Of a stretch of DNA of 64,000 nt, positions 1 through 64,000 are shown one piece after another. The position numbers and the translations under genes are program-made. The DNA comes from Halobacillus shinanisalinarum (lineage in GTDB: Bacteria > Bacillota > Bacilli > Bacillales > Halobacillaceae): NCBI RefSeq assembly GCF_022919835.1, contig NZ_CP095074.1:4194001-4258000 (forward strand), written 5' to 3'. Every line of letters begins with the position of its first letter. Position 1 is the stretch's first letter. The notes beneath the pieces were generated by a model, which did no database searches, was not told the origin of the DNA, and worked only from the letters and a program-made list of their open reading frames with translations.

Positions 1-625
<625 letters not shown>

Positions 626-650
626 TTCACTTTATCATAGCGATTTAGAT

Positions 651-846
651 GTATAAGAGGAAGTTCAAAAAGTCCTCAAATGATTAACGGCGCATTTCTT
701 GTTGCTCGGTTTTTCCGACCTCACGTAGGAAAGGCATACGCTGTGGTCGGAAAAACTGTCGCGCCCTCGACCTTCTTGCGACGTACGGGATGTGCCAGTG
801 TCGACGTTCCCATTCGTCAACTTTTCGAACACACACTAGTAAGTAG
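651..846. repeat. Dispersed MITE-like repeat, copy A
   Basis: About 195 bp with inverted ends AGTTCAAAAAGT and ACTTTTCGAACA. A second full copy lies at 24240-24410, a truncated inverted copy at 63714-63856 and one end only at 3155-3182. The shared core includes TTGCTCGGTTTTTCCG and CATACGCTGTGGTC. Inside this copy GGTTTTTCCGACC and GGTCGGAAAAAC can pair. No ORF is present. It abuts the 5' end of the trpS leader. A non-autonomous element is an inference. Confidence 0.8.
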
Positions 847-894
847 CTTTTAGAAAATTATAGAAGAGTCTCTCTTCCTTTGCAAGTCTAGTCC

Positions 895-1263
895 TTAATT
901 ATAATATACAGCAAGCAATGCGGCTAACCCAATACTCAAAATTACCCCTTGAAACATAAAGAAACGTGACCATGAACGATGCACAATCTCAGATGGCAAA
1001 GGTTTATCTTCCCATTCATCGAGGTAGTCCTTATTCTTTGACATACGGTTTGTGAACCTTCTCATGCTGTAAGTGATTCCATCAAAGAACCCACCGCGAA
1101 CAACCCATAAAATCAATCCGATAAATAAATAAACGTAAGCTATATAAAATAATAAATTGATGAAGTTAAGGAGGTCATGAGCTGGCGCCCAAAATACAAA
1201 GAGCAGTGCGCATAGGAAGAAATTCAACACAACGATTGTCCATTTGCTCCGTACAATGGCCAT
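895..1263 (-). CDS. Small membrane protein, DUF3899-like
   Basis: A 122-residue protein with a hydrophobic N-terminal half (about residues 8-55, two or three membrane spans), a basic and polar middle segment (about 65-100, RRFTNRMSKNKDYLDEW) and a C-terminal span ending ALLAVYYN. The start at 1263 is preferred over the GTG at 1272 because AAAGGTG then lies seven bases upstream. Size and layout resemble the DUF3899 family of Bacillaceae, which has no known function; I assign that family tentatively. It sits alone between trpS and the divergent opp genes. Role unknown. Confidence 0.7.
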   Translation of the reverse strand: MAIVRSKWTIVVLNFFLCALLFVFWAPAHDLLNFINLLFYIAYVYLFIGLILWVVRGGFFDGITYSMRRFTNRMSKNKDYLDEWEDKPLPSEIVHRSWSRFFMFQGVILSIGLAALLAVYYN

Positions 1264-1365
1264 TTCGTTCACACCTTTCTGAAAAACTCTTACATATTAT
1301 AGCATGTTTTTGATTTCAAATATATGCTTTATACGAGGGTTGAAATGTATTTTAATTACAGGGGG

Positions 1366-1407
1366 TGCAAAGTTGTACTAAAATTTGTATAATTGAAAGC
1401 GTTGGCA
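1366..1407 (+). promoter_or_regulatory. Promoter of first oppA with overlapping cre-like site
   Basis: TGCAAA (1366-1371) and TATAAT (1388-1393) are 16 bp apart. The same TGCAAA-N16-TATAAT arrangement precedes the second oppA, so the promoter was duplicated with the gene. Directly after the -10, TGAAAGCGTTGGCA (1394-1407) matches 13 of 14 positions of the CcpA operator consensus TGWAANCGNTNWCA. Catabolite repression of the peptide importer is inferred. Confidence 0.55.
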
Positions 1408-1440
1408 AAATGTACATAAAATAAAGGGAGGAATGATTAC

Positions 1441-3104
1441 ATGAAAGGAAAAAAGTGGTTTGTACTAGCGTTGACATTAGTTCTAAGTATTTTTCTGTCC
1501 GCCTGTAGTGGAGAAGATTCAGAAACTAGTTCTGAAGGCAATAGTGATGGAGAAAGTTCTAAATCCAGCAAACAGGTACTTAATCTAATTGATAAAGCGG
1601 AAATTCCGTCAATGGATTCATCACTCACGATAGATGCGCTGGCATCTCAGTGGTTAGGATCAACAAAGGATGGACTGTATCGCCTTGGCGAAGGCGGTGA
1701 GCCGGAGCCTGGAATTGCGATGGAGCACGAGGTAAGTGATGACGGATTAGTATGGACCTTTCATTTACGCGATGATGCGACATGGTCTAATGGAGACCCT
1801 GTTACGGCACATGACTTTGTTTTTGCCTGGCAGCGGGCGGTTGATCCAGACACAGGGTCTGAGTACGGTCCCTATATGATGGGGGGCGTGATTAAAAACG
1901 CTACAGCTGTTTCAAAAGGGGAAGTGTCTGTTGATGAATTAGGAGTAAAAGCTGTTGATGATTATACTTTTGAAGTTACGTTAGAGCAGCCAACACCTTA
2001 TTTCGAATCGATGACGACGTTCGGGACATTCCTGCCGCTTAACGAGAAATTTGTTAAAGAACAAGGTGAAAATTACGCGATGGAAGCAGATGCATTGCTT
2101 TCAAACGGACCTTTTATCATGACTGAATGGAATCATGGGGAAGGTTGGACAGTGGAAAAAAACGAAGATTACTGGGATGCTGATGCGGTTAAACTTGATC
2201 AGATTAACGTAAGTGTTGTAAAAGAAACAGCAGCAGCCGTTAACTTATATCAAACAGGGAAAGTTGACCGTGTGAATCTATCCTCAGAATTCGTAGATGA
2301 GTATCGGTCCTCTGAAGAATTTAAGGTGGAAGAAGAACCAACGACATTCTTCCTTAAGATGAACCAGGAAAATGAAATACTGGCAAACAAGAAAGCGCGT
2401 AAGGCGATTCAGATGGTGATCGACCGTCAGGCGATGGTAGATGTTATTTTAAATAATGGATCCATTCCTGTTGGGGGATTGTTCCTGGGAATTTTGTCAA
2501 ACACCCTGAGTCTGGAAAAGACTTCCGAGAAATCAATGGAAGCCTTATTGAAACAAATGTAGAAAAAGCAAATGAGCTGTGGGCTCAAGCAAAAGAAGAA
2601 CTAGGCATTGAAGAAGCAGAGCTTGGGTATTTAGGTGGCGACACAGAAGTTGCTCAAAACCTTGATGCCTATGTGAAAGACCAACTTGAACAACTGGAAG
2701 GGTTAACAGTCAATGTGGAGAGTGTACCTTTTCAAATTCGTCTAGAGCGAGATAAGAATATGGATTATGACCTCGAGAATTACGGTTGGGGACCTGATTA
2801 TATCGACCCGAATACATTCTTAAACATTTGGGTAACGAATCAGGGGAATAATAAAACGGGTTATTCAAGTGAAAAGTATGATAAGTTAATTGAAAAAGCA
2901 GCTACCGAACTTGCATTAAAGCCGATTGAACGCTTTGAGACATTTTTAGAGGCCGAGAATTTGCTCATTAAAGAAGATGCGGTGCTTGCACCTCTCTACC
3001 AGCGAGCAAGGGCACAGCTTTGGAAGCCTTATGTGAAAAATGTAACCGCCAACCCAATGGGTCCTGACTATACGTACAAATATGCCTTTGTTGAAGGTAA
3101 ATAA
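1441..3104 (+). pseudogene. oppA: Oligopeptide-binding lipoprotein, first tandem copy, frameshifted
   Basis: This copy parallels the intact oppA at 3452-5134 throughout. It starts with a lipoprotein signal (LSAC, Cys at residue 22) and an acidic Ser-rich linker. Reading is continuous to codon ~345, then shifts frame in TTGGGGGATT (G run 2473-2477). Adding one G restores GGIVPGNFVKHPESG, matching GGDIPKNFVKHPESG of the neighbour, and the rest continues to 3104. As written, the product would end at 2562 after 373 residues and lack the C-terminal lobe. The lesion could be genuine inactivation of a redundant copy or a homopolymer sequencing error, since the remainder is under no visible decay. 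Confidence 0.88.
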
Positions 3105-3116
3105 TAGAACAATTAA

Positions 3117-3148
3117 GGAGGAGGGGATCTGACAGATCCCCTCCTTTT
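3117..3148 (+). terminator. Rho-independent terminator after first oppA
   Basis: GGAGGGGATCTG and CAGATCCCCTCC form a 12-bp stem with a very small loop, followed by TTTT. It separates the two oppA copies into distinct transcripts. Confidence 0.9.
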
Positions 3149-3154
3149 GATTTG

Positions 3155-3182
3155 TAGAGAATGTTCAAAAAGTCACCAAATG
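3155..3182. repeat. End fragment of the MITE-like repeat (copy D)
   Basis: AGAGAATGTTCAAAAAGTCA followed by CCAAATG is nearly identical to the left end of copy B at 24240. Homology stops after about 28 bp, so only one terminus remains. Confidence 0.5.
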
Positions 3183-3360
3183 CTTGTAGTAGTAAAATTG
3201 ATTACGTGAATGTTTTCATATCACAAAGTAGTAAAATATTATCCTAAACCATTATATAATAGTTAGCTTTTTGTAAATTAAACTAGGTAATTAGTTGTGT
3301 TTTATGTTACGCGAACGTAATAATAGCAAGCTTTGTGAAATTTTTATAAAAAAAAGGTAA

Positions 3361-3388
3361 TGCAAAATAGTTTGAAAACTTGTATAAT
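3361..3388 (+). promoter_or_regulatory. Promoter of second oppA
   Basis: TGCAAA (3361-3366) and TATAAT (3383-3388) with a 16-bp spacer, the same arrangement as before the first oppA. No cre-like site follows here, a difference between the copies. Confidence 0.5.
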
Positions 3389-3451
3389 TCGTAATGTGGA
3401 CAAAGAGCCACACCAAAATTCAGAAAAATTTTAGGGGAGGTCATTTTCTAC

Positions 3452-5134
3452 ATGAAAAAGACAAATTGGTTATTGCTAGTACTAGCACTAGTATTTAGCA
3501 TGTTCCTCGCTGCTTGTTCAGGAGGCGGAGATTCAGAAACTGGATCTGATGGCGGTACTGACAGCGGTAGCGAAGGAGAAGAAGCTGCTGGGGACAGCGA
3601 GCAAGTACTTAACCTATCTGACTCAGCTGAAATTCCAACAATGGACTCATCACTAGCTACAGATGCGGTAGCATTCCAATGGTTAGGATCTACGAAAGAC
3701 GGTCTTTACCGTCTTGGCGAAAACGGAGAGCCTGAGCCAGGAATCGCAAAGAGTCATGAAGTAAGTGAAGATGGTCTTATTTGGACATTCACACTACGTG
3801 AAGACGCCACTTGGTCTAACGGAGACCCTGTAACTGCAAATGATTTCGTGTTTGCATGGCAGCGTGCCGTTAACCCTGACACGGGTTCCGAATACGGTCC
3901 ATACATGTTAGGCGGAGTTGTTAAAAATGCTTCATCGATCGCTGCAGGAGACACTCCAGTTGAAGAGCTAGGCGTTAAGGCTGTAGATGACTATACATTA
4001 GAAGTCACCTTAGAAAAACCTGTTCCTTACTTCGAATCAATGACAACATTTGGCACATTCCTACCAATGAATAAGAAGTTCGTAGAAGAACAAGGTGAGA
4101 ATTATGCAATGGAAGCGGATACAATGATGGCAAACGGACCATTCAAAATGACTGAATGGAGTCATGGAGAAGGTTGGACTCTTGAGAAGAATGAAGATTA
4201 CTGGGATGCAGAAAACGTTAAACTTAATCAAATCAACGTCAGTGTTGTTAAAGAAACAGCTTCTGATGTTAACCTGTATCAAACAGGAGAGATTGATCGT
4301 GTTAACTTATCAGCGGAATTCGTTGATCAGTATCGTTCGTCAGAAGAGTACCGTGTACAAGAAGAACCAACTTTGTTCTATCTTAAGATGAACCAGGAAA
4401 ATGAAATCTTGTCTAATGTAAATGCACGTAAAGCGATTCAAATGGTTATTGATCGTCAATCCATGGTAGACGTGATTCTTAACAATGGTTCCATCCCTGC
4501 TGGCGGTGACATTCCTAAAAACTTTGTTAAGCACCCTGAAAGTGGGGAAGATTTCCGTGAAATTAACGGTTCACTAGTGGAAACAGACGTAGAAAAAGCA
4601 CAAGAACTTTGGGGGAAAGCTAAGGAAGAGTTAGGCATTGAAACAGCAGAGCTTGGCTACCTTGGCGGTGATACTGAAGTGGCTCAAAACCTTGATGCTT
4701 ATATCAAAGACCAACTTGAACAACTTGAGGGTCTAACAGTTAACGTCGAAAGTGTTCCATTCCAAATTCGTATCGAACGTGATAAGAATATGGACTATGA
4801 ATTGCAAAATGCTGGCTGGGGTCCTGACTACATCGATCCGAACACATTCCTGAACATGTGGGTAACGGACGGTGGCAACAACCATACAGGCTACGCCAAC
4901 GAAGAGTATGATGCTTTAATAGAGAAAGCGAACACTGAGCTTGCAATGGACCCTGTTCCTCGTTTTGAAACATTCCTTGAAGCTGAGAAAATGCTGATTC
5001 AAGAAGATGCAGTACTTGCACCTCTTTATCAGCGTGCAAGAGCACGACTTTGGAAACCTTACGTGAAGAACGTATTTATTCAGCCAATGGGTCCTGATTT
5101 CACTTACAAATATGCTTATATCGAAGGTAAATAA
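3452..5134 (+). CDS. oppA: Oligopeptide ABC transporter substrate-binding lipoprotein
   Basis: Captures extracellular oligopeptides and hands them to the OppBC channel. The 560-residue length is normal for OppA. A lipoprotein signal peptide ends at FLAAC with Cys22 as the lipidated residue, followed by a flexible linker rich in Gly, Ser, Asp and Glu. The body belongs to the SBP family 5 (for example DGLYRLGENGEPEPGIA, then WTFTLREDATWSNGDPVTA). The ATG is preceded by AGGGGAGG. In this group the Opp system typically feeds nutrition, competence and sporulation signalling. It is the second of two tandem oppA genes and the intact one, so it should supply the binding function of the operon. Confidence 0.95.
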   Translation: MKKTNWLLLVLALVFSMFLAACSGGGDSETGSDGGTDSGSEGEEAAGDSEQVLNLSDSAEIPTMDSSLATDAVAFQWLGSTKDGLYRLGENGEPEPGIAKSHEVSEDGLIWTFTLREDATWSNGDPVTANDFVFAWQRAVNPDTGSEYGPYMLGGVVKNASSIAAGDTPVEELGVKAVDDYTLEVTLEKPVPYFESMTTFGTFLPMNKKFVEEQGENYAMEADTMMANGPFKMTEWSHGEGWTLEKNEDYWDAENVKLNQINVSVVKETASDVNLYQTGEIDRVNLSAEFVDQYRSSEEYRVQEEPTLFYLKMNQENEILSNVNARKAIQMVIDRQSMVDVILNNGSIPAGGDIPKNFVKHPESGEDFREINGSLVETDVEKAQELWGKAKEELGIETAELGYLGGDTEVAQNLDAYIKDQLEQLEGLTVNVESVPFQIRIERDKNMDYELQNAGWGPDYIDPNTFLNMWVTDGGNNHTGYANEEYDALIEKANTELAMDPVPRFETFLEAEKMLIQEDAVLAPLYQRARARLWKPYVKNVFIQPMGPDFTYKYAYIEGK

Positions 5135-5165
5135 GGTTTACCCGTATATAGGCTAGCTAATAGGG

Positions 5166-5208
5166 GAGAGAGTATATGTCCAAAGAGTTGGCGTATGCTC
5201 TCTTTTTC
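5166..5208 (+). terminator. Attenuating hairpin between oppA and oppB
   Basis: GAGAGTATATG pairs with CGTATGCTCTC (with G-U pairs) and is followed by TTTTT. No promoter is obvious before oppB, so partial termination here would give more binding protein than permease, as is common in such operons. Confidence 0.65.
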
Positions 5209-5294
5209 CCTGTAAAGAGAATATTCTAATAATAGACAAATTTCAGTTAATTCCGCGTGATATAGCATAGCGTTATTTCCCAGGAGGTGTTTGT

Positions 5295-6221
5295 ATGGCA
5301 CGTTATATACTTCAACGTTTGGTATATATGATATTAACATTGTTTTTGATCGCAACATTATCTTTCTTCTTAATGAAATTTCTACCTGGTACACCCCTAA
5401 GTGCTGCGGATAAGTTATCAGAAGAACAGCAGCAAATTGTTTTAGAAAAGTATGGGCTGGACGATCCGGTGCCTGTGCAATATTTCAATTATATGGTGGG
5501 CTTGGCACAAGGGGATATGGGGATTTCCTTCCAATTTGATAATCGTGAAGTGACAGATATTCTTATGACACGTATTGGGCCATCCATGCAATTAGGGTTC
5601 CAAGCGATGTTTTTCGGCTCTATTTTAGGTGTATTACTCGGGTTGGTCTCAGCTCTCTACCATAATGGTCCACTCGACTATGGCTCTACATTTACAGCCA
5701 TACTTGGACAATCGATTCCCTCGTTTGTATTTGCAGGGATTCTTCAGTATTTTGTTGGCGTAAAACTAGGATGGTTTCCAGTTGCCCTGTGGGGAACGTG
5801 GCAGCATACGGTATTGCCGACAGTAGCTTTAGCTATCTTTCCAATGGCGATTGCGGCCCGTTTTATGCGAACAGAAATGCTTGAGGTTATGGGGTCAGAC
5901 TATATTACAACAGCACGAGCTAAAGGTGTAAATAAATTTGGTGTTGTGTTTAAACATGGGGTGCGAAACGCCTTGATCCCACTTGTTACCGTTCTAGGAC
6001 CACTAGCTATCGGTTTAATAACAGGGACGCTAGTAATTGAAAATATTTTTGCTGTACCAGGTCTTGGTGAACAGTTTGTTAAGTCAGTTAACACTAACGA
6101 CTTCCCAATTATAATGGGTACAACGTTATTAATTTCATTCCTGTTTGTCATAATCGTCCTAGTCGTTGACCTGTTATATGGAGTCATTGATCCTAGAATC
6201 CGACTGTCAGAAGGAGAGTAG
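5295..6221 (+). CDS. oppB: Oligopeptide ABC transporter permease OppB
   Basis: Inner channel subunit, 308 residues, six predicted membrane spans. It begins MARYILQRLVYMILTLFLIA, typical of the OppB/DppB N-terminus, with PGTPLS in the first extracellular loop. The binding-protein-dependent transport signature (EAA loop that contacts the ATPases) is visible as YITTARAKGVNKFGVVFKHG. An AGGAGGTG ribosome site precedes the ATG. The stop is followed after 8 bases by oppC. Confidence 0.95.
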   Translation: MARYILQRLVYMILTLFLIATLSFFLMKFLPGTPLSAADKLSEEQQQIVLEKYGLDDPVPVQYFNYMVGLAQGDMGISFQFDNREVTDILMTRIGPSMQLGFQAMFFGSILGVLLGLVSALYHNGPLDYGSTFTAILGQSIPSFVFAGILQYFVGVKLGWFPVALWGTWQHTVLPTVALAIFPMAIAARFMRTEMLEVMGSDYITTARAKGVNKFGVVFKHGVRNALIPLVTVLGPLAIGLITGTLVIENIFAVPGLGEQFVKSVNTNDFPIIMGTTLLISFLFVIIVLVVDLLYGVIDPRIRLSEGE

Positions 6222-6229
6222 TACCTATT

Positions 6230-7360
6230 ATGGATAATCACAAACCGAACAAGGATTTATTTGTACCTGTAGATTTAAAAAATAATGAGAGTGAAAAAAT
6301 TACACGTCCGGCTTTATCCTTCTGGAAGGATTCATTTATCCGATTGCGTAAAAACGCAGGGGCAATGGTTGGACTCGTCGTATTAATATTATTAGGACTG
6401 TTGGCTATTTTTGGTCCGTATCTTAATGACTTTGGACAATATGATCAAGACTTATCCGTAGCAAAGATGCCGCCAAAGATTGATGGATTAGGATGGTTAG
6501 GTTTTGATGGGACCTTAAGTTCTGTCCAAAGTGCAGAAACTGTCGAAGAAGCACAAGAAAAGGCGCTAATGCGCTATAGTAATCAGGAAGAATATATTCA
6601 GACAACTATTATAAATGACGGGAGCAATGGACAGCCAGCTGAGGTTGAAGCTGAATATGATGTTTATGCAGCAAAAGATCAGCAAACAAATTATTGGTTT
6701 GGTACAGATGGACTTGGCCGTGACTTATGGTCAAGAACCTGGCATGGTACGAGGGTATCACTTTTTATTGCTTTTGTAGCCACAGCCATTGACATGTTGA
6801 TTGGGGTTGCTTACGGTGGGATCTCTGCTTATTACGGCGGTCGCGTTGATAACTATATGCAGCGTGTAATCGAGATTCTAATTGGGATTCCCAACCTGGT
6901 CATTGTTATCTTGATGATCTTGATATTGGACCCTGGGATAACATCAATTATTATTGCCTTAGCCTTAACCGCGTGGATATCGATGGCCAGGATAGTCAGG
7001 GGGCAAATTCTTAAACTGAAGAACCAAGAATTTGTCCTAGCCTCAAGAACTTTAGGTGCGCCGGACAATCGTATCTTAAGAAAACATCTAATTCCGAACG
7101 TATTGGGATTAATCGTTATTAACACGATGTTTACCATACCAAGTGCAATCTTCTTTGAGGCCTTCTTGAGCTTCATTGGCCTTGGTCTCCCAACACCAAT
7201 GGCTTCACTAGGTACACTAGTTAATGATGGGTTCGCATCCCTGCAAATCTATCCGCATATTCTAGTATTCCCGGCAGTCGTTATTTCATTAATTATGATT
7301 GGGTTTAATGTATTAGCTGACGGACTTCGAGATGCATTTGATCCGAAAATGCGCGAATAG
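6230..7360 (+). CDS. oppC: Oligopeptide ABC transporter permease OppC
   Basis: Second channel subunit, 376 residues, longer than the usual ~300. The extra length lies between the first membrane span (about residues 45-65) and the permease domain: residues ~70-145 form a hydrophilic insertion. YWFGTDGLGRDLWSR is the DppC/OppC hallmark before the second span. The EAA loop reads FVLASRTLGAPDNRILRKH. The C-terminus DGLRDAFDPKMRE is characteristic. Cotranscribed with oppB and oppD. Confidence 0.94.
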   Translation: MDNHKPNKDLFVPVDLKNNESEKITRPALSFWKDSFIRLRKNAGAMVGLVVLILLGLLAIFGPYLNDFGQYDQDLSVAKMPPKIDGLGWLGFDGTLSSVQSAETVEEAQEKALMRYSNQEEYIQTTIINDGSNGQPAEVEAEYDVYAAKDQQTNYWFGTDGLGRDLWSRTWHGTRVSLFIAFVATAIDMLIGVAYGGISAYYGGRVDNYMQRVIEILIGIPNLVIVILMILILDPGITSIIIALALTAWISMARIVRGQILKLKNQEFVLASRTLGAPDNRILRKHLIPNVLGLIVINTMFTIPSAIFFEAFLSFIGLGLPTPMASLGTLVNDGFASLQIYPHILVFPAVVISLIMIGFNVLADGLRDAFDPKMRE

Positions 7361-7375
7361 GAGGTAGGTGTAATC

Positions 7376-8434
7376 ATGGAAAAATTATTAGAAGTGAAAA
7401 ATATGCATGTATCCTTTGACACCTATGGTGGTGAAGTGCAAGCTGTACGTGGGGTTAATTTCGATTTAAAGAGAGGGGAAACTCTGGCGATTGTAGGAGA
7501 GTCGGGTTCTGGTAAATCTGTAACAACGAAAGCATTGATGAAGCTGATCCCTATGCCTCCTGGTCGAATTAAAGAAGGAGAAATCCTTTTTGAAGGACGC
7601 GATCTGGCAAAAATGTCCGAGAAACAAATGCAGAAGATCCGCGGAAAAGAAATCTCGATGATTTTTCAGGATCCAATGACTTCCCTTAACCCGACCATGA
7701 AAGTTGGGAGTCAAATTATGGAGGGGCTTATTAAGCACCAGAAGATGAATAAAACTCAGGCACGTAAGCGTGTCATCGAACTGCTTGAGCTTGTGGGGAT
7801 TCCTGACCCTGAAAGTCGTATCAAACAATATCCCCACCAATTTTCAGGGGGCATGAGACAGCGTGTGGTTGTTGCCATAGCCTTAGCTTGTAATCCTAAG
7901 CTGCTTATTGCTGATGAACCGACGACTGCTCTCGATGTTACGATTCAAGCACAGATTTTAGAACTGATGAAGGATATTCAAAAGAAAACTGATTCTGCAA
8001 CAATCTTTATTACCCATGATCTTGGAGTAGTAGCAAACGTCGCTGACCGTGTAGCGGTTATGTATGCCGGTCGCATTGTAGAAGTGGGAACGGTTGACGA
8101 TATTTTCTACAACCCTAAACACCCATATACGTGGGGACTGCTCGGTTCCATGCCATCATTAGATAGCGCTGATGAAGAGCTTTATGCGATTCCAGGCTCT
8201 CCGCCGGATCTGCTTGACCCGCCTAAGGGGGATGCCTTTGCCCCTCGTAACGAGTATGCCATGCAAATTGACTTAGAGCAGGAGCCGCCAATGTTCAAAA
8301 TATCTGATACTCACTATGCAGCAACATGGCTGCTGCATGAGAATGCACCAGATGTTGATCCCCCAGAATCAATTAAAAAACGTATGGAGGGTATGGCTCA
8401 ATCGTCTATGTCTACGGAAGGTGATCGTGTATGA
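7376..8434 (+). CDS. oppD: Oligopeptide ABC transporter ATP-binding protein OppD
   Basis: One of two ATPases that power the importer at the inner face of the membrane, 352 residues. Walker A is GESGSGKS, the ABC signature is FSGGMRQR, Walker B is [12 protein letters not shown] and the switch His follows in [11 protein letters not shown]. The C-terminal oligopeptide-transporter extension ([13 protein letters not shown]...) is present. Its last 4 bases overlap the start of oppF (ATGA), indicating translational coupling. Confidence 0.96.
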
Positions 8435-9375
8435 GTCAAGAGAAACTGTTAGAAATAACCAATTTAAAACAGCATTTTAAGACAGGTCGACATAGTGTAG
8501 TCAAAGCCGTCGATGGCTTGACATTCGATATCTATAAAGGGGAAACATTTGGACTTGTTGGGGAGTCCGGCTGTGGAAAGTCAACAACGGGACGTACGAT
8601 TATCCGCCTTTATGATGCAACAGATGGCCAGGTATTGTTTGACGGTGAAGATGTTCACGGTAAAAAGTCACGGGATGAACTGAAGAAGTTCAACCGGGAA
8701 ATGCAAATGATTTTCCAGGATCCTTATGCGTCTTTAAACCCTCGTATGAAGGTTGAGGATATAATAGCAGAGGGAATGGACATTCACAATCTTGCGAGTG
8801 ACGAAAAAGCACGAAAAAACCGTGTTCATGAACTGTTAGAAACGGTTGGTCTAAATAAAGAGCACGCCAACCGTTACCCTCACGAATTTAGTGGTGGGCA
8901 ACGGCAGCGTATCGGGATTGCTAGGGCACTGGCTGTAGATCCAAGTTTCATTATTGCTGATGAGCCAATCTCTGCATTGGATGTATCGATTCAAGCACAG
9001 GTGGTTAATTTACTGAAGCAGTTACAAAATGAGCATGGGTTAACGTATTTGTTTATTGCCCACGACCTTTCTATGGTCAAGTACATCAGTGATCGAATTG
9101 GTGTGATGTACTTTGGTAAAATGGTTGAGCTTGCAAGTGCTGAAGATCTTTACAAGCATCCGATGCACCCATATACACAGTCGTTACTATCGGCGATTCC
9201 ATTACCAGATCCAGAATACGAACGTTCTCGTGAGCGTTTCACTTATGATCCAAGTGATCATGATACAAGTGAAGAACCAGAATTTAGAGAAGTCCGTCCA
9301 GGGCACTGGGTTCTATGTACAACGAGGGAATTTGATCATTACAAAAAAGAACATGGTACTAGTGTGAAGAGTTAG
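8431..9375 (+). CDS. oppF: Oligopeptide ABC transporter ATP-binding protein OppF
   Basis: Partner ATPase of OppD, 314 residues. Walker A GESGCGKS, signature FSGGQRQRIGIARAL, Walker B IIADEPISALD and switch FIAHDLSMVKY are all present. The C-terminal extension HPYTQSLLSAIPLPDP is family-typical. Starts inside the last codons of oppD and is the last gene of the operon, with a terminator just after it. Confidence 0.96.
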   Translation: MSQEKLLEITNLKQHFKTGRHSVVKAVDGLTFDIYKGETFGLVGESGCGKSTTGRTIIRLYDATDGQVLFDGEDVHGKKSRDELKKFNREMQMIFQDPYASLNPRMKVEDIIAEGMDIHNLASDEKARKNRVHELLETVGLNKEHANRYPHEFSGGQRQRIGIARALAVDPSFIIADEPISALDVSIQAQVVNLLKQLQNEHGLTYLFIAHDLSMVKYISDRIGVMYFGKMVELASAEDLYKHPMHPYTQSLLSAIPLPDPEYERSRERFTYDPSDHDTSEEPEFREVRPGHWVLCTTREFDHYKKEHGTSVKS

Positions 9376-9387
9376 TTACTCGGAGAA

Positions 9388-9421
9388 AAGGCCTTGCGTT
9401 TGATAAAGCAAGGTCTTTCTT
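9388..9421 (+). terminator. Terminator of the opp operon
   Basis: AAAGGCCTTGC and GCAAGGTCTTT form a stem around GTTTGATAAA; TTTCTTTAT follows. Confidence 0.85.
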
Positions 9422-9539
9422 TATGTGGAAATTTAGGAACAATATGAAAAAAATTATCATAAGTTGTCAAAAAGTACTGTTCATAACGACTAGTCATCTT
9501 ATATACTTAAGAGAGCACATAAAATAGGAGTAGGATAAA

Positions 9540-10748
9540 ATGAGAAAAAAACAACTCGTACTTTTCTTTTCAAGTCTTCTTTTGCTAGTTTTGGTATTTT
9601 CTTTACATAATGCAAGTGCAGCAGAAGAGGATTCTAAAGAAGTACAAATGCTCACTGGAAAACAACTTGCACTGGCGCCGCTGGAATCTCCAGAGTCAGC
9701 TGCTCGCTTCGTTTATGACTCTGGTTTGGATTTTACATACCCTGAGGCCGTTCGGGGGATCTATGTGACAGGACCATCAGCTGGTGGTTCAAATATGGAA
9801 GAATTGACGAATTTAGTAGAAACAACAGATTTAAATTCGATGGTTATCGATGTGAAAGAAGATCACGGCAATATTACCTTTGCACCACCTGAGGATTCGC
9901 CCTATAAGGATATAGCTGAGCCATTCATTGACGACCCTAGAGCCATGCTTGAAGAGCTTGAAAAAAAAGGAATTTATCCGATCGCTAGAGTGGTCGTTTT
10001 CAAAGATTCATTGTTAGCTAAGGAACGACCTGAGCTTTCCTATACGAAGAATGGAGAGGTATGGGTGAATGGCAAAGGAGAGGCCTTCACAAATCCGTTT
10101 ATGAAGGAAGTATGGGAGTATAACTTAGGAGTGGCTAAAAAGGCGGCAGAGCTTGGATTCCAGGAAATTCAGTTTGACTATGTTCGTTTTCCTGAAGGGT
10201 TCGGTTCGCGTGATGATGTTCTAGATTATAGCCAGGGTGATTATGCTGACTTAGAGTTGAGTGACGTAGATAAACGTGTTAAAGCTGTAACAGATTTTGT
10301 TGAGTTTGCTGAGGAAGAGCTAAGTGGATACGATGTTGATGTCTCTGTTGATATATTTGGCTATGCGGCTACAATTGAAGAGGCACCGAATATCGGGCAG
10401 AATTTTTCAAAAATTTCAAGTCATGTTGATGTCATTTCATCCATGATCTACCCAAGTCATTGGGGACCATTCTTTGGGATGGATGTGCCGGATAAGCATC
10501 CATACAAAACAATTAATGAATATGCCAAAGTTGAAAATACTGTGCTGAATAAATTAGAAGATCCTCCAACATCAAGACCATGGATACAGGACTTTGAGGC
10601 ACCTTGGCTATATTCAGGAGCCACCAAGCAATATGGGAAAACTGAAGTGGAACAACAAATTAAGGCATTACAGGACAATGGTATAAATGAGTATTTAATT
10701 TGGAATGCTAGGAATAATTATACCGCAAATGTAGATTATACACCGTAG
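9540..10748 (+). CDS. Secreted putative glycoside hydrolase (DUF4015 family)
   Basis: A 402-residue protein with a signal peptide cleaved after NASA (about residue 27). The mature part has the TIM-barrel pattern of the DUF4015 / putative glycosyl hydrolase family: AVRGIYVTG at strand 1, MVIDVKEDHGNI, IYPIARVVVFKD, FQEIQFDYVRFPEG, DVSVDIFGYAA and VDVISSMIYPSHWG. FDYVRFP and VDIFGY are the family's most conserved blocks, and carboxylates there are likely catalytic. The substrate is not known; a cell-wall or exopolysaccharide glycan is an inference from secretion. Not part of the usual opp-yjbC order, so it is an insertion relative to B. subtilis. Confidence 0.85.
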   Translation: MRKKQLVLFFSSLLLLVLVFSLHNASAAEEDSKEVQMLTGKQLALAPLESPESAARFVYDSGLDFTYPEAVRGIYVTGPSAGGSNMEELTNLVETTDLNSMVIDVKEDHGNITFAPPEDSPYKDIAEPFIDDPRAMLEELEKKGIYPIARVVVFKDSLLAKERPELSYTKNGEVWVNGKGEAFTNPFMKEVWEYNLGVAKKAAELGFQEIQFDYVRFPEGFGSRDDVLDYSQGDYADLELSDVDKRVKAVTDFVEFAEEELSGYDVDVSVDIFGYAATIEEAPNIGQNFSKISSHVDVISSMIYPSHWGPFFGMDVPDKHPYKTINEYAKVENTVLNKLEDPPTSRPWIQDFEAPWLYSGATKQYGKTEVEQQIKALQDNGINEYLIWNARNNYTANVDYTP

Positions 10749-10757
10749 TATAAGATG

Positions 10758-10790
10758 AGAAAAAGCGCTGGGTTAACCAGTGCTTTTTTG
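10758..10790 (+). terminator. Terminator after the DUF4015 gene
   Basis: AAAAGCGCTGG and CCAGTGCTTTT form the stem around GTTAA; TTTTTT follows. Confidence 0.88.
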
Positions 10791-10841
10791 ATTAATGAAT
10801 AGCAAATTCGGGTAATATTAAAATAAAGTTTCTTTGAGAAT

Positions 10842-10870
10842 TTAACAATTGTGTGATTATTCGGTATAAT
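10842..10870 (+). promoter_or_regulatory. Sigma-A promoter of yjbC
   Basis: TTAACA (10842-10847) and TATAAT (10865-10870) with a 17-bp spacer. The predicted start of transcription lies before 10902, which argues that the ATG at 10869 is not the translation start. Confidence 0.75.
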
Positions 10871-10901
10871 GAAAGTGATCATAAAAAAAGGGAGTAGATT
10901 T

Positions 10902-11483
10902 ATGGACTGGTATGAGAAGTTGAATCAATATTTCCCTGTAGAGGAAATGAAATCCCAAGAACATATGGAAGCGTTGTTAAAAGAGAAAAGCGATGTGTAC
11001 TATAAGGATGAGGGTGAACATCATGTGTTAATGTACGCAGAGTTTCATTCGTTTATCTTTATTGATTACGTTTATGTATCATCTGCTTCTCGCGGACAAG
11101 GATTAGGTCATCAGATCATTGAAAAGATGAAAGCGAAAGGAAAACCGATTATTCTAGAAGTAGAACCGGTAGACTATGATGATACTGATTCGGCGAAAAG
11201 ACTACACTTTTATCAACGAGAGGGCTTCACACATGCTCAATCCATTGGGTACACGAGAAGATCTCTAGCCACGAATGAAAACAATCCAATGGAAATCCTC
11301 TATTGGTCTCCAAATGATGCATCTGAAGAAAGTATTTACGAACAAATGAAGAGAATGTATGAAGAAATTCACACTTACAAAGATAGCGAATTTTATGGGA
11401 GGTCCTATCAGCCCGTTGATGAGGTATTAACACTAGATGAGGACCGTGAATCAGATGATATTCTAAAAGATTTAAAGAAATAA
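10902..11483 (+). CDS. yjbC: GNAT-family acetyltransferase YjbC
   Basis: A 193-residue member of the N-acetyltransferase superfamily, equal in length to B. subtilis YjbC (about 192). The acetyl-CoA loop is SASRGQGLGHQIIEKMK, preceded by the strand FIFIDYVYV. The C-terminal ~70 residues are acidic and extend past the GNAT core. Start at 10902 is chosen because AAGGGAG lies upstream and the promoter -10 overlaps the earlier ATG. It precedes spx as in Bacillus, where the two are cotranscribed and yjbC affects salt or stress survival. The substrate is unknown. Confidence 0.9.
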   Translation: MDWYEKLNQYFPVEEMKSQEHMEALLKEKSDVYYKDEGEHHVLMYAEFHSFIFIDYVYVSSASRGQGLGHQIIEKMKAKGKPIILEVEPVDYDDTDSAKRLHFYQREGFTHAQSIGYTRRSLATNENNPMEILYWSPNDASEESIYEQMKRMYEEIHTYKDSEFYGRSYQPVDEVLTLDEDRESDDILKDLKK

Positions 11484-11493
11484 AAGTTGATTA

Positions 11494-11525
11494 TCCTCCC
11501 CGGCCGATTGTGGCGGGGATTTTCA
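11494..11525 (+). terminator. Terminator-like hairpin after yjbC
   Basis: TCCCCGGCC pairs imperfectly with GGCGGGGA around GATTGT, followed by TTTT. Readthrough into spx is possible, and spx has its own promoter. Confidence 0.6.
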
Positions 11526-11692
11526 ATCATTGAAGGTAGTTGAAAATAGATAATTTTGTTGAGGGTACTTTTAATGATTAATAAAGGTTTATTTAATGAA
11601 TGTTTGTGGTATTACCTCTACAACAGATTGGTTAAATAGCTGGGTATTAAGTGGTTTAAAGCTATTTTTTATTAATGTGTTATAGATTTTAG

Positions 11693-11720
11693 TTGACATG
11701 TGTGATATAGTAAGTATATA
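11693..11720 (+). promoter_or_regulatory. Promoter of spx
   Basis: TTGACA (11693-11698) is a perfect -35; TATATA lies 16 bp downstream (11715-11720). The ~80 bp between it and the start codon hold the direct repeat ACTAAT-TTTAA-ACTAAT (from 11742). In B. subtilis the spx promoter is repressed by PerR and YodB at downstream sites; whether this repeat is such a site is a guess. Confidence 0.65.
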
Positions 11721-11799
11721 AGATTAGATTATACTAATTTTAAACTAATAAGTAGTCATTTAGTGAATATAATACATTTTTGAGGAGTGAAGTTTCTGT

Positions 11800-12195
11800 A
11801 TGGTAACACTTTATACCTCACCAAGTTGTACATCATGCCGAAAAGCAAAAGCGTGGCTTGAGGAGCATAATATTGCTTACACGGAGAGAAATATCTTTTC
11901 TGAGCCGTTAACAATTGATGAAATCAAAGAAATTCTCAGGATGACTGAGGATGGAACAGAAGAGATTATATCTACAAGATCTAAAGTATTCCAAAAATTA
12001 AAAGTTGATTTTGATCAATTACCTATGCAAGATTTATTCGATCTTATTCAAGAAAATCCCGGCTTATTACGCCGTCCGATTATTATTGACGATAAGCGTT
12101 TGCAGGTAGGCTACAATGAAGATGAAATCAGACGTTTCTTACCGAGAAGCGTACGTACTTTTCAGCTGAGAGAAGCACAACGTTTAGTTAATTAA
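11800..12195 (+). CDS. spx: Spx, redox-sensing transcription regulator
   Basis: Cytoplasmic 131-residue ArsC-fold protein that binds the RNA polymerase alpha C-terminal domain and redirects transcription under disulfide stress. The redox switch CTSC is at residues 10-13 ([15 protein letters not shown]). The RRPIIID block near residue 92 holds the conserved Arg of the family. Length and sequence match Bacillus Spx. Its degradation by ClpXP needs YjbH, encoded (but frameshifted here) at 17583-18469. Confidence 0.97.
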
Positions 12196-12199
12196 ATTT

Positions 12200-12240
12200 A
12201 AAAGCTGCACCTCACGAGAGGGAGGTGCAGCTTTTTTTTA
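12200..12240. terminator. Bidirectional terminator between spx and yjbE
   Basis: AAAGCTGCACCTC and GAGGTGCAGCTTT form a 13-bp stem with A and T tracts on both sides, serving the convergent spx and yjbE genes. Confidence 0.93.
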
Positions 12241-12906
12241 TTCTGTAGTGGCAGGTGATCTTTTGTTAAGCAAATATCCTAAGCCAATTGTGAGGATAAC
12301 AGTTATGATTGGGAATAAAAGATGAACGATGGAATTGGCTCCTACATACAACATGATTCGTTGATCTTCAAGAATCATTTCCCCTGCAGTAAAAGCAAGA
12401 ATTCCAGCTCCTATGTAAACGAGGATCGGAAACTTGTCCATCAAAACTAATATAAAACGACTTCCGAAAATGATAATCGGTACAGAAATAAGCAGTCCGA
12501 TAATAACGAGCATAATTCTTCCATGGGAAGCCCCTGCAATGGCGAGCACGTTATCAAACCCCATCACGATATCAGCAAAAACTATTGTTTTAACAGCTGT
12601 GAAAAGATTATCACTGCCACTAATATTTTGTGAATCATCCGTATCAGTCAGCAATTTAATCGCAATATATAAAAGAAGGATCCCACCAATTAATCGTAAA
12701 AACGGGATGTGCAGTAAAAATAAGGCTACGGTTGTTAACAAAACGCGTGCAGCTATAGCTAAACCCGTCCCCAAAAAAATGGCTTTATTTCTTTGATGTT
12801 TAGGGAGGTTCCTACTTGCTAAGGCTATAACAACGGCATTGTCCCCACCTAAAATAAGATCAATTGATATGATAATAAAAATCGGCTCAAGCAAGTCCCA
12901 ATTCAT
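12238..12906 (-). CDS. yjbE: TerC-family integral membrane protein YjbE
   Basis: A 222-residue multispan membrane protein. Conserved acidic residues sit in membrane segments: SIDLILGGDNAVVIALA and FADIVMGFDNVLAIAGA, the GGDN and FDN motifs of TerC proteins. Relatives (YceF, YkoY) have been linked to manganese efflux that metallates secreted enzymes; applying this to YjbE is inference. Monocistronic and convergent with spx. I see no yybP-ykoY Mn riboswitch in the short upstream region. Confidence 0.9.
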   Translation of the reverse strand: MNWDLLEPIFIIISIDLILGGDNAVVIALASRNLPKHQRNKAIFLGTGLAIAARVLLTTVALFLLHIPFLRLIGGILLLYIAIKLLTDTDDSQNISGSDNLFTAVKTIVFADIVMGFDNVLAIAGASHGRIMLVIIGLLISVPIIIFGSRFILVLMDKFPILVYIGAGILAFTAGEMILEDQRIMLYVGANSIVHLLFPIITVILTIGLGYLLNKRSPATTE

Positions 12907-13186
12907 TAGAAAATCCTCCTACAATGTAGTGACAAACAGGTGAAAATGAGCTAAAATAAAAAGTCAATCGAAAATCAAACCATAAGCTTGCTTGTGGTCA
13001 TATGCTGAAATAAAGCAATTTGTTTTCCATTTAAGGTATCCTGTCATACAATAAGAGTACATCGATCTTTGCGATCCTTAAACATCACTATGGTTGAAGT
13101 TTTTGTCTAAAGGGTAAGGTATTAATAAGCGATTTAGGGTGAACGATCCCTTCCGCCAGATAATCAGATAGAAGGGAGAGAGACAC

Positions 13187-13885
13187 ATGGAAATCGAACG
13201 CATTAATGAAAATACGGTGAAATTTTATGTTTCTTATCATGACGTTGAACGGCTAGGATTTGACCGTGAAGAAATATGGTATAATCGAGAGCGTAGTGAG
13301 CAACTTTTCTGGGAAATGATGGATGAAGTGAATGATCAAGAAAATTTTCAAGCTGATGGACCGCTTTGGATCCAAGTCCAAGCTATGGACAAGGGGCTAG
13401 AAGTGATCGTCACTAAAGCGCAGGTTTCCCAAGATGGTCAAAAGCTCGAACTCCCGAGTGATGAGGGTAATTCGATTGATGTGCCGGTTGATGAGAAATT
13501 AGAATCTTTACTTGATGATAAATATAACCAAACAGAACAAAACGATAAGGAAAACAATGAAGAAGATGAATTACAGGAAGGTGCCTTTGAACCGTTGAAC
13601 TTTACTTTACGATTCAGTGAATTTGAAGATGTTATCCAATTAAGTCACTATATGACAAACGATTCTAATATGGACAATTCGCTTATTCATTTTGAGGACA
13701 CCTACTATTTATATATTCAATTCAATGACGAAAATATGAGTGATGATGAACAAGAAAATATTTTAAGTCAGCTAATGGAATACGGACATGAGTCTTCTGT
13801 TACAATTTATCGTCTGCAAGAATATGGTAAAGTAATTTTCGCTGAGGATGCTTTAATGCAAATTAAAGACTATTTTCCGGAGTAG
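13187..13885 (+). CDS. mecA: Adaptor protein MecA
   Basis: Adaptor that brings ComK and other substrates to the ClpCP protease and helps assemble ClpC hexamers; 232 residues. The N-terminal domain (MEIERINENTVKFYVSYHDV, about 1-85) binds substrate. A long acidic linker (about 95-135, very rich in Asp, Glu and Asn) leads to the C-terminal ClpC-binding domain (FEPLNFTLRFSEFEDVIQLS...). A GAAGGGAG ribosome site precedes the ATG. Followed by the competence gene coiA, as in Bacillus. Confidence 0.96.
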   Translation: MEIERINENTVKFYVSYHDVERLGFDREEIWYNRERSEQLFWEMMDEVNDQENFQADGPLWIQVQAMDKGLEVIVTKAQVSQDGQKLELPSDEGNSIDVPVDEKLESLLDDKYNQTEQNDKENNEEDELQEGAFEPLNFTLRFSEFEDVIQLSHYMTNDSNMDNSLIHFEDTYYLYIQFNDENMSDDEQENILSQLMEYGHESSVTIYRLQEYGKVIFAEDALMQIKDYFPE

Positions 13886-13894
13886 CTTATTATG

Positions 13895-13926
13895 CACGCA
13901 CACTGAATGAAGTGTGCTTTTTTTTG
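13895..13926 (+). terminator. Terminator of mecA
   Basis: GCACACT and AGTGTGC form the stem around GAATGA, followed by eight T. Confidence 0.9.
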
Positions 13927-13985
13927 TGCAAAAAAAGAGGATATTGTGACTGACTATAGAATGATATAGAGTGGAGGTGAAAGAC

Positions 13986-15134
13986 TTGTTGTATGCTTAT
14001 GACGACAATGGCAAGCTTAGTTCTTTATATCAGCTTTCAAAGGAGCATATCGAACAATTAAAAAAAGAGAAAACATATTTTTGCCCGACTTGCAAGGAAT
14101 CATTACAAATCCGCTCCGGCAGGCTGCACACAGCCCACTTTGCTCACTTTCCGAGTAGTAATTGTGAACGGAAACACCTGGGAGAAAGTGAGTACCATGA
14201 ATCCGGGAAGTGGCTGCTTTACCAGTGGCTGAATCGACAAGGATATGATGTTGCAATGGAATTCTTTCTGAAAGGGACTAACCAGCGGCCGGACTTGTTT
14301 TTTACAGTGGGTGATAAGCGAATTGCTATTGAATTTCAGTGTTCATCTATTCCACCTGATATTATTGAAAAACGGACGCAAAGTTTTCATGACGCCGGAA
14401 TTTTTCCTTTATGGATCATAGGAAAAAACCAGTATCGACAGAAAGGCAAGCACCAATTATTACACACCTCTTTTCACAGGTCTTTAATGTACCGTTTTCA
14501 TAATAATTTCATGATGTATTATTTAGATGTAAAAGCTCAGACTATAATTATTGCAGATCATATCCAGGGAGCCTCAACCACCCTCTGCTATGCAACCCCT
14601 CGCTTCTATAGCCTTAAATCATTCACATTTCCTCAACTATTTACTTCTGCTTCCTATCCTTCTTTTTCATACTTGAACATTTGGAAAAAATCAATGTACC
14701 ACTTGCGCACGACCTATCATAGAGGAGTAGGAAGTGAGGAGCGTCAATGGCGTCAGTACCTTTACCTTAAAGGAAAACACTTTACTTTAATCCCTTCTGT
14801 CTGCTTTCTGCCTGTTCCATCTCAGTCTATTTATCATATGAAGTCTTATATGTGGCAAACACGATTTATTCTTGATCATTTTTTGGATAAGCCAATCGGT
14901 GACGTAATTAAGAATGAGCAAAAGGTGAGGTGTACGACAATTAATCAGTACCAGGCTGATCCTATCCATGAGTATATTCTTCTGCTTGGAAAATTGGGTT
15001 TTGTTGAAAAAGTGGGTTCAGGGGAATGGGTTAAACGAAAGGAGATCCAATTTCCAACTCATATTGATCAAGCGTTGGAGGAAGATAAAAAGGTCATGGA
15101 TTTTTTAAGATCAGAGACGAATGTACTTTTGTAG
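13986..15134 (+). CDS. coiA: Competence protein CoiA-like
   Basis: CoiA is induced in competence and promotes recombination of incoming DNA; it is a predicted nuclease-like protein. An N-terminal CxxC (CPTC, near residue 30) and the HTAHFAHF segment are typical. RPDLFFTVGDKRIAIEFQCS has the spaced Asp and Glu-x-Gln of PD-(D/E)xK nucleases. No ATG fits: GGAGGTGA (13973-13980) is followed by TTG codons at 13986 and 13989, and I take the first, giving 382 residues. Six bases after the stop the leader of pepF begins. Confidence 0.9.
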   Translation: MLYAYDDNGKLSSLYQLSKEHIEQLKKEKTYFCPTCKESLQIRSGRLHTAHFAHFPSSNCERKHLGESEYHESGKWLLYQWLNRQGYDVAMEFFLKGTNQRPDLFFTVGDKRIAIEFQCSSIPPDIIEKRTQSFHDAGIFPLWIIGKNQYRQKGKHQLLHTSFHRSLMYRFHNNFMMYYLDVKAQTIIIADHIQGASTTLCYATPRFYSLKSFTFPQLFTSASYPSFSYLNIWKKSMYHLRTTYHRGVGSEERQWRQYLYLKGKHFTLIPSVCFLPVPSQSIYHMKSYMWQTRFILDHFLDKPIGDVIKNEQKVRCTTINQYQADPIHEYILLLGKLGFVEKVGSGEWVKRKEIQFPTHIDQALEEDKKVMDFLRSETNVLL

Positions 15135-15197
15135 GAAGGGATTTTGATTCAAAATAGAGAACTTTTTAAGGTAGCGAATTTTAGAAGGAGGATGTAT

Positions 15198-17009
15198 ATG
15201 GCATCTACAACAAAACAATTACCAAAAAGAGGAGAGATCCCAGAAGAATTAACGTGGGATCTTAATACGATTTTTGCTAGCGATGATGAATGGTATAAAG
15301 AACGTGAAGAAATTAAAAAGCTGATTCCTGAAGTACAAGCCTTTAAAGGAACACTTGGAAATTCAGCAGATCAATTGTATGAACTGCTCTCCATACAGGA
15401 CCGTATCTCAAATAAAATAGGGAAGTTATTCACTTATGCTCATATGCGCAGTGACCAGGATACAACTAATTCACACTATCAGGAAATGAATGCAAAAGCA
15501 GAAAGCTTGTTAACACAGGTTTCCTCCTCTATGAGTTTTATCGTGCCTGAGATTTTGTCACTTTCAGGGGAAACTGTGAAGCAATATATGGAGGAACATG
15601 CCAAGCTCAAGGAGTATGAACATACATTAAATGAAATTATGAGAAAAAAAGAACATGTGCTGAGTGAAGAGGAAGAGAAACTGCTCTCAGGCTTCTCTGA
15701 AGTAGCATCAAGCCCTTCTCAAACTTTCGGAGCTTTAAACAATGCCGATTTAACTTTCCCTTCCATTAAAGATGAAAAGGGAAATGAGGTGGATCTGACC
15801 CACGGACGTTATGTTGGATTCCTAAAGTCAGAAGACCGAGAAGTGAGAAAGAATGCATTTAAAGCGATGTATGATACGTTTGGTTCGTTTAAAAATACGT
15901 TTGCTTCCACTTTAAGCGGTCACGTGAAAAAGAACAATTTTTTTGCGGAAGCTAAAAGGTATGAGAGTGCTCGTGAATCAGCTTTAGACGGCAACAAAAT
16001 TCCCGAGAAGGTGTATGATAATTTAATTGAAGCTGTCGAAGAACGTCTACCGCTTATGCATCGATATGTGGAATTAAGGAAAAAGGTACTGGAACTGGAT
16101 GAGCTTCACATGTATGACTTGTACACGCCGCTAGTGAAAGATGCCGAAATGGAAGTATCTTATGATGAGGCAAAAGAACATGTTCTCAAAGCACTTCAAC
16201 CGCTTGGGAAGGATTATGTGGACGTCGTTCGAAAAGGGCTCTCAAGCCGCTGGATTGATGTTGAAGAGAATAAGGGGAAGCGCAGCGGAGCCTATTCTTC
16301 CGGACATTATGGAACAAATCCATTTATTTTAATGAACTGGCAGGATGACGTGAATAATTTATTTACCTTGGCCCATGAGCTTGGTCATTCGTTGCATAGT
16401 TATTACACCCATAACAATCAGCCTTATCGTTATGGGAATTATTCTATTTTTGTAGCGGAAGTGGCTTCAACGTGTAATGAAGCATTATTGAATGATTATA
16501 TGCAGAAGCAAACAGATGATAAAAAAGAGAAGCTTTACCTGTTAAATAACTTCCTAGAAGGCTTCCGGGGTACTGTCTTCCGCCAAACAATGTTTGCGGA
16601 GTTTGAACATGAAATCCATATCCAGGCTCAAAAAGGTGAAGCATTGACAGCCGATAAACTGACACAGCTTTATTACGATTTAAACAAAAAATACTTTGGA
16701 AATGATATTGTCATTGATGAAGAGATTGGCTTGGAATGGGCCCGAATCCCTCACTTTTATATGGGGTACTACGTGTATCAGTATTCCACTGGATATGCAG
16801 CAGCGACAACCTTGGCGGAACAGATTTTAACTGAAGGGGAGCCTGCCGTTGAACGTTATATGAGTTTTCTGAAGGCAGGGAGCAGTGATTATCCAATAGA
16901 AGTGTTGAAGAAAGCAGGAGTAGACATGACTTCAAAAGAGCCAATCTTAAAAGCATTGGACGTATTTGAGGAAAAACTTGATGAGATGGAACAGCTTCTT
17001 CTCAAGTAA
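15198..17009 (+). CDS. pepF: Oligoendopeptidase F
   Basis: Cytoplasmic zinc metallopeptidase of family M3 that cuts peptides of roughly 7-20 residues; here 603 residues, the usual size. The zinc site HELGH is at residues 393-397 and the third ligand lies in SIFVAEVASTCNEALL. The ATG at 15198 has AGGAGG six bases upstream, so earlier in-frame codons are rejected. It probably degrades peptides imported by Opp and other cytoplasmic peptides; the adjacency to coiA is conserved in Bacillus. Confidence 0.96.
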   Translation: MASTTKQLPKRGEIPEELTWDLNTIFASDDEWYKEREEIKKLIPEVQAFKGTLGNSADQLYELLSIQDRISNKIGKLFTYAHMRSDQDTTNSHYQEMNAKAESLLTQVSSSMSFIVPEILSLSGETVKQYMEEHAKLKEYEHTLNEIMRKKEHVLSEEEEKLLSGFSEVASSPSQTFGALNNADLTFPSIKDEKGNEVDLTHGRYVGFLKSEDREVRKNAFKAMYDTFGSFKNTFASTLSGHVKKNNFFAEAKRYESARESALDGNKIPEKVYDNLIEAVEERLPLMHRYVELRKKVLELDELHMYDLYTPLVKDAEMEVSYDEAKEHVLKALQPLGKDYVDVVRKGLSSRWIDVEENKGKRSGAYSSGHYGTNPFILMNWQDDVNNLFTLAHELGHSLHSYYTHNNQPYRYGNYSIFVAEVASTCNEALLNDYMQKQTDDKKEKLYLLNNFLEGFRGTVFRQTMFAEFEHEIHIQAQKGEALTADKLTQLYYDLNKKYFGNDIVIDEEIGLEWARIPHFYMGYYVYQYSTGYAAATTLAEQILTEGEPAVERYMSFLKAGSSDYPIEVLKKAGVDMTSKEPILKALDVFEEKLDEMEQLLLK

Positions 17010-17057
17010 GGAACGAGCTTCTAAGAATTATTCTGTGGCTTGTAACCTTTTAAAAGT

Positions 17058-17100
17058 AAATGATCCCGTATCACTTCATGGTGATGCGGGATATTTTTTG
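17058..17100 (+). terminator. Terminator of pepF
   Basis: ATCCCGTATCAC and GTGATGCGGGAT form a 12-bp stem around TTCATG, followed by ATTTTTT. Confidence 0.92.
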
Positions 17101-17128
17101 GTTTTTAAGATTAAAACTTACTGACAAT

Positions 17129-17308
17129 TCATTTTATAAACCCACGAAACCTTTTTCGATGATAAATGAGAGCAATAAACATATAAATGGAAACGAAAAG
17201 GAGAGGGGCAGTAATGTATAATGGAAACAGAAACATTAATCCAAAGATGTGGAACATGATTAACAAAATAAATAAAGGGATATAGCCCAAAATTACCCAT
17301 CGTTTCAT
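17129..17308 (-). CDS. Small hydrophobic membrane protein
   Basis: A 59-residue protein starting MKRWVILGYIPLFILLIMFH. AAAGGAGG lies eight bases before the ATG at 17308, which decides the start over a longer frame from 17329. Residues 4-50 are almost wholly hydrophobic, two membrane spans, and the tail (YHRKRFRGFIK) is basic, predicting a cytoplasmic C-terminus. It sits between pepF and yjbH, where B. subtilis also carries a tiny gene; homology to that gene is not established. Function unknown. Confidence 0.72.
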   Translation of the reverse strand: MKRWVILGYIPLFILLIMFHIFGLMFLFPLYITAPLLFVSIYMFIALIYHRKRFRGFIK

Positions 17309-17582
17309 TACAGAAACCTCCTTTGTCACTATTTTATTAGCTAATTTGAAAATCAGAACAGCTCTTTCAAATCAAAACTATGTCTATTGACAACATTGTG
17401 AACAATGCCAGGTGAATCTTGTTTATCTATGTATGGGTTGATATAATTAATTAGTGAATAAATTCACAACTTTGACTGTGCTGATCTGCCAATACCCCTA
17501 AAAAAGTAGAAAGAAGCATTAGCAGTCATGTGCTAATGCTTCCTACATACGTTCATTATTCATACTTCTGCACTGTAACAAG

Positions 17583-18469
17583 TTAAGAACTGATATACTC
17601 CCAAAATGTCCCGTGTTTAACAGGAACTTCGCGAACTTTTTGCCGCAATACTAACTTCTTCAATTCTTTCTTTGTTTGCTGCTCCGTCCAATCATAGACA
17701 ACGGAAATTTCTTTATTTGCTACAAATCGATAATGATATAAGAAATCTTCCAGTTCAGGCTTCCCAGCAGGCCTTGGGTTCTTCTGAAGCATTTCTTTTA
17801 AAACTTTGACATAAACATCATATGAATAAAGTCCAGTAATTTTAAGGCCCGCATCCTCTTCGGATTCATTGAAGATGACCATGGTTGGTGTAGAGTCCAC
17901 ATCCATCTCCTTCGTTAATTTTAAATCGCATTGAAGTGCTTTTCGTGCAGCATCAGCATGCAAGTCTTTTTGAAATTCATCTACGTCTAAGTGGCTTTTA
18001 CTTGCACATTCAATCAAAACATTTTCATCTGATATATTCTTTCTTTCCAGGAATACATATTCTTGCACTTTTCTTAAAAAGCGCATACCTGGTTTCTTTC
18101 CTTGGAGTTCGGCTGCTTTTACAGCTAAAGCAGTTACCAAAGGGAAGAGACGGGGTTTTCCATCCATACGTCTCCATCACAACACATCCCAGTGCGTGAA
18201 CCTGTTTTATCCCATACTTTCTTAAGAATTTCGCGTTTCTCTGATCTTAATTGTTGAAATGATGCTAAATTGCCGCTAATAATTGGGCGGATGGTAAAGA
18301 AGCGTCCATATTCGATCGTGAGCTTTTTTAAGAACGGTTCAAGTGACCAGCATTCAGGACAGAGGGGATCGATAAAAACATATATCTCAATGGGCCGCTT
18401 TAGAAGGTCAAAAAACCCGCTTGCGGTTTCCTGTTTCTCTGAAGAGCTGCTCATGCTTTTCCAACTCAC
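17583..18469 (-). pseudogene. yjbH: ClpXP adaptor YjbH (SpxH), split by a one-base frameshift
   Basis: YjbH delivers Spx to ClpXP. The gene starts with GTG at 18469 after AAAGGAG, and its N-terminal DsbA-like part has the Cys-rich [14 protein letters not shown] (CxxC at about residues 37-40). After [11 protein letters not shown] the frame ends (LW, stop). The next frame continues [17 protein letters not shown]... to 17583. Adding one C to the CCC run (plus-strand GGG near 18142-18144) joins the halves as ENPVSSPLVTALA, giving ~295 residues, normal for YjbH. If real, the lesion would stabilise Spx. The sequence on both sides is well conserved, so a read error is equally plausible. Overlaps the end of yjbI. 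Confidence 0.9.
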
Positions 18470-18867
18470 ATCGATTCTCCTTTCTCATCTTCTGGTGTAT
18501 TCATCATATGATTGGCTGTCATCGTTAAGCGTTCGAACATGGCTTGACGATATGGGTTTTGAATATCAGCTTCCTCGAGAGCTTTTGCCATACAGGACAG
18601 CCAGGCGTCTTTTCTCTTAGGTGTAATCACAAAAGGGAGATGTCGTGCTCTTAGCATAGGGTGGCCATGCTCTTGTATATATAGAGGGGGACCTCCAAAA
18701 AATTGCGTTAAAAATTGTTTTTGCTTGCGGGCGGTTTCCGTTAAATCTTCCGGGAATATAGGGATAAGATCTGGATGCTTGCTTACGTGACTATAAAAGC
18801 AATCCACCAGCACATTGATCTTATCTTCACCTATAGCCTCGTAAATGCTGCCAGGCTTATCATTCAT
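18466..18867 (-). CDS. yjbI: Truncated hemoglobin (group II) YjbI
   Basis: A 133-residue 2-on-2 globin. The proximal heme-binding His lies in [10 protein letters not shown], and [17 protein letters not shown] is the segment typical of group II truncated globins. Its stop overlaps the GTG of yjbH, so the two are translationally coupled, as in B. subtilis where both belong to the redox-stress neighbourhood of spx. A role in oxygen or NO chemistry is inferred from the family. Confidence 0.94.
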
Positions 18868-18922
18868 ACGATCCCTTCCTTGTCTGTTTATTCATTTTAG
18901 CAACGCTGAACGTGAACGGCAA

Positions 18923-19504
18923 CTATTCTGATTTTAGTTTAGCCTGATAGAACCTTTTTATTTTATTTTCTGTCTGTCTTTTAGCGATTTGATAGGTCGT
19001 TAAAAGTTCAGCAAATATTTTTTCACCTTGTTGCTTTGATGATGCTTCTAATTCCAACTCATAATCAGATTCATCGTAATAGAAACTATGATCCAAAACG
19101 ACAAGCGTATCTTTGTACTGGCGTTCTTTTCTGTGAGTAGTTAAAGAACCGATATAAAGTAGGTCGCTTGGAGAAATACCGAGCTTATTTAATTGCTTCT
19201 CTACGTGGGGAGCATCCGAAAATTGATTGTTCATCCAGAGATCCGCTGTTTCTTTCGGCAATTGATCATGTGTTTCGAGAAGACCATCAGGATGGGGTTC
19301 CTTTAAGGTTGCTGTCCATGTATCATTCTTTTGCCGTATTCTTAAAGCTGCACCCTTACTTCGCAGTTTGAGATCCTCTGTTTCAAAATAATAATTCGTT
19401 TGCTCGATCGGTTCAACTGTTTCGAAGGACAGGTAAGTATACAGTTTTTGATATTCATCTTCGGATAATAAATTTTTAAATTCAATTTCGATTTCTTGAG
19501 CCAT
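18923..19504 (-). CDS. yjbK: CYTH-domain protein YjbK (triphosphate tunnel family)
   Basis: A 193-residue protein beginning MAQEIEIEFKNLL, which contains the ExExK signature of CYTH/triphosphate tunnel metalloenzymes. Later alternating basic and acidic strands (LKLRSKGAALRIRQ, WTATLKEP, YELELEASS) match the eight-stranded tunnel. The family binds polyphosphates or nucleoside triphosphates with Mg; the exact substrate is not known. Divergently placed from yjbM. Confidence 0.92.
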   Translation of the reverse strand: MAQEIEIEFKNLLSEDEYQKLYTYLSFETVEPIEQTNYYFETEDLKLRSKGAALRIRQKNDTWTATLKEPHPDGLLETHDQLPKETADLWMNNQFSDAPHVEKQLNKLGISPSDLLYIGSLTTHRKERQYKDTLVVLDHSFYYDESDYELELEASSKQQGEKIFAELLTTYQIAKRQTENKIKRFYQAKLKSE

Positions 19505-19676
19505 AATGTGTCACCTCTTCTTTAATTATGGTTTATATTAGGTTAGAATTGCAAAAGTTAGCCATTGATCACCTGAGTTAAATTCTGGTGATAAAGTGAG
19601 ATTGTGATACAATGTTTTTGAGTCTAAACACACATATATACGATACAGATTGATACATAAAGGTGGTTATCTTCGA

Positions 19677-20315
19677 ATGAATTGGGATATTTTTATAGCA
19701 CCTTATACGCAAGTAGTTGACGAACTTAAGGTTAAATTAAAAGGAATGAGGCAACAATTTGAATACGAGCGCGAGCAATCTCCTATTGAATTTGTCACTG
19801 GAAGAGTAAAGCCGAAGACAAGTATCATTGAAAAAACTCGCCGAAGGGGCATCGACCCTGAAGACATGGAAGAAGAGCTGCAGGATATTGCCGGGGTAAG
19901 AGTCGTTTGCCAATTTGTAGACGATATTTATTCTGTTGTTGATATGTTAATCAATCGTAAGGATTTCGATATCGTTGAGGAAAAGGATTATATTAGTGAA
20001 AAAAAAGAAAGCGGCTATCGATCCTATCACGTGATTATTAAATATCCTGTTGAAACAATTCATGGGGAGAAAAAAGTGTTAGCTGAAATACAAATCCGCA
20101 CATTGGCGATGAATTTCTGGGCGACAAATGAGCATTCCCTTAACTATAAGTACGCAGGAAAAATTCCTTCAGATATAAAAGTACGTTTAAAACGGGCAGC
20201 AGAAGCTGCATTTTTGCTAGATGAAGAAATGTCAAAGATTAAACACGAAATTCAAGAGGCTCAGAAAATTTTCAATCGTAAAGAAGATCAAAAGAGACCA
20301 ACTAAGAAATCGTAG
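19677..20315 (+). CDS. yjbM: Small alarmone synthetase YjbM (RelQ/SAS1)
   Basis: GTP/GDP pyrophosphokinase of 212 residues that makes (p)ppGpp and lacks a hydrolase domain. The RelA_SpoT core is visible: [35 protein letters not shown], and [18 protein letters not shown]. Start at 19677 follows AAAGGTGG and gives the B. subtilis length (211); an upstream TTG frame is rejected. Followed after 16 bases by nadK, a conserved pair. Confidence 0.95.
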
Positions 20316-20331
20316 AGGGGTGGCCAAACAA

Positions 20332-21138
20332 ATGAAGTTTTCTATACTCTCAAAAGGTGACAAAAAATCAAATGAGATTCGCACAAAAATTAAAAGCTAT
20401 CTGACTGAATTCAAATTAGAGTATGATGATGAGGAACCCGACCTTGCGATTTCAGTTGGGGGAGATGGAACGTTACTTGAGGCCTTTCATACTTATGTAC
20501 ACCGTCTTGATCGAACGGCCTTTATTGGTGTTCATACAGGGCATTTGGGTTTCTATGCAGACTGGATGCCTGAGGAACTTGAGAAGCTGATCATCGAAAT
20601 TGCTCGGACCCCCTTTCAAGTTGTTGAGTACCCGCTGCTTGAAGTGATTATTAGGCCAAAGAGTGGTGAAGAAGAGGATCGCTATTTAGCATTAAATGAG
20701 TGCGCGATCAAAACCTCAGAAGGTTCTGTGGTTTTTGATATTGATATAAAAGGAGATCACTTTGAAACATTCCGGGGAGATGGGCTTTGTATATCTACGC
20801 CTTCAGGGAGCACCGCTTATAATAAAGCCCTGGGCGGAGCTATCCTTCATCCCTCACTTGAGGCGATCCAAATTGCTGAGATGGCATCGATTAATAACCG
20901 CGTGTTTCGGACGATTGGCTCACCGTTAATCTTACCAGGCCATCACACATGCTTATTAAAACCATTGAATGAGCGCAGCTTTTTGTTTACGATTGATCAC
21001 ATTACAAGAACGTATAAAGATGTAAAATCCATTCAATGCCGAGTCGCAAGAGAGAGGGTGCGTTTCGCACGTTTCAGGCCTTTCCCATTTTGGAAAAGGG
21101 TACACGATTCTTTTGTATCCGATGATTATTCCTCCTAA
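20332..21138 (+). CDS. nadK: NAD kinase
   Basis: Phosphorylates NAD to NADP; 268 residues from the ATG at 20332 (GAGGGGTGG upstream). The signature [12 protein letters not shown] is near residue 44, and the second motif LNECAIKT and [19 protein letters not shown] complete the active site. The stop overlaps the next start (TAATG), so it is coupled to rluD. An upstream frame extension into yjbM is rejected. Confidence 0.96.
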
Positions 21139-22007
21139 TGCCTTATCAGAAGACATGGTTCATTCCTCAAAAGTTTGAAGGGAGAACAGTAAAGGATTAT
21201 TTAGTGGATGGAGTACTTTTCTCAAGGCAGCTTATGAAAAAAGTGAAGGCAGAAGGGCTGATTTTAGTCAATGATGGCCCAGCACCTATTTGGACAAGAC
21301 TTACAAGCGAAGATAAGCTTACGGTTCTGTTTCCACTAGAAAAACGTGCAGATGTGCTTGTTCCTGAACCTATCCCGCTGGAGATTATTTACGAGGATGA
21401 TGACGTACTAATTATTAATAAGCCATCCGGGTTGGCAGTATCCCCCTCGGCTAACCATCCTTCCCAGACGTTGGCAAATGGACTTGTACACTATTATGAC
21501 ACGCAGGGTTACGACTATACTGTGCACATTGTAACGAGACTCGACCGCGACACGTCCGGCCTGCTCTTAGTTGCAAAACATCAATACAGCCACGGAAAAC
21601 TAACGAAAGAGCGTCCTATCAAACGGTGTTATACCGCACTTGTTAAAGGATGCCCAGCCCCTCGGACGGGCGTAATTTGCTCTCCAATAAGGAGAAGAGC
21701 AGGCTCAATTATAGAGCGTGAAACTTCGTCGACTGGAAAACAAGCGCTGACCGAATATAGGGTAGAGAAGTGTTTTCATTCTTCAAGTTTAGTGCATCTA
21801 GATTTGCGGACAGGGAGGACGCATCAAATTAGAGTGCATATGTCTTCAATTGGTCATCCACTTATTGGAGATACGCTTTATGGTGAATCTCATAAGGGGG
21901 AGGGACATGCCTTGCATTGTCATCAGTTAACGTTTGTACACCCTTCTTCGGGAAAAGAACTCAGTTTTCAGTCCACTCCGCCAAAATCATGGGCGAAACA
22001 AGAATAA
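21138..22007 (+). CDS. yjbO: RluD-family 23S rRNA pseudouridine synthase (YjbO)
   Basis: A 289-residue RluA/RluD family enzyme that isomerises uridine in RNA. The catalytic segment IVTRLDRDTSGLLLVAK contains the essential Asp, and HLDLRTGRTHQIRVHMS is the second hallmark. An S4-like N-terminal part (VKDYLVDGVLFSRQLMKKVKA) is present. The exact target uridine cannot be told from sequence. Last gene of yjbM-nadK-yjbO, followed by a terminator. Its product, pseudouridine in RNA, is the nucleoside salvaged by the cluster near 57 kb. Confidence 0.94.
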   Translation: MPYQKTWFIPQKFEGRTVKDYLVDGVLFSRQLMKKVKAEGLILVNDGPAPIWTRLTSEDKLTVLFPLEKRADVLVPEPIPLEIIYEDDDVLIINKPSGLAVSPSANHPSQTLANGLVHYYDTQGYDYTVHIVTRLDRDTSGLLLVAKHQYSHGKLTKERPIKRCYTALVKGCPAPRTGVICSPIRRRAGSIIERETSSTGKQALTEYRVEKCFHSSSLVHLDLRTGRTHQIRVHMSSIGHPLIGDTLYGESHKGEGHALHCHQLTFVHPSSGKELSFQSTPPKSWAKQE

Positions 22008-22053
22008 AAAAAGCAGCTCCCTTTTCTGAATGAATAGGGACTGCTTTTTATTT
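22008..22053 (+). terminator. Terminator after yjbO
   Basis: AAAAAGCAGCTCCC and GGGACTGCTTTTT form an imperfect stem around a 15-base loop, followed by ATTTTT. Confidence 0.8.
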
Positions 22054-22062
22054 TTACCGTGA

Positions 22063-22166
22063 AGTCAACCTGAGATTACGGTGATTCTGACCAAAGTCGG
22101 AAAATTCTAACTAAATTCCAGGAGATCCTGTCCAAAATAGCGGGGATTCTTCCCAAGTTTAGACAT
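22063..22166. repeat. Degenerate 20-21-bp tandem repeat
   Basis: Units begin at about 22084, 22104, 22125 and 22146, with a weaker one at 22063: ATTCTGACCAAAGTCGG, ATTCTAACTAAATTCCAGG, ATCCTGTCCAAAATAGCGGG, ATTCTTCCCAAGTTTAG. Consensus is roughly ATTCTgnCCAAAnTngGGG. It lies between convergent yjbO and prpE and encodes nothing evident. Confidence 0.65.
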
Positions 22167-22200
22167 CCACCTGATCTTGCCATCTAAGCTGCTGGCTTTT

Positions 22201-22941
22201 CTATGCATGATAACTGAATTTTTCTTTTACAAGCGGCATCGATGAAGGAACACTAACAATTTCCTCTTCGGGCAAGCGGAAAGCGGTGAGTTGATTGCCA
22301 AATACACAACCTGTATCAATATTTACTGTTCGGTTGACGAATCGGGGCTCATATACTGGTGTATGCCCATAGACCACCCAAGTATCCGCTTTGTACGTTT
22401 GAGCCCAGTCCCTCCTCTCTGGTCTACCATCAGGAAGATTTTTTCCTGTAGTATCTCCATAAAGAACAAACGATTTAATCTGTTTATTCTTCTTCCCAAT
22501 ATCTTCTGCTCGAATGCCAGCGTGGGCTACGACTGCTTTTAGTTCAGGAAGTTCCAGGTAAAGAGGGGCCATTTCATATAAATTAGTGAACATTTGTTTA
22601 ATACTTTTCCGGTCGGTTACTGAAAGGTTGCGGTATTCAGCTGCCGTTGTTTCCAGTCCATGTTTTTCTTGAACAGGATTGCCAAGAAAAAACCGGTATA
22701 ATTTGTTGCAATGGTTCCCAGGAACATATTTGGCAAGCTCCTGATCAATAACTAAGCGATGGACGAGCCGAATCATGTCAATCGAGCGGGGGCCTCGGTC
22801 TGTGATGTCGCCTAAGAAGACAGGGACGCGGCCATCAGGGTGGAGAGGCAGCTCATTTTTCCACTGATATCCTAACTTATTAAATAAAGAAGTAAGTTCA
22901 TCATGACAACCATGAACATCACCTATCACATCTACCTTCAT
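22201..22941 (-). CDS. prpE: Bis(5'-nucleosyl)-tetraphosphatase PrpE
   Basis: A 246-residue metallophosphatase that hydrolyses diadenosine tetraphosphate and has been linked to spore germination in Bacillus. The PPP-family metal motifs are all present: [10 protein letters not shown] (residues 7-16), [10 protein letters not shown] and GNHCNK, with the later His ligands in VVAHAGIRA and VYGHTPV. Length matches B. subtilis PrpE. Confidence 0.95.
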
Positions 22942-22987
22942 TCACATCCCCCTCATTTATTTTTACATAGCATACTAACGGATATAT

Positions 22988-23027
22988 AAAAAGGTGGAGC
23001 CATAAAAAGCTTCTCCACCTTCTTGTA
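22988..23027 (-). terminator. Terminator of the rodA/ftsW-like gene
   Basis: On the minus strand AAGGTGGAG and CTCCACCTT form the stem and are followed by TTTTATAT. Confidence 0.85.
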
Positions 23028-23030
23028 CAT

Positions 23031-24202
23031 TTATTCAAACATATACGTTCTAGTTCGAGATTTAACATTCAATACGATTCCAATCGCAAGCAAATAGGCA
23101 AGTGTAGAACTCCCCCCATAACTTAGGAAAGGAAGGGGTAATCCTGTGATAGGGAGTAATTGTAAGGACATCCCGATATTTTGGAACACTTGGAAGGTGA
23201 TCATACCGACGAACCCTACAATGATATAGCTGCCAAAAGAATCGTTACTTTCTAATGCGATTTGAATCATCCTGTATAAAAGTAAAAAGAATAAGGTTAA
23301 TACTAAGCTAGCCCCTATAAAACCAAACTGTTCCGCCACTGCTGTAAAGATCATATCCGTATGACGCTCGGGAACGGACACTTCAAAGTTTCGTATCCCT
23401 TTACCAGTAAGTTGTCCAGAACCAATCGCGGTAATCGATTTAATCAGCTGCATACCGTAACCTTGTGCGTACTGTTCAGGCTGTAGCCACCCATAAAATC
23501 GTGAATCTACGTGGGCAAATACAGATTCTTCTAAGTAGTTTGTGACACTAGTAAAATTTAAAAAAAACATTAATATAGTGACCCCAATGAACAATAAAGC
23601 CGTTGTAAGTATGGAAATTAGAATTTTCCATTGAATACCTGATATAAGAATTAAAAAGCTAGTAATGGCGACGAGAACAAGAAAGGAGCCAAGGTCGGGC
23701 TGGACAGCAATTAACCCCATAGGCGGGAGAGAAATACCGACCAATTTTCCCAGTAATAAAAAATCAGATTTAATTGTCTTCGCCCGATGCTTTTCATTAT
23801 GTATAACAATGATGTGCGCCAATGTAATAACCAAAAACACCTTCACAAATTCAGCCGGCTGTAAGGTGACACCTCCGGGAAGCTTAAACCAACTTGTTGC
23901 TCCCCTGAAGAAACTATCATTTGTGGGGGAAAGTTGAAAAAGAGCATTAAAAGCATGAGGACACCGAATCCATATAAAAACCAAACGAGATGATGAAGGC
24001 GGTCGTAATCCATGATCATAACAACGGCGGCACCTATTCCGCCTAATAGATACCAAATCATTTGTTTCAGATAAGAACCTTGATCAGCAGGTCCTAAAAG
24101 TGGGTCTAACGTATATAAAGTGAAGCAACTGGCTATTCCGAGCGCAATAACAACGAAGATGATCGTATAGTCTATTGGTGAGGTATGTTGATTTTCATTC
24201 AT
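23031..24202 (-). pseudogene. FtsW/RodA/SpoVE-family peptidoglycan polymerase, frameshifted
   Basis: SEDS glycosyltransferase, about 390 residues when joined. The first frame (24202-23843) begins with DYTIIFVVIALGIASCFTLY and runs to MLLMLFFNF. The second resumes at SPTNDSFFRGATSWFKLPGG and carries FVKVFLVITLAH, the IGSGQLTGKGI loop, AEQFGFIGASLVL and LPFLSYGGSSTLAYLLAIG, all family hallmarks. The break is at a C5 run (plus strand GGGGG 23925-23929); one added base restores the frame. GATSWFKLPG suggests a RodA rather than an FtsW role. All conserved motifs survive, so a one-base sequencing error is a serious alternative to inactivation. Confidence 0.9.
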
Positions 24203-24239
24203 GTATGTTCCCTTTCTCTAAATCAGTCTGTTAAATCAT

Positions 24240-24410
24240 GTATAAGAGGATGTTCAAAAAGTCACCAAATGATAAACGGTGCATTTCTTCGTTGCTCGGT
24301 TTTTCCGGTCCTCACGTATGAGAAACATACGCTGTGGTCCTCAAAAATTTCGCGCCTCGAACTTCTTGTTTCTAATTTGGCAACTTTTTGAACACGCACT
24401 ATAATAGTAA
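24240..24410. repeat. Dispersed MITE-like repeat, copy B
   Basis: Ends ATGTTCAAAAAGTCACC and GGCAACTTTTTGAACAC are inverted repeats. The inside shares TTCGTTGCTCGGTTTTTCCG and ACATACGCTGTGGTC with copy A. It lies between the rodA/ftsW-like gene and mgtE. No coding potential. Confidence 0.8.
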
Positions 24411-24475
24411 GTGTACAACATTCAACGATTTTTTTTAAGTCACGTTTTTCATTTTAGAAAAAGAATCGACTTTCA

Positions 24476-24504
24476 TTGACAAAAGTGTGACGTGCAATTA
24501 ATAT
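24476..24504 (+). promoter_or_regulatory. Promoter of mgtE
   Basis: Perfect -35 TTGACA (24476-24481) and TAATAT (24499-24504), 17-bp spacer. The leader of ~30 bases is too short for an M-box magnesium riboswitch. Confidence 0.65.
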
Positions 24505-24540
24505 AAAACAAGTTTTGAAGTACGAAAGGGAGGGAAACGT

Positions 24541-25905
24541 ATGGAACACTTAGACGATCAAGAACGCCGGGATGTTTGGCAAACGATTCAAGATGCTCTT
24601 CTTAATGATCAGATAGACCATTTTAGAGCTGAATTTCTTGAACTTCACCCATATGACCAGGCAAAAATCTTTGAAGGGGTAGCTGATGACGTTCGGCTGC
24701 AAATCTATACGTACTTATCCCCTGAAGAAGTTGCAGATGTTATGGAACATATGGACTTTGAAGAAATTGAACCATTTTTCACTGAAATGGACCCTAGATT
24801 TGCCGCCCAAGTTTTCGCTGAGATGTCTACAGATGATGCGGTCGACATTCTTAATGAATTAGATAAAAATAAAGTGGCCAGTTTCCTAACGATCATGGAT
24901 GACAGTTCTGCAGATGAAATTAAAGACCTGCTTCATTATGAGGAAAAAACAGCCGGTTCAATTATGACGACTGAATTCGTTGTCGTGAAAGCGGGCATGA
25001 CAATACGTGAGGCAATGCTTCATTTAAGAAAAGAAGCGCCTGATGCGGAAACGATTTATTACACCTATGTCGTTAACGAAGATAAACGCTTAGTTGGTGT
25101 TATTTCTCTTCGTGATCTTATTATATCAGAAGAAGACTGGTATATATCTGATGTAATGAGTGAACGAGTAGTTTCTGCCCCTGTTGGCGAGGATCAGGAG
25201 GAAATTGCCCGGATGATGCGGGACTATGACTTTCTTGCTTTGCCGATTGTCGATTTTCAAGACCACTTACTTGGGATTATTACCGTTGACGATATTATGG
25301 ATGTCATGGAAGAAGAAGCAAGCGATGATTATTCTAAGCTTGCCGGGATCTCCGATGTAGACTCTCCTGATGAAAACGCATTTGCTTCGGCAAAAAAACG
25401 GCTGCCGTGGCTTGTTATCCTCCTGTTTCTCGGAAGTTTAACAGCAAGCTTGATTGGTCGTTTTGAAAATACTCTAGATCAGGTAGCGATTTTAGCTATT
25501 TTCATCCCATTGATTGCCGGAATGGCTGGAAACACGGGAACACAGGCGCTGGCTGTAGCTGTTCGCGGAATTGCTACAGGTGAGATTGATAAGCAAGGTA
25601 AGTTTAAGATGATTATGCGGGAAGCGGGGACAGGTCTGATTACAGGGATAAGCTGCGGAGTTATCATTACACTTGTGGTCTATTTCTGGCAAAATAACTT
25701 TTTTCTAGGACTATTAGTAGGGCTGTCGATTATGGCAACCTTAATTGTAGCCACACTAGCAGGGTCACTTGTGCCGCTTGTGATGCATCGTTTTAATATT
25801 GATCCGGCCGTTGCTTCAGGGCCTTTTATTACAACGATCAATGATATTATATCAATCTTGATTTATTTCGGGATGGCCACAGCATTTATGAATCTGCTTA
25901 TATAA
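24541..25905 (+). CDS. mgtE: Magnesium transporter MgtE
   Basis: Mg2+-gated Mg2+ channel, 454 residues. N-terminal MgtE_N superhelix (about 1-130), two CBS domains (about 135-260, ending FLALPIVDFQDHLLGIITVDDIMDVMEEE), the plug helix, then five membrane spans with the pore segment AGMAGNTGTQALAVAVRG. Acidic residues of the cytosolic domain (QDDED-rich start) bind Mg and close the pore when Mg is plentiful. A GGGAGGG ribosome site precedes the ATG. Expressed alone, with its own promoter and terminator. Confidence 0.96.
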   Translation: MEHLDDQERRDVWQTIQDALLNDQIDHFRAEFLELHPYDQAKIFEGVADDVRLQIYTYLSPEEVADVMEHMDFEEIEPFFTEMDPRFAAQVFAEMSTDDAVDILNELDKNKVASFLTIMDDSSADEIKDLLHYEEKTAGSIMTTEFVVVKAGMTIREAMLHLRKEAPDAETIYYTYVVNEDKRLVGVISLRDLIISEEDWYISDVMSERVVSAPVGEDQEEIARMMRDYDFLALPIVDFQDHLLGIITVDDIMDVMEEEASDDYSKLAGISDVDSPDENAFASAKKRLPWLVILLFLGSLTASLIGRFENTLDQVAILAIFIPLIAGMAGNTGTQALAVAVRGIATGEIDKQGKFKMIMREAGTGLITGISCGVIITLVVYFWQNNFFLGLLVGLSIMATLIVATLAGSLVPLVMHRFNIDPAVASGPFITTINDIISILIYFGMATAFMNLLI

Positions 25906-25912
25906 CTAAAAA

Positions 25913-25957
25913 ATCTCGGGTCCTTATCACACAAAGGAGCCGGGATTTCTTTATTTT
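25913..25957 (+). terminator. Terminator of mgtE
   Basis: AAATCTCGGGTCCTT and AAGGAGCCGGGATTT form the stem around ATCACACA, followed by CTTTATTTTT. Confidence 0.85.
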
Positions 25958-26167
25958 TCAGCTAATTTATCCTGAGCAGGGGATTGCGGAGAGAAACTTT
26001 TTCACCGTGCGTAATTGGAAACCACGGCAATCGGTTGTTAACCGCCTATCTAACGGGTAGAGACTATTGATCAAGAATTGTAATTTCAAATTATGTGTTA
26101 TAAAATAGCAGCAGGTAATAATAACAAACCATAATACTTAGTAGAAAAACTCAAGGAGGATTTGTTT

Positions 26168-26944
26168 ATGATAGGATCTTTAGAAGGGCGTACCTATGTT
26201 GTCATGGGTGTTGCCAATAAACGCAGTATTGCATGGGGGATTGCGCAATCCTTAAATAAAGCAGGAGCGCGGCTGATTTTCACTTATGCTTCCGAGCGAT
26301 TTGAAAAACCTGTCCGCGACTTAGCGAACACACTTGAAGGACCTGAATCATTATTTTACGAATGTGACGTTACGAATGATGAGGCGATTGACCAAACGTT
26401 TGCAGCGATTCAAAATGATGTAGAAGTAATCCATGGCTTAGCACACTGTATCGCCTTCGCAAACCGTGAGGAACTAAAAGGAGAATATTTGGACACGAGT
26501 CGTGATGGATTTCTTACCGCACACAACATCAGTGCTTACTCACTAACTGCTGTAGCACGAGCTGCCAAGCCAGTCATGTCTGAAGGCGGGGGGATTGTTA
26601 CGCTTACCTACCTCGGCGGAGAAAAAGTAGTCGAGAACTACAACGTCATGGGGATAGCTAAAGCGAGTCTGGATGCTAGTGTGAAGTATTTAGCGAATGA
26701 CCTTGGAAAACATAAGATCCGTGTGAACGCCATCTCTGCAGGACCGATCCGAACGCTGTCGGCGAAGGGAATCGGCGATTTTAACAAAATTTTAACTGAA
26801 ATTGAGGAGCGTGCACCGCTCCGTCGTGCTGTTACACAAGAAGAGGTGGGCGATACAGCTTATTTCTTGATGAGTGACCTGGCAAGAGGGGTTACTGGTG
26901 AAGTGATTCACTGTGATTCCGGATATAATATCGTAGGTTATTAA
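26168..26944 (+). CDS. fabI: Enoyl-[acyl-carrier-protein] reductase FabI
   Basis: NADH-dependent last step of fatty acid elongation; target of triclosan. 258 residues, short-chain dehydrogenase fold. VMGVANKRSIAWGIAQ is the FabI-type nucleotide loop. The catalytic Tyr-x6-Tyr-x6-Lys site reads TYLGGEKVVENYNVMGIAKAS: Tyr, then Tyr of YNVMG, then Lys. AGPIRTLSAKGI is the flexible substrate loop. AAGGAGGA precedes the ATG at 26168. B. subtilis FabI genes are FapR-controlled; I found no convincing FapR operator here. Confidence 0.96.
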   Translation: MIGSLEGRTYVVMGVANKRSIAWGIAQSLNKAGARLIFTYASERFEKPVRDLANTLEGPESLFYECDVTNDEAIDQTFAAIQNDVEVIHGLAHCIAFANREELKGEYLDTSRDGFLTAHNISAYSLTAVARAAKPVMSEGGGIVTLTYLGGEKVVENYNVMGIAKASLDASVKYLANDLGKHKIRVNAISAGPIRTLSAKGIGDFNKILTEIEERAPLRRAVTQEEVGDTAYFLMSDLARGVTGEVIHCDSGYNIVGY

Positions 26945-26945
26945 T

Positions 26946-26992
26946 AAAGAGGCCTGGTTCTAATGAGTAGCATTAGAACCAGGCCTCTTTTA
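26946..26992 (+). terminator. Terminator of fabI
   Basis: Perfect 20-bp stem: AAAGAGGCCTGGTTCTAATG against its complement around AGTAG, then TTTTA. A mirrored A tract is weak, so it mainly serves fabI. Confidence 0.95.
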
Positions 26993-27195
26993 TAGTTGTA
27001 AAATCGAATGCGCAAATATTATCTCGGGCTGTTTTGACATTTATAAAAACAACTTAGGTGAATATTGATTAGAGTGGCTAGTGTCCTATAATGATCCCCT
27101 AAACAATGAACATAGGGCATACCAGTTTGTGCACATGAAATGCTATATAGGCATATACATAGAATGACGACCAAATGAAGAAGGAGAGATCTCTA

Positions 27196-27762
27196 ATGGC
27201 AAATAGAAGGAAAAACGCTAAGCCTCCTGTTCTGTATATTACACAGCCTCACTTAGAGCCAGTCGAAATATCGATGCAAACGAGCTACCACAGTGAAACA
27301 AAAGAGAACCAACCGAAAAGTGAACCGAAGAGCGAACCAAAAAGCGAACCCAAAAATGAACCTACAAGTCAACGATATTCAAGTTTTGAGAAACAGTTAC
27401 GCCAAAGAACTCCCAAAAGTCAAAATACAAAGCAAAAGCCACAACCACAACCACAACAAAAGGTTGAAGAAGCAAAGGCTGAGGTTAATCACAATGAAAA
27501 AAACAAGAAGGCGGAAAGCAACCGTGATCGTCGCCAGAAGTTCCGTGACATGACAATTGAAGAAAAAGTAAATTATTTTATTAGTTTGCCGGCCCAAGTT
27601 CCTAAAATGAAGTGTGAAGTAAGCACATCAGAGGAAGGACAATTCCGAGGGTATATACAGAGGTATGACAAGGGTATGGTTTATATGAAGACATTTCAGA
27701 AGCCGTTTCATAACGAAGTCGCACTTGAGAATATTCAATCCATTCGATTACTAGGTTTTTAG
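27196..27762 (+). CDS. cotO: Spore coat protein CotO
   Basis: Spore coat morphogenetic protein controlling late outer-coat assembly in Bacillus, here 188 residues. The N-terminus NAKPPVLYITQP and the C-terminal ~75-residue domain (FRDMTIEEKVNYFISLPAQV ... FHNEVALENIQSIRLLGF) are the conserved CotO parts. The middle (about 25-115) is low complexity and basic, with a 12-nt tandem repeat giving PKSEPKSEPKSEPKNEP. The ATG at 27196 is favoured by AAGGAGAG upstream. Same position after fabI as in B. subtilis. Confidence 0.92.
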   Translation: MANRRKNAKPPVLYITQPHLEPVEISMQTSYHSETKENQPKSEPKSEPKSEPKNEPTSQRYSSFEKQLRQRTPKSQNTKQKPQPQPQQKVEEAKAEVNHNEKNKKAESNRDRRQKFRDMTIEEKVNYFISLPAQVPKMKCEVSTSEEGQFRGYIQRYDKGMVYMKTFQKPFHNEVALENIQSIRLLGF

Positions 27763-27831
27763 AACATAGAGGAATGCCGCACTTAACTTCTAATATGAGC
27801 AGTATAAAAAAGATTAAGAATTATCCACTGA

Positions 27832-27871
27832 GAAGGTGAGCTCGGTCCTTAGCCGAGGTCATCTTTTTTAT
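27832..27871 (+). terminator. Terminator of cotO
   Basis: AGGTGAGCTCGG and CCGAGGTCATCT form an imperfect stem around TCCTTAG, followed by TTTTT. Confidence 0.82.
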
Positions 27872-28081
27872 TTTCCTTTTGAGTTCGAAGAAAAGTTTGT
27901 GCAATCCTCCTAAAAAGATGGATCAACCTTTTGAGATAGTTTTTGTTGAAATCTTAAGAAACCCTTCCACTCTAGTGAGAAGTAAATGGTGGTCACACAG
28001 GTGAAAATAGACTATTATCAGTAACACTCTTATTATTCGTAAAACATATACTATATAAGAATAAAATAGGAGGTGGATTTA

Positions 28082-28285
28082 TTGAGTAAAAATAAGGATT
28101 TTGAGAACGTCTCAAGTCAAATTGTAGATATGATCGTTGGCTCAACCTTAAAAAAACATGGGGTAAAGTTAGACCCACAAAAAATAGACTCTAAAGAAAA
28201 AGAAGAATTAAGAAGAATCGTCAATAACCTACAGGAAAGTGTCGACGCATTCACTAAGAAAAAAGACAAAGATAAAAAAGAATAA
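28082..28285 (+). CDS. Small coat-type protein, CotW-like
   Basis: A 67-residue charged protein beginning MSKNKDFENVSSQIVDMIVG from a TTG start at 28082, with AGGAGGTG six bases upstream. IVDMIVGSTLKKHGVKLDPQ is followed by a Lys/Glu-rich helix and a KKKDKDKKE tail. Its location between cotO and cotX corresponds to cotW in B. subtilis, and size and charge agree, but sequence identity to CotW was not tested. Presumed sporulation-specific. Confidence 0.65.
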   Translation: MSKNKDFENVSSQIVDMIVGSTLKKHGVKLDPQKIDSKEKEELRRIVNNLQESVDAFTKKKDKDKKE

Positions 28286-28320
28286 TATTCTCCCTTTGTG
28301 AGCATGGTTATTAGGAGCAA

Positions 28321-28363
28321 CTAACCCGGATAATTTCACCCGATTATCTGGGTTTTTGACGTT
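28321..28363 (+). terminator. Terminator after the CotW-like gene
   Basis: AACCCGGATAAT and ATTATCTGGGTT form the stem around TTCACCCG, followed by TTTG. Confidence 0.8.
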
Positions 28364-28578
28364 TGGGCTTGATGAAGTCTGTTGGCCTAAGGTAGGCTAA
28401 CCTCTTAATTTACTCTTCGCTTCATCTACCGCTGCGAATTTTTACGTGCATCGTTTATCTTTTCCTTCTAATCGATTAATGAAGCTAGAAAATAGGTGAA
28501 CATGGCGAGACAATCACCCTTCCCCTTTGGAGCTACCAACGTAAGATATATTAAATAGCAAGAAGGAGGTGAGGTAAT

Positions 28579-29202
28579 ATGGCAATGTCAAGTTATGATA
28601 GAAAATGCCAAATCATGAATTTAGAAAGAGAAGCTTGTAAACCTCAAAAACAATCACCAGTTACGTGCGGCGATACGTGTTATGAAGACGCGTACCAAGA
28701 TAATACGTGTTGTAAAGATAAGTGGGACGATAAGTGTTATAAGGACACGTGTAAGAAGGATAAGGGAGAATGCCCTAAAAAACCATGTGAATGGAACGCC
28801 CTAGACCCAACAATGGACCATCCTTTTGGTAATACTATCAACCAAGATGCGAATGCTCAATTGAAAAATGTCCAACAATCCTTTGAATCCATTGTTATTA
28901 AGGATTCATGTGATATCGATGTAAGCACATCTGATACTCAGGTAGCAGTAAATATTCAGGTGGCTATTCAAGCTGCAATTGCACTAATTGTCAGCATATC
29001 GATTGCAGATAGTGAGAAGGCGAACACGATAACACAAGACCTGAATTCACAATTAAAATCAAGCCAGGTAAATAGACAACAAACTTATATTGAAAATTCA
29101 CGTGGAGTAACTGTAACGACAGACGATTCAGATGTAGCAGTTAATGTTCAAGTAGCACTACAAGTATTGGTTGCATTGGTGATTAGATTAGGTATTTTGT
29201 AA
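28579..29202 (+). CDS. cotX: Spore coat/crust protein CotX-like, two tandem CotX domains
   Basis: A 207-residue insoluble-fraction type coat protein. Residues ~20-75 are Cys and Lys rich (about 11 Cys), suited to cross-linking. Two homologous ~60-residue units follow: NTINQDANAQLKNVQQSFES ... VAVNIQVAIQAAIALIVSIS and NTITQDLNSQLKSSQVNRQQ ... VAVNVQVALQVLVALVIRLG. These are Spore Coat X/V domains; CotX has two and CotV one. AGGAGGTGAGG precedes the ATG. Crust location is inferred from the family. Confidence 0.92.
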   Translation: MAMSSYDRKCQIMNLEREACKPQKQSPVTCGDTCYEDAYQDNTCCKDKWDDKCYKDTCKKDKGECPKKPCEWNALDPTMDHPFGNTINQDANAQLKNVQQSFESIVIKDSCDIDVSTSDTQVAVNIQVAIQAAIALIVSISIADSEKANTITQDLNSQLKSSQVNRQQTYIENSRGVTVTTDDSDVAVNVQVALQVLVALVIRLGIL

Positions 29203-29258
29203 TGATATAGAGTTGTGAAATGATAGTGTGTTCTCAAAGATGAGGGCTCATTCTATCT

Positions 29259-29298
29259 TAGAGAGATGCCTTACTTTTAAAGTTAGGCATCTCTTTTT
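29259..29298 (+). terminator. Terminator of cotX
   Basis: AGAGATGCCTTAC and GTTAGGCATCTCT form the stem around TTTTAAA, followed by TTTTT. Confidence 0.92.
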
Positions 29299-29818
29299 TA
29301 TTTGTTTTTTTATTCATAGTTGAAAAGGGAGAGTGTATATACTAACTTTTTTCGTACTTGGCACATTAGCAGGGTTGAATTTCGAACGATAAAGGCAGCG
29401 AGAGAGCATGAGGCCTTGAAACAATTATCCTGTTTCTCATGGTGGCAGCATCAATAGAAAAAGAATAGGTGTTTGGTTGTAATCTCTTAGACAAGCGCCT
29501 TTTTTGATAAGATGTCGTACAAACACCGCCATCTGCTTTTCAATTTTTCATAGAATAGATTATTAAGCAAAAGAGGAACTTGTAGGATGCTGGGTTTTTG
29601 CATATTCAGCTTATCTGAAATGAAATCAGTCATGATTTATTCGGTATTTAAGTAAGCTTAATAACTAGGGAATTAAACTCAGAAAAAATAAAAGCCATGG
29701 AAGTAACGAACAGACATACTATAATGAAAGACTACCACAATGATAAAAAAGATGACTACGGCTCAGTACCGAAGTCACCTTTATAAGTGTATAATCACAA
29801 TCTGCTTTTTTTGGATAA
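29299..29818. other. Intergenic stretch between cotX and cotY/Z without a recognised gene
   Basis: About 520 bases downstream of both convergent genes. I see short stem candidates (for example AGGTGTTT near 29467 with GCGCCTTTTTT near 29497) but no ORF with a ribosome site and no recognisable homology. Confidence 0.5.
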
Positions 29819-30322
29819 TTATAGTGCAGAAATTGCAGGCAAGCAAGTTACATGGCAGAAGCATTTTAAATCGACTGTTATACAAATTCCTGTAGCACTC
29901 AGATCTCTAGTCTCTTGCTCTGCAGGACATTCACAGCCACAATCTGAACCAGTCTCTGGTGAAAGAAGCAACTCCAATGTTGCGCAGCAATCGTCATCTA
30001 CATCTTTTACACGGAAGAAGAAGCTTTCTTTTACATCGAAATTATTGAAATCATCTTCACAACGTTTTCCTCCGAAACCTTTAAAAGGTTTACATGTTCC
30101 TTCACAGTATAAGATAACAGGGATTGTGTCACGACCGTTGCCTCCCATGGCACCGCCTACCAAATCATCGATCGACTGTTTGCATCCATAATCACAACAG
30201 TTGTCTCCAGCTACTTCGTCTTGTGCTGCTTTGATATCTCTAAGAATATCGCAAACACAATTTTCGAAGTCGCACTTATCGAAATCATAATCTTTTTCTC
30301 TTTCTTTCTCTTTACAACCCAT
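29819..30322 (-). CDS. cotZ: Spore crust protein CotY/CotZ-like
   Basis: A 167-residue Cys-rich outer coat/crust protein. The order CVCDILRDIKAAQDEV ... SIDDLVGG ... TIPVILYCEGTCKPFKGFG ... FFFRVKDVDDDCCATLELL matches CotY/CotZ. Cysteines are spread along the chain, as needed for disulfide-linked crust lattices. CotZ versus CotY cannot be decided from sequence alone. Transcribed opposite to cotX, unlike the collinear cotXYZ order of B. subtilis, and only one CotY/Z gene is present in the window. Confidence 0.88.
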   Translation of the reverse strand: MGCKEKEREKDYDFDKCDFENCVCDILRDIKAAQDEVAGDNCCDYGCKQSIDDLVGGAMGGNGRDTIPVILYCEGTCKPFKGFGGKRCEDDFNNFDVKESFFFRVKDVDDDCCATLELLLSPETGSDCGCECPAEQETRDLSATGICITVDLKCFCHVTCLPAISAL

Positions 30323-30520
30323 GCGTTTATCTCCTTTCTAATTTCCAAACGTATTGACGTGATGTCCTTAATAGACTATGTAATTATGCCCTTACGGTGT
30401 GGGCAGCTGACTGATTTATAAGAATTGGCATCGAATTCATAAGGATTGGGCTATAGACTATACAGAGTAATGAAATCAACCATAAAATATCAATGAACTT
30501 TTAATAAGGAGATGAAGTAA

Positions 30521-30742
30521 ATGTCTGAGAAGAAAAAAGTGATCTATGTTAAAGACCTGATTATAAAGGCAGATAATGTTTATGTTGAACCGCAGGAAGA
30601 CGATGATCGTAATGATCATAAGCGTAATGATCCATTATTTGGGGGCGTAGAAGGCACCGTGATGAAGAGGACGACAAAAGAAAACATCATGATGACGAAT
30701 CAAGTTTCCGCGGAGGCTTTTCCTGGCTCTAATTCATTTTAA
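30521..30742 (+). pseudogene. Small charged coat-type protein, probable frameshift
   Basis: AAGGAGATG precedes the ATG. The N-terminus MSEKKKVIYVKDLIIKADNV is followed by an acidic/basic tract and DPLFGG. As written the frame then reads an uncharged C-terminus to 30742. In the other frame the same DNA gives RRRHRDEEDDKRKHHDDE and ends SSFRGGFSWL at 30732, which fits the composition of the first half much better. One extra G in the run 30641-30645 would join them to a ~70-residue protein. It lies in the coat cluster; function unknown. Confidence 0.6.
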
Positions 30743-30769
30743 GGCCACTACCTGGTAGTGGCCTTTTTC
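30741..30769 (+). terminator. Terminator before yjcA
   Basis: AAGGCCACTAC and GTAGTGGCCTT form an 11-bp stem with loop CTG, followed by TTTCTT. Confidence 0.88.
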
Positions 30770-30793
30770 TTACGAGAGAGGGAGGGGTTAGAG

Positions 30794-31120
30794 ATGGATA
30801 TTGGATGGTTCGATTTACTGATATTAATTTTTGCCAGTTTTCGCTTTACACACCTTATTGTTGATGATCTCATTTTTGAATGGGCACGGCAGCCCTTTTT
30901 AAAAGTCGTTACAACCATGGATAACAATGGTTATAAAGAGGAATGGCTTGAACCTGAGGGGATGATCGGTGAACTCATTAGTTGCCAGTGGTGTGTGGGA
31001 GTCTGGTCAGCTTTATTAATGACGGGAATATACCTAGTTGTTCCTTATGGAGAGGTGGCACTCTTAGTTTTGGCTATAGCTGGTCTGCAATCAATTATTT
31101 ATGAATGGAGTGAACGGTAA
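30794..31120 (+). CDS. yjcA: YjcA-like DUF1360 membrane protein
   Basis: A 108-residue protein with a hydrophobic N-terminus (WFDLLILIFASFRFTHLIV) and C-terminal spans (SALLMTGIYLVV ... VALLVLAIAGLQSII). The DUF1360 motif CxWCxGxWSA reads CQWCVGVWSA near residue 66. Start at 30794 is set by GGGAGGGG. B. subtilis YjcA is a sporulation protein located at the same place after the cot genes. Role unknown. Confidence 0.87.
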   Translation: MDIGWFDLLILIFASFRFTHLIVDDLIFEWARQPFLKVVTTMDNNGYKEEWLEPEGMIGELISCQWCVGVWSALLMTGIYLVVPYGEVALLVLAIAGLQSIIYEWSER

Positions 31121-31149
31121 TTGTAAAAAAACGAAAACCCCTCATTAAA

Positions 31150-31332
31150 TTGTTAGGAGAAATAGATGAAGAAATGAGACGCTCAAATGGCGTCATTAAA
31201 CAACCGGAGAAGCGATTTAATGGATGGCAACATGATTTTGATGCATGGGAACAACGATTCTCGAAAAGAATGATGAAGCTTGAAAGTGAACTGAACAAAC
31301 AAATGAAAAAGTTGGATCATTATTTTGAATAA
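31150..31332 (+). CDS. Small coiled-coil protein, start uncertain
   Basis: The open frame reads KRKPLIKLLGEIDEEMRRSN and then FNGWQHDFDAWEQRFSKRMM before an amphipathic Lys/Glu/Leu tail, a likely coiled coil. It follows yjcA within ~30 bases. No good initiation codon with a ribosome site is visible: the TTG at 31150 lacks one and the frame is open upstream to about 31121 without ATG, GTG or TTG. Either a rare start or a base error hides the true N-terminus. Function unknown; probably sporulation-associated by location. Confidence 0.5.
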   Translation: MLGEIDEEMRRSNGVIKQPEKRFNGWQHDFDAWEQRFSKRMMKLESELNKQMKKLDHYFE

Positions 31333-31398
31333 ATGAACAAAGGCGAGGAATACATTATTTAAAATAGGGTATGAATCTAATAAGAAGGGAGGAGGTTT

Positions 31399-31698
31399 AT
31401 TATCGGGTATATTCTTCCGATTACACATTATCAATATATGGACTATCAGAAAAGAACCACACAAACCAAGCGCTCTCCTTTTTTATTAGAACCTGCTTTT
31501 AAAGTGGCGTTGGATCACAAATTAAAAGATGACCACGAGCCCAGTGCAGAGAAACGAAAAGCATACACAGAGAAGCAACAGAATTTATATACCCCTGCTA
31601 CCGTTCATTATCGCAATCTGAATGTTCCTCCGGGTCTTCAGGAAAAATATTATTCCAGGATTACAGGAAAGGGGCTTCATTTTAGCGAAAAGATATAG
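31399..31698 (+). CDS. Hypothetical protein, probable ATT start
   Basis: The frame from ATT at 31399 encodes (M)IGYILPITHYQYMDYQKR followed by SPFLLEPAFKVALDHKLKDD; 99 residues. GGGAGG (31387-31392) lies six bases upstream of the ATT, while the internal ATG at 31438 has no ribosome site and would remove the GYILPITHYQY segment. ATT starts are rare but known in bacteria (infC uses AUU). The protein is polar and basic without membrane spans. Function unknown. Confidence 0.6.
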   Translation: MIGYILPITHYQYMDYQKRTTQTKRSPFLLEPAFKVALDHKLKDDHEPSAEKRKAYTEKQQNLYTPATVHYRNLNVPPGLQEKYYSRITGKGLHFSEKI

Positions 31699-31752
31699 TA
31701 AAAGGTTTTTTCTAATAATTTTCAATTCTTTTATAAAATGAGGGGTTCTGTT

Positions 31753-32658
31753 ATGTCATTTGAACAAATCAACGCTCACTGCTACTACTATAATAGTGCT
31801 GTTAATATTGGTTATGTACATGATGGGGAAACAGGTCTTATGATTGATACAGGGATTGATCCATCCTCAGTAAAAAAGATGCTTAAGGAACTCAAGAAAA
31901 GAGAGCTTCCGTTGACGCATCTTTTTATTACTCATGCCCATGCAGATCATTATGGTGGCGCTGCTTACATTCAAGAACAGTTTAACTTAAAAACAATTAC
32001 CCCTGTGTTCGAAGAAGCTATTTTACAAAATCCACTGCTTGAACCTCTGTATTTGTTTGGCGGAAATGACCCTTTACCAGAGCTGCAAAACAAATTTTTG
32101 CAAGGTCCGAAGATGCATGTGGATCAGGCTGTAACTGAAGGAACATTGCAAATCGGGTCCCTTCATGTTGAAACGTATTTATTGCCGGGACATAGCTATC
32201 ATCAACTCGCTCTTCTTACAAAAGGAGTCTTATTTGCGGCTGATTCTTACTTTAGTGAATCGCAATTGCGAAATCATAAAATCCCTTATGTGACAGATAC
32301 AGATGCAACACTTAAAAGCTTAGACAGGCTTCTGAATATTCCTTGTGATGGGGCCTTGCCAGGACATGGTTTATATGAAGAAAACTTCAAAGACACAGTC
32401 AAGGCTAATATTCATTACCATAACGAATTATTACAGTGGATGGAAGCTTACTTGCAAAATTACCCTGAAGGCGTAAGCCATGAACAAATGGTTTCAGCTA
32501 TGTGCAGTTACTATAGTGTAAACGTTCAGCAATTTTCTCAATGGCTTTTATTTAAAACGGCTGTCACAGCTTATTTAGTAGCTTTGAAGAAACAGGATAG
32601 GGTGAATGATAAGATAGATGAATACAGATGGATGTTTTTTCCATTCAATAAGGCATGA
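31753..32658 (+). CDS. MBL-fold metallo-hydrolase
   Basis: A 301-residue metallo-beta-lactamase-fold hydrolase. The dinuclear metal site is ITHAHADHYGG (HxHxDH), followed by the His in LPGHSYHQL, the Asp in LFAADSYF and the last His in LPGHGLYEEN. A C-terminal helical region resembling that of glyoxalase II/lactonase relatives completes it. TGAGGGG precedes the ATG at 31753. The substrate cannot be deduced. The 3' end overlaps the convergent DUF421 gene by 14 bases. Confidence 0.88.
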   Translation: MSFEQINAHCYYYNSAVNIGYVHDGETGLMIDTGIDPSSVKKMLKELKKRELPLTHLFITHAHADHYGGAAYIQEQFNLKTITPVFEEAILQNPLLEPLYLFGGNDPLPELQNKFLQGPKMHVDQAVTEGTLQIGSLHVETYLLPGHSYHQLALLTKGVLFAADSYFSESQLRNHKIPYVTDTDATLKSLDRLLNIPCDGALPGHGLYEENFKDTVKANIHYHNELLQWMEAYLQNYPEGVSHEQMVSAMCSYYSVNVQQFSQWLLFKTAVTAYLVALKKQDRVNDKIDEYRWMFFPFNKA

Positions 32659-33319
32659 CAAAAAGTTGTTCCCCTGGTGTATATTCGGCCATAAGCACCT
32701 GGTCTACACGAGAAATGTGCTGATTGCGTAATTCTGTCTCCAGCCAACTCTCATCGAACCCTGATTCTCTGAGGTTATCCCAGAGAACTTCACCATCACT
32801 TATAAAAATGCTAGACAATGAAACGGCTGATAAAGGAAGATTCAGGTCTTTCTTTGTCGGAGTCTGTTTGTCAGATCTCCTCAATACGGAGATCGTACCG
32901 TCCGTTTCAAGAACCGCAAATTGGACATCCTTTATAGAAAAAACATCCTTACTGCGTAATAAATGCTGGAGCTGGTTAATATCCAGCTTATTTTTCTTCA
33001 GTTGTTTCTTCATAATTTTCCCTTCATGAATCACAAGGGAGGGACTGCCCTCAAGTAAGCTTCTAGACCCTTTTAATTTTTGGGTAATCATTTCAGTTAT
33101 ATAAATAAGAATACCCCAAAGGATCACCGCAAAGGCAATCTTGACAATACTAACTTCATCATCATAAAGCGCGTTCCCAACGAGTTCTCCTAAAACTAAT
33201 GCGGAGATAAAGTCAAAAGCCGTTATTTGGGTGATTTGCGTTTTCCCGAGTACTTTTGTTATTAGAAAAAGGGCAATGAACCCGAATATAATATCTGTGA
33301 ACATTTGAAAATATTCCAT
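32645..33319 (-). CDS. DUF421 membrane protein (YetF-like)
   Basis: A 224-residue member of the DUF421/YetF family: three N-terminal membrane spans (IIFGFIALFLITKVLGKTQ ... FISALVLGELVGNALYD ... FAVILWGILIYITEMI) and a cytosolic domain with SLVIHEGKIMKKQLKKNKLD and FAVLETDGTISVL. Bacillus paralogs such as YetF are spore or membrane proteins of unknown biochemical role. A second family member is at 38093-38779. Confidence 0.88.
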   Translation of the reverse strand: MEYFQMFTDIIFGFIALFLITKVLGKTQITQITAFDFISALVLGELVGNALYDDEVSIVKIAFAVILWGILIYITEMITQKLKGSRSLLEGSPSLVIHEGKIMKKQLKKNKLDINQLQHLLRSKDVFSIKDVQFAVLETDGTISVLRRSDKQTPTKKDLNLPLSAVSLSSIFISDGEVLWDNLRESGFDESWLETELRNQHISRVDQVLMAEYTPGEQLFVMPY

Positions 33320-33386
33320 ACCATCACCTGTCCCTCAAACTTTTTGGTCTAGCTAACATTTTAGACGAGAAAGAAGACTTTTATAC

Positions 33387-33421
33387 AAAAAAAGACCTGC
33401 CCTTTAGAACAGGCAGATCAT
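33387..33421 (-). terminator. Terminator of the yjcH-yjcG-yjcF operon
   Basis: On the minus strand CTGCC and GGCAG extend to GATCTGCC / GGCAGGTC around TGTTCTAAAG, followed by seven T. Confidence 0.8.
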
Positions 33422-33425
33422 TTGT

Positions 33426-33854
33426 TTATAGATTTTTAATCATCGTTACATGAGGGATGCCGGCATCCATAAATTCTTCCGAGACAGTATGGTACCCGAG
33501 ACTTTCATAAAAACCCTCTGCATGAGTTTGCGAGTTAAGTTTAGCTTTTGAATACCCTTCATCTTTAATCACTGTTTCCATGTAGTGAATGATTTGCTTG
33601 CCAAAGGAATGACCTCTGTGGGGTTTCGCTACACAAATTCTTTCAAGCTTTGCATAATCTTCAATAAATCTGAGTCGAGCAGCTGCAAACGGTTCTCCAT
33701 TAAAGTAACCAACGATATGTGTTGCTTGCTCCTCGAAAGTATCGTGCTCGTCAGTCTCCGAAACCCCTTGTTCTTTTATGAAAACGTTACGCCGAACATG
33801 GTAGGCGTCGCTAAGTTCTTCATAATTTGTTACCTTCCGAATATCGGCAAGCAT
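33426..33854 (-). CDS. yjcF: GNAT acetyltransferase YjcF
   Basis: A 142-residue GNAT protein: FIKEQGVSETDEHD is the ElaA/YjcF-type entry, FAAARLRFIEDYAKLERICV the acceptor strands, and KPHRGHSFGKQIIHYME the acetyl-CoA loop. SQTHAEGFYESLGYHTV is the C-terminal hallmark. Start is adjacent to the stop of yjcG (one-base overlap). The order yjcH-yjcG-yjcF is conserved with B. subtilis. Substrate unknown. Confidence 0.92.
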   Translation of the reverse strand: MLADIRKVTNYEELSDAYHVRRNVFIKEQGVSETDEHDTFEEQATHIVGYFNGEPFAAARLRFIEDYAKLERICVAKPHRGHSFGKQIIHYMETVIKDEGYSKAKLNSQTHAEGFYESLGYHTVSEEFMDAGIPHVTMIKNL

Positions 33855-34369
33855 TAGTGTTCACCAAGCCGAAAAGTTTCATATACGCTCCAAGCTCCAT
33901 TTTCCAATTGATAAAGAAGTTGAAAACGGTCAACTTTGTCTACAATATCAAAACTATCCATACTTAAACTCCCATACACATCCGAAAACTCCTCATCAGA
34001 AAGCTTCTGAGCGATCGTGATGTGAGGCACAAAAGAATACTCCTTATTATCAGGGATAATTCCTTCGTGTAGCTTCTGATTGAGTTCCACAATTTCATCA
34101 GATGGATTAACTTTTAAGTAAATAGTGTTGGTAACAGGTGAGAAAGAACTTACTTTGGATATTTTTATTGAAAATGAAGCTGTACTTTTGGCAATTTCTT
34201 TTAATTCAGGAATAATCGTTGCTTCAAGTTCCTCTTCATCTGTTTCGAAGGGTTCTTTAACAGTAATATGCGGTGGAATCAGAGCATAATGTGGGTCGTA
34301 ACGTTTACGATAAGAGTTTGCTTCATCCTGTACTTTTTTTGATGGAAAAATTGCTATACCATATTTCAT
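33854..34369 (-). CDS. yjcG: 2'-5' RNA ligase/phosphoesterase family protein YjcG
   Basis: A 171-residue 2H phosphoesterase. Both active-site motifs are visible: PPHITVKEP near residue 35 and VPHITIAQ near 116, each His-x-Thr. GGAGGG precedes the ATG at 34369 and sets the start. Family members act on 2',3'-cyclic or 2'-5' linked RNA ends; the cellular substrate of YjcG is unknown. Confidence 0.93.
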   Translation of the reverse strand: MKYGIAIFPSKKVQDEANSYRKRYDPHYALIPPHITVKEPFETDEEELEATIIPELKEIAKSTASFSIKISKVSSFSPVTNTIYLKVNPSDEIVELNQKLHEGIIPDNKEYSFVPHITIAQKLSDEEFSDVYGSLSMDSFDIVDKVDRFQLLYQLENGAWSVYETFRLGEH

Positions 34370-34416
34370 TCGATTAATCCCTCCTGATTCATTCATTTAC
34401 ACGCTACTTGCGGCAA

Positions 34417-35139
34417 TTAGCCAAATATCGTTTGTAAAGCTCGTTTTAAATCCTGTTGCCACGCCTTCCATGTGTGGTCACCGTCGAGCTCATGAAAAAT
34501 ATAAGATAAAGGCTGCTGTGATAAATATTCTTTTAGACGGCGGTTGGGTTCTAAGAAGTCCTTTGTTGCCCCATCTGTGGTTGATACCGAATTCTCCTTA
34601 TTTCCAATCGTATGATAAATCGACAGCGATGATAGATCCCGCGCCATTTTTACGACCTCCATAACGTGAGGATCTACATATGGGCTCTGCATAATGACGT
34701 TACCGAATACATTTGGAAAACGTGTGGCTGTCATTAGTGCCAGTGTACCAGCTAATGAATCGCCAACAAGTGTGCGTCCATTTCCCATATAAAAGCCTGG
34801 GAGTTCTTCATCTAGAAAAGGAACAACCTCCCTTACTAAAAAGTTAACATAGTCACCTTGTTTTTTTCCATCAGGATGATACTTATCCCGACGGTCAAAC
34901 TTATCATGATAATGAATGCCAATAAAAATCGTATTTTCAATCTCTTTATCTGCATGAAGCTGATCACTCAGAGTTGCAGTCCGTCCCATCTGAAAGTAGT
35001 CATTTCCATCCTGCATAATGCAGAAATGGTATTTGTATAGTGGCGAAAAGTTTTTGGGTGTGTACACTTTTAACGTCATTTCTTCATTTAAATATTGGCT
35101 ATTGATGCTGTACTCCTGCATCGTACCGTCTCTCCCCAT
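34417..35139 (-). CDS. yjcH: Alpha/beta-hydrolase esterase YjcH
   Basis: A 240-residue esterase-D-like hydrolase, equal to B. subtilis YjcH. The nucleophile elbow is LVGDSLAGTLAL (G-D-S-L-A), and the catalytic His lies in FHELDGDHTWKAW. YHFCIMQDGNDYFQMG is the typical second strand. AGGAGGTG precedes the ATG at 35139, so an upstream extension to 35199 is rejected. First gene of the yjcHGF operon. Confidence 0.91.
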   Translation of the reverse strand: MGRDGTMQEYSINSQYLNEEMTLKVYTPKNFSPLYKYHFCIMQDGNDYFQMGRTATLSDQLHADKEIENTIFIGIHYHDKFDRRDKYHPDGKKQGDYVNFLVREVVPFLDEELPGFYMGNGRTLVGDSLAGTLALMTATRFPNVFGNVIMQSPYVDPHVMEVVKMARDLSSLSIYHTIGNKENSVSTTDGATKDFLEPNRRLKEYLSQQPLSYIFHELDGDHTWKAWQQDLKRALQTIFG

Positions 35140-35368
35140 TTGACCACCTCCTAACATCCGAGCAAGTTTGCTAATGGAAATTACCGCCTCGTAAATCATG
35201 TAAACGTATCACTTCTATTTTATCATATAATTTTGAAAAAAAGGAGAATCGATCATTTTGAAAGGCAAGAAATTTATCATAAAATAAAAAACACTGAAAA
35301 ATCGTTGACATCGATACGATAGCCATGTATATTAGTACTTGTCCTTACAACAAAATGTTACATAATGT

Positions 35369-35441
35369 GATTCCGTAGCTCAGCTGGGAGAGCGCCACCT
35401 TGACAGGGTGGAGGTCGTTGGTTCGAGCCCAATCGGAATCA
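35369..35441 (+). tRNA. tRNA-Val (anticodon GAC)
   Basis: A full cloverleaf: acceptor GATTCCG / CGGAATC with discriminator A, D arm GCTCAGCTGGGAGAGC, anticodon arm CCACC-TTGACAG-GGTGG giving anticodon GAC, variable AGGTC and T arm with GGTTCGAGCCC. The 3' CCA is not encoded. An isolated tRNA, not in an rRNA cluster. A broken integrase gene ends 100 bases downstream. Confidence 0.96.
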
Positions 35442-35454
35442 TCCATCAAAGTGC

Positions 35455-35502
35455 CGGAGTGGCGCGGTTTCCTAACAGGAGGAGGCCGCGTCACTTCTTT
35501 TA
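35455..35502. terminator. Hairpin between tRNA-Val and the integrase relic
   Basis: GTGGCGCGGTTTCCT pairs imperfectly with AGGAGGAGGCCGCGTCAC, followed by TTCTTTT. Plausible terminator of tRNA-Val. Confidence 0.55.
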
Positions 35503-35542
35503 TTTACAGCACTTGTTGCCGAGTTGTTGCCGGAATTTTGAA

Positions 35543-35980
35543 TTAGACTTCTTTTCGCTTCGAAAATAGATTATCAATTTTGTTGGCTGCTTCCTGGTCA
35601 GCTGCTTCTAACACATGTCCATAAGTATCCATCGTTATACGAATATCTTTTCTTTTGGTGAATCTCCGCCACCAGGTCGTTGGAGTAGTGGGGTAGAAGT
35701 GGGTACCATCTTCATTACAAAAGAGCCATGAGTGATTATGTTCTTGCCAATACTCTCCGGCCTTCATCTTCAGACGAAGATTCTCCATGTACAGTTCTTT
35801 GACTAAAACCATAACAGATGTAGGTACTGTTACAACCCGAGTAGAGGTGAAGGACTTTGGATCCTTGATAAGCGCACGTCCTTTCTCACCTCTGACAATA
35901 GATTGATCGATGCGAATCTGATTTTTATCCCAATCAATTCGTTTTAATTTGTGTTTCAATGGTATATCCGTTAGGGGCAA
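35543..35980 (-). pseudogene. Phage/ICE tyrosine recombinase relic with internal deletion
   Basis: The frame carries the middle of a tyrosine integrase (IDWDKNQIRIDQSIVRGEKG, then KDPKSFTSTRVVTVP and HSWLFCNEDGTHFYPTTP) and its C-terminus RITMDTYGHVLEAADQEAAN, which contains the Tyr nucleophile. Between WWRRFTKR and KDIRITMD about 35 residues holding the His-x-x-Arg and GH motifs are missing, and the N-terminal DNA-binding domain is absent. The protein cannot recombine DNA. Its C-terminal end faces tRNA-Val, as expected for an element that used that tRNA as attachment site. Confidence 0.88.
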
Positions 35981-36085
35981 CGAGAACGTTGAAAATGAAT
36001 TAGGTTTTGCCTTCGTGGCCGTGAACTTGAGAAATTACACGGCCAGGAACGGAAGCCACCCAACCAAGCATGAGATTCATTCAAC

Positions 36086-36135
36086 AAAAAAGGGTTCCGA
36101 TCATCGAATTTTGATGATCGGAACCCTTTTTTACT
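36086..36135. terminator. Bidirectional terminator
   Basis: AAAAAAGGGTTCCGATCATC and its exact complement around GAATTTT form a 20-bp stem ending in T tracts on both strands. No intact gene ends here; it may be left from the lost element. Confidence 0.88.
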
Positions 36136-36498
36136 ATTTTCGGCTAGTTATGTCCCAGCCACTAAATTACAATTATTAAGTCTTTCTATCGCTAAGGTTT
36201 ACTTGGGATAGGTTTTTTGATTCTTCTAATTGATCAAAGGTTACGCTGTTGTCGTTTCAGTTTAACGAGTTTTAAAAATTTTGAATCCTCACTGTTACGG
36301 ATCCTTTTACTATTTAATCTAATTTTTCTCCAGCATCATCAATGTTTTCAAAAGCTCAAAGAATGTCGAGGGAACTTCCTACATTGACCGGAAATGGAAA
36401 TATATTGTTCCATTTCCCAAAAAAACTGAAGTACCTTTGCTATAAAAAAAGCTGATAAACGGACTTTTTTAAGTGTCTATTTATCGGGGCATAGTTCA
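36136..36498. other. Non-coding stretch, no gene seen
   Basis: AT-rich sequence with no ORF supported by a ribosome site. The segment AAAAAAGCTGATAAACGG near 36445 with TGTCTATTTATCGG could form a weak stem, otherwise nothing recognised. Confidence 0.4.
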
Positions 36499-36774
36499 CT
36501 AAGCAGGGCATCGGCTTGTTTGAAGATTTAAAAAATGATTTATACATTCTTGATCTGATGTGGCATCTTTACCTTCAATAATAATGAGGGAATCTGGGTT
36601 TTTTAAAGTTAAGATAAATGAAATGAGCTTTGCTAGACTGTTTACTTCACACGTCATCTCATGATTAAACAAGTATATGTTGCTTTTAACTTTCCGACAT
36701 AGTCGATAAAACTCTACAGTCTTGACCATAGTCAATGATCGAAGGGAAACTCTACAAGACAATATATGCTTCAT
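36499..36774 (-). CDS. HPr-like protein lacking the phosphorylation His
   Basis: A 91-residue protein with the strand-helix pattern of HPr: KTVEFYRLCRKVKSNIYLFN, VNSLAKLISFILTLKN in place of the HPr NAKSIMGLMSL helix, then DSLIIIEGKDAT and a last helix. The active-site segment of true HPr (GIHARPA) is replaced by LCRKV-type sequence, so neither His15 nor a Ser46 equivalent in the right context is evident. It may be a non-catalytic relative used in binding or regulation; that role is inference. Stands alone on the minus strand. Confidence 0.6.
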   Translation of the reverse strand: MKHILSCRVSLRSLTMVKTVEFYRLCRKVKSNIYLFNHEMTCEVNSLAKLISFILTLKNPDSLIIIEGKDATSDQECINHFLNLQTSRCPA

Positions 36775-37226
36775 TCCTTTAATCCTCTCTTTATTCTGAT
36801 TTCATGATTGAACCATTCTAATGAAATTATAAAGTAAAATGTAAGCGTATTCAATAAAAATTCTGAATTTTTTATATAATTACGGTACGCGAATGACAAA
36901 GTGGGAATCACCAATTATTCCTGACCTGTGTTCCTGTAACAGAAGCAGGTTGATCGATTTGGTACCAACCTGTTTGATTTTCTTCATTTCCCCAGTTTAA
37001 AGGCCCCGGCAGCCTAATTTTTAAGATGGGTTGAGTGTTTTTTCCACGGCCAATAAGCATTCATCAGCTCACGCAAATTATTGCGAGTGACCAACAAACG
37101 GTGATGGGGCGAACATAGGGGAGGCCTGAGATAGGGAAGGAGTAATGATCAGATTATCACAACTTTGCTCTTTTATTATTTTTTTAGGTTTTGTTGTCAA
37201 TGATAGAGGAGAGGGAGGTGTTTAAT
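36775..37226. other. Non-coding stretch upstream of the DUF1540 gene
   Basis: Contains CAGGTTGATCG and GGTACCAACCTG, which could pair (36955-36980), and GGGAGGCCTGAGATAGGG near 37120. No ORF or known RNA was recognised. Confidence 0.4.
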
Positions 37227-37382
37227 ATGGCTAAAGATGTACTTTGTGAGGTAAACAACTGCACATATTGGGGCGAGGGAAATGTTTGTAACGCCGATCG
37301 GATATACGTGGTTACTCACAAACAAGCAAAAGCCAGAACAACAGAGGAAACGGATTGCAAAACGTTTGAAGCAAAAAGCTAA
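37227..37382 (+). CDS. DUF1540 small Cys-containing protein
   Basis: A 51-residue protein: MAKDVLCEVNNCTYWGEGNV, then CNADRIYVV and ETDCKTFEAKS. Four cysteines in the spacing C-x4-C-x9-C-...-DCKTF are the DUF1540 pattern, possibly a metal or disulfide site. GGGAGGTG lies seven bases before the ATG at 37227, which excludes the longer frame. Small DUF1540 genes are common in Bacillaceae and Clostridia; function unknown. Confidence 0.85.
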   Translation: MAKDVLCEVNNCTYWGEGNVCNADRIYVVTHKQAKARTTEETDCKTFEAKS

Positions 37383-37418
37383 ATGATATCCGTCTCTTAT
37401 TTAACATGTGAAAATACG

Positions 37419-37453
37419 TGAATACAGCTTGTGCTGTATTCACGGTATTTTAA
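37419..37453 (+). terminator. Terminator of the DUF1540 gene
   Basis: GTGAATACAGC and GCTGTATTCAC form an 11-bp stem around TTGT, followed by GGTATTTTA. Confidence 0.8.
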
Positions 37454-37667
37454 TACATTCTCATAGTTGGTCGAGTATATATGTAATCACATTTAAAAGA
37501 AATAAGGAACAAAGTGTTAATTAGGGTGGTTCTTAGAGTGATAACTTTTCCTTCTTGTTGTAATAACAGGAATATGAGCATAAATGTTACATTGATAGAA
37601 CAGGGAGAATGAACTACATTTAAAAACAACAAATACTATATTATGTACAAGGATGTTGGAAGGGGAA

Positions 37668-37802
37668 ATGGACACAAACAAACTATATAAAAACCTTGAG
37701 AATGAATTCAAACAAAGGCTAAAGCGTGAATTAAAGGAAGTAGAGAAGGAACTCATTAAGTGGATGGTTGAACAAACCTTGCTTTATAAAAGCCAACAAT
37801 AA
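37668..37802 (+). CDS. Small charged helical protein
   Basis: A 44-residue ORF beginning MDTNKLYKNLENEFKQRLKR. AAGGGG lies just before the ATG. It is rich in Lys, Glu and Leu with heptad-like spacing, a probable single amphipathic helix. Not recognised. The upstream ~230 bases hold no other gene. Confidence 0.5.
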   Translation: MDTNKLYKNLENEFKQRLKRELKEVEKELIKWMVEQTLLYKSQQ

Positions 37803-38092
37803 TTACCGGGTCTATATAAGGCCACTCCATGATACTTGTAAAATATACAGTTAAGGTTGGATATATTATCCATCAGGTGTTGCTCCGCGATAAATTTAAT
37901 AATTCTACGATACTTTTTTGTACCGTTAGCAAGGTGAAAAGTGGATAATAATCGGACTGAGAATCTATTTTTCAAAGTAATTTCAGAGTATAATGATGAC
38001 GCTGATTGTATCAATGGGCTACATTGAATCCAATATTTCCATTAGACTAGCGCATACTATAGATGGAAACTTCCGAAGGAGAGGTCAAGTTT

Positions 38093-38779
38093 ATGTTTTT
38101 GTTTATAGGAAAGACCATTCTATTATATATCCTAACCATTGTTATCATACGAATCATGGGAAAGTCAGCCTTTGCTCAATTAACGGCTCATGATTTAGCG
38201 GGTATTTTATTTGTGGTCACATTGGCTATTGGCCCTTTGATGACAGAAAACCTTACCTACGCGATTGTAGGCCTTATTGTTGTCAGTGTACTTCATATCG
38301 CTTTTTCTAAACTTACGCTTTTCAACTGGTTAGATAAGATTTTTATCGGAGAACCAACGATCGTGATTAAACATGGGAAGCTTATTAAGGCAAACTTAAA
38401 ACGTTCTCGGTTTGCGCTAGCTGAATTGTTGTCCAGTATTCGGGAAAAAGGGTATCCAGATGTAGCCTTAATTGACTATGCCATTATAGAACCAAACGGT
38501 GAGCTTAGTATTCTTCCAAAACAAGAAGCTGCACCTGTCACCCCCAAGCAGCTAAAGATTGAAACGGTATACCAAGGGCTTCCGATTGCGGTTATCATCG
38601 AAGGGAAAATTCAACATCAAAATTTGAAACTCATCAACAAAAACGAAGAATGGTTAAAAAAAGAACTGGCATCAGCTGGTTATCCGGATCAGACCAATAT
38701 TTTCTATGGAGCCGTTCGAGATCATGACAGCTTGTTGACGATCGATACAGGTGATGGACGTGGGAAGTCCTTAACATAA
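38093..38779 (+). CDS. DUF421 membrane protein (YetF-like), second copy in window
   Basis: A 228-residue DUF421 protein: spans FLFIGKTILLYILTIVIIRI, LAGILFVVTLAIGPLM and YAIVGLIVVSVLHIAF, followed by the cytosolic domain with EPTIVIKHGKLIKANLKRSR and YAIIEPNGELSILPK. AGGAGAGG before the ATG at 38093 sets the start. Only distantly similar to the paralog at 32645-33319, so not a recent duplication. Role unknown. Confidence 0.88.
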   Translation: MFLFIGKTILLYILTIVIIRIMGKSAFAQLTAHDLAGILFVVTLAIGPLMTENLTYAIVGLIVVSVLHIAFSKLTLFNWLDKIFIGEPTIVIKHGKLIKANLKRSRFALAELLSSIREKGYPDVALIDYAIIEPNGELSILPKQEAAPVTPKQLKIETVYQGLPIAVIIEGKIQHQNLKLINKNEEWLKKELASAGYPDQTNIFYGAVRDHDSLLTIDTGDGRGKSLT

Positions 38780-39181
38780 ATCAGCCCCTTGTCTGCTTGT
38801 GGCGGAATAATCGTTGGATGCTACCTTTACCCTTTTTAAACGATAAGATGACTGAAACAGACCCCCTGAAGAGAGAAAATGATGTCATGACCACGGCTGA
38901 GTGACGTTTTTCTTGTCTAGGAATAGGTTAAATAATGCTGCGTTAAAATAGGTTACTTTGCGTGTTGTATTGCTAACGTACATAAAGCTTCAAACGGAGT
39001 CACAGTAATCACCCTAATACTAGAGTGTTCACTATAAGGGTTATCTATAGTAATGTTGAAGAAATAAGAAAAATGTGTTTGAATTTTCAGAAGAAATAAA
39101 TGGTATTTATTTTTGGAAATAAAGCTACATACATAATAGTGGTATTATATATTCAAATTCTACTTTAAAGGAGTTTTTTAT
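38780..39181. other. Non-coding stretch, no gene seen
   Basis: About 400 bases with frequent stops in all frames. A possible -10 (GGTATTATAT, near 39141) precedes the next gene. Nothing else recognised. Confidence 0.4.
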
Positions 39182-39589
39182 ATGGTTAATCTCTTCTTGG
39201 ATCAAGAGCATGAAGACTACTTTTATGGATTACGTTCAAAGATGGAGCAGGAAACTTATAAAACAAACAAAAAATACTTAAGTGTCATTTTTCTTATGGC
39301 AGCCGAAGAAGAATTATACCGTAAAGCAAACCCATATTTTGATACAACTAGAGGGGTATTTGACTCAAACAAGATGTTTGAAGAACAAGATTTTAGTGTT
39401 GGGATAGGGTTATTGGCACGTTTAGCCGTTCTCCTATTTGATAATAATGAATCGGTAACACTTTTAAAACTAATTGGTACGTTAGATGAAATAAGGTTTA
39501 AGCTTGCTCTTAATGCGATCTATTTACGTCGATTTGGTTTTATCGAATATAAAGAACAAGAAGAAAAATTAAAAATGCCAAGATCCTAA
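39182..39589 (+). CDS. Hypothetical cytoplasmic protein
   Basis: A 135-residue soluble protein, MVNLFLDQEHEDYFYGLRSK, with AAAGGAG upstream. Predominantly helical; acidic N-terminal half and basic C-terminus. The layout (short acidic N-terminus, a FSVGIGLLARLAVLLFDNNE helix, a second LIGTLDEIRFKLALNAIYLR helix) recalls small accessory proteins of integrated elements such as DUF6075, but I cannot establish this. It is the last clearly intact small gene before the decayed zone. Confidence 0.6.
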   Translation: MVNLFLDQEHEDYFYGLRSKMEQETYKTNKKYLSVIFLMAAEEELYRKANPYFDTTRGVFDSNKMFEEQDFSVGIGLLARLAVLLFDNNESVTLLKLIGTLDEIRFKLALNAIYLRRFGFIEYKEQEEKLKMPRS

Positions 39590-40231
39590 ATTAGAAAGAA
39601 TCCATATCCCTTATATGAGATACATAGTAAGATTAAACCAAATATTTAAGCAATAAAGTCACAGCATTCTTTCCTACGACGATTTAAGGGAGCTAGGAAG
39701 AAAATATCCAAATGTTATTTCGCACGAACCTATTTATGAAATTCTAAATTACTTTTGTCAACCTTTGTTCTCTCTAGGCAAACGGGAAGGTTCAGTATTG
39801 ATTTCAATAGTTGAATTTTGGAAGGTTTGTTCATCCATTTAAATAGATTTGGATAAAAATAAGTGATGACAATGCTCACATTGGGCAAACAACTTTTTAG
39901 GCATAGGTATCCCCCTTGAGTAGCTAATTTCTAGTTTATAAAAATATACCCCAATTTATTGAATTTAATCGAAGATACGGGCAAAAACACGTATGTTCTT
40001 CAAGTGGTGGAGGTAATCCGTGCCCTGTAGTAGCCTTATGTGCTTTCAGTCTAATTAGTATATTATTTCTGGCTAGTAGAAAAATGTGAAGTAATAAGAC
40101 TCGATACATAGTAGGGTTAGTCTAAAAAGCGGAGACGTACTTGGAGTAGCTCCTAATAAATGGTTACAGGTAATCTAGCTTAGAAAAGGCAATTGAGGAA
40201 CCTTCCTCCATTGCCTGGTTTCTTATATAAG
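39590..40231. other. Decayed or non-coding stretch
   Basis: No ORF with a ribosome site. Fragments of open frame occur (for example around 39660-39750) but are not recognisable. Compositionally similar to the pseudogene region that follows. Confidence 0.4.
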
Positions 40232-40888
40232 ACTACTTTGACCCAGCCATTTTTAATGGTGGTAACGACCAGCCTCTGTGCGGTCGTTGACGTGCATTTT
40301 TGTAAGACGTTGCTTACATGGTTTTTAACGGTTTTCTCACTAATATAAAGTGATTCAGAAAAAACACGGTTACTATTACCGTTGGTTCACATTCACGACG
40401 TGTAAGCAGATGAAGCGGCTTACGGAACTCTATCGGTAGGAATGGGTTCACCCCTATGTTTTCTGATAGGCGGCGATATTCTACCATTATCCCGTGGGTG
40501 ACTTTCGGGTGCAAATAGGACCCACCATCGGAGACTACTTTAATCGCTTCTATTAAGGAATCAGTATCCATTTCTTTTAACAAGTATCCTTGAGCTCCCT
40601 TTTTCAGGGCATGGGTTACGTAGTTTTGATCATCATGAATAGAAAGCATGATAATTTTTAAGTCTGGATAGCGATCTCTAATCTCTATTGTTGCTTCTAT
40701 ACCGTTAATGTTAGGCATATTTATATCCATCAAAACAATATCAGGGTTATTTTTTTCTATGAGGTCAAGCGCTTCAGGCCCGTCATCGGCTTCTGCAACG
40801 ACCCAAAGCTGGACTCAAAATCCAAAATACGCTTTACACCTTCACGAAATAGTTTATGGTCATCTATCAATATAAGACTAGTTGTCAT
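40232..40888 (-). pseudogene. degU: DegU-like response regulator, multiply frameshifted
   Basis: Starts with ATG at 40888 after AGGAGGAG and reads [20 protein letters not shown], as in DegU. After FESSFG the frame is lost (one base missing), then [20 protein letters not shown] and the Asp phosphorylation site, [20 protein letters not shown] and [19 protein letters not shown] follow. The LuxR-type HTH begins HLLTRREC, then ~9 residues (EVLQMLADG) are missing, and [20 protein letters not shown] and HVSN continue in another frame, with further shifts to TTIKNGWV. At least four lesions show true decay. DegU controls exoenzymes and motility; no degS is adjacent. Confidence 0.88.
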
Positions 40889-41490
40889 CTAGCTCTCCTC
40901 CTATTACTCCGGTGGTTGTTTATTTTTTACAAATGAAAAGGTCTCTAAATTTCTCTATCTATTTGATATCCATACCCTAACCCTATGTTTAAATTATAAA
41001 CGCTTCACTACGGTAATCATTGAAAGATTTGTATGTAAATTAAATAGTGGCCACATTCATTTGTTCAAACAGATTACACCTGTACAAACAAAATAAAATA
41101 TCAAGGTATAAAATGTACTAATTTCCGGGATTTATATGGTAGGAACTGTATTATCGTGAGTTTACGGTAAAACGTTATAAATCTTCTAACCTTACATAAC
41201 CGAACCTTTCCTCTGAAAGCAAGAAGGTTAAAAAAGTAGCCATTCATAAAACATACTAATAACACTTATTAGAATTTTTATTATGATTATTTATGTAATA
41301 TTTAGAAAATTGTTAATTTTTTTGTTATCATAAAGAAAGAACTTTTGAGTTTATTTGTTTGTGTAGAAAGTTTAGGTATCCAAAATGTAAGCGACAACAT
41401 AATGGGGGGTTAAAGAAGAATTGGCAGTAGGTTTAATCAATCACATCATTGAGGTGAGTTTTAACAAGTTGAAGAAGGGTGGATAATTTC
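40889..41490. other. AT-rich intergenic stretch
   Basis: Between the divergent degU relic and the amidohydrolase gene. Very AT-rich (especially 41230-41340). No gene or known RNA seen; the promoter of the amidohydrolase must lie here but I cannot single it out. Confidence 0.4.
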
Positions 41491-43239
41491 TTGAAAAGGA
41501 ATCTTTTAAGCGCAAAAAAAATGGTTATACTTTCTTTAGTCTTAATGTTAGCATTGGTAGGTTTTTCTATGGGAACTCTACCTAAAAAGCTTGACCCTAT
41601 TGCTCCTGACAGCATTTACTACAATGGGAAAATTATCACAATGGATTCAGATTCGTCTATAGCTGAAGCGGTGGCTGTCAAGGATGGTAAGATTATTTCA
41701 GTTGGGACGAATAAAGAAATTAGCAAATTGAAAGGACGTCATACTGAAACCGTTAATTTAAACAATAAAGTCATGTTGCCGGGTTTTATTGATGCTCACA
41801 GTCACTTACCTGGTTCAGGATCGGCTAAGCTGTTTCAAGCCGACCTACAAGGCCCACCAGTTGGAACCGTTGAAAATGTAGACGATCTCATCGCAGCGTT
41901 AAAGGAGGAAGGTAAGTCGAAATCTGAGGGGGACTGGATTCAAGGTGGGGGATATGATCAAACTTTGCTAGCAGAACAGCGCCATCCAACGAAAGAGGAT
42001 CTCGACCGGGTTTCTACAAGCCATCCTATCTGGATAAAACATGCTAACGGACACATGGGTGTTGCCAACAGTAAGGCTCTCGAGCTTGCCGGTATTAACA
42101 AAGATACTCCAGATCCACCAGGTGCTGAGATTGTCAGAGACCCGGAAACCGGTGAACCGACTGGCCTTCTTAAAGAACCAAATGCGATGCGCCTCGTTAC
42201 AAGTCTATTACCTCCGCTTACACAAGATCAAAAAATGGAAGCCGCCAAAAAGACAATGGACATTTACACGGCAGCTGGGGTCACTACTTCTGTGATCGCA
42301 CATGGTTCCAAGCAGACCATTCTGGATCTTCAAAACTGGCGGACGGAAGGCATACTACCCATCCGTATAACGTCAATGCAATCGGGTGAACTCCCAACAT
42401 TTGCTCAGAAAGGCGGTATACTAACTGGGTTCGGTAATGAATGGCTCAAAGTAGGGGCGTACGGTGAATCCGTATACGATGGGTCTATACAGGGCTATAG
42501 TGGTTATCTGAAGGAACCGTATTACAAGTTTCTAGAGGGGACAAACTATCCTGAAGACTATCGGGGATACTCGAATTACTCGAAAGAAGAGCTTTTCAGC
42601 CGTGTGAAGGAACTATATCAACAAGGATATCAGATTGCAATCCATGGTAACGGTGACCAGGCGATAGAGGACATTCTCGACGCCTACGAGGCTGCACAAA
42701 AAGAGTTTGGTAAGAGGGACGCTCGGTTACGAATTGAACATGCTCAAATGGCTACCGAAGATCAATTGCGAAGGATGAAAGAATTGGGTGTTAGCCCATC
42801 ATTCTTCGTATCGCATACCTTTTACTGGGGTGATCAGCACAGAGACATCTTCATGGGACCCGGACGGGCCGCTAATATCAGTCCTCTTAAGACAGCTACA
42901 GAGCTTGGGATTCGTTACAGTATTCATTTAGATTCGCCGGTTGTTCCAATGAGTCCGTTACAAGCTGTATGGTCTGGGGTCAACCGACTCACACGTAGTG
43001 GCAAAGTACTTGGACCGGATGAGCGGGTGGATCCTATGACTGCCCTTCGAGCGGTAACAATCGATGCAGCATGGCAAAACTTTGAGGAGGATATCAAGGG
43101 ATCTATTGAAGAAGGGAAATTTGCGGACTTCGTTATGTTAGAAAAAGATCCGTTAACAATTGATCCTACAAAAATAAAAGATATTAAAGTTCTTGAGACG
43201 ATCGTTAACGGAAAGACCGTGTATAAGAGTGAAAAGTAA
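41491..43239 (+). CDS. Secreted or membrane-anchored amidohydrolase (family 3, YtcJ-like)
   Basis: A 582-residue metal-dependent amidohydrolase. TTG at 41491 is chosen because GAAGGGTGG ends 10 bases upstream. Residues ~9-28 (MVILSLVLMLALVGFSMG) form a signal or anchor, unusual because relatives are mostly cytosolic. PGFIDAHSHLPGSG holds the HxH metal site; the carboxylated-Lys region, IAIHGNGDQAIED, RIEHAQMATEDQL and SIHLDSPVVPMSPL carry the other ligands. The C-terminal IEEGKFADFVMLEKDPLTID is the composite strand domain. Substrate unknown. It is the only large intact gene in the decayed region and is flanked by two degU relics. Confidence 0.9.
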   Translation: MKRNLLSAKKMVILSLVLMLALVGFSMGTLPKKLDPIAPDSIYYNGKIITMDSDSSIAEAVAVKDGKIISVGTNKEISKLKGRHTETVNLNNKVMLPGFIDAHSHLPGSGSAKLFQADLQGPPVGTVENVDDLIAALKEEGKSKSEGDWIQGGGYDQTLLAEQRHPTKEDLDRVSTSHPIWIKHANGHMGVANSKALELAGINKDTPDPPGAEIVRDPETGEPTGLLKEPNAMRLVTSLLPPLTQDQKMEAAKKTMDIYTAAGVTTSVIAHGSKQTILDLQNWRTEGILPIRITSMQSGELPTFAQKGGILTGFGNEWLKVGAYGESVYDGSIQGYSGYLKEPYYKFLEGTNYPEDYRGYSNYSKEELFSRVKELYQQGYQIAIHGNGDQAIEDILDAYEAAQKEFGKRDARLRIEHAQMATEDQLRRMKELGVSPSFFVSHTFYWGDQHRDIFMGPGRAANISPLKTATELGIRYSIHLDSPVVPMSPLQAVWSGVNRLTRSGKVLGPDERVDPMTALRAVTIDAAWQNFEEDIKGSIEEGKFADFVMLEKDPLTIDPTKIKDIKVLETIVNGKTVYKSEK

Positions 43240-43399
43240 TGGAGGTTTTCCCTAATAACTAGAGAGAAAGTTTTATTAAATTATTGATTTAACAGACCAA
43301 TTATTTAGTTAAAACACCAGTTGTTTATGAATGACCTGAAGGGTTAATTTATTAAAAAGAGGTAATGGAGGGAAGTTTTCTTTCATTGCCTCTTTTTTA

Positions 43400-43530
43400 T
43401 CTGTCAAACCACTTCGACCCAGTTTTTTTAGCCAGTAGATGCAATATTTCACACTCACTACGTGTGAGCAGATGAAGTGGCTTACGATACTCTTTAGTTT
43501 GGAATGAGAATGAGTTCGCACCGCCCGGGA
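43400..43530 (-). pseudogene. Second DegU-like fragment
   Basis: On the minus strand [19 protein letters not shown] corresponds to the start of the DegU/LuxR HTH and is followed directly by sequence matching the C-terminal tail of the first relic (GGTCGAAGTGGTTTGAC versus GGTCAAAGTAGTCTTAT), so the HTH core is deleted. The similarity extends into the downstream GAGGCAATG / AGGCAATGG region of both copies. Thus two related relics flank the amidohydrolase in the same orientation. Confidence 0.68.
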
Positions 43531-43552
43531 ACAGGAACGAAATGAAGTATCG

Positions 43553-43714
43553 ATTATCATGCTATCGGCTAAAGCACGTACTGATGTTAAAATTGGTGGG
43601 TTAAAATTAGGTGCTGATGATTATTTAACAAAGTCATTCGATTCACAAGAACTTGTAGCACACGTTGAAGCAGTTCTGCGGAGAACGGGACAGTTTTGTC
43701 ACAAGATTGTCTGA
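43553..43714 (+). pseudogene. OmpR-type receiver domain fragment
   Basis: Reads IIMLSAKARTDVKIGGLKLG, then ADDYLTKSFDSQELVAHVEA and VLRRTG: the last third of a response-regulator receiver, including the conserved Lys (here DYLTKSF for DYLTKPF). The phosphorylation Asp half and the DNA-binding domain are missing. Fused by deletion next to the degU fragment. Confidence 0.75.
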
Positions 43715-43799
43715 GAAGGTTTATGCATAAAACAGCGGAGAAGCTTTACTTTACGATAAGCCATAGAAGGGGTATAAAATCGATGTAACTTCCAGGATC

Positions 43800-44080
43800 T
43801 GTTTACGCTGTGGTACATATAGAAGAAGTAACGAACTTCAGCTGGAGGATGTCATTTCAATTCTACTCCGGACATTGCATCCAATTCAGTGTATTCGAGG
43901 TCATCTAACATGAGGAAAAGAAAGTGACGCACCTTCCTTTATCAGAGAGGAAGGAGTTACTGGAATCTTAATTGATGGATGTTTAGGAACAGGGAATCTT
44001 ACGTCGATATCGTAAAGCAGAATCGTTTGGAAGAAATCGTGCTCGAGCGAGCTGATTCTAAGTATTAAATCAGGAATGCT
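43800..44080 (+). pseudogene. Relic resembling ATP-dependent DNA ligase (LigD-type)
   Basis: Broken frames read FSVFEVI ... KKVTHLPLSERKELLES and, after a shift, LEEIVLERADSKY. This order recalls the ligase region V(F/D)xxxxDGKxVxxLPLxERKxLLES ... GLEGIVLKRxDSxY of DNA ligase D proteins, where the second block includes nucleotidyltransferase motif IV. Several stops and shifts are present. Assignment rests on these two short blocks only. Confidence 0.5.
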
Positions 44081-44213
44081 CAGAGGATCGCGAGAAAGAC
44101 ACTGCCCTTCGATCCACTAGTTAACCTGACTAGATCTTACAATTTAAATGAAATAAAACCTTTGTACTTGGCGGTTATCATTTCAAAAGTAGAAGTGGTT
44201 CAAAATTATTAAA

Positions 44214-44528
44214 TTGTTATCAGCAAGATATAACTTAGGTTACTCTATCCTTGTTTCACAATTTATAGACCATATAAAAAAAGAGTATGGGGATAGAAGT
44301 GTTATTAGAAGAAGTGTTAGTAGCTTTTTCAAAACACTATACTTTTTTGGGGTGTTTGATACAGTAAGCTCTGGAAATCATAAAGAATATAGGTTTGTTC
44401 AGAAACTTAGTATTAATAATGATCTCATTCCCTACGTAATCAGTGAAATAATGGTTGGAGGAAAAGGAAGAGTTCAAGTAAACATTGAGGAGATAGCAAA
44501 AGAACCATTATTAAATTTTTTGAACTAG
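44214..44528 (+). pseudogene. Fragment of an unidentified protein
   Basis: Open for 104 codons (ILVSQFIDHIKKEYGDRSVI, then SVSSFFKTLYFFGVFDTVSS and SEIMVGGKGRVQVNIEEIAK) with the frame open a little upstream (KWFKIIKLLSARYNLG) to a stop at ~44195. There is no ribosome site or proper start, so it is probably the C-terminal remainder of a larger protein. A short frame just after it (44534-44623, QYWYVYAKTSQKKIDLPR) may be a further shifted piece. Not recognised. Confidence 0.45.
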
Positions 44529-44909
44529 GAGATATGAGTTCTTTAATTAATGACTTTAATGGTCAGTATTGGTATGTTTATGCTAAAACTAGTCAAAAAA
44601 AAATTGACCTTCCTAGATAAAAGCTTTATAAATTTGAAAGGAAAAAGATAAAATGCTTCAGCATATATTATTACAACTTTTAGGAGGCTATCGAGAGAAT
44701 GTAGATTCCAAGAAGGCCTTCATTATTTTGAGGATGGTTCTACAATGTACATTTTATATTCACCTTAAAAAAATGCTTTAATACACCTATGATAATGTTC
44801 TTTTATTTTAAATAGATCCACAGTGGATCCTAGTTATTGTATTTTATTTTGACTGGGTAATGACTGGGTTTTACTCATGAATATTTATATCTTATTTATT
44901 CAACTTTTA
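44529..44909. other. Decayed or non-coding stretch
   Basis: Apart from the short frame at 44534-44623 no coding sequence is evident. ATTTTATTTTGACTGGGTAATGACTGGG near 44845 contains a small tandem repeat (TGACTGGGT twice). Confidence 0.4.
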
Positions 44910-45406
44910 GTGGAGCGCGGAAGTTGAGTAATTAACCTAACCAATGATACCTATAATCTTAAGGGATTAGCCGTTATCAATAAACGCCCAACTCCTGTGA
45001 AGGTCATAAAATCGAAAGGAGCGAAGGTTCTGAGTGGATTTTATGAATCTAAGTCAACGGTAGACTATGACGGTGTGTACAAGGGGCGAGCAATCTGTTT
45101 TGAGGCGAAGTCGACTAGGGAGAAACGGTTTCCCCTGAAAAATATACATCAGCATCAGATGGATTACTTATACCAGGCGGATCGAGCCGGAGCGCTTTGC
45201 TTCTTTCTAATCGAGTTCAGGAGGTCTTCCTTGTGCCATTTTCCGTGGTGCAGCACTATGTAGAGCACGCTAAGCTAGGTGGACGAAAGTCCATTCCCTT
45301 TGAAGACTTTAATTACTATGCAGTTGCAGAAATAAGGACAGGAAATGGGGTTCCGTTAGACTATCTACCAGTGATTGAAAAATTGATTGGGGAGGGAGCA
45401 GCATGA
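44910..45406 (+). pseudogene. recU: RecU-like Holliday junction resolvase, frameshifted
   Basis: From GTG at 44910 the sequence reads VERGS-stop-VINLTNDTYNLKGLAVINKR, then PTPVKVIKSKGAKVLSGFYE, STVDYDGVYKGRAICFEAKS and FPLKNIHQHQMDYLYQADRA. This is RecU of the phage/plasmid branch, including the catalytic Asp of VDYDG and the ExK of FEAKS. One in-frame TGA interrupts the N-terminus, and the frame shifts after FLIEF (~45210), continuing QEVFLVPFSVVQHYV ... IRTGNGVPLDYLPVIEKLI to 45406. Its end overlaps the next ORF (ATGA). Probably a leftover of a mobile element. Confidence 0.85.
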
Positions 45407-45945
45407 AGGCGATTTGCCTGGATGCTACAGGTACGTCAAGTCTTGAAGAGGGCCGTGAATATTTTGTCTTCCTAAATGGCCCTTTGGCCTTCTATGTTTC
45501 AAGGTTCGATCGGCCAACGGCTCACTTTTCCTGTGCTAAGGCAGAATTCTTCCAAGTAATTCATGAAGAGGTCATCGATGATGATCCGGAACAATTGAAT
45601 TTTGAACAATTATCTCTCTTTAACGATGTTGGACCTAATTTGCCTGAACAAGTGGATACAGACATTCAAGAACCAGATGATGATTCTAAGTATGTGCAGC
45701 TAAAAGTAATGATTCCCGAAAAGGTAATATCACCGATCGAGATTCTAGGAGTAAGGAGCAAGGAATTTACTCAAAAGCGAAAATTGTGGTCTGACTATGT
45801 TAGATGTATCCAGAGCTTTCACAAGTATTCCTGGTTTGAGTCTCAAAATCTGTTAGAGGAGCATCGAGATATAGAGCAGCCTATTGAGATAGCCATTCAT
45901 AGAAATAGTGGGTTTACACCTGAGGAAATCATTGAGTATCTGTGA
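45403..45945 (+). CDS. Hypothetical protein coupled to recU
   Basis: A 180-residue acidic protein starting MKAICLDATGTSSLEEGREY inside the last codons of recU, which suggests they were an operon. The N-terminal ~60 residues look like a small beta domain (GREYFVFLNGPLAFYVSRFD, SH3-like), then an acidic linker (SLFNDVGPNLPEQ...DDD) and a helical C-terminus with EEIIEYL. Not recognised beyond resemblance to accessory genes of phages and plasmids. It appears intact although its partner is broken. Confidence 0.6.
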   Translation: MKAICLDATGTSSLEEGREYFVFLNGPLAFYVSRFDRPTAHFSCAKAEFFQVIHEEVIDDDPEQLNFEQLSLFNDVGPNLPEQVDTDIQEPDDDSKYVQLKVMIPEKVISPIEILGVRSKEFTQKRKLWSDYVRCIQSFHKYSWFESQNLLEEHRDIEQPIEIAIHRNSGFTPEEIIEYL

Positions 45946-46262
45946 GGAGGAGCACAGAATTGAAAATGATACAGAAGACAAGGGGTAAGAGTCTCCTGTA
46001 TCAAAATTAGAAAGAAGTCTATGGCTGGTGAGGGTGTTGGATTTTTATTAAAAACCTTCACCCGTCATCTTATCCACCTGAAAAAGCAGTCCAACGTATC
46101 GATCCACATCCGCCATGATAATCATATATTAAACACCCTTTATCAGGTGATAGTTCATAGTATGTGGTTACTATAGCAAGAGCGAGGGCACAAGTCAGAC
46201 TTATTTGAAAATGAGCAAGGAAACTACAGAGTACAATATTAATACTTGTCTACTAGATTTAT

Positions 46263-46293
46263 GCGAAAAAAACCGAAGCAAATGCTTCGGTAA
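46263..46293 (-). terminator. Hairpin 1 of a repeated series
   Basis: Perfect stem CCGAAGC / GCTTCGG with loop AAAT; on the minus strand it is followed by seven T, giving a terminator geometry. It is followed on the plus strand by AACTGAGACGCAAA, a motif shared with hairpin 2. Confidence 0.55.
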
Positions 46294-46399
46294 CTGAGAC
46301 GCAAAAACCCTTGTGAATATTAGGATGAAAATTGGAGGGTGTTTAAGCACACCTAAACGGTCCTTTAAATTATCCTATGCAAATGAAAAGAATTAGGTA

Positions 46400-46442
46400 T
46401 GAAAAAAGCCGAAGCAATTTGCTTCAGCAATTGAGACAAAGC
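46400..46442 (-). terminator. Hairpin 2 of a repeated series
   Basis: GCCGAAGC / GCTTCAGC around AATTT, with TTTTTT on the minus strand. Plus-strand AATTGAGACAAAGC parallels AACTGAGACGCAAA of hairpin 1, so the two are copies of a ~35-bp unit 139 bp apart. Confidence 0.55.
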
Positions 46443-46530
46443 AGATAGTCGGGCAAGGAGGTATGTAAATCTGAGCAAAAAGCACACCTTGTGCCCATTA
46501 CTATTATAAACACTATAGTGAACAAATATA

Positions 46531-46561
46531 CAAAAAAAGCCAGGAGCGCGACCCCTGACCA
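46531..46561 (-). terminator. Hairpin 3 of a repeated series
   Basis: GCCAGGAG and CCCCTGAC form an imperfect stem around CGCGA, with seven T on the minus strand. Spaced ~130 bp from hairpin 2 and just before a small ORF. Confidence 0.5.
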
Positions 46562-46603
46562 AATGAAATATGACAATATAATTATAACATGGGGGCCTGC
46601 TCA

Positions 46604-46723
46604 ATGCGATTAAACCAACTACAAACAGAGATAGAAAATGGAAAACTCAACCTGAGAATGGATCTGCCAGAAGGTAATTCCCCGTTCTGTGTCGTATATT
46701 ATGTAATAGAAGGGAAAGATTAA
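46604..46723 (+). CDS. Small hypothetical protein
   Basis: A 39-residue ORF, MRLNQLQTEIENGKLNLRMD, with GGGGG ten bases upstream of the ATG and TATAAT-like sequences before it. Not recognised; sized like small phage or plasmid accessory peptides. Coding is uncertain. Confidence 0.4.
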   Translation: MRLNQLQTEIENGKLNLRMDLPEGNSPFCVVYYVIEGKD

Positions 46724-46819
46724 CACAATAAAAATTATTCATATTAACCCCTTCTTTGATATTATTTCAAATTCATTTTCCATTTTAGTTAACATCTATT
46801 GCTTTGACGGGATAGTAAT

Positions 46820-47315
46820 ATTCAACCATATTGGATCAGATATTCCCAGAGTATAAAGGAGTCTTCGGAGATTTATATTCACCCACATCATTAGCAATTT
46901 TACGCCGTTACCCACTTCTAAAGATGTGAAGGATGAAAAAGTAGATGATATCACCCAAGAGAGATTTGTTAAGGAGGTGCAAAACGCTCTCAATCCTGGT
47001 GTTTAGAGAAAGCTCATAAACTAAAAGATGCAGCTAAGCGCAATCCTATCAAATGTAATTTATACATGAGTCATATCGTTAGTCTAAACATGTATAATCA
47101 TGCTTCTCCAATACCAAGAGCATCTATCCAAACTAGAGAAAGGGATAGATGCCTGGCAGAAGGACTTGAAGAATATAGATTGATCCAATCGATCCCAGGT
47201 ATCGGCGGAAAGATTGCAGCCAGATTCATCTCCGAAGTGGGGAAATCGATCAGTTTAATCACCCAAAGAACCTTGTTGCCCATACGGGAATTAAGCAATT
47301 TAGATCAAAACATTG
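46820..47315 (+). mobile_element. IS110-family transposase relic
   Basis: Broken frames carry IFPEYKGVFGDLYSPTSLAI, LRRYPTSKDV, a stop, RKAHKLKDAAKRNPIKCNLY, and, after a shift, LLQYQEHLSKLEKGIDA, then EYRLIQSIPGIGGKIAARFI and NLVAHTGIKQF. The IPGIG(x)KIA and VA(x)TGI blocks are diagnostic of the C-terminal transposase_20 domain of IS116/IS110/IS902 elements. The N-terminal DEDD domain and both ends are missing. Confidence 0.85.
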
Positions 47316-47618
47316 TTATTCATGAATAACAGCTAATGGAAGGTCAACAGGTAGGGCTTTTTTAAATCCTTTATTAAGACTTACACAGAGTATGATGTCA
47401 GCGTCTCTTATTCTTTAGATATAAAAGGACAATAAGGTTCTTGTAAAGAGGGATATTTTAATAATTATAACGCTTCGAGGCTTTTCTACTTCATCTCTAC
47501 CTTAGCATCCAGAAAGTCCGTAATAATCGCAAAAAAAACGGAGTATCGCGTTTTGGGTATTGATTAGACAGGGTAGCTTAATTGAAAGTTCGAGTAAAGG
47601 CTGATCCCAGCCCCAAAT
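47316..47618. other. Non-coding stretch
   Basis: No supported ORF. GCAAAAAAAACGGAGTATCG near 47530 and CGCGTTTTGGG may form a weak stem; otherwise nothing is recognised. Confidence 0.4.
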
Positions 47619-48089
47619 TTATGTGATTGGGTTCTCCTTTATACTTTCGTCCGGGTACATTCGATATTCATAGACTCTTTTATTTTTCTTGTTTAAGTAA
47701 TAAGCAGCAATTCTATTTATTTTATTGCTCTCCTTATTCCATCCTATAAAAACTTGAAGTTGAATATCCCCACTTTGTATGTCCTCAATGTCAACAATAT
47801 CGTATTTGGTTTCAAATGAATATCCTTTAACGGTATTAATATCATAACGCCATGTTGATGAACCGTCCAACATGTTGATAACAGCGCTTTTGTCTTCTCC
47901 TAAAACCTCAATGACTTCTTTTTTTGTTTGATCAACCTCTAATTCATACTTAACAGTTTCCAAATCAACCTTTGTCTTGACCGTTTTTTCGGTAGATGAG
48001 CTACTTGCCTCGACCACATTATCAAATCCACCGATCAACACCAGTGACAAAGACAAGAGAACAGATACTAAAGTCCTTTTTAAGTACAT
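47619..48089 (-). CDS. Secreted hypothetical protein
   Basis: A 156-residue exported protein. A signal peptide spans residues 1-28 (MYLKRTLVSVLLSLSLVLIG ... VEA|SSSS). The mature part has KYELEVDQTKKEVIEVLGED and WRYDIN, reminiscent of the SmpA/OmlA-like BLIP fold (helix with EVIEVLG, then Trp-containing strands), and ends with YYLNKKNKRVYEYRMY. GGAGG precedes the ATG. Function unknown. Confidence 0.7.
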   Translation of the reverse strand: MYLKRTLVSVLLSLSLVLIGGFDNVVEASSSSTEKTVKTKVDLETVKYELEVDQTKKEVIEVLGEDKSAVINMLDGSSTWRYDINTVKGYSFETKYDIVDIEDIQSGDIQLQVFIGWNKESNKINRIAAYYLNKKNKRVYEYRMYPDESIKENPIT

Positions 48090-48376
48090 ATTTAATTCCT
48101 CCCTAAATAAACTTGTGAATTACATAAAATCCTTATTCCGGGTACCTTACCTTTAACTTAACAATAATTATTTCAAACCTCCAAATTTTTCACAAGGAGT
48201 TACTCCATTAAATGGACCTATACATAAATAAAGAGCGAATTCTTACTCCAGAAATGCACCGTTTTCTTGAATAAGCAATATTCCACTAGTTGATAGTATT
48301 GAAGGCTTTCACGATCCTTTGTAAAGGCTTAAACGCCCCTTCATATAACTAATGCAGCATACTCCTTTTGCGACGA

Positions 48377-50089
48377 TCAGGATGTTTTCTGCAAAATGGC
48401 TTCCACTTTCTCATTGATCGATTGAGGATTGGGTACTGACGTCTTTTCATCCGACAGCTGGTATTTTGCTTTCAAATGTGTGATGCGTTCGACGCTCTCG
48501 TCAATCCTGTTCTCGCTTATTTCTCCATCTTCAACAGCCGCTTTCAATTTATCAAAAACAGTGGAAATCAAATTTGGATTATGAGCAACAAGCAATAAAT
48601 CTCCGCCCGCTTTCACTGTCTGGACTGGTGCCTCAGCGACATTATAATGATCCGTAATTGCCCCCATCGTCAAGTCGTCGGTAATAACGACACCATCAAA
48701 ATCATAATCCTCTCGCAAAATGCCCGTGATTACCTTTTTCGACATGGATGCAGGGTAATTTTCGTCAATTTTTGGCAGCAAGATATGTGCAACCATGCTA
48801 ACATCGGCACTCTCCGAAATAGCTTTCTTGAATGGCACAAGTTCTAATTTTGACAACTCCTCGTAGCTTTTATCGACCTTCGGGAGTTCCAAGTGGGAAT
48901 CCTCGCTGGTATCCCCGTGCCCAGGAAAATGTTTTATAACCGAAATAACCCCTTCATTCTGGATCCCTTTCATCGTCTGGATGCCCAATCGTGTAACGAT
49001 TTTCGGGTTGGCGCCAAACGAACGATCTCCGATAACAGGATTATCTGGATTGCTGTTAACGTCGAGGACAGGCGCGAAGTCCAAATTGAAACCGAGTGCT
49101 TTCATCTGTTCACCGAGGATGGTACCGATCTTGAAGGACATACCCGGATCGTTCAGCTCTCCAATCGAACGGCTCGACGGTAAACTTTTTATCTCATCAG
49201 GCATTCGTGTCACACTTCCTCCTTCTTCATCGACTCCCAGCAACAATGGGTAAGGGTTGTCAGCATTCGCAGTTTTCATCTCATTTAAAAAGTTGACGGT
49301 TTGAGTCTTACTTTCGATGTTATTAGCAAATAAAATGATACCTCCAACATGATACTTCTGAATAATGTTTTTTGTCTCAGCGGTCATTTCCGTTCCATCG
49401 ACTCCGCTGAAAATCATTTGTCCGATTTTTTCATCAAGGCTCATACCCTCGTCGCCAATATCACCAGAATCATCACCTTTCTCTCCATTTACACCATCTC
49501 CACCTATTTTCTTCGATAATGAAATATGATCCACATCTGGGTTATCAAAATCACCGGTAGGATTCGGCAACACCCATTTCAAGACATAATTGTTGGAAAG
49601 TTCATAGACAAGAATGATTTGATTGTAATCTTCGTCTTGGTAGTAACGCGTATCATCGGATTTTTTATATGATTTAATTGTATCAAAATCGAACGACGTG
49701 AATTGATCCTGCGATGAACGCATATCGGACACAATATCGTCTGTAGTACCGACATCAATGTCATGTGACGGATAGTTCAAAAAACGACCAACATCCGTAT
49801 CCGTGGTCTTGTCCGGTTCCCCAAAAGTTTCTTGCACCGCATCGGTGGTCGTTTCACCGACAACGATATTGCTGTCCGGGATTTTTCCTTGTTTGGCTAA
49901 GTTGAATATGTTGTCCAAAGCTGCTTCCGGCTCCTGGACCTCTTCATTTTCATGCCCCGATGATGGATTCTTTGGTTGTTGGTCTGCTTGTTTATCATTT
50001 GTATTATCACCCAATGAACGGATGAAAAAGAAAGCCGCCCCAAGAGCGATGATAGCAATGCTGATTATAATGGTGATGCGCTTGTTCAT
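48377..50089 (-). CDS. DUF4309-GH3 fusion: beta-N-acetylhexosaminidase NagZ-type enzyme
   Basis: A 570-residue exported protein. Residues 1-25 are a membrane anchor or signal. Residues ~55-200 resemble DUF4309 (YjgB-like): FNLAKQGKIPDSNIVVGETT ... FGEPDKTTD ... DDTRYYQDEDYNQIILVYEL. Residues ~225-560 are a GH3 catalytic domain: MIFSGVDGTEMT, GGIILFANNIES, DEEGGSVTRMP, the dyad loop KHFPGHGDTSEDSHLELP and the nucleophile region VVITDDLTMGAI. NagZ-type enzymes trim GlcNAc from muropeptides in cell-wall recycling. The joining of the two domains is unusual to me. No NagZ partner genes (murein amidase, murQ, PTS) are adjacent. Confidence 0.88.
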   Translation of the reverse strand: MNKRITIIISIAIIALGAAFFFIRSLGDNTNDKQADQQPKNPSSGHENEEVQEPEAALDNIFNLAKQGKIPDSNIVVGETTTDAVQETFGEPDKTTDTDVGRFLNYPSHDIDVGTTDDIVSDMRSSQDQFTSFDFDTIKSYKKSDDTRYYQDEDYNQIILVYELSNNYVLKWVLPNPTGDFDNPDVDHISLSKKIGGDGVNGEKGDDSGDIGDEGMSLDEKIGQMIFSGVDGTEMTAETKNIIQKYHVGGIILFANNIESKTQTVNFLNEMKTANADNPYPLLLGVDEEGGSVTRMPDEIKSLPSSRSIGELNDPGMSFKIGTILGEQMKALGFNLDFAPVLDVNSNPDNPVIGDRSFGANPKIVTRLGIQTMKGIQNEGVISVIKHFPGHGDTSEDSHLELPKVDKSYEELSKLELVPFKKAISESADVSMVAHILLPKIDENYPASMSKKVITGILREDYDFDGVVITDDLTMGAITDHYNVAEAPVQTVKAGGDLLLVAHNPNLISTVFDKLKAAVEDGEISENRIDESVERITHLKAKYQLSDEKTSVPNPQSINEKVEAILQKTS

Positions 50090-50310
50090 AGTAATTCCTT
50101 CCTTCGCGAATAGTCATTCCATAATTCGGTTGCAGTGTTATTTCCAATTTATATCTCCACTCCCCAAAATGAATAATAACATTTTAATATGTAAGATCCA
50201 CCTGAAAAATCCGACCCTTCCTTTATGCCACGATCTGGCCCCTTTAACAGAAGGGCGCGTTATTCGATAAACGAGCGCTATGGAATAACTGTAAAGCTAA
50301 TGAAGCTTTT

Positions 50311-50805
50311 TTAAAAGCTTCGTTTCCCTGCCCAAGCTCCTTGCATTTTACTTAGGAATACAATTTGTCCAATATGATATGCGTCGTGCATTGCTAAACT
50401 CTTCAGTTCAAGCACTAATGAATTATCTTCTCCTGGGATCTGTCTATACAAATCTTCATGTTCTGATTTTGCTAGTATTTTTCCAAGTTCACGATGAACA
50501 TAAAAGTATTCTTGTTTTGTTTCCTTCCAATTTTCTAACGTCTCAGTTGGTAATCGAAATGTAGATTTATTATTTTCTGCCTGGGGTTCATTCGCTGTTT
50601 CACCAAGAAATCGCATCAGAAATCTTTTTTCATAGAAAAGTAAATGACAAACTAATTCCCAAATGGAATTCATTGCCCCATCAGCTGGTTTCCAAATTGC
50701 CTGTTCAAAAGTGATATTCTCTAGCACTTTTTCAAGTGGTGGAAACCAGTCTTGTTCATCTAAGCAGCTTGCCCATTGTTGTAACAAAAGTGTCTTTACA
50801 TCCAT
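50311..50805 (-). CDS. DinB-family protein
   Basis: A 164-residue four-helix-bundle protein of the DinB/YfiT superfamily. The three metal-binding histidines are visible: ELVCHLLFYEKRFL (one) and MHDAYHIGQIVFL (two, H-x3-H). Relatives act as thiol-dependent (bacillithiol) S-transferases; that activity is an inference. Expressed alone on the minus strand. Confidence 0.87.
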   Translation of the reverse strand: MDVKTLLLQQWASCLDEQDWFPPLEKVLENITFEQAIWKPADGAMNSIWELVCHLLFYEKRFLMRFLGETANEPQAENNKSTFRLPTETLENWKETKQEYFYVHRELGKILAKSEHEDLYRQIPGEDNSLVLELKSLAMHDAYHIGQIVFLSKMQGAWAGKRSF

Positions 50806-51096
50806 TTCCTATTCCCTCCAATTTAATCCCTTTAATAGATAATCCCTTTGGTCAAAATTCATTTGCGGCGTGTTGTTCTGGCATAACTTACAATTTCAAG
50901 ATGAACCATCTAATTACCTTCCTTACTTCACAATACGATCTGGCTGGTTTGTTAAATAAACTCTTTCTTATTTGTAGTTATATTAGTCTAGCAGGTATTC
51001 CCAAAACTATTAATATAGTCTTGAAATTACATGCAAGTTAAGGAATCTGACAAAGGCACATTTCATATATTGATGTATTTAAATGGTGAGGGTTAT

Positions 51097-51363
51097 ATGA
51101 ATGAGCTAACAGATCAGCCATTTACAACAGCTGAAAAATATCAAGAAAGTAAAGATGACTCCATGGTATCAACGGCTGGCCTTGATTTTAAGGGATTCTT
51201 GACTTGTATGGGTATAACGGGTATTGCCGCTAGTTTTATTTCTGGTGCATACGGTATTGCTTGCTATTTCACAGCAGGAGTTGGGTGTTTGGCTTGTTTA
51301 GCAGCTGTAGTAGGCTATGACATTGGAGCAGTTGGTGGTTGTGCGGTAGCAAACTGGAATTAA
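51097..51363 (+). CDS. Small Gly/Ala/Cys-rich peptide, candidate bacteriocin precursor
   Basis: An 88-residue protein from ATG 51097 (GGTGAGG upstream). Residues 1-32 are hydrophilic and leader-like (MNELTDQPFTTAEKYQESKD). From about 33 the chain is hydrophobic and rich in Gly, Ala and Cys: FLTCMGITGIAASFISGAYG, then IACYFTAGVGCLACLAAVVG and a GGCAVANWN tail, with five Cys. This layout resembles halocin-C8-like or other membrane-active bacteriocins. No modification or export gene is adjacent, so the call is by composition only. Alternative: a small membrane protein. Confidence 0.5.
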   Translation: MNELTDQPFTTAEKYQESKDDSMVSTAGLDFKGFLTCMGITGIAASFISGAYGIACYFTAGVGCLACLAAVVGYDIGAVGGCAVANWN

Positions 51364-51379
51364 TTAAGGGGGAAGTTTT

Positions 51380-51692
51380 ATGAGATTTGTGTGTAAAAAA
51401 TTGATTATAAGTACTATTATCTTAATATTAACTATTGCCTTTCTACCAAACAATAGTTTTGCTAGTCCAGATCTTTCTAAAAATATAAATAAATATAGAA
51501 GGTCAAGCTGAAAATTTTACAGAGGTATCTAACCCTGGACAATTAAAAAAGTTTAAGAAAATGTTCCAAAAGAAAATTGATCAAGGTAATGTAAATGTAC
51601 ATACCAGTGACTTAGAGTATGGAAACGCTAAATTATTTAAAGTTAACGAAAGTGATATTCACACTTTAGTAGTGCCAGTTGTAATAGAATGA
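51380..51692 (+). pseudogene. Secreted companion protein, frameshifted
   Basis: Starts 16 bases after the candidate bacteriocin, with AAGGGGG upstream. The first frame gives a signal peptide (KLIISTIILILTIAFLPNNS, then FAS|PDLSKN) and stops near 51510. The other frame continues INIEGQAENFTEVSNPGQLK ... VHTSDLEYGNAKLFKVNE and ends HTLVVPVVIE at 51692. Joined, it would be ~103 residues. Secretion and tight linkage suggest a joint function with the upstream peptide, possibly immunity or a pro-region; this is speculative. Confidence 0.55.
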
Positions 51693-51743
51693 AATGAACG
51701 GCAGTTTTTTTGTGAAACGTTTCTGCCAAGTTGTAGGGGGAGT

Positions 51744-51857
51744 ATGGTAAAAGCGTTTGCCACAAAACAAAAATTCATGATTGCTTTCTTTCCAAAGGTC
51801 TTCAAACTCTTTTTCATATACACGATTTATTTAAAATATGTAAAAGAAGGACTTTGA
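51744..51857 (+). CDS. Small basic hydrophobic ORF
   Basis: A 37-residue ORF (MVKAFATKQKFMIAFFPKVF ...) with TAGGGGGAG five bases before the ATG. Basic with a hydrophobic centre. It lies directly after the possible bacteriocin locus. Not recognised; coding is uncertain. Confidence 0.3.
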   Translation: MVKAFATKQKFMIAFFPKVFKLFFIYTIYLKYVKEGL

Positions 51858-51995
51858 ATTTCAGATCACGGAGACAATTTACATAAGTATTCTTCATCAA
51901 AATGGGCTGAAGTTAAACAACTACATACTTTAAACCTGCATGCTTCATAACTTTTAGAATAATATACACTAAACAGTGGAAAGGAAGTGTACATT

Positions 51996-52571
51996 ATGTC
52001 TTATGAAGGGTCTTTTAGAAAACGTGTGGATCGAAAATTAGACCAAATTATTGAGGGACGAGAGGATTTCGATTTTTTTACGTGCTCAGCTGGTTTACGC
52101 TACCCTCCCCTAAAGGTACAAGAGGAGGATAAGAAACAAGCTAGAATTTTACTTGATCTCTATGCAGGTGCGATCAGTGAATTTACCGCGGTCAATTCGT
52201 TTCGTTATCAATTTCTTGTATCAGAGGATGAAAGTCCAATCTTTAGTCGATTACTTGAATGTGTTACGTTAAATGAAGAATTTCATGTTCGAACGTTAGC
52301 AAGATTGATTGATGAACTGGGTGGCAACCCAAAATACTTTGATTCAAATAAAACATTCTGGGACGGATCTCTGGCTATTTACGGGACGAATGTGAAAGAC
52401 CGGCTTCAAGGTAATATTGATGCGGAAAAAGCCATTATTCAGCTATATGAAGATACAGTTGACCAACTGACTGATCCCTTTGTCATAGACTTAGTGGAAC
52501 GATTAGGCCTGGATGATGTCTTCCATCTACAACTTTTTCAGGAAGCATTACGCCGGTTCAAGCAAGACTAA
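51996..52571 (+). CDS. Ferritin-like di-metal protein
   Basis: A 191-residue helical bundle. The E-x-x-H motifs of ferritin-like proteins are visible as LNEEFHVRTLARLIDELGG and DDVFHLQLFQEAL, with further Glu in AISEFTAVNSFRYQ and AEKAIIQLYEDTVDQL. This pattern fits rubrerythrin/Mn-catalase-like proteins. Start 51996 is favoured by AAAGGAAGTG upstream. Likely role in iron or peroxide handling by family; specific function unknown. Monocistronic. Confidence 0.82.
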   Translation: MSYEGSFRKRVDRKLDQIIEGREDFDFFTCSAGLRYPPLKVQEEDKKQARILLDLYAGAISEFTAVNSFRYQFLVSEDESPIFSRLLECVTLNEEFHVRTLARLIDELGGNPKYFDSNKTFWDGSLAIYGTNVKDRLQGNIDAEKAIIQLYEDTVDQLTDPFVIDLVERLGLDDVFHLQLFQEALRRFKQD

Positions 52572-52654
52572 CGTCAATAGCCAGCTTTTTGGTGATATTT
52601 CTCAGAATTGGGGTTAGTCCTTAACGAACGTAGTACTTTCCTATGTATTTACTA

Positions 52655-52708
52655 AAAAACAACTTCTGGAGTGATCAGGATAAATCCTCCGGAAGTTGTT
52701 TTTTACAA
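52655..52708 (+). terminator. Terminator of the ferritin-like gene
   Basis: AAAACAACTTCTGGAG and CTCCGGAAGTTGTTTT form the stem around a 16-base loop, then TTAC. Mirrored A tract could serve the minus strand too. Confidence 0.85.
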
Positions 52709-52745
52709 CAATTAATAAGAATACAACGGAATTTCTCGTTAATTC

Positions 52746-52889
52746 TTAACAGAACTTTTTGTCGTCAAACATTGCTGCGCCAACAATGATAAGCAAGATA
52801 AACAGTACAACGATTAGCGCAAAGTCATTACCGCCTTTTTTATAACCATAGCCGCCGTAGCCGCCAAAACCACCACATCCAAAGCCCAT
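52746..52889 (-). CDS. YjcZ-family sporulation peptide
   Basis: A 47-residue peptide: [20 protein letters not shown] followed by [20 protein letters not shown] and FDDKKFC. The Gly/Tyr-rich start and single C-terminal-side membrane span are the YjcZ family pattern, whose members are made in sporulating Bacillus cells. GGGAGGG precedes the ATG. Function unknown. Confidence 0.88.
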
Positions 52890-53045
52890 ATCTATCCCTC
52901 CCTTTTCGAGGTTTTACATTAATATTATATGAACACCTTATGGAATTGTTTAGACCTAAGCCTTCATAAAAGAAAATTGGGTGAGAATACGCCTGGGGAA
53001 TTTGTATATATTTTTGTAATATTCGGTAAAAAGTTTGTAATATAT

Positions 53046-53053
53046 GTTACAAT
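53046..53053 (+). promoter_or_regulatory. Extended -10 promoter of the holin-like toxin gene
   Basis: TGTTACAAT is an extended -10 (TGn-TACAAT). The -35 region GGTAAA is poor. Transcription would start about 50 bases before the GTG. Confidence 0.45.
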
Positions 53054-53109
53054 ACAAAGTGCATGTACTATGCACAGAATGAGTAATACCTAGTATTGGG
53101 GTGATTACT

Positions 53110-53187
53110 GTGACTCCGTTTGAAGCGATAAGCATAATGTTGAGCTTAGGTATGCTGATAGCGTTTCTTAATCAAAGAGGACGGTAA
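53110..53187 (+). CDS. Putative holin-like toxin peptide
   Basis: A 25-residue peptide from GTG 53110 (GGGGTGAT upstream): MTPFEAISIMLSLGMLIAFL then NQRGR. The start (M)TxxEAISxMLxxG, one membrane span and a short basic tail match the putative holin-like toxins of Firmicutes, which are usually type I toxins silenced by an antisense RNA. It is shorter than most members. A terminator follows at once. Whether an antisense RNA exists is not shown by the sequence. Confidence 0.62.
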   Translation: MTPFEAISIMLSLGMLIAFLNQRGR

Positions 53188-53212
53188 TGCTTAATTTAAA
53201 CTCATTCTGTAT

Positions 53213-53246
53213 CCAAGGTGTTGGGGCGCCTTGTTTTTTATTTTTT
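53213..53246 (+). terminator. Terminator of the toxin mRNA
   Basis: CAAGGTG and CGCCTTG form the stem around TTGGGG, followed by TTTTTTATTTTTTT. Confidence 0.85.
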
Positions 53247-53342
53247 TGATAGTAGGATCTTATCTTTGTTTCTACTCCCATCAACTCACTATAAAGGTTG
53301 TCTATCTGTATACTAATATTAATGCAATACATACCCGGTTTT

Positions 53343-53396
53343 CGAGTTAAGTTGAATATGAAGTGGGGTAAAAATTATCCCACTTCATCAAACTCG
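53343..53396. repeat. Long imperfect inverted repeat beside an IS relic
   Basis: CGAGTT and AACTCG enclose ATGAAGTGGG and CCCACTTCAT around GTAAAAATTAT. The T tract needed for a terminator is absent. It touches the first codons of the IS4-like relic and could be part of its end or a leftover regulatory hairpin. Confidence 0.5.
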
Positions 53397-53572
53397 TAAA
53401 AGTCGTAGATGAAAAGAAATTCTTAAAGATTATTAACGTGGCAGATATTGACCGGTACGTTAAAAAGTTAACAGCTCATAAGTTTCTTCAGTTATTTATC
53501 ATTGCCCAGTTGAATGAACTGGATAGGCTAAAAAGGCTCTCGACAATTAAGAATAGATTTATGCAACGCTAA
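53388..53572 (+). mobile_element. N-terminal relic of an IS4-like transposase
   Basis: The frame reads FIKLVKVVDEKKFLKIINVA, then DIDRYVKKLTAHKFLQLFII and AQLNELDRLKRLSTIKNRFM before a stop. The D(R)YVKKLTxxKFLxLxxxAQLxxxxxLxxLS pattern is the DUF4372-type N-terminus of IS4-family transposases. The catalytic DDE domain is absent. Confidence 0.7.
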
Positions 53573-53643
53573 GGTTGTATTGTAAACAAATTGCTTAGCA
53601 ATAGAAGCAATGAAACTGGTCCTTGCAAATATGTGTACTAAAC

Positions 53644-53684
53644 AACAAAGCCGATGATCCCTAAGGATCATCGGCTTTGTTGTT
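53644..53684. terminator. Bidirectional terminator
   Basis: ACAAAGCCGATGATCC and GGATCATCGGCTTTGT form a 16-bp stem with a 4-base loop (CTAA). It ends the minus-strand gene at 53728-54120. Confidence 0.9.
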
Positions 53685-53727
53685 TCAATATATTTTTATT
53701 ATATATAAAATGTAGTTGATACCCTAT

Positions 53728-54120
53728 TTAATAATAGTAAGGGTAATAGTAGGGGTAGCGAAATAGTCTTCTGAAAAAACGATAGGGGAAACGACGTCGA
53801 CGGTATCGACGATATCTTCGGTAACCATTATATCCATCGTCGTAGTCGTAATCGTCGTAATCGTTGTAATCATTCCAATAGCCAAATTGCCTATTTACTT
53901 TGGATCCATCCACCTCTTCAGGAACCAACATTTCTACGTTATTTTCGTCCATATTTGTAATAATACCTTCAACATGTGACCCGTCTGTCATTTGCCCCAT
54001 AACATGGTATTGCATATACTTTTTACATTTTTCTTTTATATCACCGTCCTGATATGCACCCTGAACCCCTGGGTGCATTTGATTTTCATATTGCATTCCG
54101 TGTACGTTATTATTATGCAT
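53728..54120 (-). CDS. Probable spore-associated protein with Tyr/Arg-rich tail
   Basis: A 130-residue protein from ATG 54120, set by AAAGGAGG. It has three parts. The first (MHNNNVHGMQYENQMHPGVQ) is His/Asn/Gln rich. The second (about 35-80) is a small beta-rich domain (YMQYHVMGQMTDGSHVEGII ... VEMLVPEEVDG), reminiscent of an Sm/KOW-like barrel. The tail first repeats Asp-Tyr (DYNDYDDYDYDDGYNGY) and then becomes Arg/Tyr rich (RRYRRYRRRRFPYRFFRRLF, PYYYPYYY). Tails of this kind are frequent in Bacillus coat proteins. Function unknown. Confidence 0.68.
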   Translation of the reverse strand: MHNNNVHGMQYENQMHPGVQGAYQDGDIKEKCKKYMQYHVMGQMTDGSHVEGIITNMDENNVEMLVPEEVDGSKVNRQFGYWNDYNDYDDYDYDDGYNGYRRYRRYRRRRFPYRFFRRLFRYPYYYPYYY

Positions 54121-54242
54121 TGAAAATTCCTCCTTTACCTCTTTAAGATATTCACCTAAAAGGGGGATGTGCATGTATGAATACTATTGGACTTCATTAA
54201 TGCCGATTGTGGCCTCAATTAAATGTTCATGCTTAATTCAAG

Positions 54243-54272
54243 TTGCCAACAACTAGTGGTAAGTATTATACT
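54243..54272 (+). promoter_or_regulatory. Promoter of the HTH-PsuK-like gene
   Basis: TTGCCA (54243-54248) and TATACT (54267-54272), 18-bp spacer. It lies inside a longer open frame and thereby supports the translation start at 54318. Confidence 0.6.
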
Positions 54273-54317
54273 CTATATTACAAAAAGATGGTGAAAATAA
54301 AGGGGAGGGTGGGGTAT

Positions 54318-55412
54318 ATGGTCAAGGATCAGCAAATTTTGGCTTTAATTAGAGAAAATCCATTTATTTCTCAGCAAGAATTATCAAAAAAACTTGGCCT
54401 TTCCAGATCAGCGGTGGCCGGATATATATCCACTTTAACGAAAAAAGGGGAAATCGTTGGCCGCGCATACATAGTAAAAGAAGAATCACGCATCACTTGT
54501 ATTGGTGGAGCAAATATAGATCGGAAGTCACAAACGATGAAGCCGATCCAATATGGCACTTCCAACCCTGCATCCGTTAAACAGTCCAGCGGAGGGATAT
54601 CCCGGAATGTGGCAGAGAATCTGGGCAGGCTAGGATGCGAAGCCTCATTAATTACTCTAATCGGTGATGACCAGGAAGGAAAATGGCTGTTGGAGGAAAC
54701 TAAGCGCTACGGAGTAGATGTGAGCCAATGCTTGGCAATGAACAAGGAAAAGACGGGAAGTTATACATCTATTTTTAGTGATACGGGTGAGATGATCCTG
54801 GCTGTAGCTGATATGCAAATTTATGACGAGTTCAGCATTGAATTCATGGAAGCACGTTGGTCGCATATAGCATCATCTCATATCATATTCGCCGATTCTA
54901 ATCTGCCAGAAGACTCCCTGGATTATCTCATTGGAAGGTGTGAAAAAGAGCAGCTAACCTTATGTGTTAACCCTGTTTCAGCACCAAAAGCGAGAAGGCT
55001 CCCATCTAATTTACATGGTGTAGATCTACTGATTGCGAATCGTGATGAAGCGTCGGCAGTGTCGGGAACGGAGATTGTAACAGTTGAAGACTGCAAACAA
55101 GCATCCGAGCTAATCACACAAAGAGGTGTAAATCAGGTTATGATCACAATGGGCAAACAGGGAGTATTGTGGACAGCTCATGATGGAAGACAGGAGCATC
55201 TTCTTCCATTACAGACTGATATTCTAGATAGCACAGGAGTAGAGGAATCCTTAGTAAGCGGCATTTTATTCGGCTTGAGTCATGGTGATTCTTTTGAACA
55301 GGCTGTACGTTTGGGGATGGCAGCGTCAGCTATCACATGGCAAACATCGGAGACAAATGCTGATTTGACAGCAGATCAACTTTATTCACTTGTTGAGAAA
55401 TGTTTTGAATAA
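54318..55412 (+). CDS. Winged-helix regulator fused to a degenerate PfkB/PsuK domain
   Basis: A 364-residue two-domain protein. Residues ~3-55 are a winged helix (LIRENPFISQQELSKKLGLS with RSAVAGYISTLTKKGEIV). Residues ~60-360 are PfkB fold, close to pseudouridine kinases ([27 protein letters not shown], the di-Gly substrate motif). The catalytic GAGD motif is replaced: D304-S-T-G-V-E-E310-S, so the base Asp is Glu and the anion-hole Gly is Glu. AGGGTGGGG precedes the ATG. The paralog at 56796 keeps GAGD. I infer a non-catalytic sensor-regulator of the cluster; reduced kinase activity cannot be excluded. Confidence 0.86.
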   Translation: MVKDQQILALIRENPFISQQELSKKLGLSRSAVAGYISTLTKKGEIVGRAYIVKEESRITCIGGANIDRKSQTMKPIQYGTSNPASVKQSSGGISRNVAENLGRLGCEASLITLIGDDQEGKWLLEETKRYGVDVSQCLAMNKEKTGSYTSIFSDTGEMILAVADMQIYDEFSIEFMEARWSHIASSHIIFADSNLPEDSLDYLIGRCEKEQLTLCVNPVSAPKARRLPSNLHGVDLLIANRDEASAVSGTEIVTVEDCKQASELITQRGVNQVMITMGKQGVLWTAHDGRQEHLLPLQTDILDSTGVEESLVSGILFGLSHGDSFEQAVRLGMAASAITWQTSETNADLTADQLYSLVEKCFE

Positions 55413-55431
55413 TTTAGAAAAGAATGAAGAA

Positions 55432-55478
55432 ACAGCCGATATTTCCTACTTCAAGGAAGTATCGGTTTTTTTGTCGTC
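55432..55478 (+). terminator. Terminator of the HTH-PsuK-like gene
   Basis: CCGATATTTCCT and AGGAAGTATCGG form the stem around ACTTCA, followed by seven T. The regulator gene is thus a separate transcript from the salvage genes. Confidence 0.9.
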
Positions 55479-55504
55479 CAGGAAATTATAAAAATATTTG
55501 CATG

Positions 55505-55660
55505 TGGATAAGCTTACATGAAGTTAGCCACATCCAGCTCCAGCACCCAGACACTCGAGACATAAGTCAATCGCCTTCGTGGAGAAACACCACTCCACTG
55601 CACCGCTTGTCTTATGCTTGTCGTGTCTACCGGGGCGCTTGCGCTTTTGTTCTGAGGAAA
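55505..55660. repeat. Bacillaceae-type dispersed repeat
   Basis: CATCCAGCTCCAGCACCCAG, ACACTCGAGACATAAGTCAA, CTTATGCTTGTCGTGTCTAC and GGGGCGCTTGCGCTTTTGTT mark a ~150-bp repeat of a kind I know from many Bacillus-group genomes (AGCTCCAGCGCC... with CGCTTGCGCTTTT). Inner segments such as GTGGAG / CTCCAC and GACATAAG / CTTATG pair. Only one copy is in this window. Confidence 0.7.
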
Positions 55661-55679
55661 AGATTATTTAGTATTTACT

Positions 55680-55713
55680 AACAATTGTCCTTATGGTAAA
55701 CTTTTGTTTTAAA
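55680..55713 (+). promoter_or_regulatory. Operator pair and promoter of the EamA gene
   Basis: AACAATTGTC (55680-55689) and AACTTTTGTT (55699-55708) start 19 bp apart. The identical spacing and closely related boxes occur at 56750/56769 before psuK. A possible promoter TTGTCC-N17-TTTAAA overlaps both boxes, which fits repression. Confidence 0.55.
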
Positions 55714-55801
55714 TTAAATTGAGATTTAAATAAAAAGACTACACATGACTTATGCTGGTAAAGTTACTGTCGATATCTAAGAAATGAAAGGGGAAAAATC
55801 A

Positions 55802-56713
55802 ATGAGAAAGGTCTACTTATATCCCTCGTTGGTAGTTATTGGAGCTTGTAGCTACGGTATAGTTTCAACCATTATAAAACTGGCCATGCGTGGGGGTTTT
55901 TCAGCCTCCCAAGCTGTCACAAGCCAGTTTGTTTTCGGATTTACTATAGCCGTTTGTATTTTTGTTATCCAAAAGAAAAAATTGAATGTACGTGATCTTA
56001 AAAATATTATTCCAGCAGGTATTCTAACAGGACTGACAAATATTTCGTATGGACTTTCATTAAATTATTTACCTGCTTCTTTGGCCGTCGTGCTCTTATT
56101 TCAATTTACGTGGATAGGTATGTTAATCTCATGCATTGCAAAACGGCAATTTCCGAGAAGGATAGAATATATCTCCCTATCTCTATTGTTTGTAGGAACC
56201 ATATCGGCAGCTGGTTTAGTTGGTGTCGATTTATCGACAATAGCGATTCAAGGTTGGTTGTGGGGATTGGTAGCAGCCCTTTGCTATTCCCTATTCTTAT
56301 TTTTTAATGGCAGATCAAATGCAAAGATGACAACTTCTAATCGTTTAGTATTGGTTTCTTTTTTTGCCTTTATAACAACGGTTGTCTTTCAGTCTCCACA
56401 AATAATTTGGGATGGGACACTGTTTGGTGAAGGGCTTTGGATCTATGGTTTAGCGTTGGGCTTATTCGGTATGGTTGTCCCGGTTTTCTTATTTAGTATT
56501 GCTATTCCAAAAGTTGGGTTAGGTACTTCATCCATACTGAGTGCAGTTGAATTGCCAATCGCAATGTTTGTATCCGTAATGTTGTTAAATGAAACGGTCT
56601 CTGTGCCCCAAATGATGGGTGTATTAATCATTATTGTGGGGATGTGTGCACCAACATTAAGTCAGAATATATTGTTGGGGAAAAGCAAAAAAAATGTGGT
56701 TCATGAAGTTTAA
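55802..56713 (+). CDS. EamA-family transporter
   Basis: A 303-residue drug/metabolite transporter (DMT) superfamily protein with ten predicted spans and two EamA repeats. It opens SLVVIGACSYGIVSTIIKLA; the first repeat ends LPASLAVVLLFQFTWIGMLI and the second VELPIAMFVSVMLLNETVSV. AAAGGGG before the ATG at 55802 sets the start. It lies between the regulator and psuK and carries the same operator pair as psuK, so it may export or import a nucleoside-related compound; the substrate is not known. Confidence 0.88.
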   Translation: MRKVYLYPSLVVIGACSYGIVSTIIKLAMRGGFSASQAVTSQFVFGFTIAVCIFVIQKKKLNVRDLKNIIPAGILTGLTNISYGLSLNYLPASLAVVLLFQFTWIGMLISCIAKRQFPRRIEYISLSLLFVGTISAAGLVGVDLSTIAIQGWLWGLVAALCYSLFLFFNGRSNAKMTTSNRLVLVSFFAFITTVVFQSPQIIWDGTLFGEGLWIYGLALGLFGMVVPVFLFSIAIPKVGLGTSSILSAVELPIAMFVSVMLLNETVSVPQMMGVLIIIVGMCAPTLSQNILLGKSKKNVVHEV

Positions 56714-56720
56714 GAGTTCA

Positions 56721-56778
56721 TTGACAAATAAAAATGTAAGCATATAATAAACATATGTTTAATTAATTAACATTTGTT
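56721..56778 (+). promoter_or_regulatory. Promoter and paired operator of the psuK-psuG operon
   Basis: Consensus TTGACA (56721-56726) and TATAAT (56743-56748), 16-bp spacer. Immediately downstream, AACATATGTT (56750-56759) and AACATTTGTT (56769-56778) are near-palindromes 19 bp apart, separated by TAATTAATT. The site covers the transcription start and should block it when bound. The same pair arrangement precedes the EamA gene. Confidence 0.75.
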
Positions 56779-56795
56779 TGTGGGGGGTGAAAAAT

Positions 56796-57770
56796 TTGAC
56801 TACCGTTTTAAATGAGGAAAATCAAAAATCCCCTATTATTTGTATAGGGGGAGTGAACGTTGACAAAAAATTATATGCCAAAAATGAAATTGTCAGCAAA
56901 ACTTCTAATCCAGTAAAATCCTCCCAGACGGTTGGTGGAGTAGCAAGAAATATCGCTGAAAACTTAGGTCGATTAGGCGAAGAAGTGATAATGCTTTCAG
57001 TAAGAGGCAATGATTCAGACTGGCTGGATATAGACCAGTTATCCTCGCCTTTTATGAATCTAGACTATGTCGCTAAGATTGAGAACTCATCGACAGGTTC
57101 GTACACAGCTGTTTTAGATAAAAACGGTGATTTATCTATTGCTTTAGCGGATATGGACATTTTTGATCATCTTACACCTGAGCTTCTTTCGAAAAATATC
57201 GATATTCTTATCAAAGCTAAATGTATTGTACTGGACTTGAATTGTCCAAGTGAAACAGTTGATTTTCTTTGTTCCTTTGCATCTAAACATCATATTCCTT
57301 TAGTCATTATCCCTGTTTCGACTCCTAAAATGAATCGGCTTCCAAAAGATTTGAGTGGAGTAAATTGGCTCATTGTAAATAAGAGTGAAACGGAAGCTTT
57401 TATGAATATTACGATTGATGATAAGGAAGATCGGAAAGACCCAGTTAAGAAGTGGTTAGAGTTAGGAGTGCAAAACGTTATTGTAACTGATGGATCAAAC
57501 GGTGTCATTGCAGGTGGGGCAAATGGAGAGATTCATAGCTACCGAGCTATTGAAACACCTGAAGTTGTTGATGTTACAGGCGCAGGAGATTCATTTTGTT
57601 CAGGAGTTATTTATTCCTGGTTACAAAGAGGAGAATTAGATCACATTATAAAATCTGGTTTGGTTAACGCACATAAAACCATTCTGTCAAAATCTACCGT
57701 TAGACAAGAATTATCCCCAAAACAATTTGAATTAGATATGGAGGAATTTTCAAATGAAACAATATATTGA
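56796..57770 (+). CDS. psuK: Pseudouridine kinase (PfkB family)
   Basis: Phosphorylates pseudouridine to its 5'-phosphate; 324 residues. TTG at 56796 follows GGGGGGTG and is preferred over the TTG at 56778. [11 protein letters not shown] and [20 protein letters not shown] form the sugar-binding N-terminal part, and [17 protein letters not shown] carries the intact GAGD with catalytic Asp265. Overlaps psuG by 17 bases. The combination with psuG gives the functional name; alone it would be only a PfkB kinase. Confidence 0.9.
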
Positions 57771-58671
57771 ATTATCTAAAGAGGTACAACAGGCAAAAGA
57801 AGAAGGGAAAGCTATTGTTGCTTTAGAATCTACAATTATTTCTCATGGTATGCCTTACCCGCAAAACATAAAAATGGCTCGTGAGATTGAACAAATTGTT
57901 CGTGACAACGGTGCTGTCCCAGCGACCATTGCGATCATGGACGGAAAAATTAAAATTGGTTTAACAGATGATGAATTGGAGTTATTCGGTAATAGTTCAG
58001 ATGTTGCGAAAGTATCAAGACGTGATTTAGCTCAAATTGTTGCTACTAAAAAACTAGGGGCGACGACTGTTGCTACAACTATGATTTGTGCTGAGTTAGC
58101 AGACATCAAGGTCTTTGTAACAGGTGGTATCGGCGGCGTTCATAGAGGGGCAGAAACAACGATGGATATCTCAGCTGACCTTGAAGAATTAGCTCAAACA
58201 GATGTAGCGGTTGTTTGTGCAGGGGCCAAGTCAATCCTGGATCTAGCGCTTACTCTTGAATACCTTGAAACAAAGGGAGTTCCAGTTATTGGTTATGAAA
58301 CGGAAGTTCTACCGGCTTTCTTCACGAGAACAAGTGAACATCAATTACACTCTTCTACTGATTCAGTTGATGTGATTGCTGAAACATTGAAGACTAAATG
58401 GGACTTAAATCTTAAGGGTGGAGCCGTCATCGCTAATCCAATCCCTGAAGAACATGCTATGGACGAAGACTATATCAATGGAATTATCAATCAGGCGATT
58501 AAAGAAGCAGAAGAAAATCATATTTTAGGTAAAGATAGTACACCATTCTTGCTTGGTAAAATTACAGAATTAACAGATGGTAAAAGCCTTGATGCCAATA
58601 TAGAATTAGTCAAGCACAATGCTAAAGTAGGAACCCAGATCGCAGTTAGTTTCAATAACCAAGTTAAGTAA
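57754..58671 (+). CDS. psuG: Pseudouridine-5'-phosphate glycosidase
   Basis: Cleaves (reversibly) the C-glycosidic bond of pseudouridine 5'-phosphate to uracil and ribose 5-phosphate; 305 residues. The family blocks are all present: [77 protein letters not shown] and [15 protein letters not shown]. The Mn site and the catalytic Lys fall in these blocks. GGAGG inside psuK serves as its ribosome site. Confidence 0.97.
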
Positions 58672-58775
58672 TATAAGATACGTTCCTATTTCGGGTAGAC
58701 GCGACTTCTATAAAGTGAATGGTTACAAAACCGATAACGACCATACTTTGTAGGAGTTGTTTTTTAAAAAACGTT

Positions 58776-58789
58776 TGAAAACGCTGCCA
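58776..58789 (+). promoter_or_regulatory. cre-like site before the nucleoside transporter gene
   Basis: TGAAAACGCTGCCA matches 13 of 14 positions of the CcpA operator consensus TGWAANCGNTNWCA. It lies between psuG and the transporter, 17 bases before its ATG. Catabolite repression of nucleoside uptake is plausible but unproven. Confidence 0.5.
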
Positions 58790-58805
58790 AGGGGAGGGGC
58801 TAAAC

Positions 58806-59987
58806 ATGAATATTATTTTCTTACTAACAGGGATTTTGCTAGCCTTTGTTATTGCTTTTTTATTTAGTAATAATAGAAAGGAAATTAAATATAAGCGTAT
58901 TCTGACTATGCTAGCTGTTCAACTCATTTTAGTTTATTTCATGATGAATACTAGTATAGGTTTAGAGGTTATTTCCAGTGTGGGTGTGTTTTTTGAAAAG
59001 TTAATGAAGATTGCCGATTCAGGCATTCAATTTGTATTCGGTGGATTGGTGAATGAAGGGGCGACAACGTTTTTCATCGGAGTGTTATTACCGCTTGTTT
59101 TCATATCCGTATTAATAGGAATCCTTAATTATATTAAAGTATTGCCTTTTATCATTAAATATACAGGCTTATTTTTAAGTAAAATAACAGGAATGGGAAA
59201 ACTGGAAAGCTATTTTGCGGTCTCCACAGCTACTTTTGGACAACCCGAAGTGTTCTTAACTATTATCAAACAAATTCCTTTATTACCTCCAAAAAGACTT
59301 TACACCATTTGTACATCAGCCATGAGTGCAGTAAGTATGGCGATGGTTGGGGCCTATATGACCATGCTAGAGCCAAAATACGTTGTAACAGCTGTTGTAT
59401 TGAATATTTTTAGTGCACTTATCGTAGCTAATATTATTAATCCATACGATTTGGAGGATCATGATGATTTAATTGAGGTTGAGGAAGATGAAAGAGTTCC
59501 ATTTTTTCAAATGGTCGGGGACAGCGTTATGGATGGATTTAAAATTGTGATTACCGTTGCTGCTATGCTCTTGGGATTTATTGCTTTGATGGAATTGATT
59601 AATGTTATTTTTCTAGGTATATTCCAAGTTTCTTTCCAAACGATTATTGGCTATATTTTCGCGCCTATTGCTTTCCTAATGGGTGTTCCATGGGCGGAAG
59701 CTGTACAAGCAGGTGGAATCATGGCAACCAAACTTGTTACGAATGAGTTTGTAGCCATGTTAAGCTTTGGTGAAATTGCAAATAATCTTTCTGAGAAAAC
59801 TGTAGCTATTGTGTCCGTTTATTTAGTTAGTTTTGCAAACTTTGGTACGGTGGGGATTGTTTCTGGTTCAATCAGATCAATCAGTGAAAAACAAGGTAAT
59901 TATGTTTCGAAATTTGCTTTAAAACTATTATTAGGTGCCACACTAGCTTCGGTCATTTCCGGTACAATGATCGGTTTAGTCATTTAG
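58806..59987 (+). CDS. NupC-type concentrative nucleoside transporter
   Basis: A 393-residue CNT family cation-coupled nucleoside importer. N-terminal spans (IIFLLTGILLAFVIAFLF ...), GIQFVFGGLVNEGATTFFIG, the gate domain with ISVLIGILNYIKVLPFIIKY, and the motifs FGQPEVFLTIIKQIP, MSAVSMAMVGAYMTML, GVPWAEAVQAGGIMATKLVT NEF and VSFANFGTVGIVSGSI are the expected blocks. Placed after psuG, it probably brings in pseudouridine and other nucleosides. GGGGAGGGG precedes the ATG. Confidence 0.93.
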   Translation: MNIIFLLTGILLAFVIAFLFSNNRKEIKYKRILTMLAVQLILVYFMMNTSIGLEVISSVGVFFEKLMKIADSGIQFVFGGLVNEGATTFFIGVLLPLVFISVLIGILNYIKVLPFIIKYTGLFLSKITGMGKLESYFAVSTATFGQPEVFLTIIKQIPLLPPKRLYTICTSAMSAVSMAMVGAYMTMLEPKYVVTAVVLNIFSALIVANIINPYDLEDHDDLIEVEEDERVPFFQMVGDSVMDGFKIVITVAAMLLGFIALMELINVIFLGIFQVSFQTIIGYIFAPIAFLMGVPWAEAVQAGGIMATKLVTNEFVAMLSFGEIANNLSEKTVAIVSVYLVSFANFGTVGIVSGSIRSISEKQGNYVSKFALKLLLGATLASVISGTMIGLVI

Positions 59988-60010
59988 TTTTAATAGAGAG
60001 GTGGATGGTG

Positions 60011-60940
60011 ATGAATACTAGAAAAATTATTATGGATTGTGATCCAGGACATGATGATGCTATTGCGATGATTTTAGCTGCTGTACAACCAGATTTAGAG
60101 ATTTTGGGGATCACAACCGTTTCTGGAAATGCAGAAATTGAAAAAACGACGATGAATGCATTAAAGGTCTGTGATTTAGTTTCATTAACTGATGTCGTTG
60201 TTTCAAAAGGGGCGAGTGAGCCTTTGGTTCGAATACGAGAAACAGCACCTGGTATTCACGGGGACTCAGGTTTGGATGGTCCAGAGATGCCTGAACCTTC
60301 TCGCAGCTGGAGTAAGGAACATGGTTCTGATACCATCATCAGACTTTTAAAAGAGTCTGATGAGCCAGTGACCATTCTTCCAACAGGCCCTTTGACAAAT
60401 ATTGCTTTAGCTTTAACAAAAGCACCAGAAATTAAAGATAACATTGAAGAGATTGTCCTTATGGGTGGCGGAACATTTGGTAACTGGACGCCAACAGCTG
60501 AATTTAATATTTGGGCTGATCCGGAAGCGGCCAAAAAGGTCTTTGACAGCGGTATTCCAACAGTAGTTATGGGTTTAGATATCACACATCAAGCCCAAGC
60601 AACCGAAGAGGTTATCGATCAAGTGAATAAAATTGATAATCACGTCGCTAAAATAGTTGGTGAGTTATTAGCATTTTTCAGATCAACCTATAAAGAAATG
60701 TTTGATTTTGACGGAGCACCCGTACACGATGTATTGACTGTAGCCTATTGTGTGGCACCAGAATTGTTTGAGACGAAAGATGTCAATATTGCGGTGGAAA
60801 CGAAAGGGGAGTTTACTGCAGGAACAACCCTAATTGATTTACATGGGGTCACGGGAAGAAAGGTCAATGCTAAGTTTGGAATAGGCCTTGATGTAGAAGG
60901 TTTTTGGAAACTCATGATGAAAGCTCTTAAGAAATACTAA
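60011..60940 (+). CDS. Nucleoside hydrolase (Rih/IUNH family)
   Basis: A 309-residue calcium-dependent N-ribosyl hydrolase that cleaves nucleosides to base and ribose. The N-terminal Ca site is DCDPGHDDAIAMILAA. LEILGITTVSGNAEIEKTT, VLMGGGTFGNWTPTAEFNIW ADPEAA and PVHDVLTVAYCVAPELF follow, with the catalytic-site His in VHD. Two near ATGs exist; 60011 has AGAGGTGG at good spacing. Together with the transporter it would widen the cluster to ordinary (N-linked) nucleosides. Confidence 0.95.
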   Translation: MNTRKIIMDCDPGHDDAIAMILAAVQPDLEILGITTVSGNAEIEKTTMNALKVCDLVSLTDVVVSKGASEPLVRIRETAPGIHGDSGLDGPEMPEPSRSWSKEHGSDTIIRLLKESDEPVTILPTGPLTNIALALTKAPEIKDNIEEIVLMGGGTFGNWTPTAEFNIWADPEAAKKVFDSGIPTVVMGLDITHQAQATEEVIDQVNKIDNHVAKIVGELLAFFRSTYKEMFDFDGAPVHDVLTVAYCVAPELFETKDVNIAVETKGEFTAGTTLIDLHGVTGRKVNAKFGIGLDVEGFWKLMMKALKKY

Positions 60941-61029
60941 AGTCTATCTTGATGATCGTGTCAGATAAGCCTATTTTCTTTTCAGTGGAGCAGAGGCCTT
61001 CCAAAAGAAAGATAAAGGAGTGATTGCGA

Positions 61030-62295
61030 ATGCTTTTAAAAAATGCAAAGCTTTACGGCCAAGAAGGCAGATGGAATATTGAAATTGAAAAAGACCAAAT
61101 AAAAACGATTACGCCGGTTACAAATACCCGCGAGATGAGTAATGAAAACGTGATCGATCTAAATGGAAAAATGGTATTGCCTCCTTATGTCGAACCACAT
61201 ATACATCTAGACTATGCACTCACTGTAGGAACGCCTAGGTGGAATCAATCGGGGTCCGTGTTTGAGGGGATTGAGATTTGGTCTGAAAGAAAAAAACTGG
61301 TCAACGAGACAAAAGAGGATATTAAAAACCGTGCCTTGAGCGCGATGAAAATGCAGATGAAACATGGTATTCAGCATGTACGAACACATGTAGATGTGAG
61401 CGAGCCAACACTTAAAGGGTTAGAAGCATTACTGGAAGTAAAAGAAGAAATCAAACCTTGGATGGACTTGCAGATTGTAGCACTTCCCCAAGAAGGGCTT
61501 TATACCCAATCAATAGGAGAGGAGCTGCTAGAAAAAGCGCTCGAAATGGGGGCTGATGTCGTCGGCGGAATTCCCCATTATGAATTAACCCGTGAAGACG
61601 GTGTACGCTCAGTGATCAAAGCCCTCGAGTTAGCGAACAAATATGGAAAATTGGTTGATATCCATTGCGATGAGATTGATGATGAACAATCTAGATATTT
61701 AGAAGTGCTTGCAGCCGAAGCTCTTAAATTAGGGATAGGAGATCGTGTAACGGCGAGCCATACAACCGCAATGGCTTCTTATAATGATGCTTATACGTAC
61801 AAGCTTTTTCAAACACTGAAAAAGTCGAATATTCATTTCGTTGCTCTCCCGAAAGCAAACTTGCATTTACAAGGGAGGTTCGATGGTTATCCTAAACGTC
61901 GAGGTCTAACGCGTGTAAAAGAGCTGCTAGAATCGGGGGTTAATGTCTGCTTTGGGCTGGATTCGATAATGGATCCCTGGTACCCCCTCGGCGATGGGAA
62001 TCTAATGCATGTGGTCGAAATCGGTTTGCACGCTTGTCATATGACGAGCTATAACGATATTGTGACTGCGCTCGAACTCATTACAACGAATGGAGCGAAG
62101 GCCTTAGGAATTGAAGTAGAATATGGTGTGGAAGAAGGAAACAAGGCGAACTTGATCGTCATAAATACCGATTCTGAGTACGAGGCTATTCGTTGCCAAT
62201 CTCCAGTCCTCTATTCGATTAGAAATGGTGAAATCATCGTCGAAACGAAACCTGCAGAAACAACAATGAATGTTCCGATTTTCACTAGTGAATAA
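61030..62295 (+). CDS. codA: Cytosine deaminase-like amidohydrolase
   Basis: A 421-residue metal-dependent amidohydrolase of the CodA type, converting cytosine to uracil and ammonia. Metal ligands are visible: VEPHIHLDYAL (HxH), DIHCDEIDDEQS, TASHTTAM and FGLDSIMDPWYPLGDGNLMH (final Asp). AAAGGAGTGA six bases before the ATG at 61030 decides the start. Cytosine released by the nucleoside hydrolase could be deaminated here. Other N-heterocycle substrates are possible within this family. Confidence 0.9.
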   Translation: MLLKNAKLYGQEGRWNIEIEKDQIKTITPVTNTREMSNENVIDLNGKMVLPPYVEPHIHLDYALTVGTPRWNQSGSVFEGIEIWSERKKLVNETKEDIKNRALSAMKMQMKHGIQHVRTHVDVSEPTLKGLEALLEVKEEIKPWMDLQIVALPQEGLYTQSIGEELLEKALEMGADVVGGIPHYELTREDGVRSVIKALELANKYGKLVDIHCDEIDDEQSRYLEVLAAEALKLGIGDRVTASHTTAMASYNDAYTYKLFQTLKKSNIHFVALPKANLHLQGRFDGYPKRRGLTRVKELLESGVNVCFGLDSIMDPWYPLGDGNLMHVVEIGLHACHMTSYNDIVTALELITTNGAKALGIEVEYGVEEGNKANLIVINTDSEYEAIRCQSPVLYSIRNGEIIVETKPAETTMNVPIFTSE

Positions 62296-62370
62296 GTTTC
62301 TTTGCTTCACCTCTCTAAATACGATAGACATGAACTGTGGATCATTTATTAACGGTAAAATATTTTTTGA

Positions 62371-62408
62371 CTACCCGCATTTTTAGTAAAAGGATGCGGG
62401 TTTTGGTC
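62371..62408 (+). terminator. Terminator of the nucleoside operon
   Basis: ACCCGCAT and ATGCGGGT form the stem around TTTTAGTAAAAGG, followed by TTT. Confidence 0.75.
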
Positions 62409-62432
62409 ATTCATAGAAAAAACTTTCTTACT

Positions 62433-62492
62433 AAACAAAAGTGCCTGTCTCTACTGCATAAGCAACGAGGAAACAGGCACCTTATGATCTAT
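62433..62492 (-). terminator. Terminator of the M24 peptidase gene
   Basis: On the minus strand GTGCCTGTTTC and GACAGGCAC flank a ~28-base loop and are followed by TTTTGTTT. Confidence 0.65.
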
Positions 62493-62516
62493 TCTTGCAG
62501 TAGAACGTTTGAGAAT

Positions 62517-63626
62517 TTATACCCCTAAAATTTGTAATTCCCTAGGGAAAGATGTTAATACCTCAACTTCTCCACTTGGATTGATATACAGTTCATCTTC
62601 AATTCGGACGCCGCCAAAATCAGGTATATAAATTCCAGGTTCTATCGTAAACACCATACCTTTATCAGCTAAAGAATCATTATTCTCATGAATAGATGGT
62701 TCCTCGTGAACTTCGATCCCAAGACCATGACCAACGCGGTTGTTAAAATAACTACCATAGCCATGGCTGTTAATGACATTTCTAGCTTCTATATCGAATG
62801 TTTTGACAGGTGAACCAGCTTCGACAGCTTTTATTCCAGCTTGATTTGATTTCAGGACAATCGCATATATTTCTTTTTGCTTGTCCGTTGCCTCACCAAT
62901 AATAAATGTCCTTGTTATATCTGAACAGTAACCGTTTTTGATGACCCCCATATCAATTAGTAGAAAGTCACCTTTTCGAAAAGACCGGTCACCTGAGCTG
63001 CCATGCGGAAGAGCCGATTTTTCGCCAGATAGTACAGTTGTCGAAAAGGAAGGCCCTTCTGAACCGTATTTCTTCATAAGATATTCTAATTCGGCAGTTA
63101 ATTCTAATTCCGTCATACCTATTTTTACATTTTTAATGCCCTCAGCTAGAACTTTTTCAATGATCTCGGCAGCTTCCTGGAGGTAAGCTATTTCACTTTC
63201 GGACTTTTTAAGTCGTTGCGCGTTAATGAATGACTGGATGTCAACATAGGAAGCTTTAGGGAAGTTGGTTGACAAACGATTGTGCTGATACATGCTTACC
63301 GCTTTCATCTCAAGGCCAAAGTGCGTAATGTTCTCCCCGAGTTCATCTTTTAGTTTCTCAAATGGGTGTTCCTCATCTGAAATTGGAACGACCTTTTTAA
63401 CAAAAGATTCACTGGCAGCTATTTCCTTATCCAATGCGGGGACAAACAGGGTAAATTCTTGTTTGCGATTATCAACAACTAATCCCATAAATCGTTCATG
63501 AGGGTCAGAATTGAAGCCAGTATAATAGAATACATTTGCTGGTGATGTAATCATAGCCACATCAACATTTTGTTTTTCTAGACCATTTTGCAATGTTATT
63601 AATCTGTCTTGATAATTGATACTCAT
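62517..63626 (-). CDS. M24-family metallopeptidase (Xaa-Pro dipeptidase-like)
   Basis: A 369-residue pita-bread-fold peptidase that removes N-terminal residues before Pro or cuts Xaa-Pro dipeptides. An N-terminal creatinase domain (about 1-130) is followed by the catalytic domain with its five metal ligands: LLIDMGVIKNGYCSDITRTF (Asp, Asp), NRVGHGLGIEVHEEPSIH (His), VFTIEPGIYIPD (Glu) and GGVRIEDELYI (Glu). Convergent with codA, expressed alone. PepP versus PepQ specificity cannot be told. Confidence 0.92.
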   Translation of the reverse strand: MSINYQDRLITLQNGLEKQNVDVAMITSPANVFYYTGFNSDPHERFMGLVVDNRKQEFTLFVPALDKEIAASESFVKKVVPISDEEHPFEKLKDELGENITHFGLEMKAVSMYQHNRLSTNFPKASYVDIQSFINAQRLKKSESEIAYLQEAAEIIEKVLAEGIKNVKIGMTELELTAELEYLMKKYGSEGPSFSTTVLSGEKSALPHGSSGDRSFRKGDFLLIDMGVIKNGYCSDITRTFIIGEATDKQKEIYAIVLKSNQAGIKAVEAGSPVKTFDIEARNVINSHGYGSYFNNRVGHGLGIEVHEEPSIHENNDSLADKGMVFTIEPGIYIPDFGGVRIEDELYINPSGEVEVLTSFPRELQILGV

Positions 63627-63713
63627 TGAAAAAAACTCCCTTTCTATCTACTTTCTTATTTTATCACGCAAGATTCAAGATTCGTGTCTAAAAAAGTATT
63701 TGTATATATCGGT

Positions 63714-63858
63714 ATTAGTATGTGTTCAATAAGTTGACGAATAAGAACGTCGACAAAAAAGATCGTCCCTCCTGTGACAATGTCTACACGAGCACGTTCC
63801 TTGCGCGTCGCAAGAAGTTCGAGGCGCTAAAGTTTTGAGGACCACAGCGTATGCTTAG
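63714..63858. repeat. Dispersed MITE-like repeat, copy C, truncated
   Basis: Inverted relative to copies A and B: ATTAGTATGTGTTCAATAAG, GTTGACGAATAAGAACGTCGAC, CAAGAAGTTCGAGGCGC and GAGGACCACAGCGTATG match the reverse complements of those copies. Homology ends at ~63858, where the rest of the element should continue. The following ~140 bases to the window end are unrelated and may belong to an inserted element; I see no gene in them. Confidence 0.72.
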
Positions 63859-64000
63859 GAGCAGGGTTGATGACTATAGCATGTTTATCCCGGTAGCTCG
63901 TTAGTCAGGGAGCGTATGTCCAAAAATATTCATCTGTCCGTACATGCAAGTTAGATCATAAAGGGACAATGATGTATTTCGTAATCTTGCGCTTATATTC

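Follow-up and report, generated by a model that had tools for sequence, protein, structure and literature searches.

Proposed role of a winged-helix PfkB pseudokinase in the control of pseudouridine breakdown in Halobacillus shinanisalinarum

Gene organization of the locus

The window analyzed here is a stretch of 64,000 nucleotides from Halobacillus shinanisalinarum (assembly GCF_022919835.1, contig NZ_CP095074.1, positions 4,194,001 to 4,258,000 of the forward strand), and the named genes and sites described below lie on its plus strand (coordinates are those of the window). First among these genes is that of R (54318..55412), a 364-residue HTH-PfkB protein that, from domain, motif, tree, pocket and fold analyses, is proposed to be a pseudokinase acting as a pseudouridine-responsive repressor. 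Downstream are a gene for an EamA-family transporter (55784..56713, assigned by its Pfam domain), located between R and PsuK; psuK (56796..57770), which codes for K, a stand-alone pseudouridine kinase with a GAGD motif, the full pocket and no HTH; psuG (57754..58671), which overlaps psuK and encodes the pseudouridine-5'-phosphate glycosidase (Indigoidine_A), no other copy being found genome-wide at E<=1e-20; and genes for a NupC-type concentrative nucleoside transporter (58806..59987) and an inosine-uridine preferring nucleoside hydrolase (60005..60940), both recognized by domain matches. ORF 55424-55681 gave no Pfam match.

Promoter-like sites as a class are not more frequent in the region than expected by chance. 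The one before the R gene (TTGCCA-18-TATACT, 54243..54272) has 10/12 matches, with 9 such sites in the region against 8.8 expected, and the one of psuK-psuG (TTGACA-16-TATAAT, 56721..56748) has 12/12 matches and is the sole site with this score. An intrinsic-terminator-like hairpin follows the R gene (55434..55467), one of three found in the scanned region, where 2.2 were expected by chance. Two putative tandem operators were recognized: operator 1 (AACAATTGTC-N9-AACTTTTGTT, 55680..55708), upstream of the EamA gene, and operator 2 (AACATATGTT-N9-AACATTTGTT, 56750..56778), located 1 bp from the -10 box of the psuK-psuG promoter. None was found near the promoter-like site of R, where the best match had 6 mismatches. 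The window psuK promoter showed no match to a catabolite (cre)-like consensus, and some relatives look closer to it. Elsewhere in the window, ORF 51031-51363 (110 aa) has a Gly/Ala-rich hydrophobic C-terminal half and resembles, by eye, a bacteriocin precursor.

Domain architecture and catalytic motif of R

A preliminary description of this DNA had reported a winged-helix protein with a fused PsuK-like fold, and both the coordinates and the domains were confirmed, with Pfam matches to HTH_24 (residues 3-44) and PfkB (residues 58-350). The winged-helix DNA-binding domain (residues 1-52, 54318..54473) matches HTH_24 at 4.6e-12 and retains 20/20 family-conserved positions; the kinase domain scores 156.4 bits with PF00294 (cut-off 25.8), and a fold search matched PsuK and ribokinases. 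R scores well below the NCBIfam equivalog cut-offs for PsuK (PRK09850, 189.9 bits, cut-off 540) and for HTH-PfkB proteins (PRK09954, 203 bits, cut-off 561), the architecture of the latter being identical. The two motifs singled out in that description were also found as reported: the di-Gly ribose-binding motif, part of the retained pseudouridine pocket, is present as G92-G93 (54591..54596) and is invariant in the 14 clade A proteins compared (see below), and the GAGD of active kinases is degenerate in R, reading GVEE at residues 307-310 (55236..55247, nucleotides by counting), with Glu310 as the equivalent of the catalytic Asp256 of PsuK. The paralog two genes downstream, K, does retain GAGD, as had been stated, together with 12/12 of the mapped pseudouridine contacts.

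Loss of the catalytic motif among homologs

Among the 120 homologs listed (R included) from 2780 matched, the motif is GAGD in 95, GVEE in 7, GAGE in 6, GVKE in 4 and GADD in 2, with GGEE, GVDE, GLEE, GVGE and GSGD once each and one homolog truncated. In a tree of 95 PfkB domains from which the motif columns were omitted (a quick method, with SH-aLRT support only), R falls in a clade of 18 rows (clade A, support 97), none of which has GAGD, and the sister pair of this clade (P0011/P0012, support 99) keeps it. The Salimicrobium members of clade A carry GVKE. Far from clade A, a second clade of 13 rows (clade B, support 100) contains GAGE, GADD and GVGE as well as two GAGD proteins, and a third lineage (L215/L216) has GNRD. 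Judged from these alignments, three or more lineages have an altered catalytic motif, mostly at loci that also hold a second PsuK. The question whether most orthologs keep GAGD and R carries a lone substitution is thereby answered in the negative and, because the loss is common to a clade spanning several genera, a lone mutation or a sequencing error in R was rejected. The distribution of R is patchy, no homolog at E<=1e-60 being found in any of 10 other genomes of the same genus.

Conservation of the pocket, the HTH and the catalytic half

Across clade A the predicted catalytic residues are lost, and the predicted substrate pocket and HTH are under strong constraint. Ten of the 12 pseudouridine contacts mapped from PsuK (PMC9247573) are invariant in 14 clade A proteins, the exceptions being V42 (Ile in 9) and V166 (Ala in 1); the base contacts N143, S167 and K170 are retained in 14/14, and so are 20/20 conserved HTH positions. 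The ATP-side half is more divergent than that of the comparison sets, retaining 8/20 conserved positions and showing a raised dN (dS near saturation), with the Gly of the GAGD loop altered in 14/14 and that of the ATP loop in 11/14. Since the C half is also less conserved in a set of 60 GAGD proteins (identity falling from 0.66 to 0.56, and from 0.74 to 0.54 in clade A), this contrast is one of degree. The metal-site residue D164 of PsuK was considered as further evidence of lost catalysis and dropped, as it is Asp in just 58/95 GAGD proteins, and in the window the PsuK that looks active has Ile at this position.

These data bear on two other readings of R. The protein could be a still active, or weakly active, kinase using Glu as the base, and hence a bifunctional regulator-kinase: a Glu replacing Asp might, in principle, serve as the base, which counts against R being a dedicated repressor, and this Glu is invariant in clade A (14/14, as is the equivalent of E190) and so seems to have a role. 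The altered loops and diverged C half, together with a complete PsuK two genes away, make residual activity very unlikely. That R is a decaying gene with no function could be argued from the loss of catalytic residues, but this reading is practically dismissed by the frame, open in the clade A loci read, by the conserved operators and by dN/dS values that, calculated from means and with dS near saturation, are ~0.03 for the HTH and ~0.05 for the half with the pocket.

The PsuK partner in related loci

In loci lacking a second PsuK, the HTH-PfkB[GAGD] gene is mostly directly 5' of psuG. All 11 distinct clade A loci have instead a second gene, coding for an HTH-less PsuK and joined to psuG (L020 is counted here after disregarding an ORF call that is too long); in the four Salimicrobium loci this pair lies ~5 to 9 kb from the regulator. 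An EamA gene separates regulator and PsuK in 5/11 (the window, L018, L019, L020 and L023), and the transporter and hydrolase genes follow psuG in the same five and in L177 (6/11). Clade B contains states in between: loci with both copies intact, the HTH-PfkB keeping GAGD despite its K partner (L179 and L195, a point against the dedicated-repressor reading), loci in which the regulator has GAGE and the second copy still has its HTH (L145, L146 and L193) and one in which the regulator has GADD and the HTH of the second copy is gone (L180). The HTH_24 match of this second copy falls from 36.3 bits in L179 to 23.5 in L145 (8193-9299), and the domain is lost in L180 (5936-6937) and in the window, a predicted weakening and loss that is the mirror image of the lost catalysis of the regulator.

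Counting distinct regulator genes (omitting L149, a duplicate of the window, L148, with no regulator, and L022, whose genome is shared with L147), GAGD is absent from 15/17 regulators with a PsuK partner vs 4/102 without, and the catalytic Asp is lost in 14/17 vs 0/102. An independent-pairs sign test found two pairs on the tree (median p 1), significance being unreachable with only two independent origins of the partner. On the tree, all PsuK partners group in a single distant clade (17 rows, support 100) and the regulators belong to two HTH-PfkB clades that lie far from each other, which led us to reject a plain tandem duplication of one gene within the locus and indicates that one cassette was combined with different regulators.

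A tandem operator at the target promoters

The operator pattern, AACWWWTGTY-N9-AACWWWTGTT, was derived by reading intergenic regions of the window and of other clade A and clade B loci, so the remaining loci offer a cleaner test. The preliminary description had proposed sites at 55680 and 56750, and these are the only exact matches in the 4.89-Mb genome, which has no match with 1 mismatch and three other places with 2; the reversed pattern gave 6 matches at <=2 mismatches, none exact, and the chance expectation in the window at <=1 mismatch is 0.01. In clade A, the operator is exact upstream of EamA in 5/5 cases and is found upstream of PsuK in 10/11 at <=1 mismatch (in the exception, L020, it is present and hidden by the over-long ORF call); the regulator genes have none of their own (0/11 at <=3 mismatches), which also counts against the dedicated-repressor reading. 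In clade B it precedes PsuK in 6/6 at <=1 mismatch, and the regulator in 4/6 and EamA in 1/4 at <=2, the EamA count being a further point against that reading. As a side observation, its presence in all five EamA-bearing clade A loci makes the EamA protein (55784-56713) a candidate transporter of pseudouridine, uracil or ribose.

Upstream of ordinary HTH-PfkB genes (n=100, 97 with psuG in the locus), the operator was found in 87/100 at <=2 mismatches, 36 of them exact, and in several of the 13 misses (L026, L031, L087 and L097) the ORF was called too long and the site is present. Control regions upstream of psuG had none (0/97 at <=3 mismatches), and background windows had 4/1436 at <=2, all four beside the HTH-PfkB gene of short loci. 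Within the order, 35 of 397 genomes carry an exact operator: 28/64 of those with an HTH-PfkB at E<=1e-75 and 7/333 of those without (Fisher p 5e-19), the reversed pattern being present in 9 genomes with no association (p 0.64). Six of these seven have a weaker HTH-PfkB whose matched stretch starts 15-53 bp from the site, the site being upstream; in the other, G158, an HTH-PfkB match at E<=1e-25 was not found. In the 28 genomes, 23/30 listed sites lie <=302 bp from the matched HTH-PfkB stretch, on either side. Exact operators away from any observed HTH-PfkB gene were seen at G035:C5:24023-24051, where a Salimicrobium-like genome has its second site, and at G158:C6:63671-63699. Comparative evidence places specific putative operators at the target promoters, and ordinary HTH-PfkB proteins look like autoregulated repressors that are also kinases.

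The position of the operators bears on the sign of control. R could be an activator, or act with another factor, given that this sign is unreadable from sequence and that operator 1 overlaps, by eye, the spacer of a promoter-like site. A protein bound just downstream of a promoter normally blocks transcription. Operator 2 begins just past the 12/12 promoter, and either alternative is extremely unlikely.

The GNRD proteins of the third lineage (L215:6653-7891 and L216:7131-8252) carry pocket changes (N66T, M166L, K224R and G279R, in window positions), have no psuG nearby in the fetched stretch and are accompanied by an exact operator 21 bp (L215:13578-13606) and 11 bp (L216:14024-14052) upstream of the first possible start of an ABC permease ORF (names by eye); they are probably dedicated regulators with a different ligand, suggesting that ligands in this family can change. 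R itself might then be a dedicated repressor acting on these operators in response to pseudouridine 5'-phosphate, uridine or ribose, as could be read from this lineage, from the nucleoside transporter and hydrolase of the locus and from the Lys of GVKE in Salimicrobium, which might bind phosphate and hint at a phosphorylated ligand, a further point against the pseudouridine reading. We regard another ligand as rather unlikely, considering the base contacts kept throughout clade A and the acidic VEE in place of the GAG loop, which should disfavour phosphate in most members.

Proposed mechanism of the pseudouridine switch

R is probably a pseudokinase transcription factor, a bifunctional repressor-kinase turned into a dedicated pseudouridine-responsive repressor; we infer its DNA binding, repression, ligand and absent kinase activity, as well as its bifunctional ancestor, from comparison of sequences. 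R would dimerize via the PfkB beta-thumb, as in PsuK, placing its winged helices on the tandem palindromes, and, when bound to operators overlapping or directly after the promoters of EamA and of psuK-psuG-(transporter-hydrolase), would block RNA polymerase. Pseudouridine, an RNA building block set free by decay, would enter the intact pocket and trigger a conformational change releasing the operators, and the separate PsuK and PsuG would then degrade it. The ancestor would have been an ordinary HTH-PfkB that combined phosphorylation of pseudouridine with repression of its own psuG operon; once a second PsuK shared the locus, HTH-PfkB catalysis would have become redundant and been lost, and the second PsuK would have lost its own HTH. 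The clade-wide loss of GAGD, the preserved pocket and HTH, the diverged ATP/catalytic half and the conserved, genome-unique operators support the earlier suggestion of a kinase fold turned into a pseudouridine or nucleoside sensor controlling transcription; the family-wide autoregulated bifunctional ancestor is an addition to that proposal.

Relation to known systems

R differs from E. coli PsuK, also of the PfkB family, in its N-terminal winged helix and in lacking the catalytic Asp and the Gly loop. With the ordinary HTH-PfkB proteins encoded before psuG (PRK09954-like, and annotated as carbohydrate kinase, pseudouridine kinase or winged-HTH regulator) it shares domain order, HTH, pocket and operator motif, although these keep GAGD, lie directly before psuG and mostly have an operator before their own gene, none of which applies to R, which adjoins a separate PsuK. 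In the ROK repressors (NagC, Mlc and XylR), an N-terminal winged helix is followed by a sugar-kinase fold that serves to sense the ligand; this fold is unrelated to that of PfkB. The comparison with them in the preliminary description holds as a precedent by analogy, the principle being the same, but not as kinship, with no ROK domain among 10 Pfam matches of R (E<=0.001). Gal3 acts through Gal80 and is not known to act on DNA, and GAL1/GAL3 belong to another kinase superfamily; the kinase fold of RbkR also differs from PfkB. Closer than ROK to the evolutionary route of R, and its closest precedent, is yeast GAL1/GAL3, which is eukaryotic and in which, according to PMC5089864, one protein that was both kinase and regulator gave rise to a kinase and a regulator without catalysis. 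RbkR, an archaeal bifunctional riboflavin kinase-regulator, likewise joins an HTH to a small-molecule kinase but remains an enzyme (PMC8305020). Among the open-licence papers listed, no title or abstract dealt with a regulator of bacterial pseudouridine breakdown, an HTH-PfkB regulator or a PfkB-fold repressor, and a word search of a Bifidobacterium regulon paper gave no PfkB regulator.

For the family as a whole, we lean slightly towards a reading in which HTH-PfkB proteins would be autoregulated repressor-kinases acting on tandem AACWWWTGTT palindromes and sensing free pseudouridine, so that a modified nucleoside would serve bacteria as a measure of RNA turnover. The separation of enzyme from switch would have taken place repeatedly, with GVEE/GVKE in clade A and GAGE/GADD in clade B, each opposite the same type of PsuK partner, and the GNRD lineage would have been re-aimed at another ligand and an ABC-transporter operon. 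If true, the PfkB superfamily would gain a counterpart of the ROK repressors, a sensor could be named for a modified nucleoside released from RNA, and a graded natural series, running from two intact copies through a regulator with Asp changed to Glu and a second copy lacking the HTH to a complete split, would serve to study in bacteria the division of enzyme and regulator familiar from yeast GAL1/GAL3. Through its operator motif, the family is immediately open to testing. Two further HTH-PfkB[GAGD] genes (L068:7968-9086 and L080:7992-9086) have no psuG in the fetched locus and belong to genomes with a GAGE paralog at the psuG locus; the one in L080 follows a gene that resembles, by eye, a symporter.
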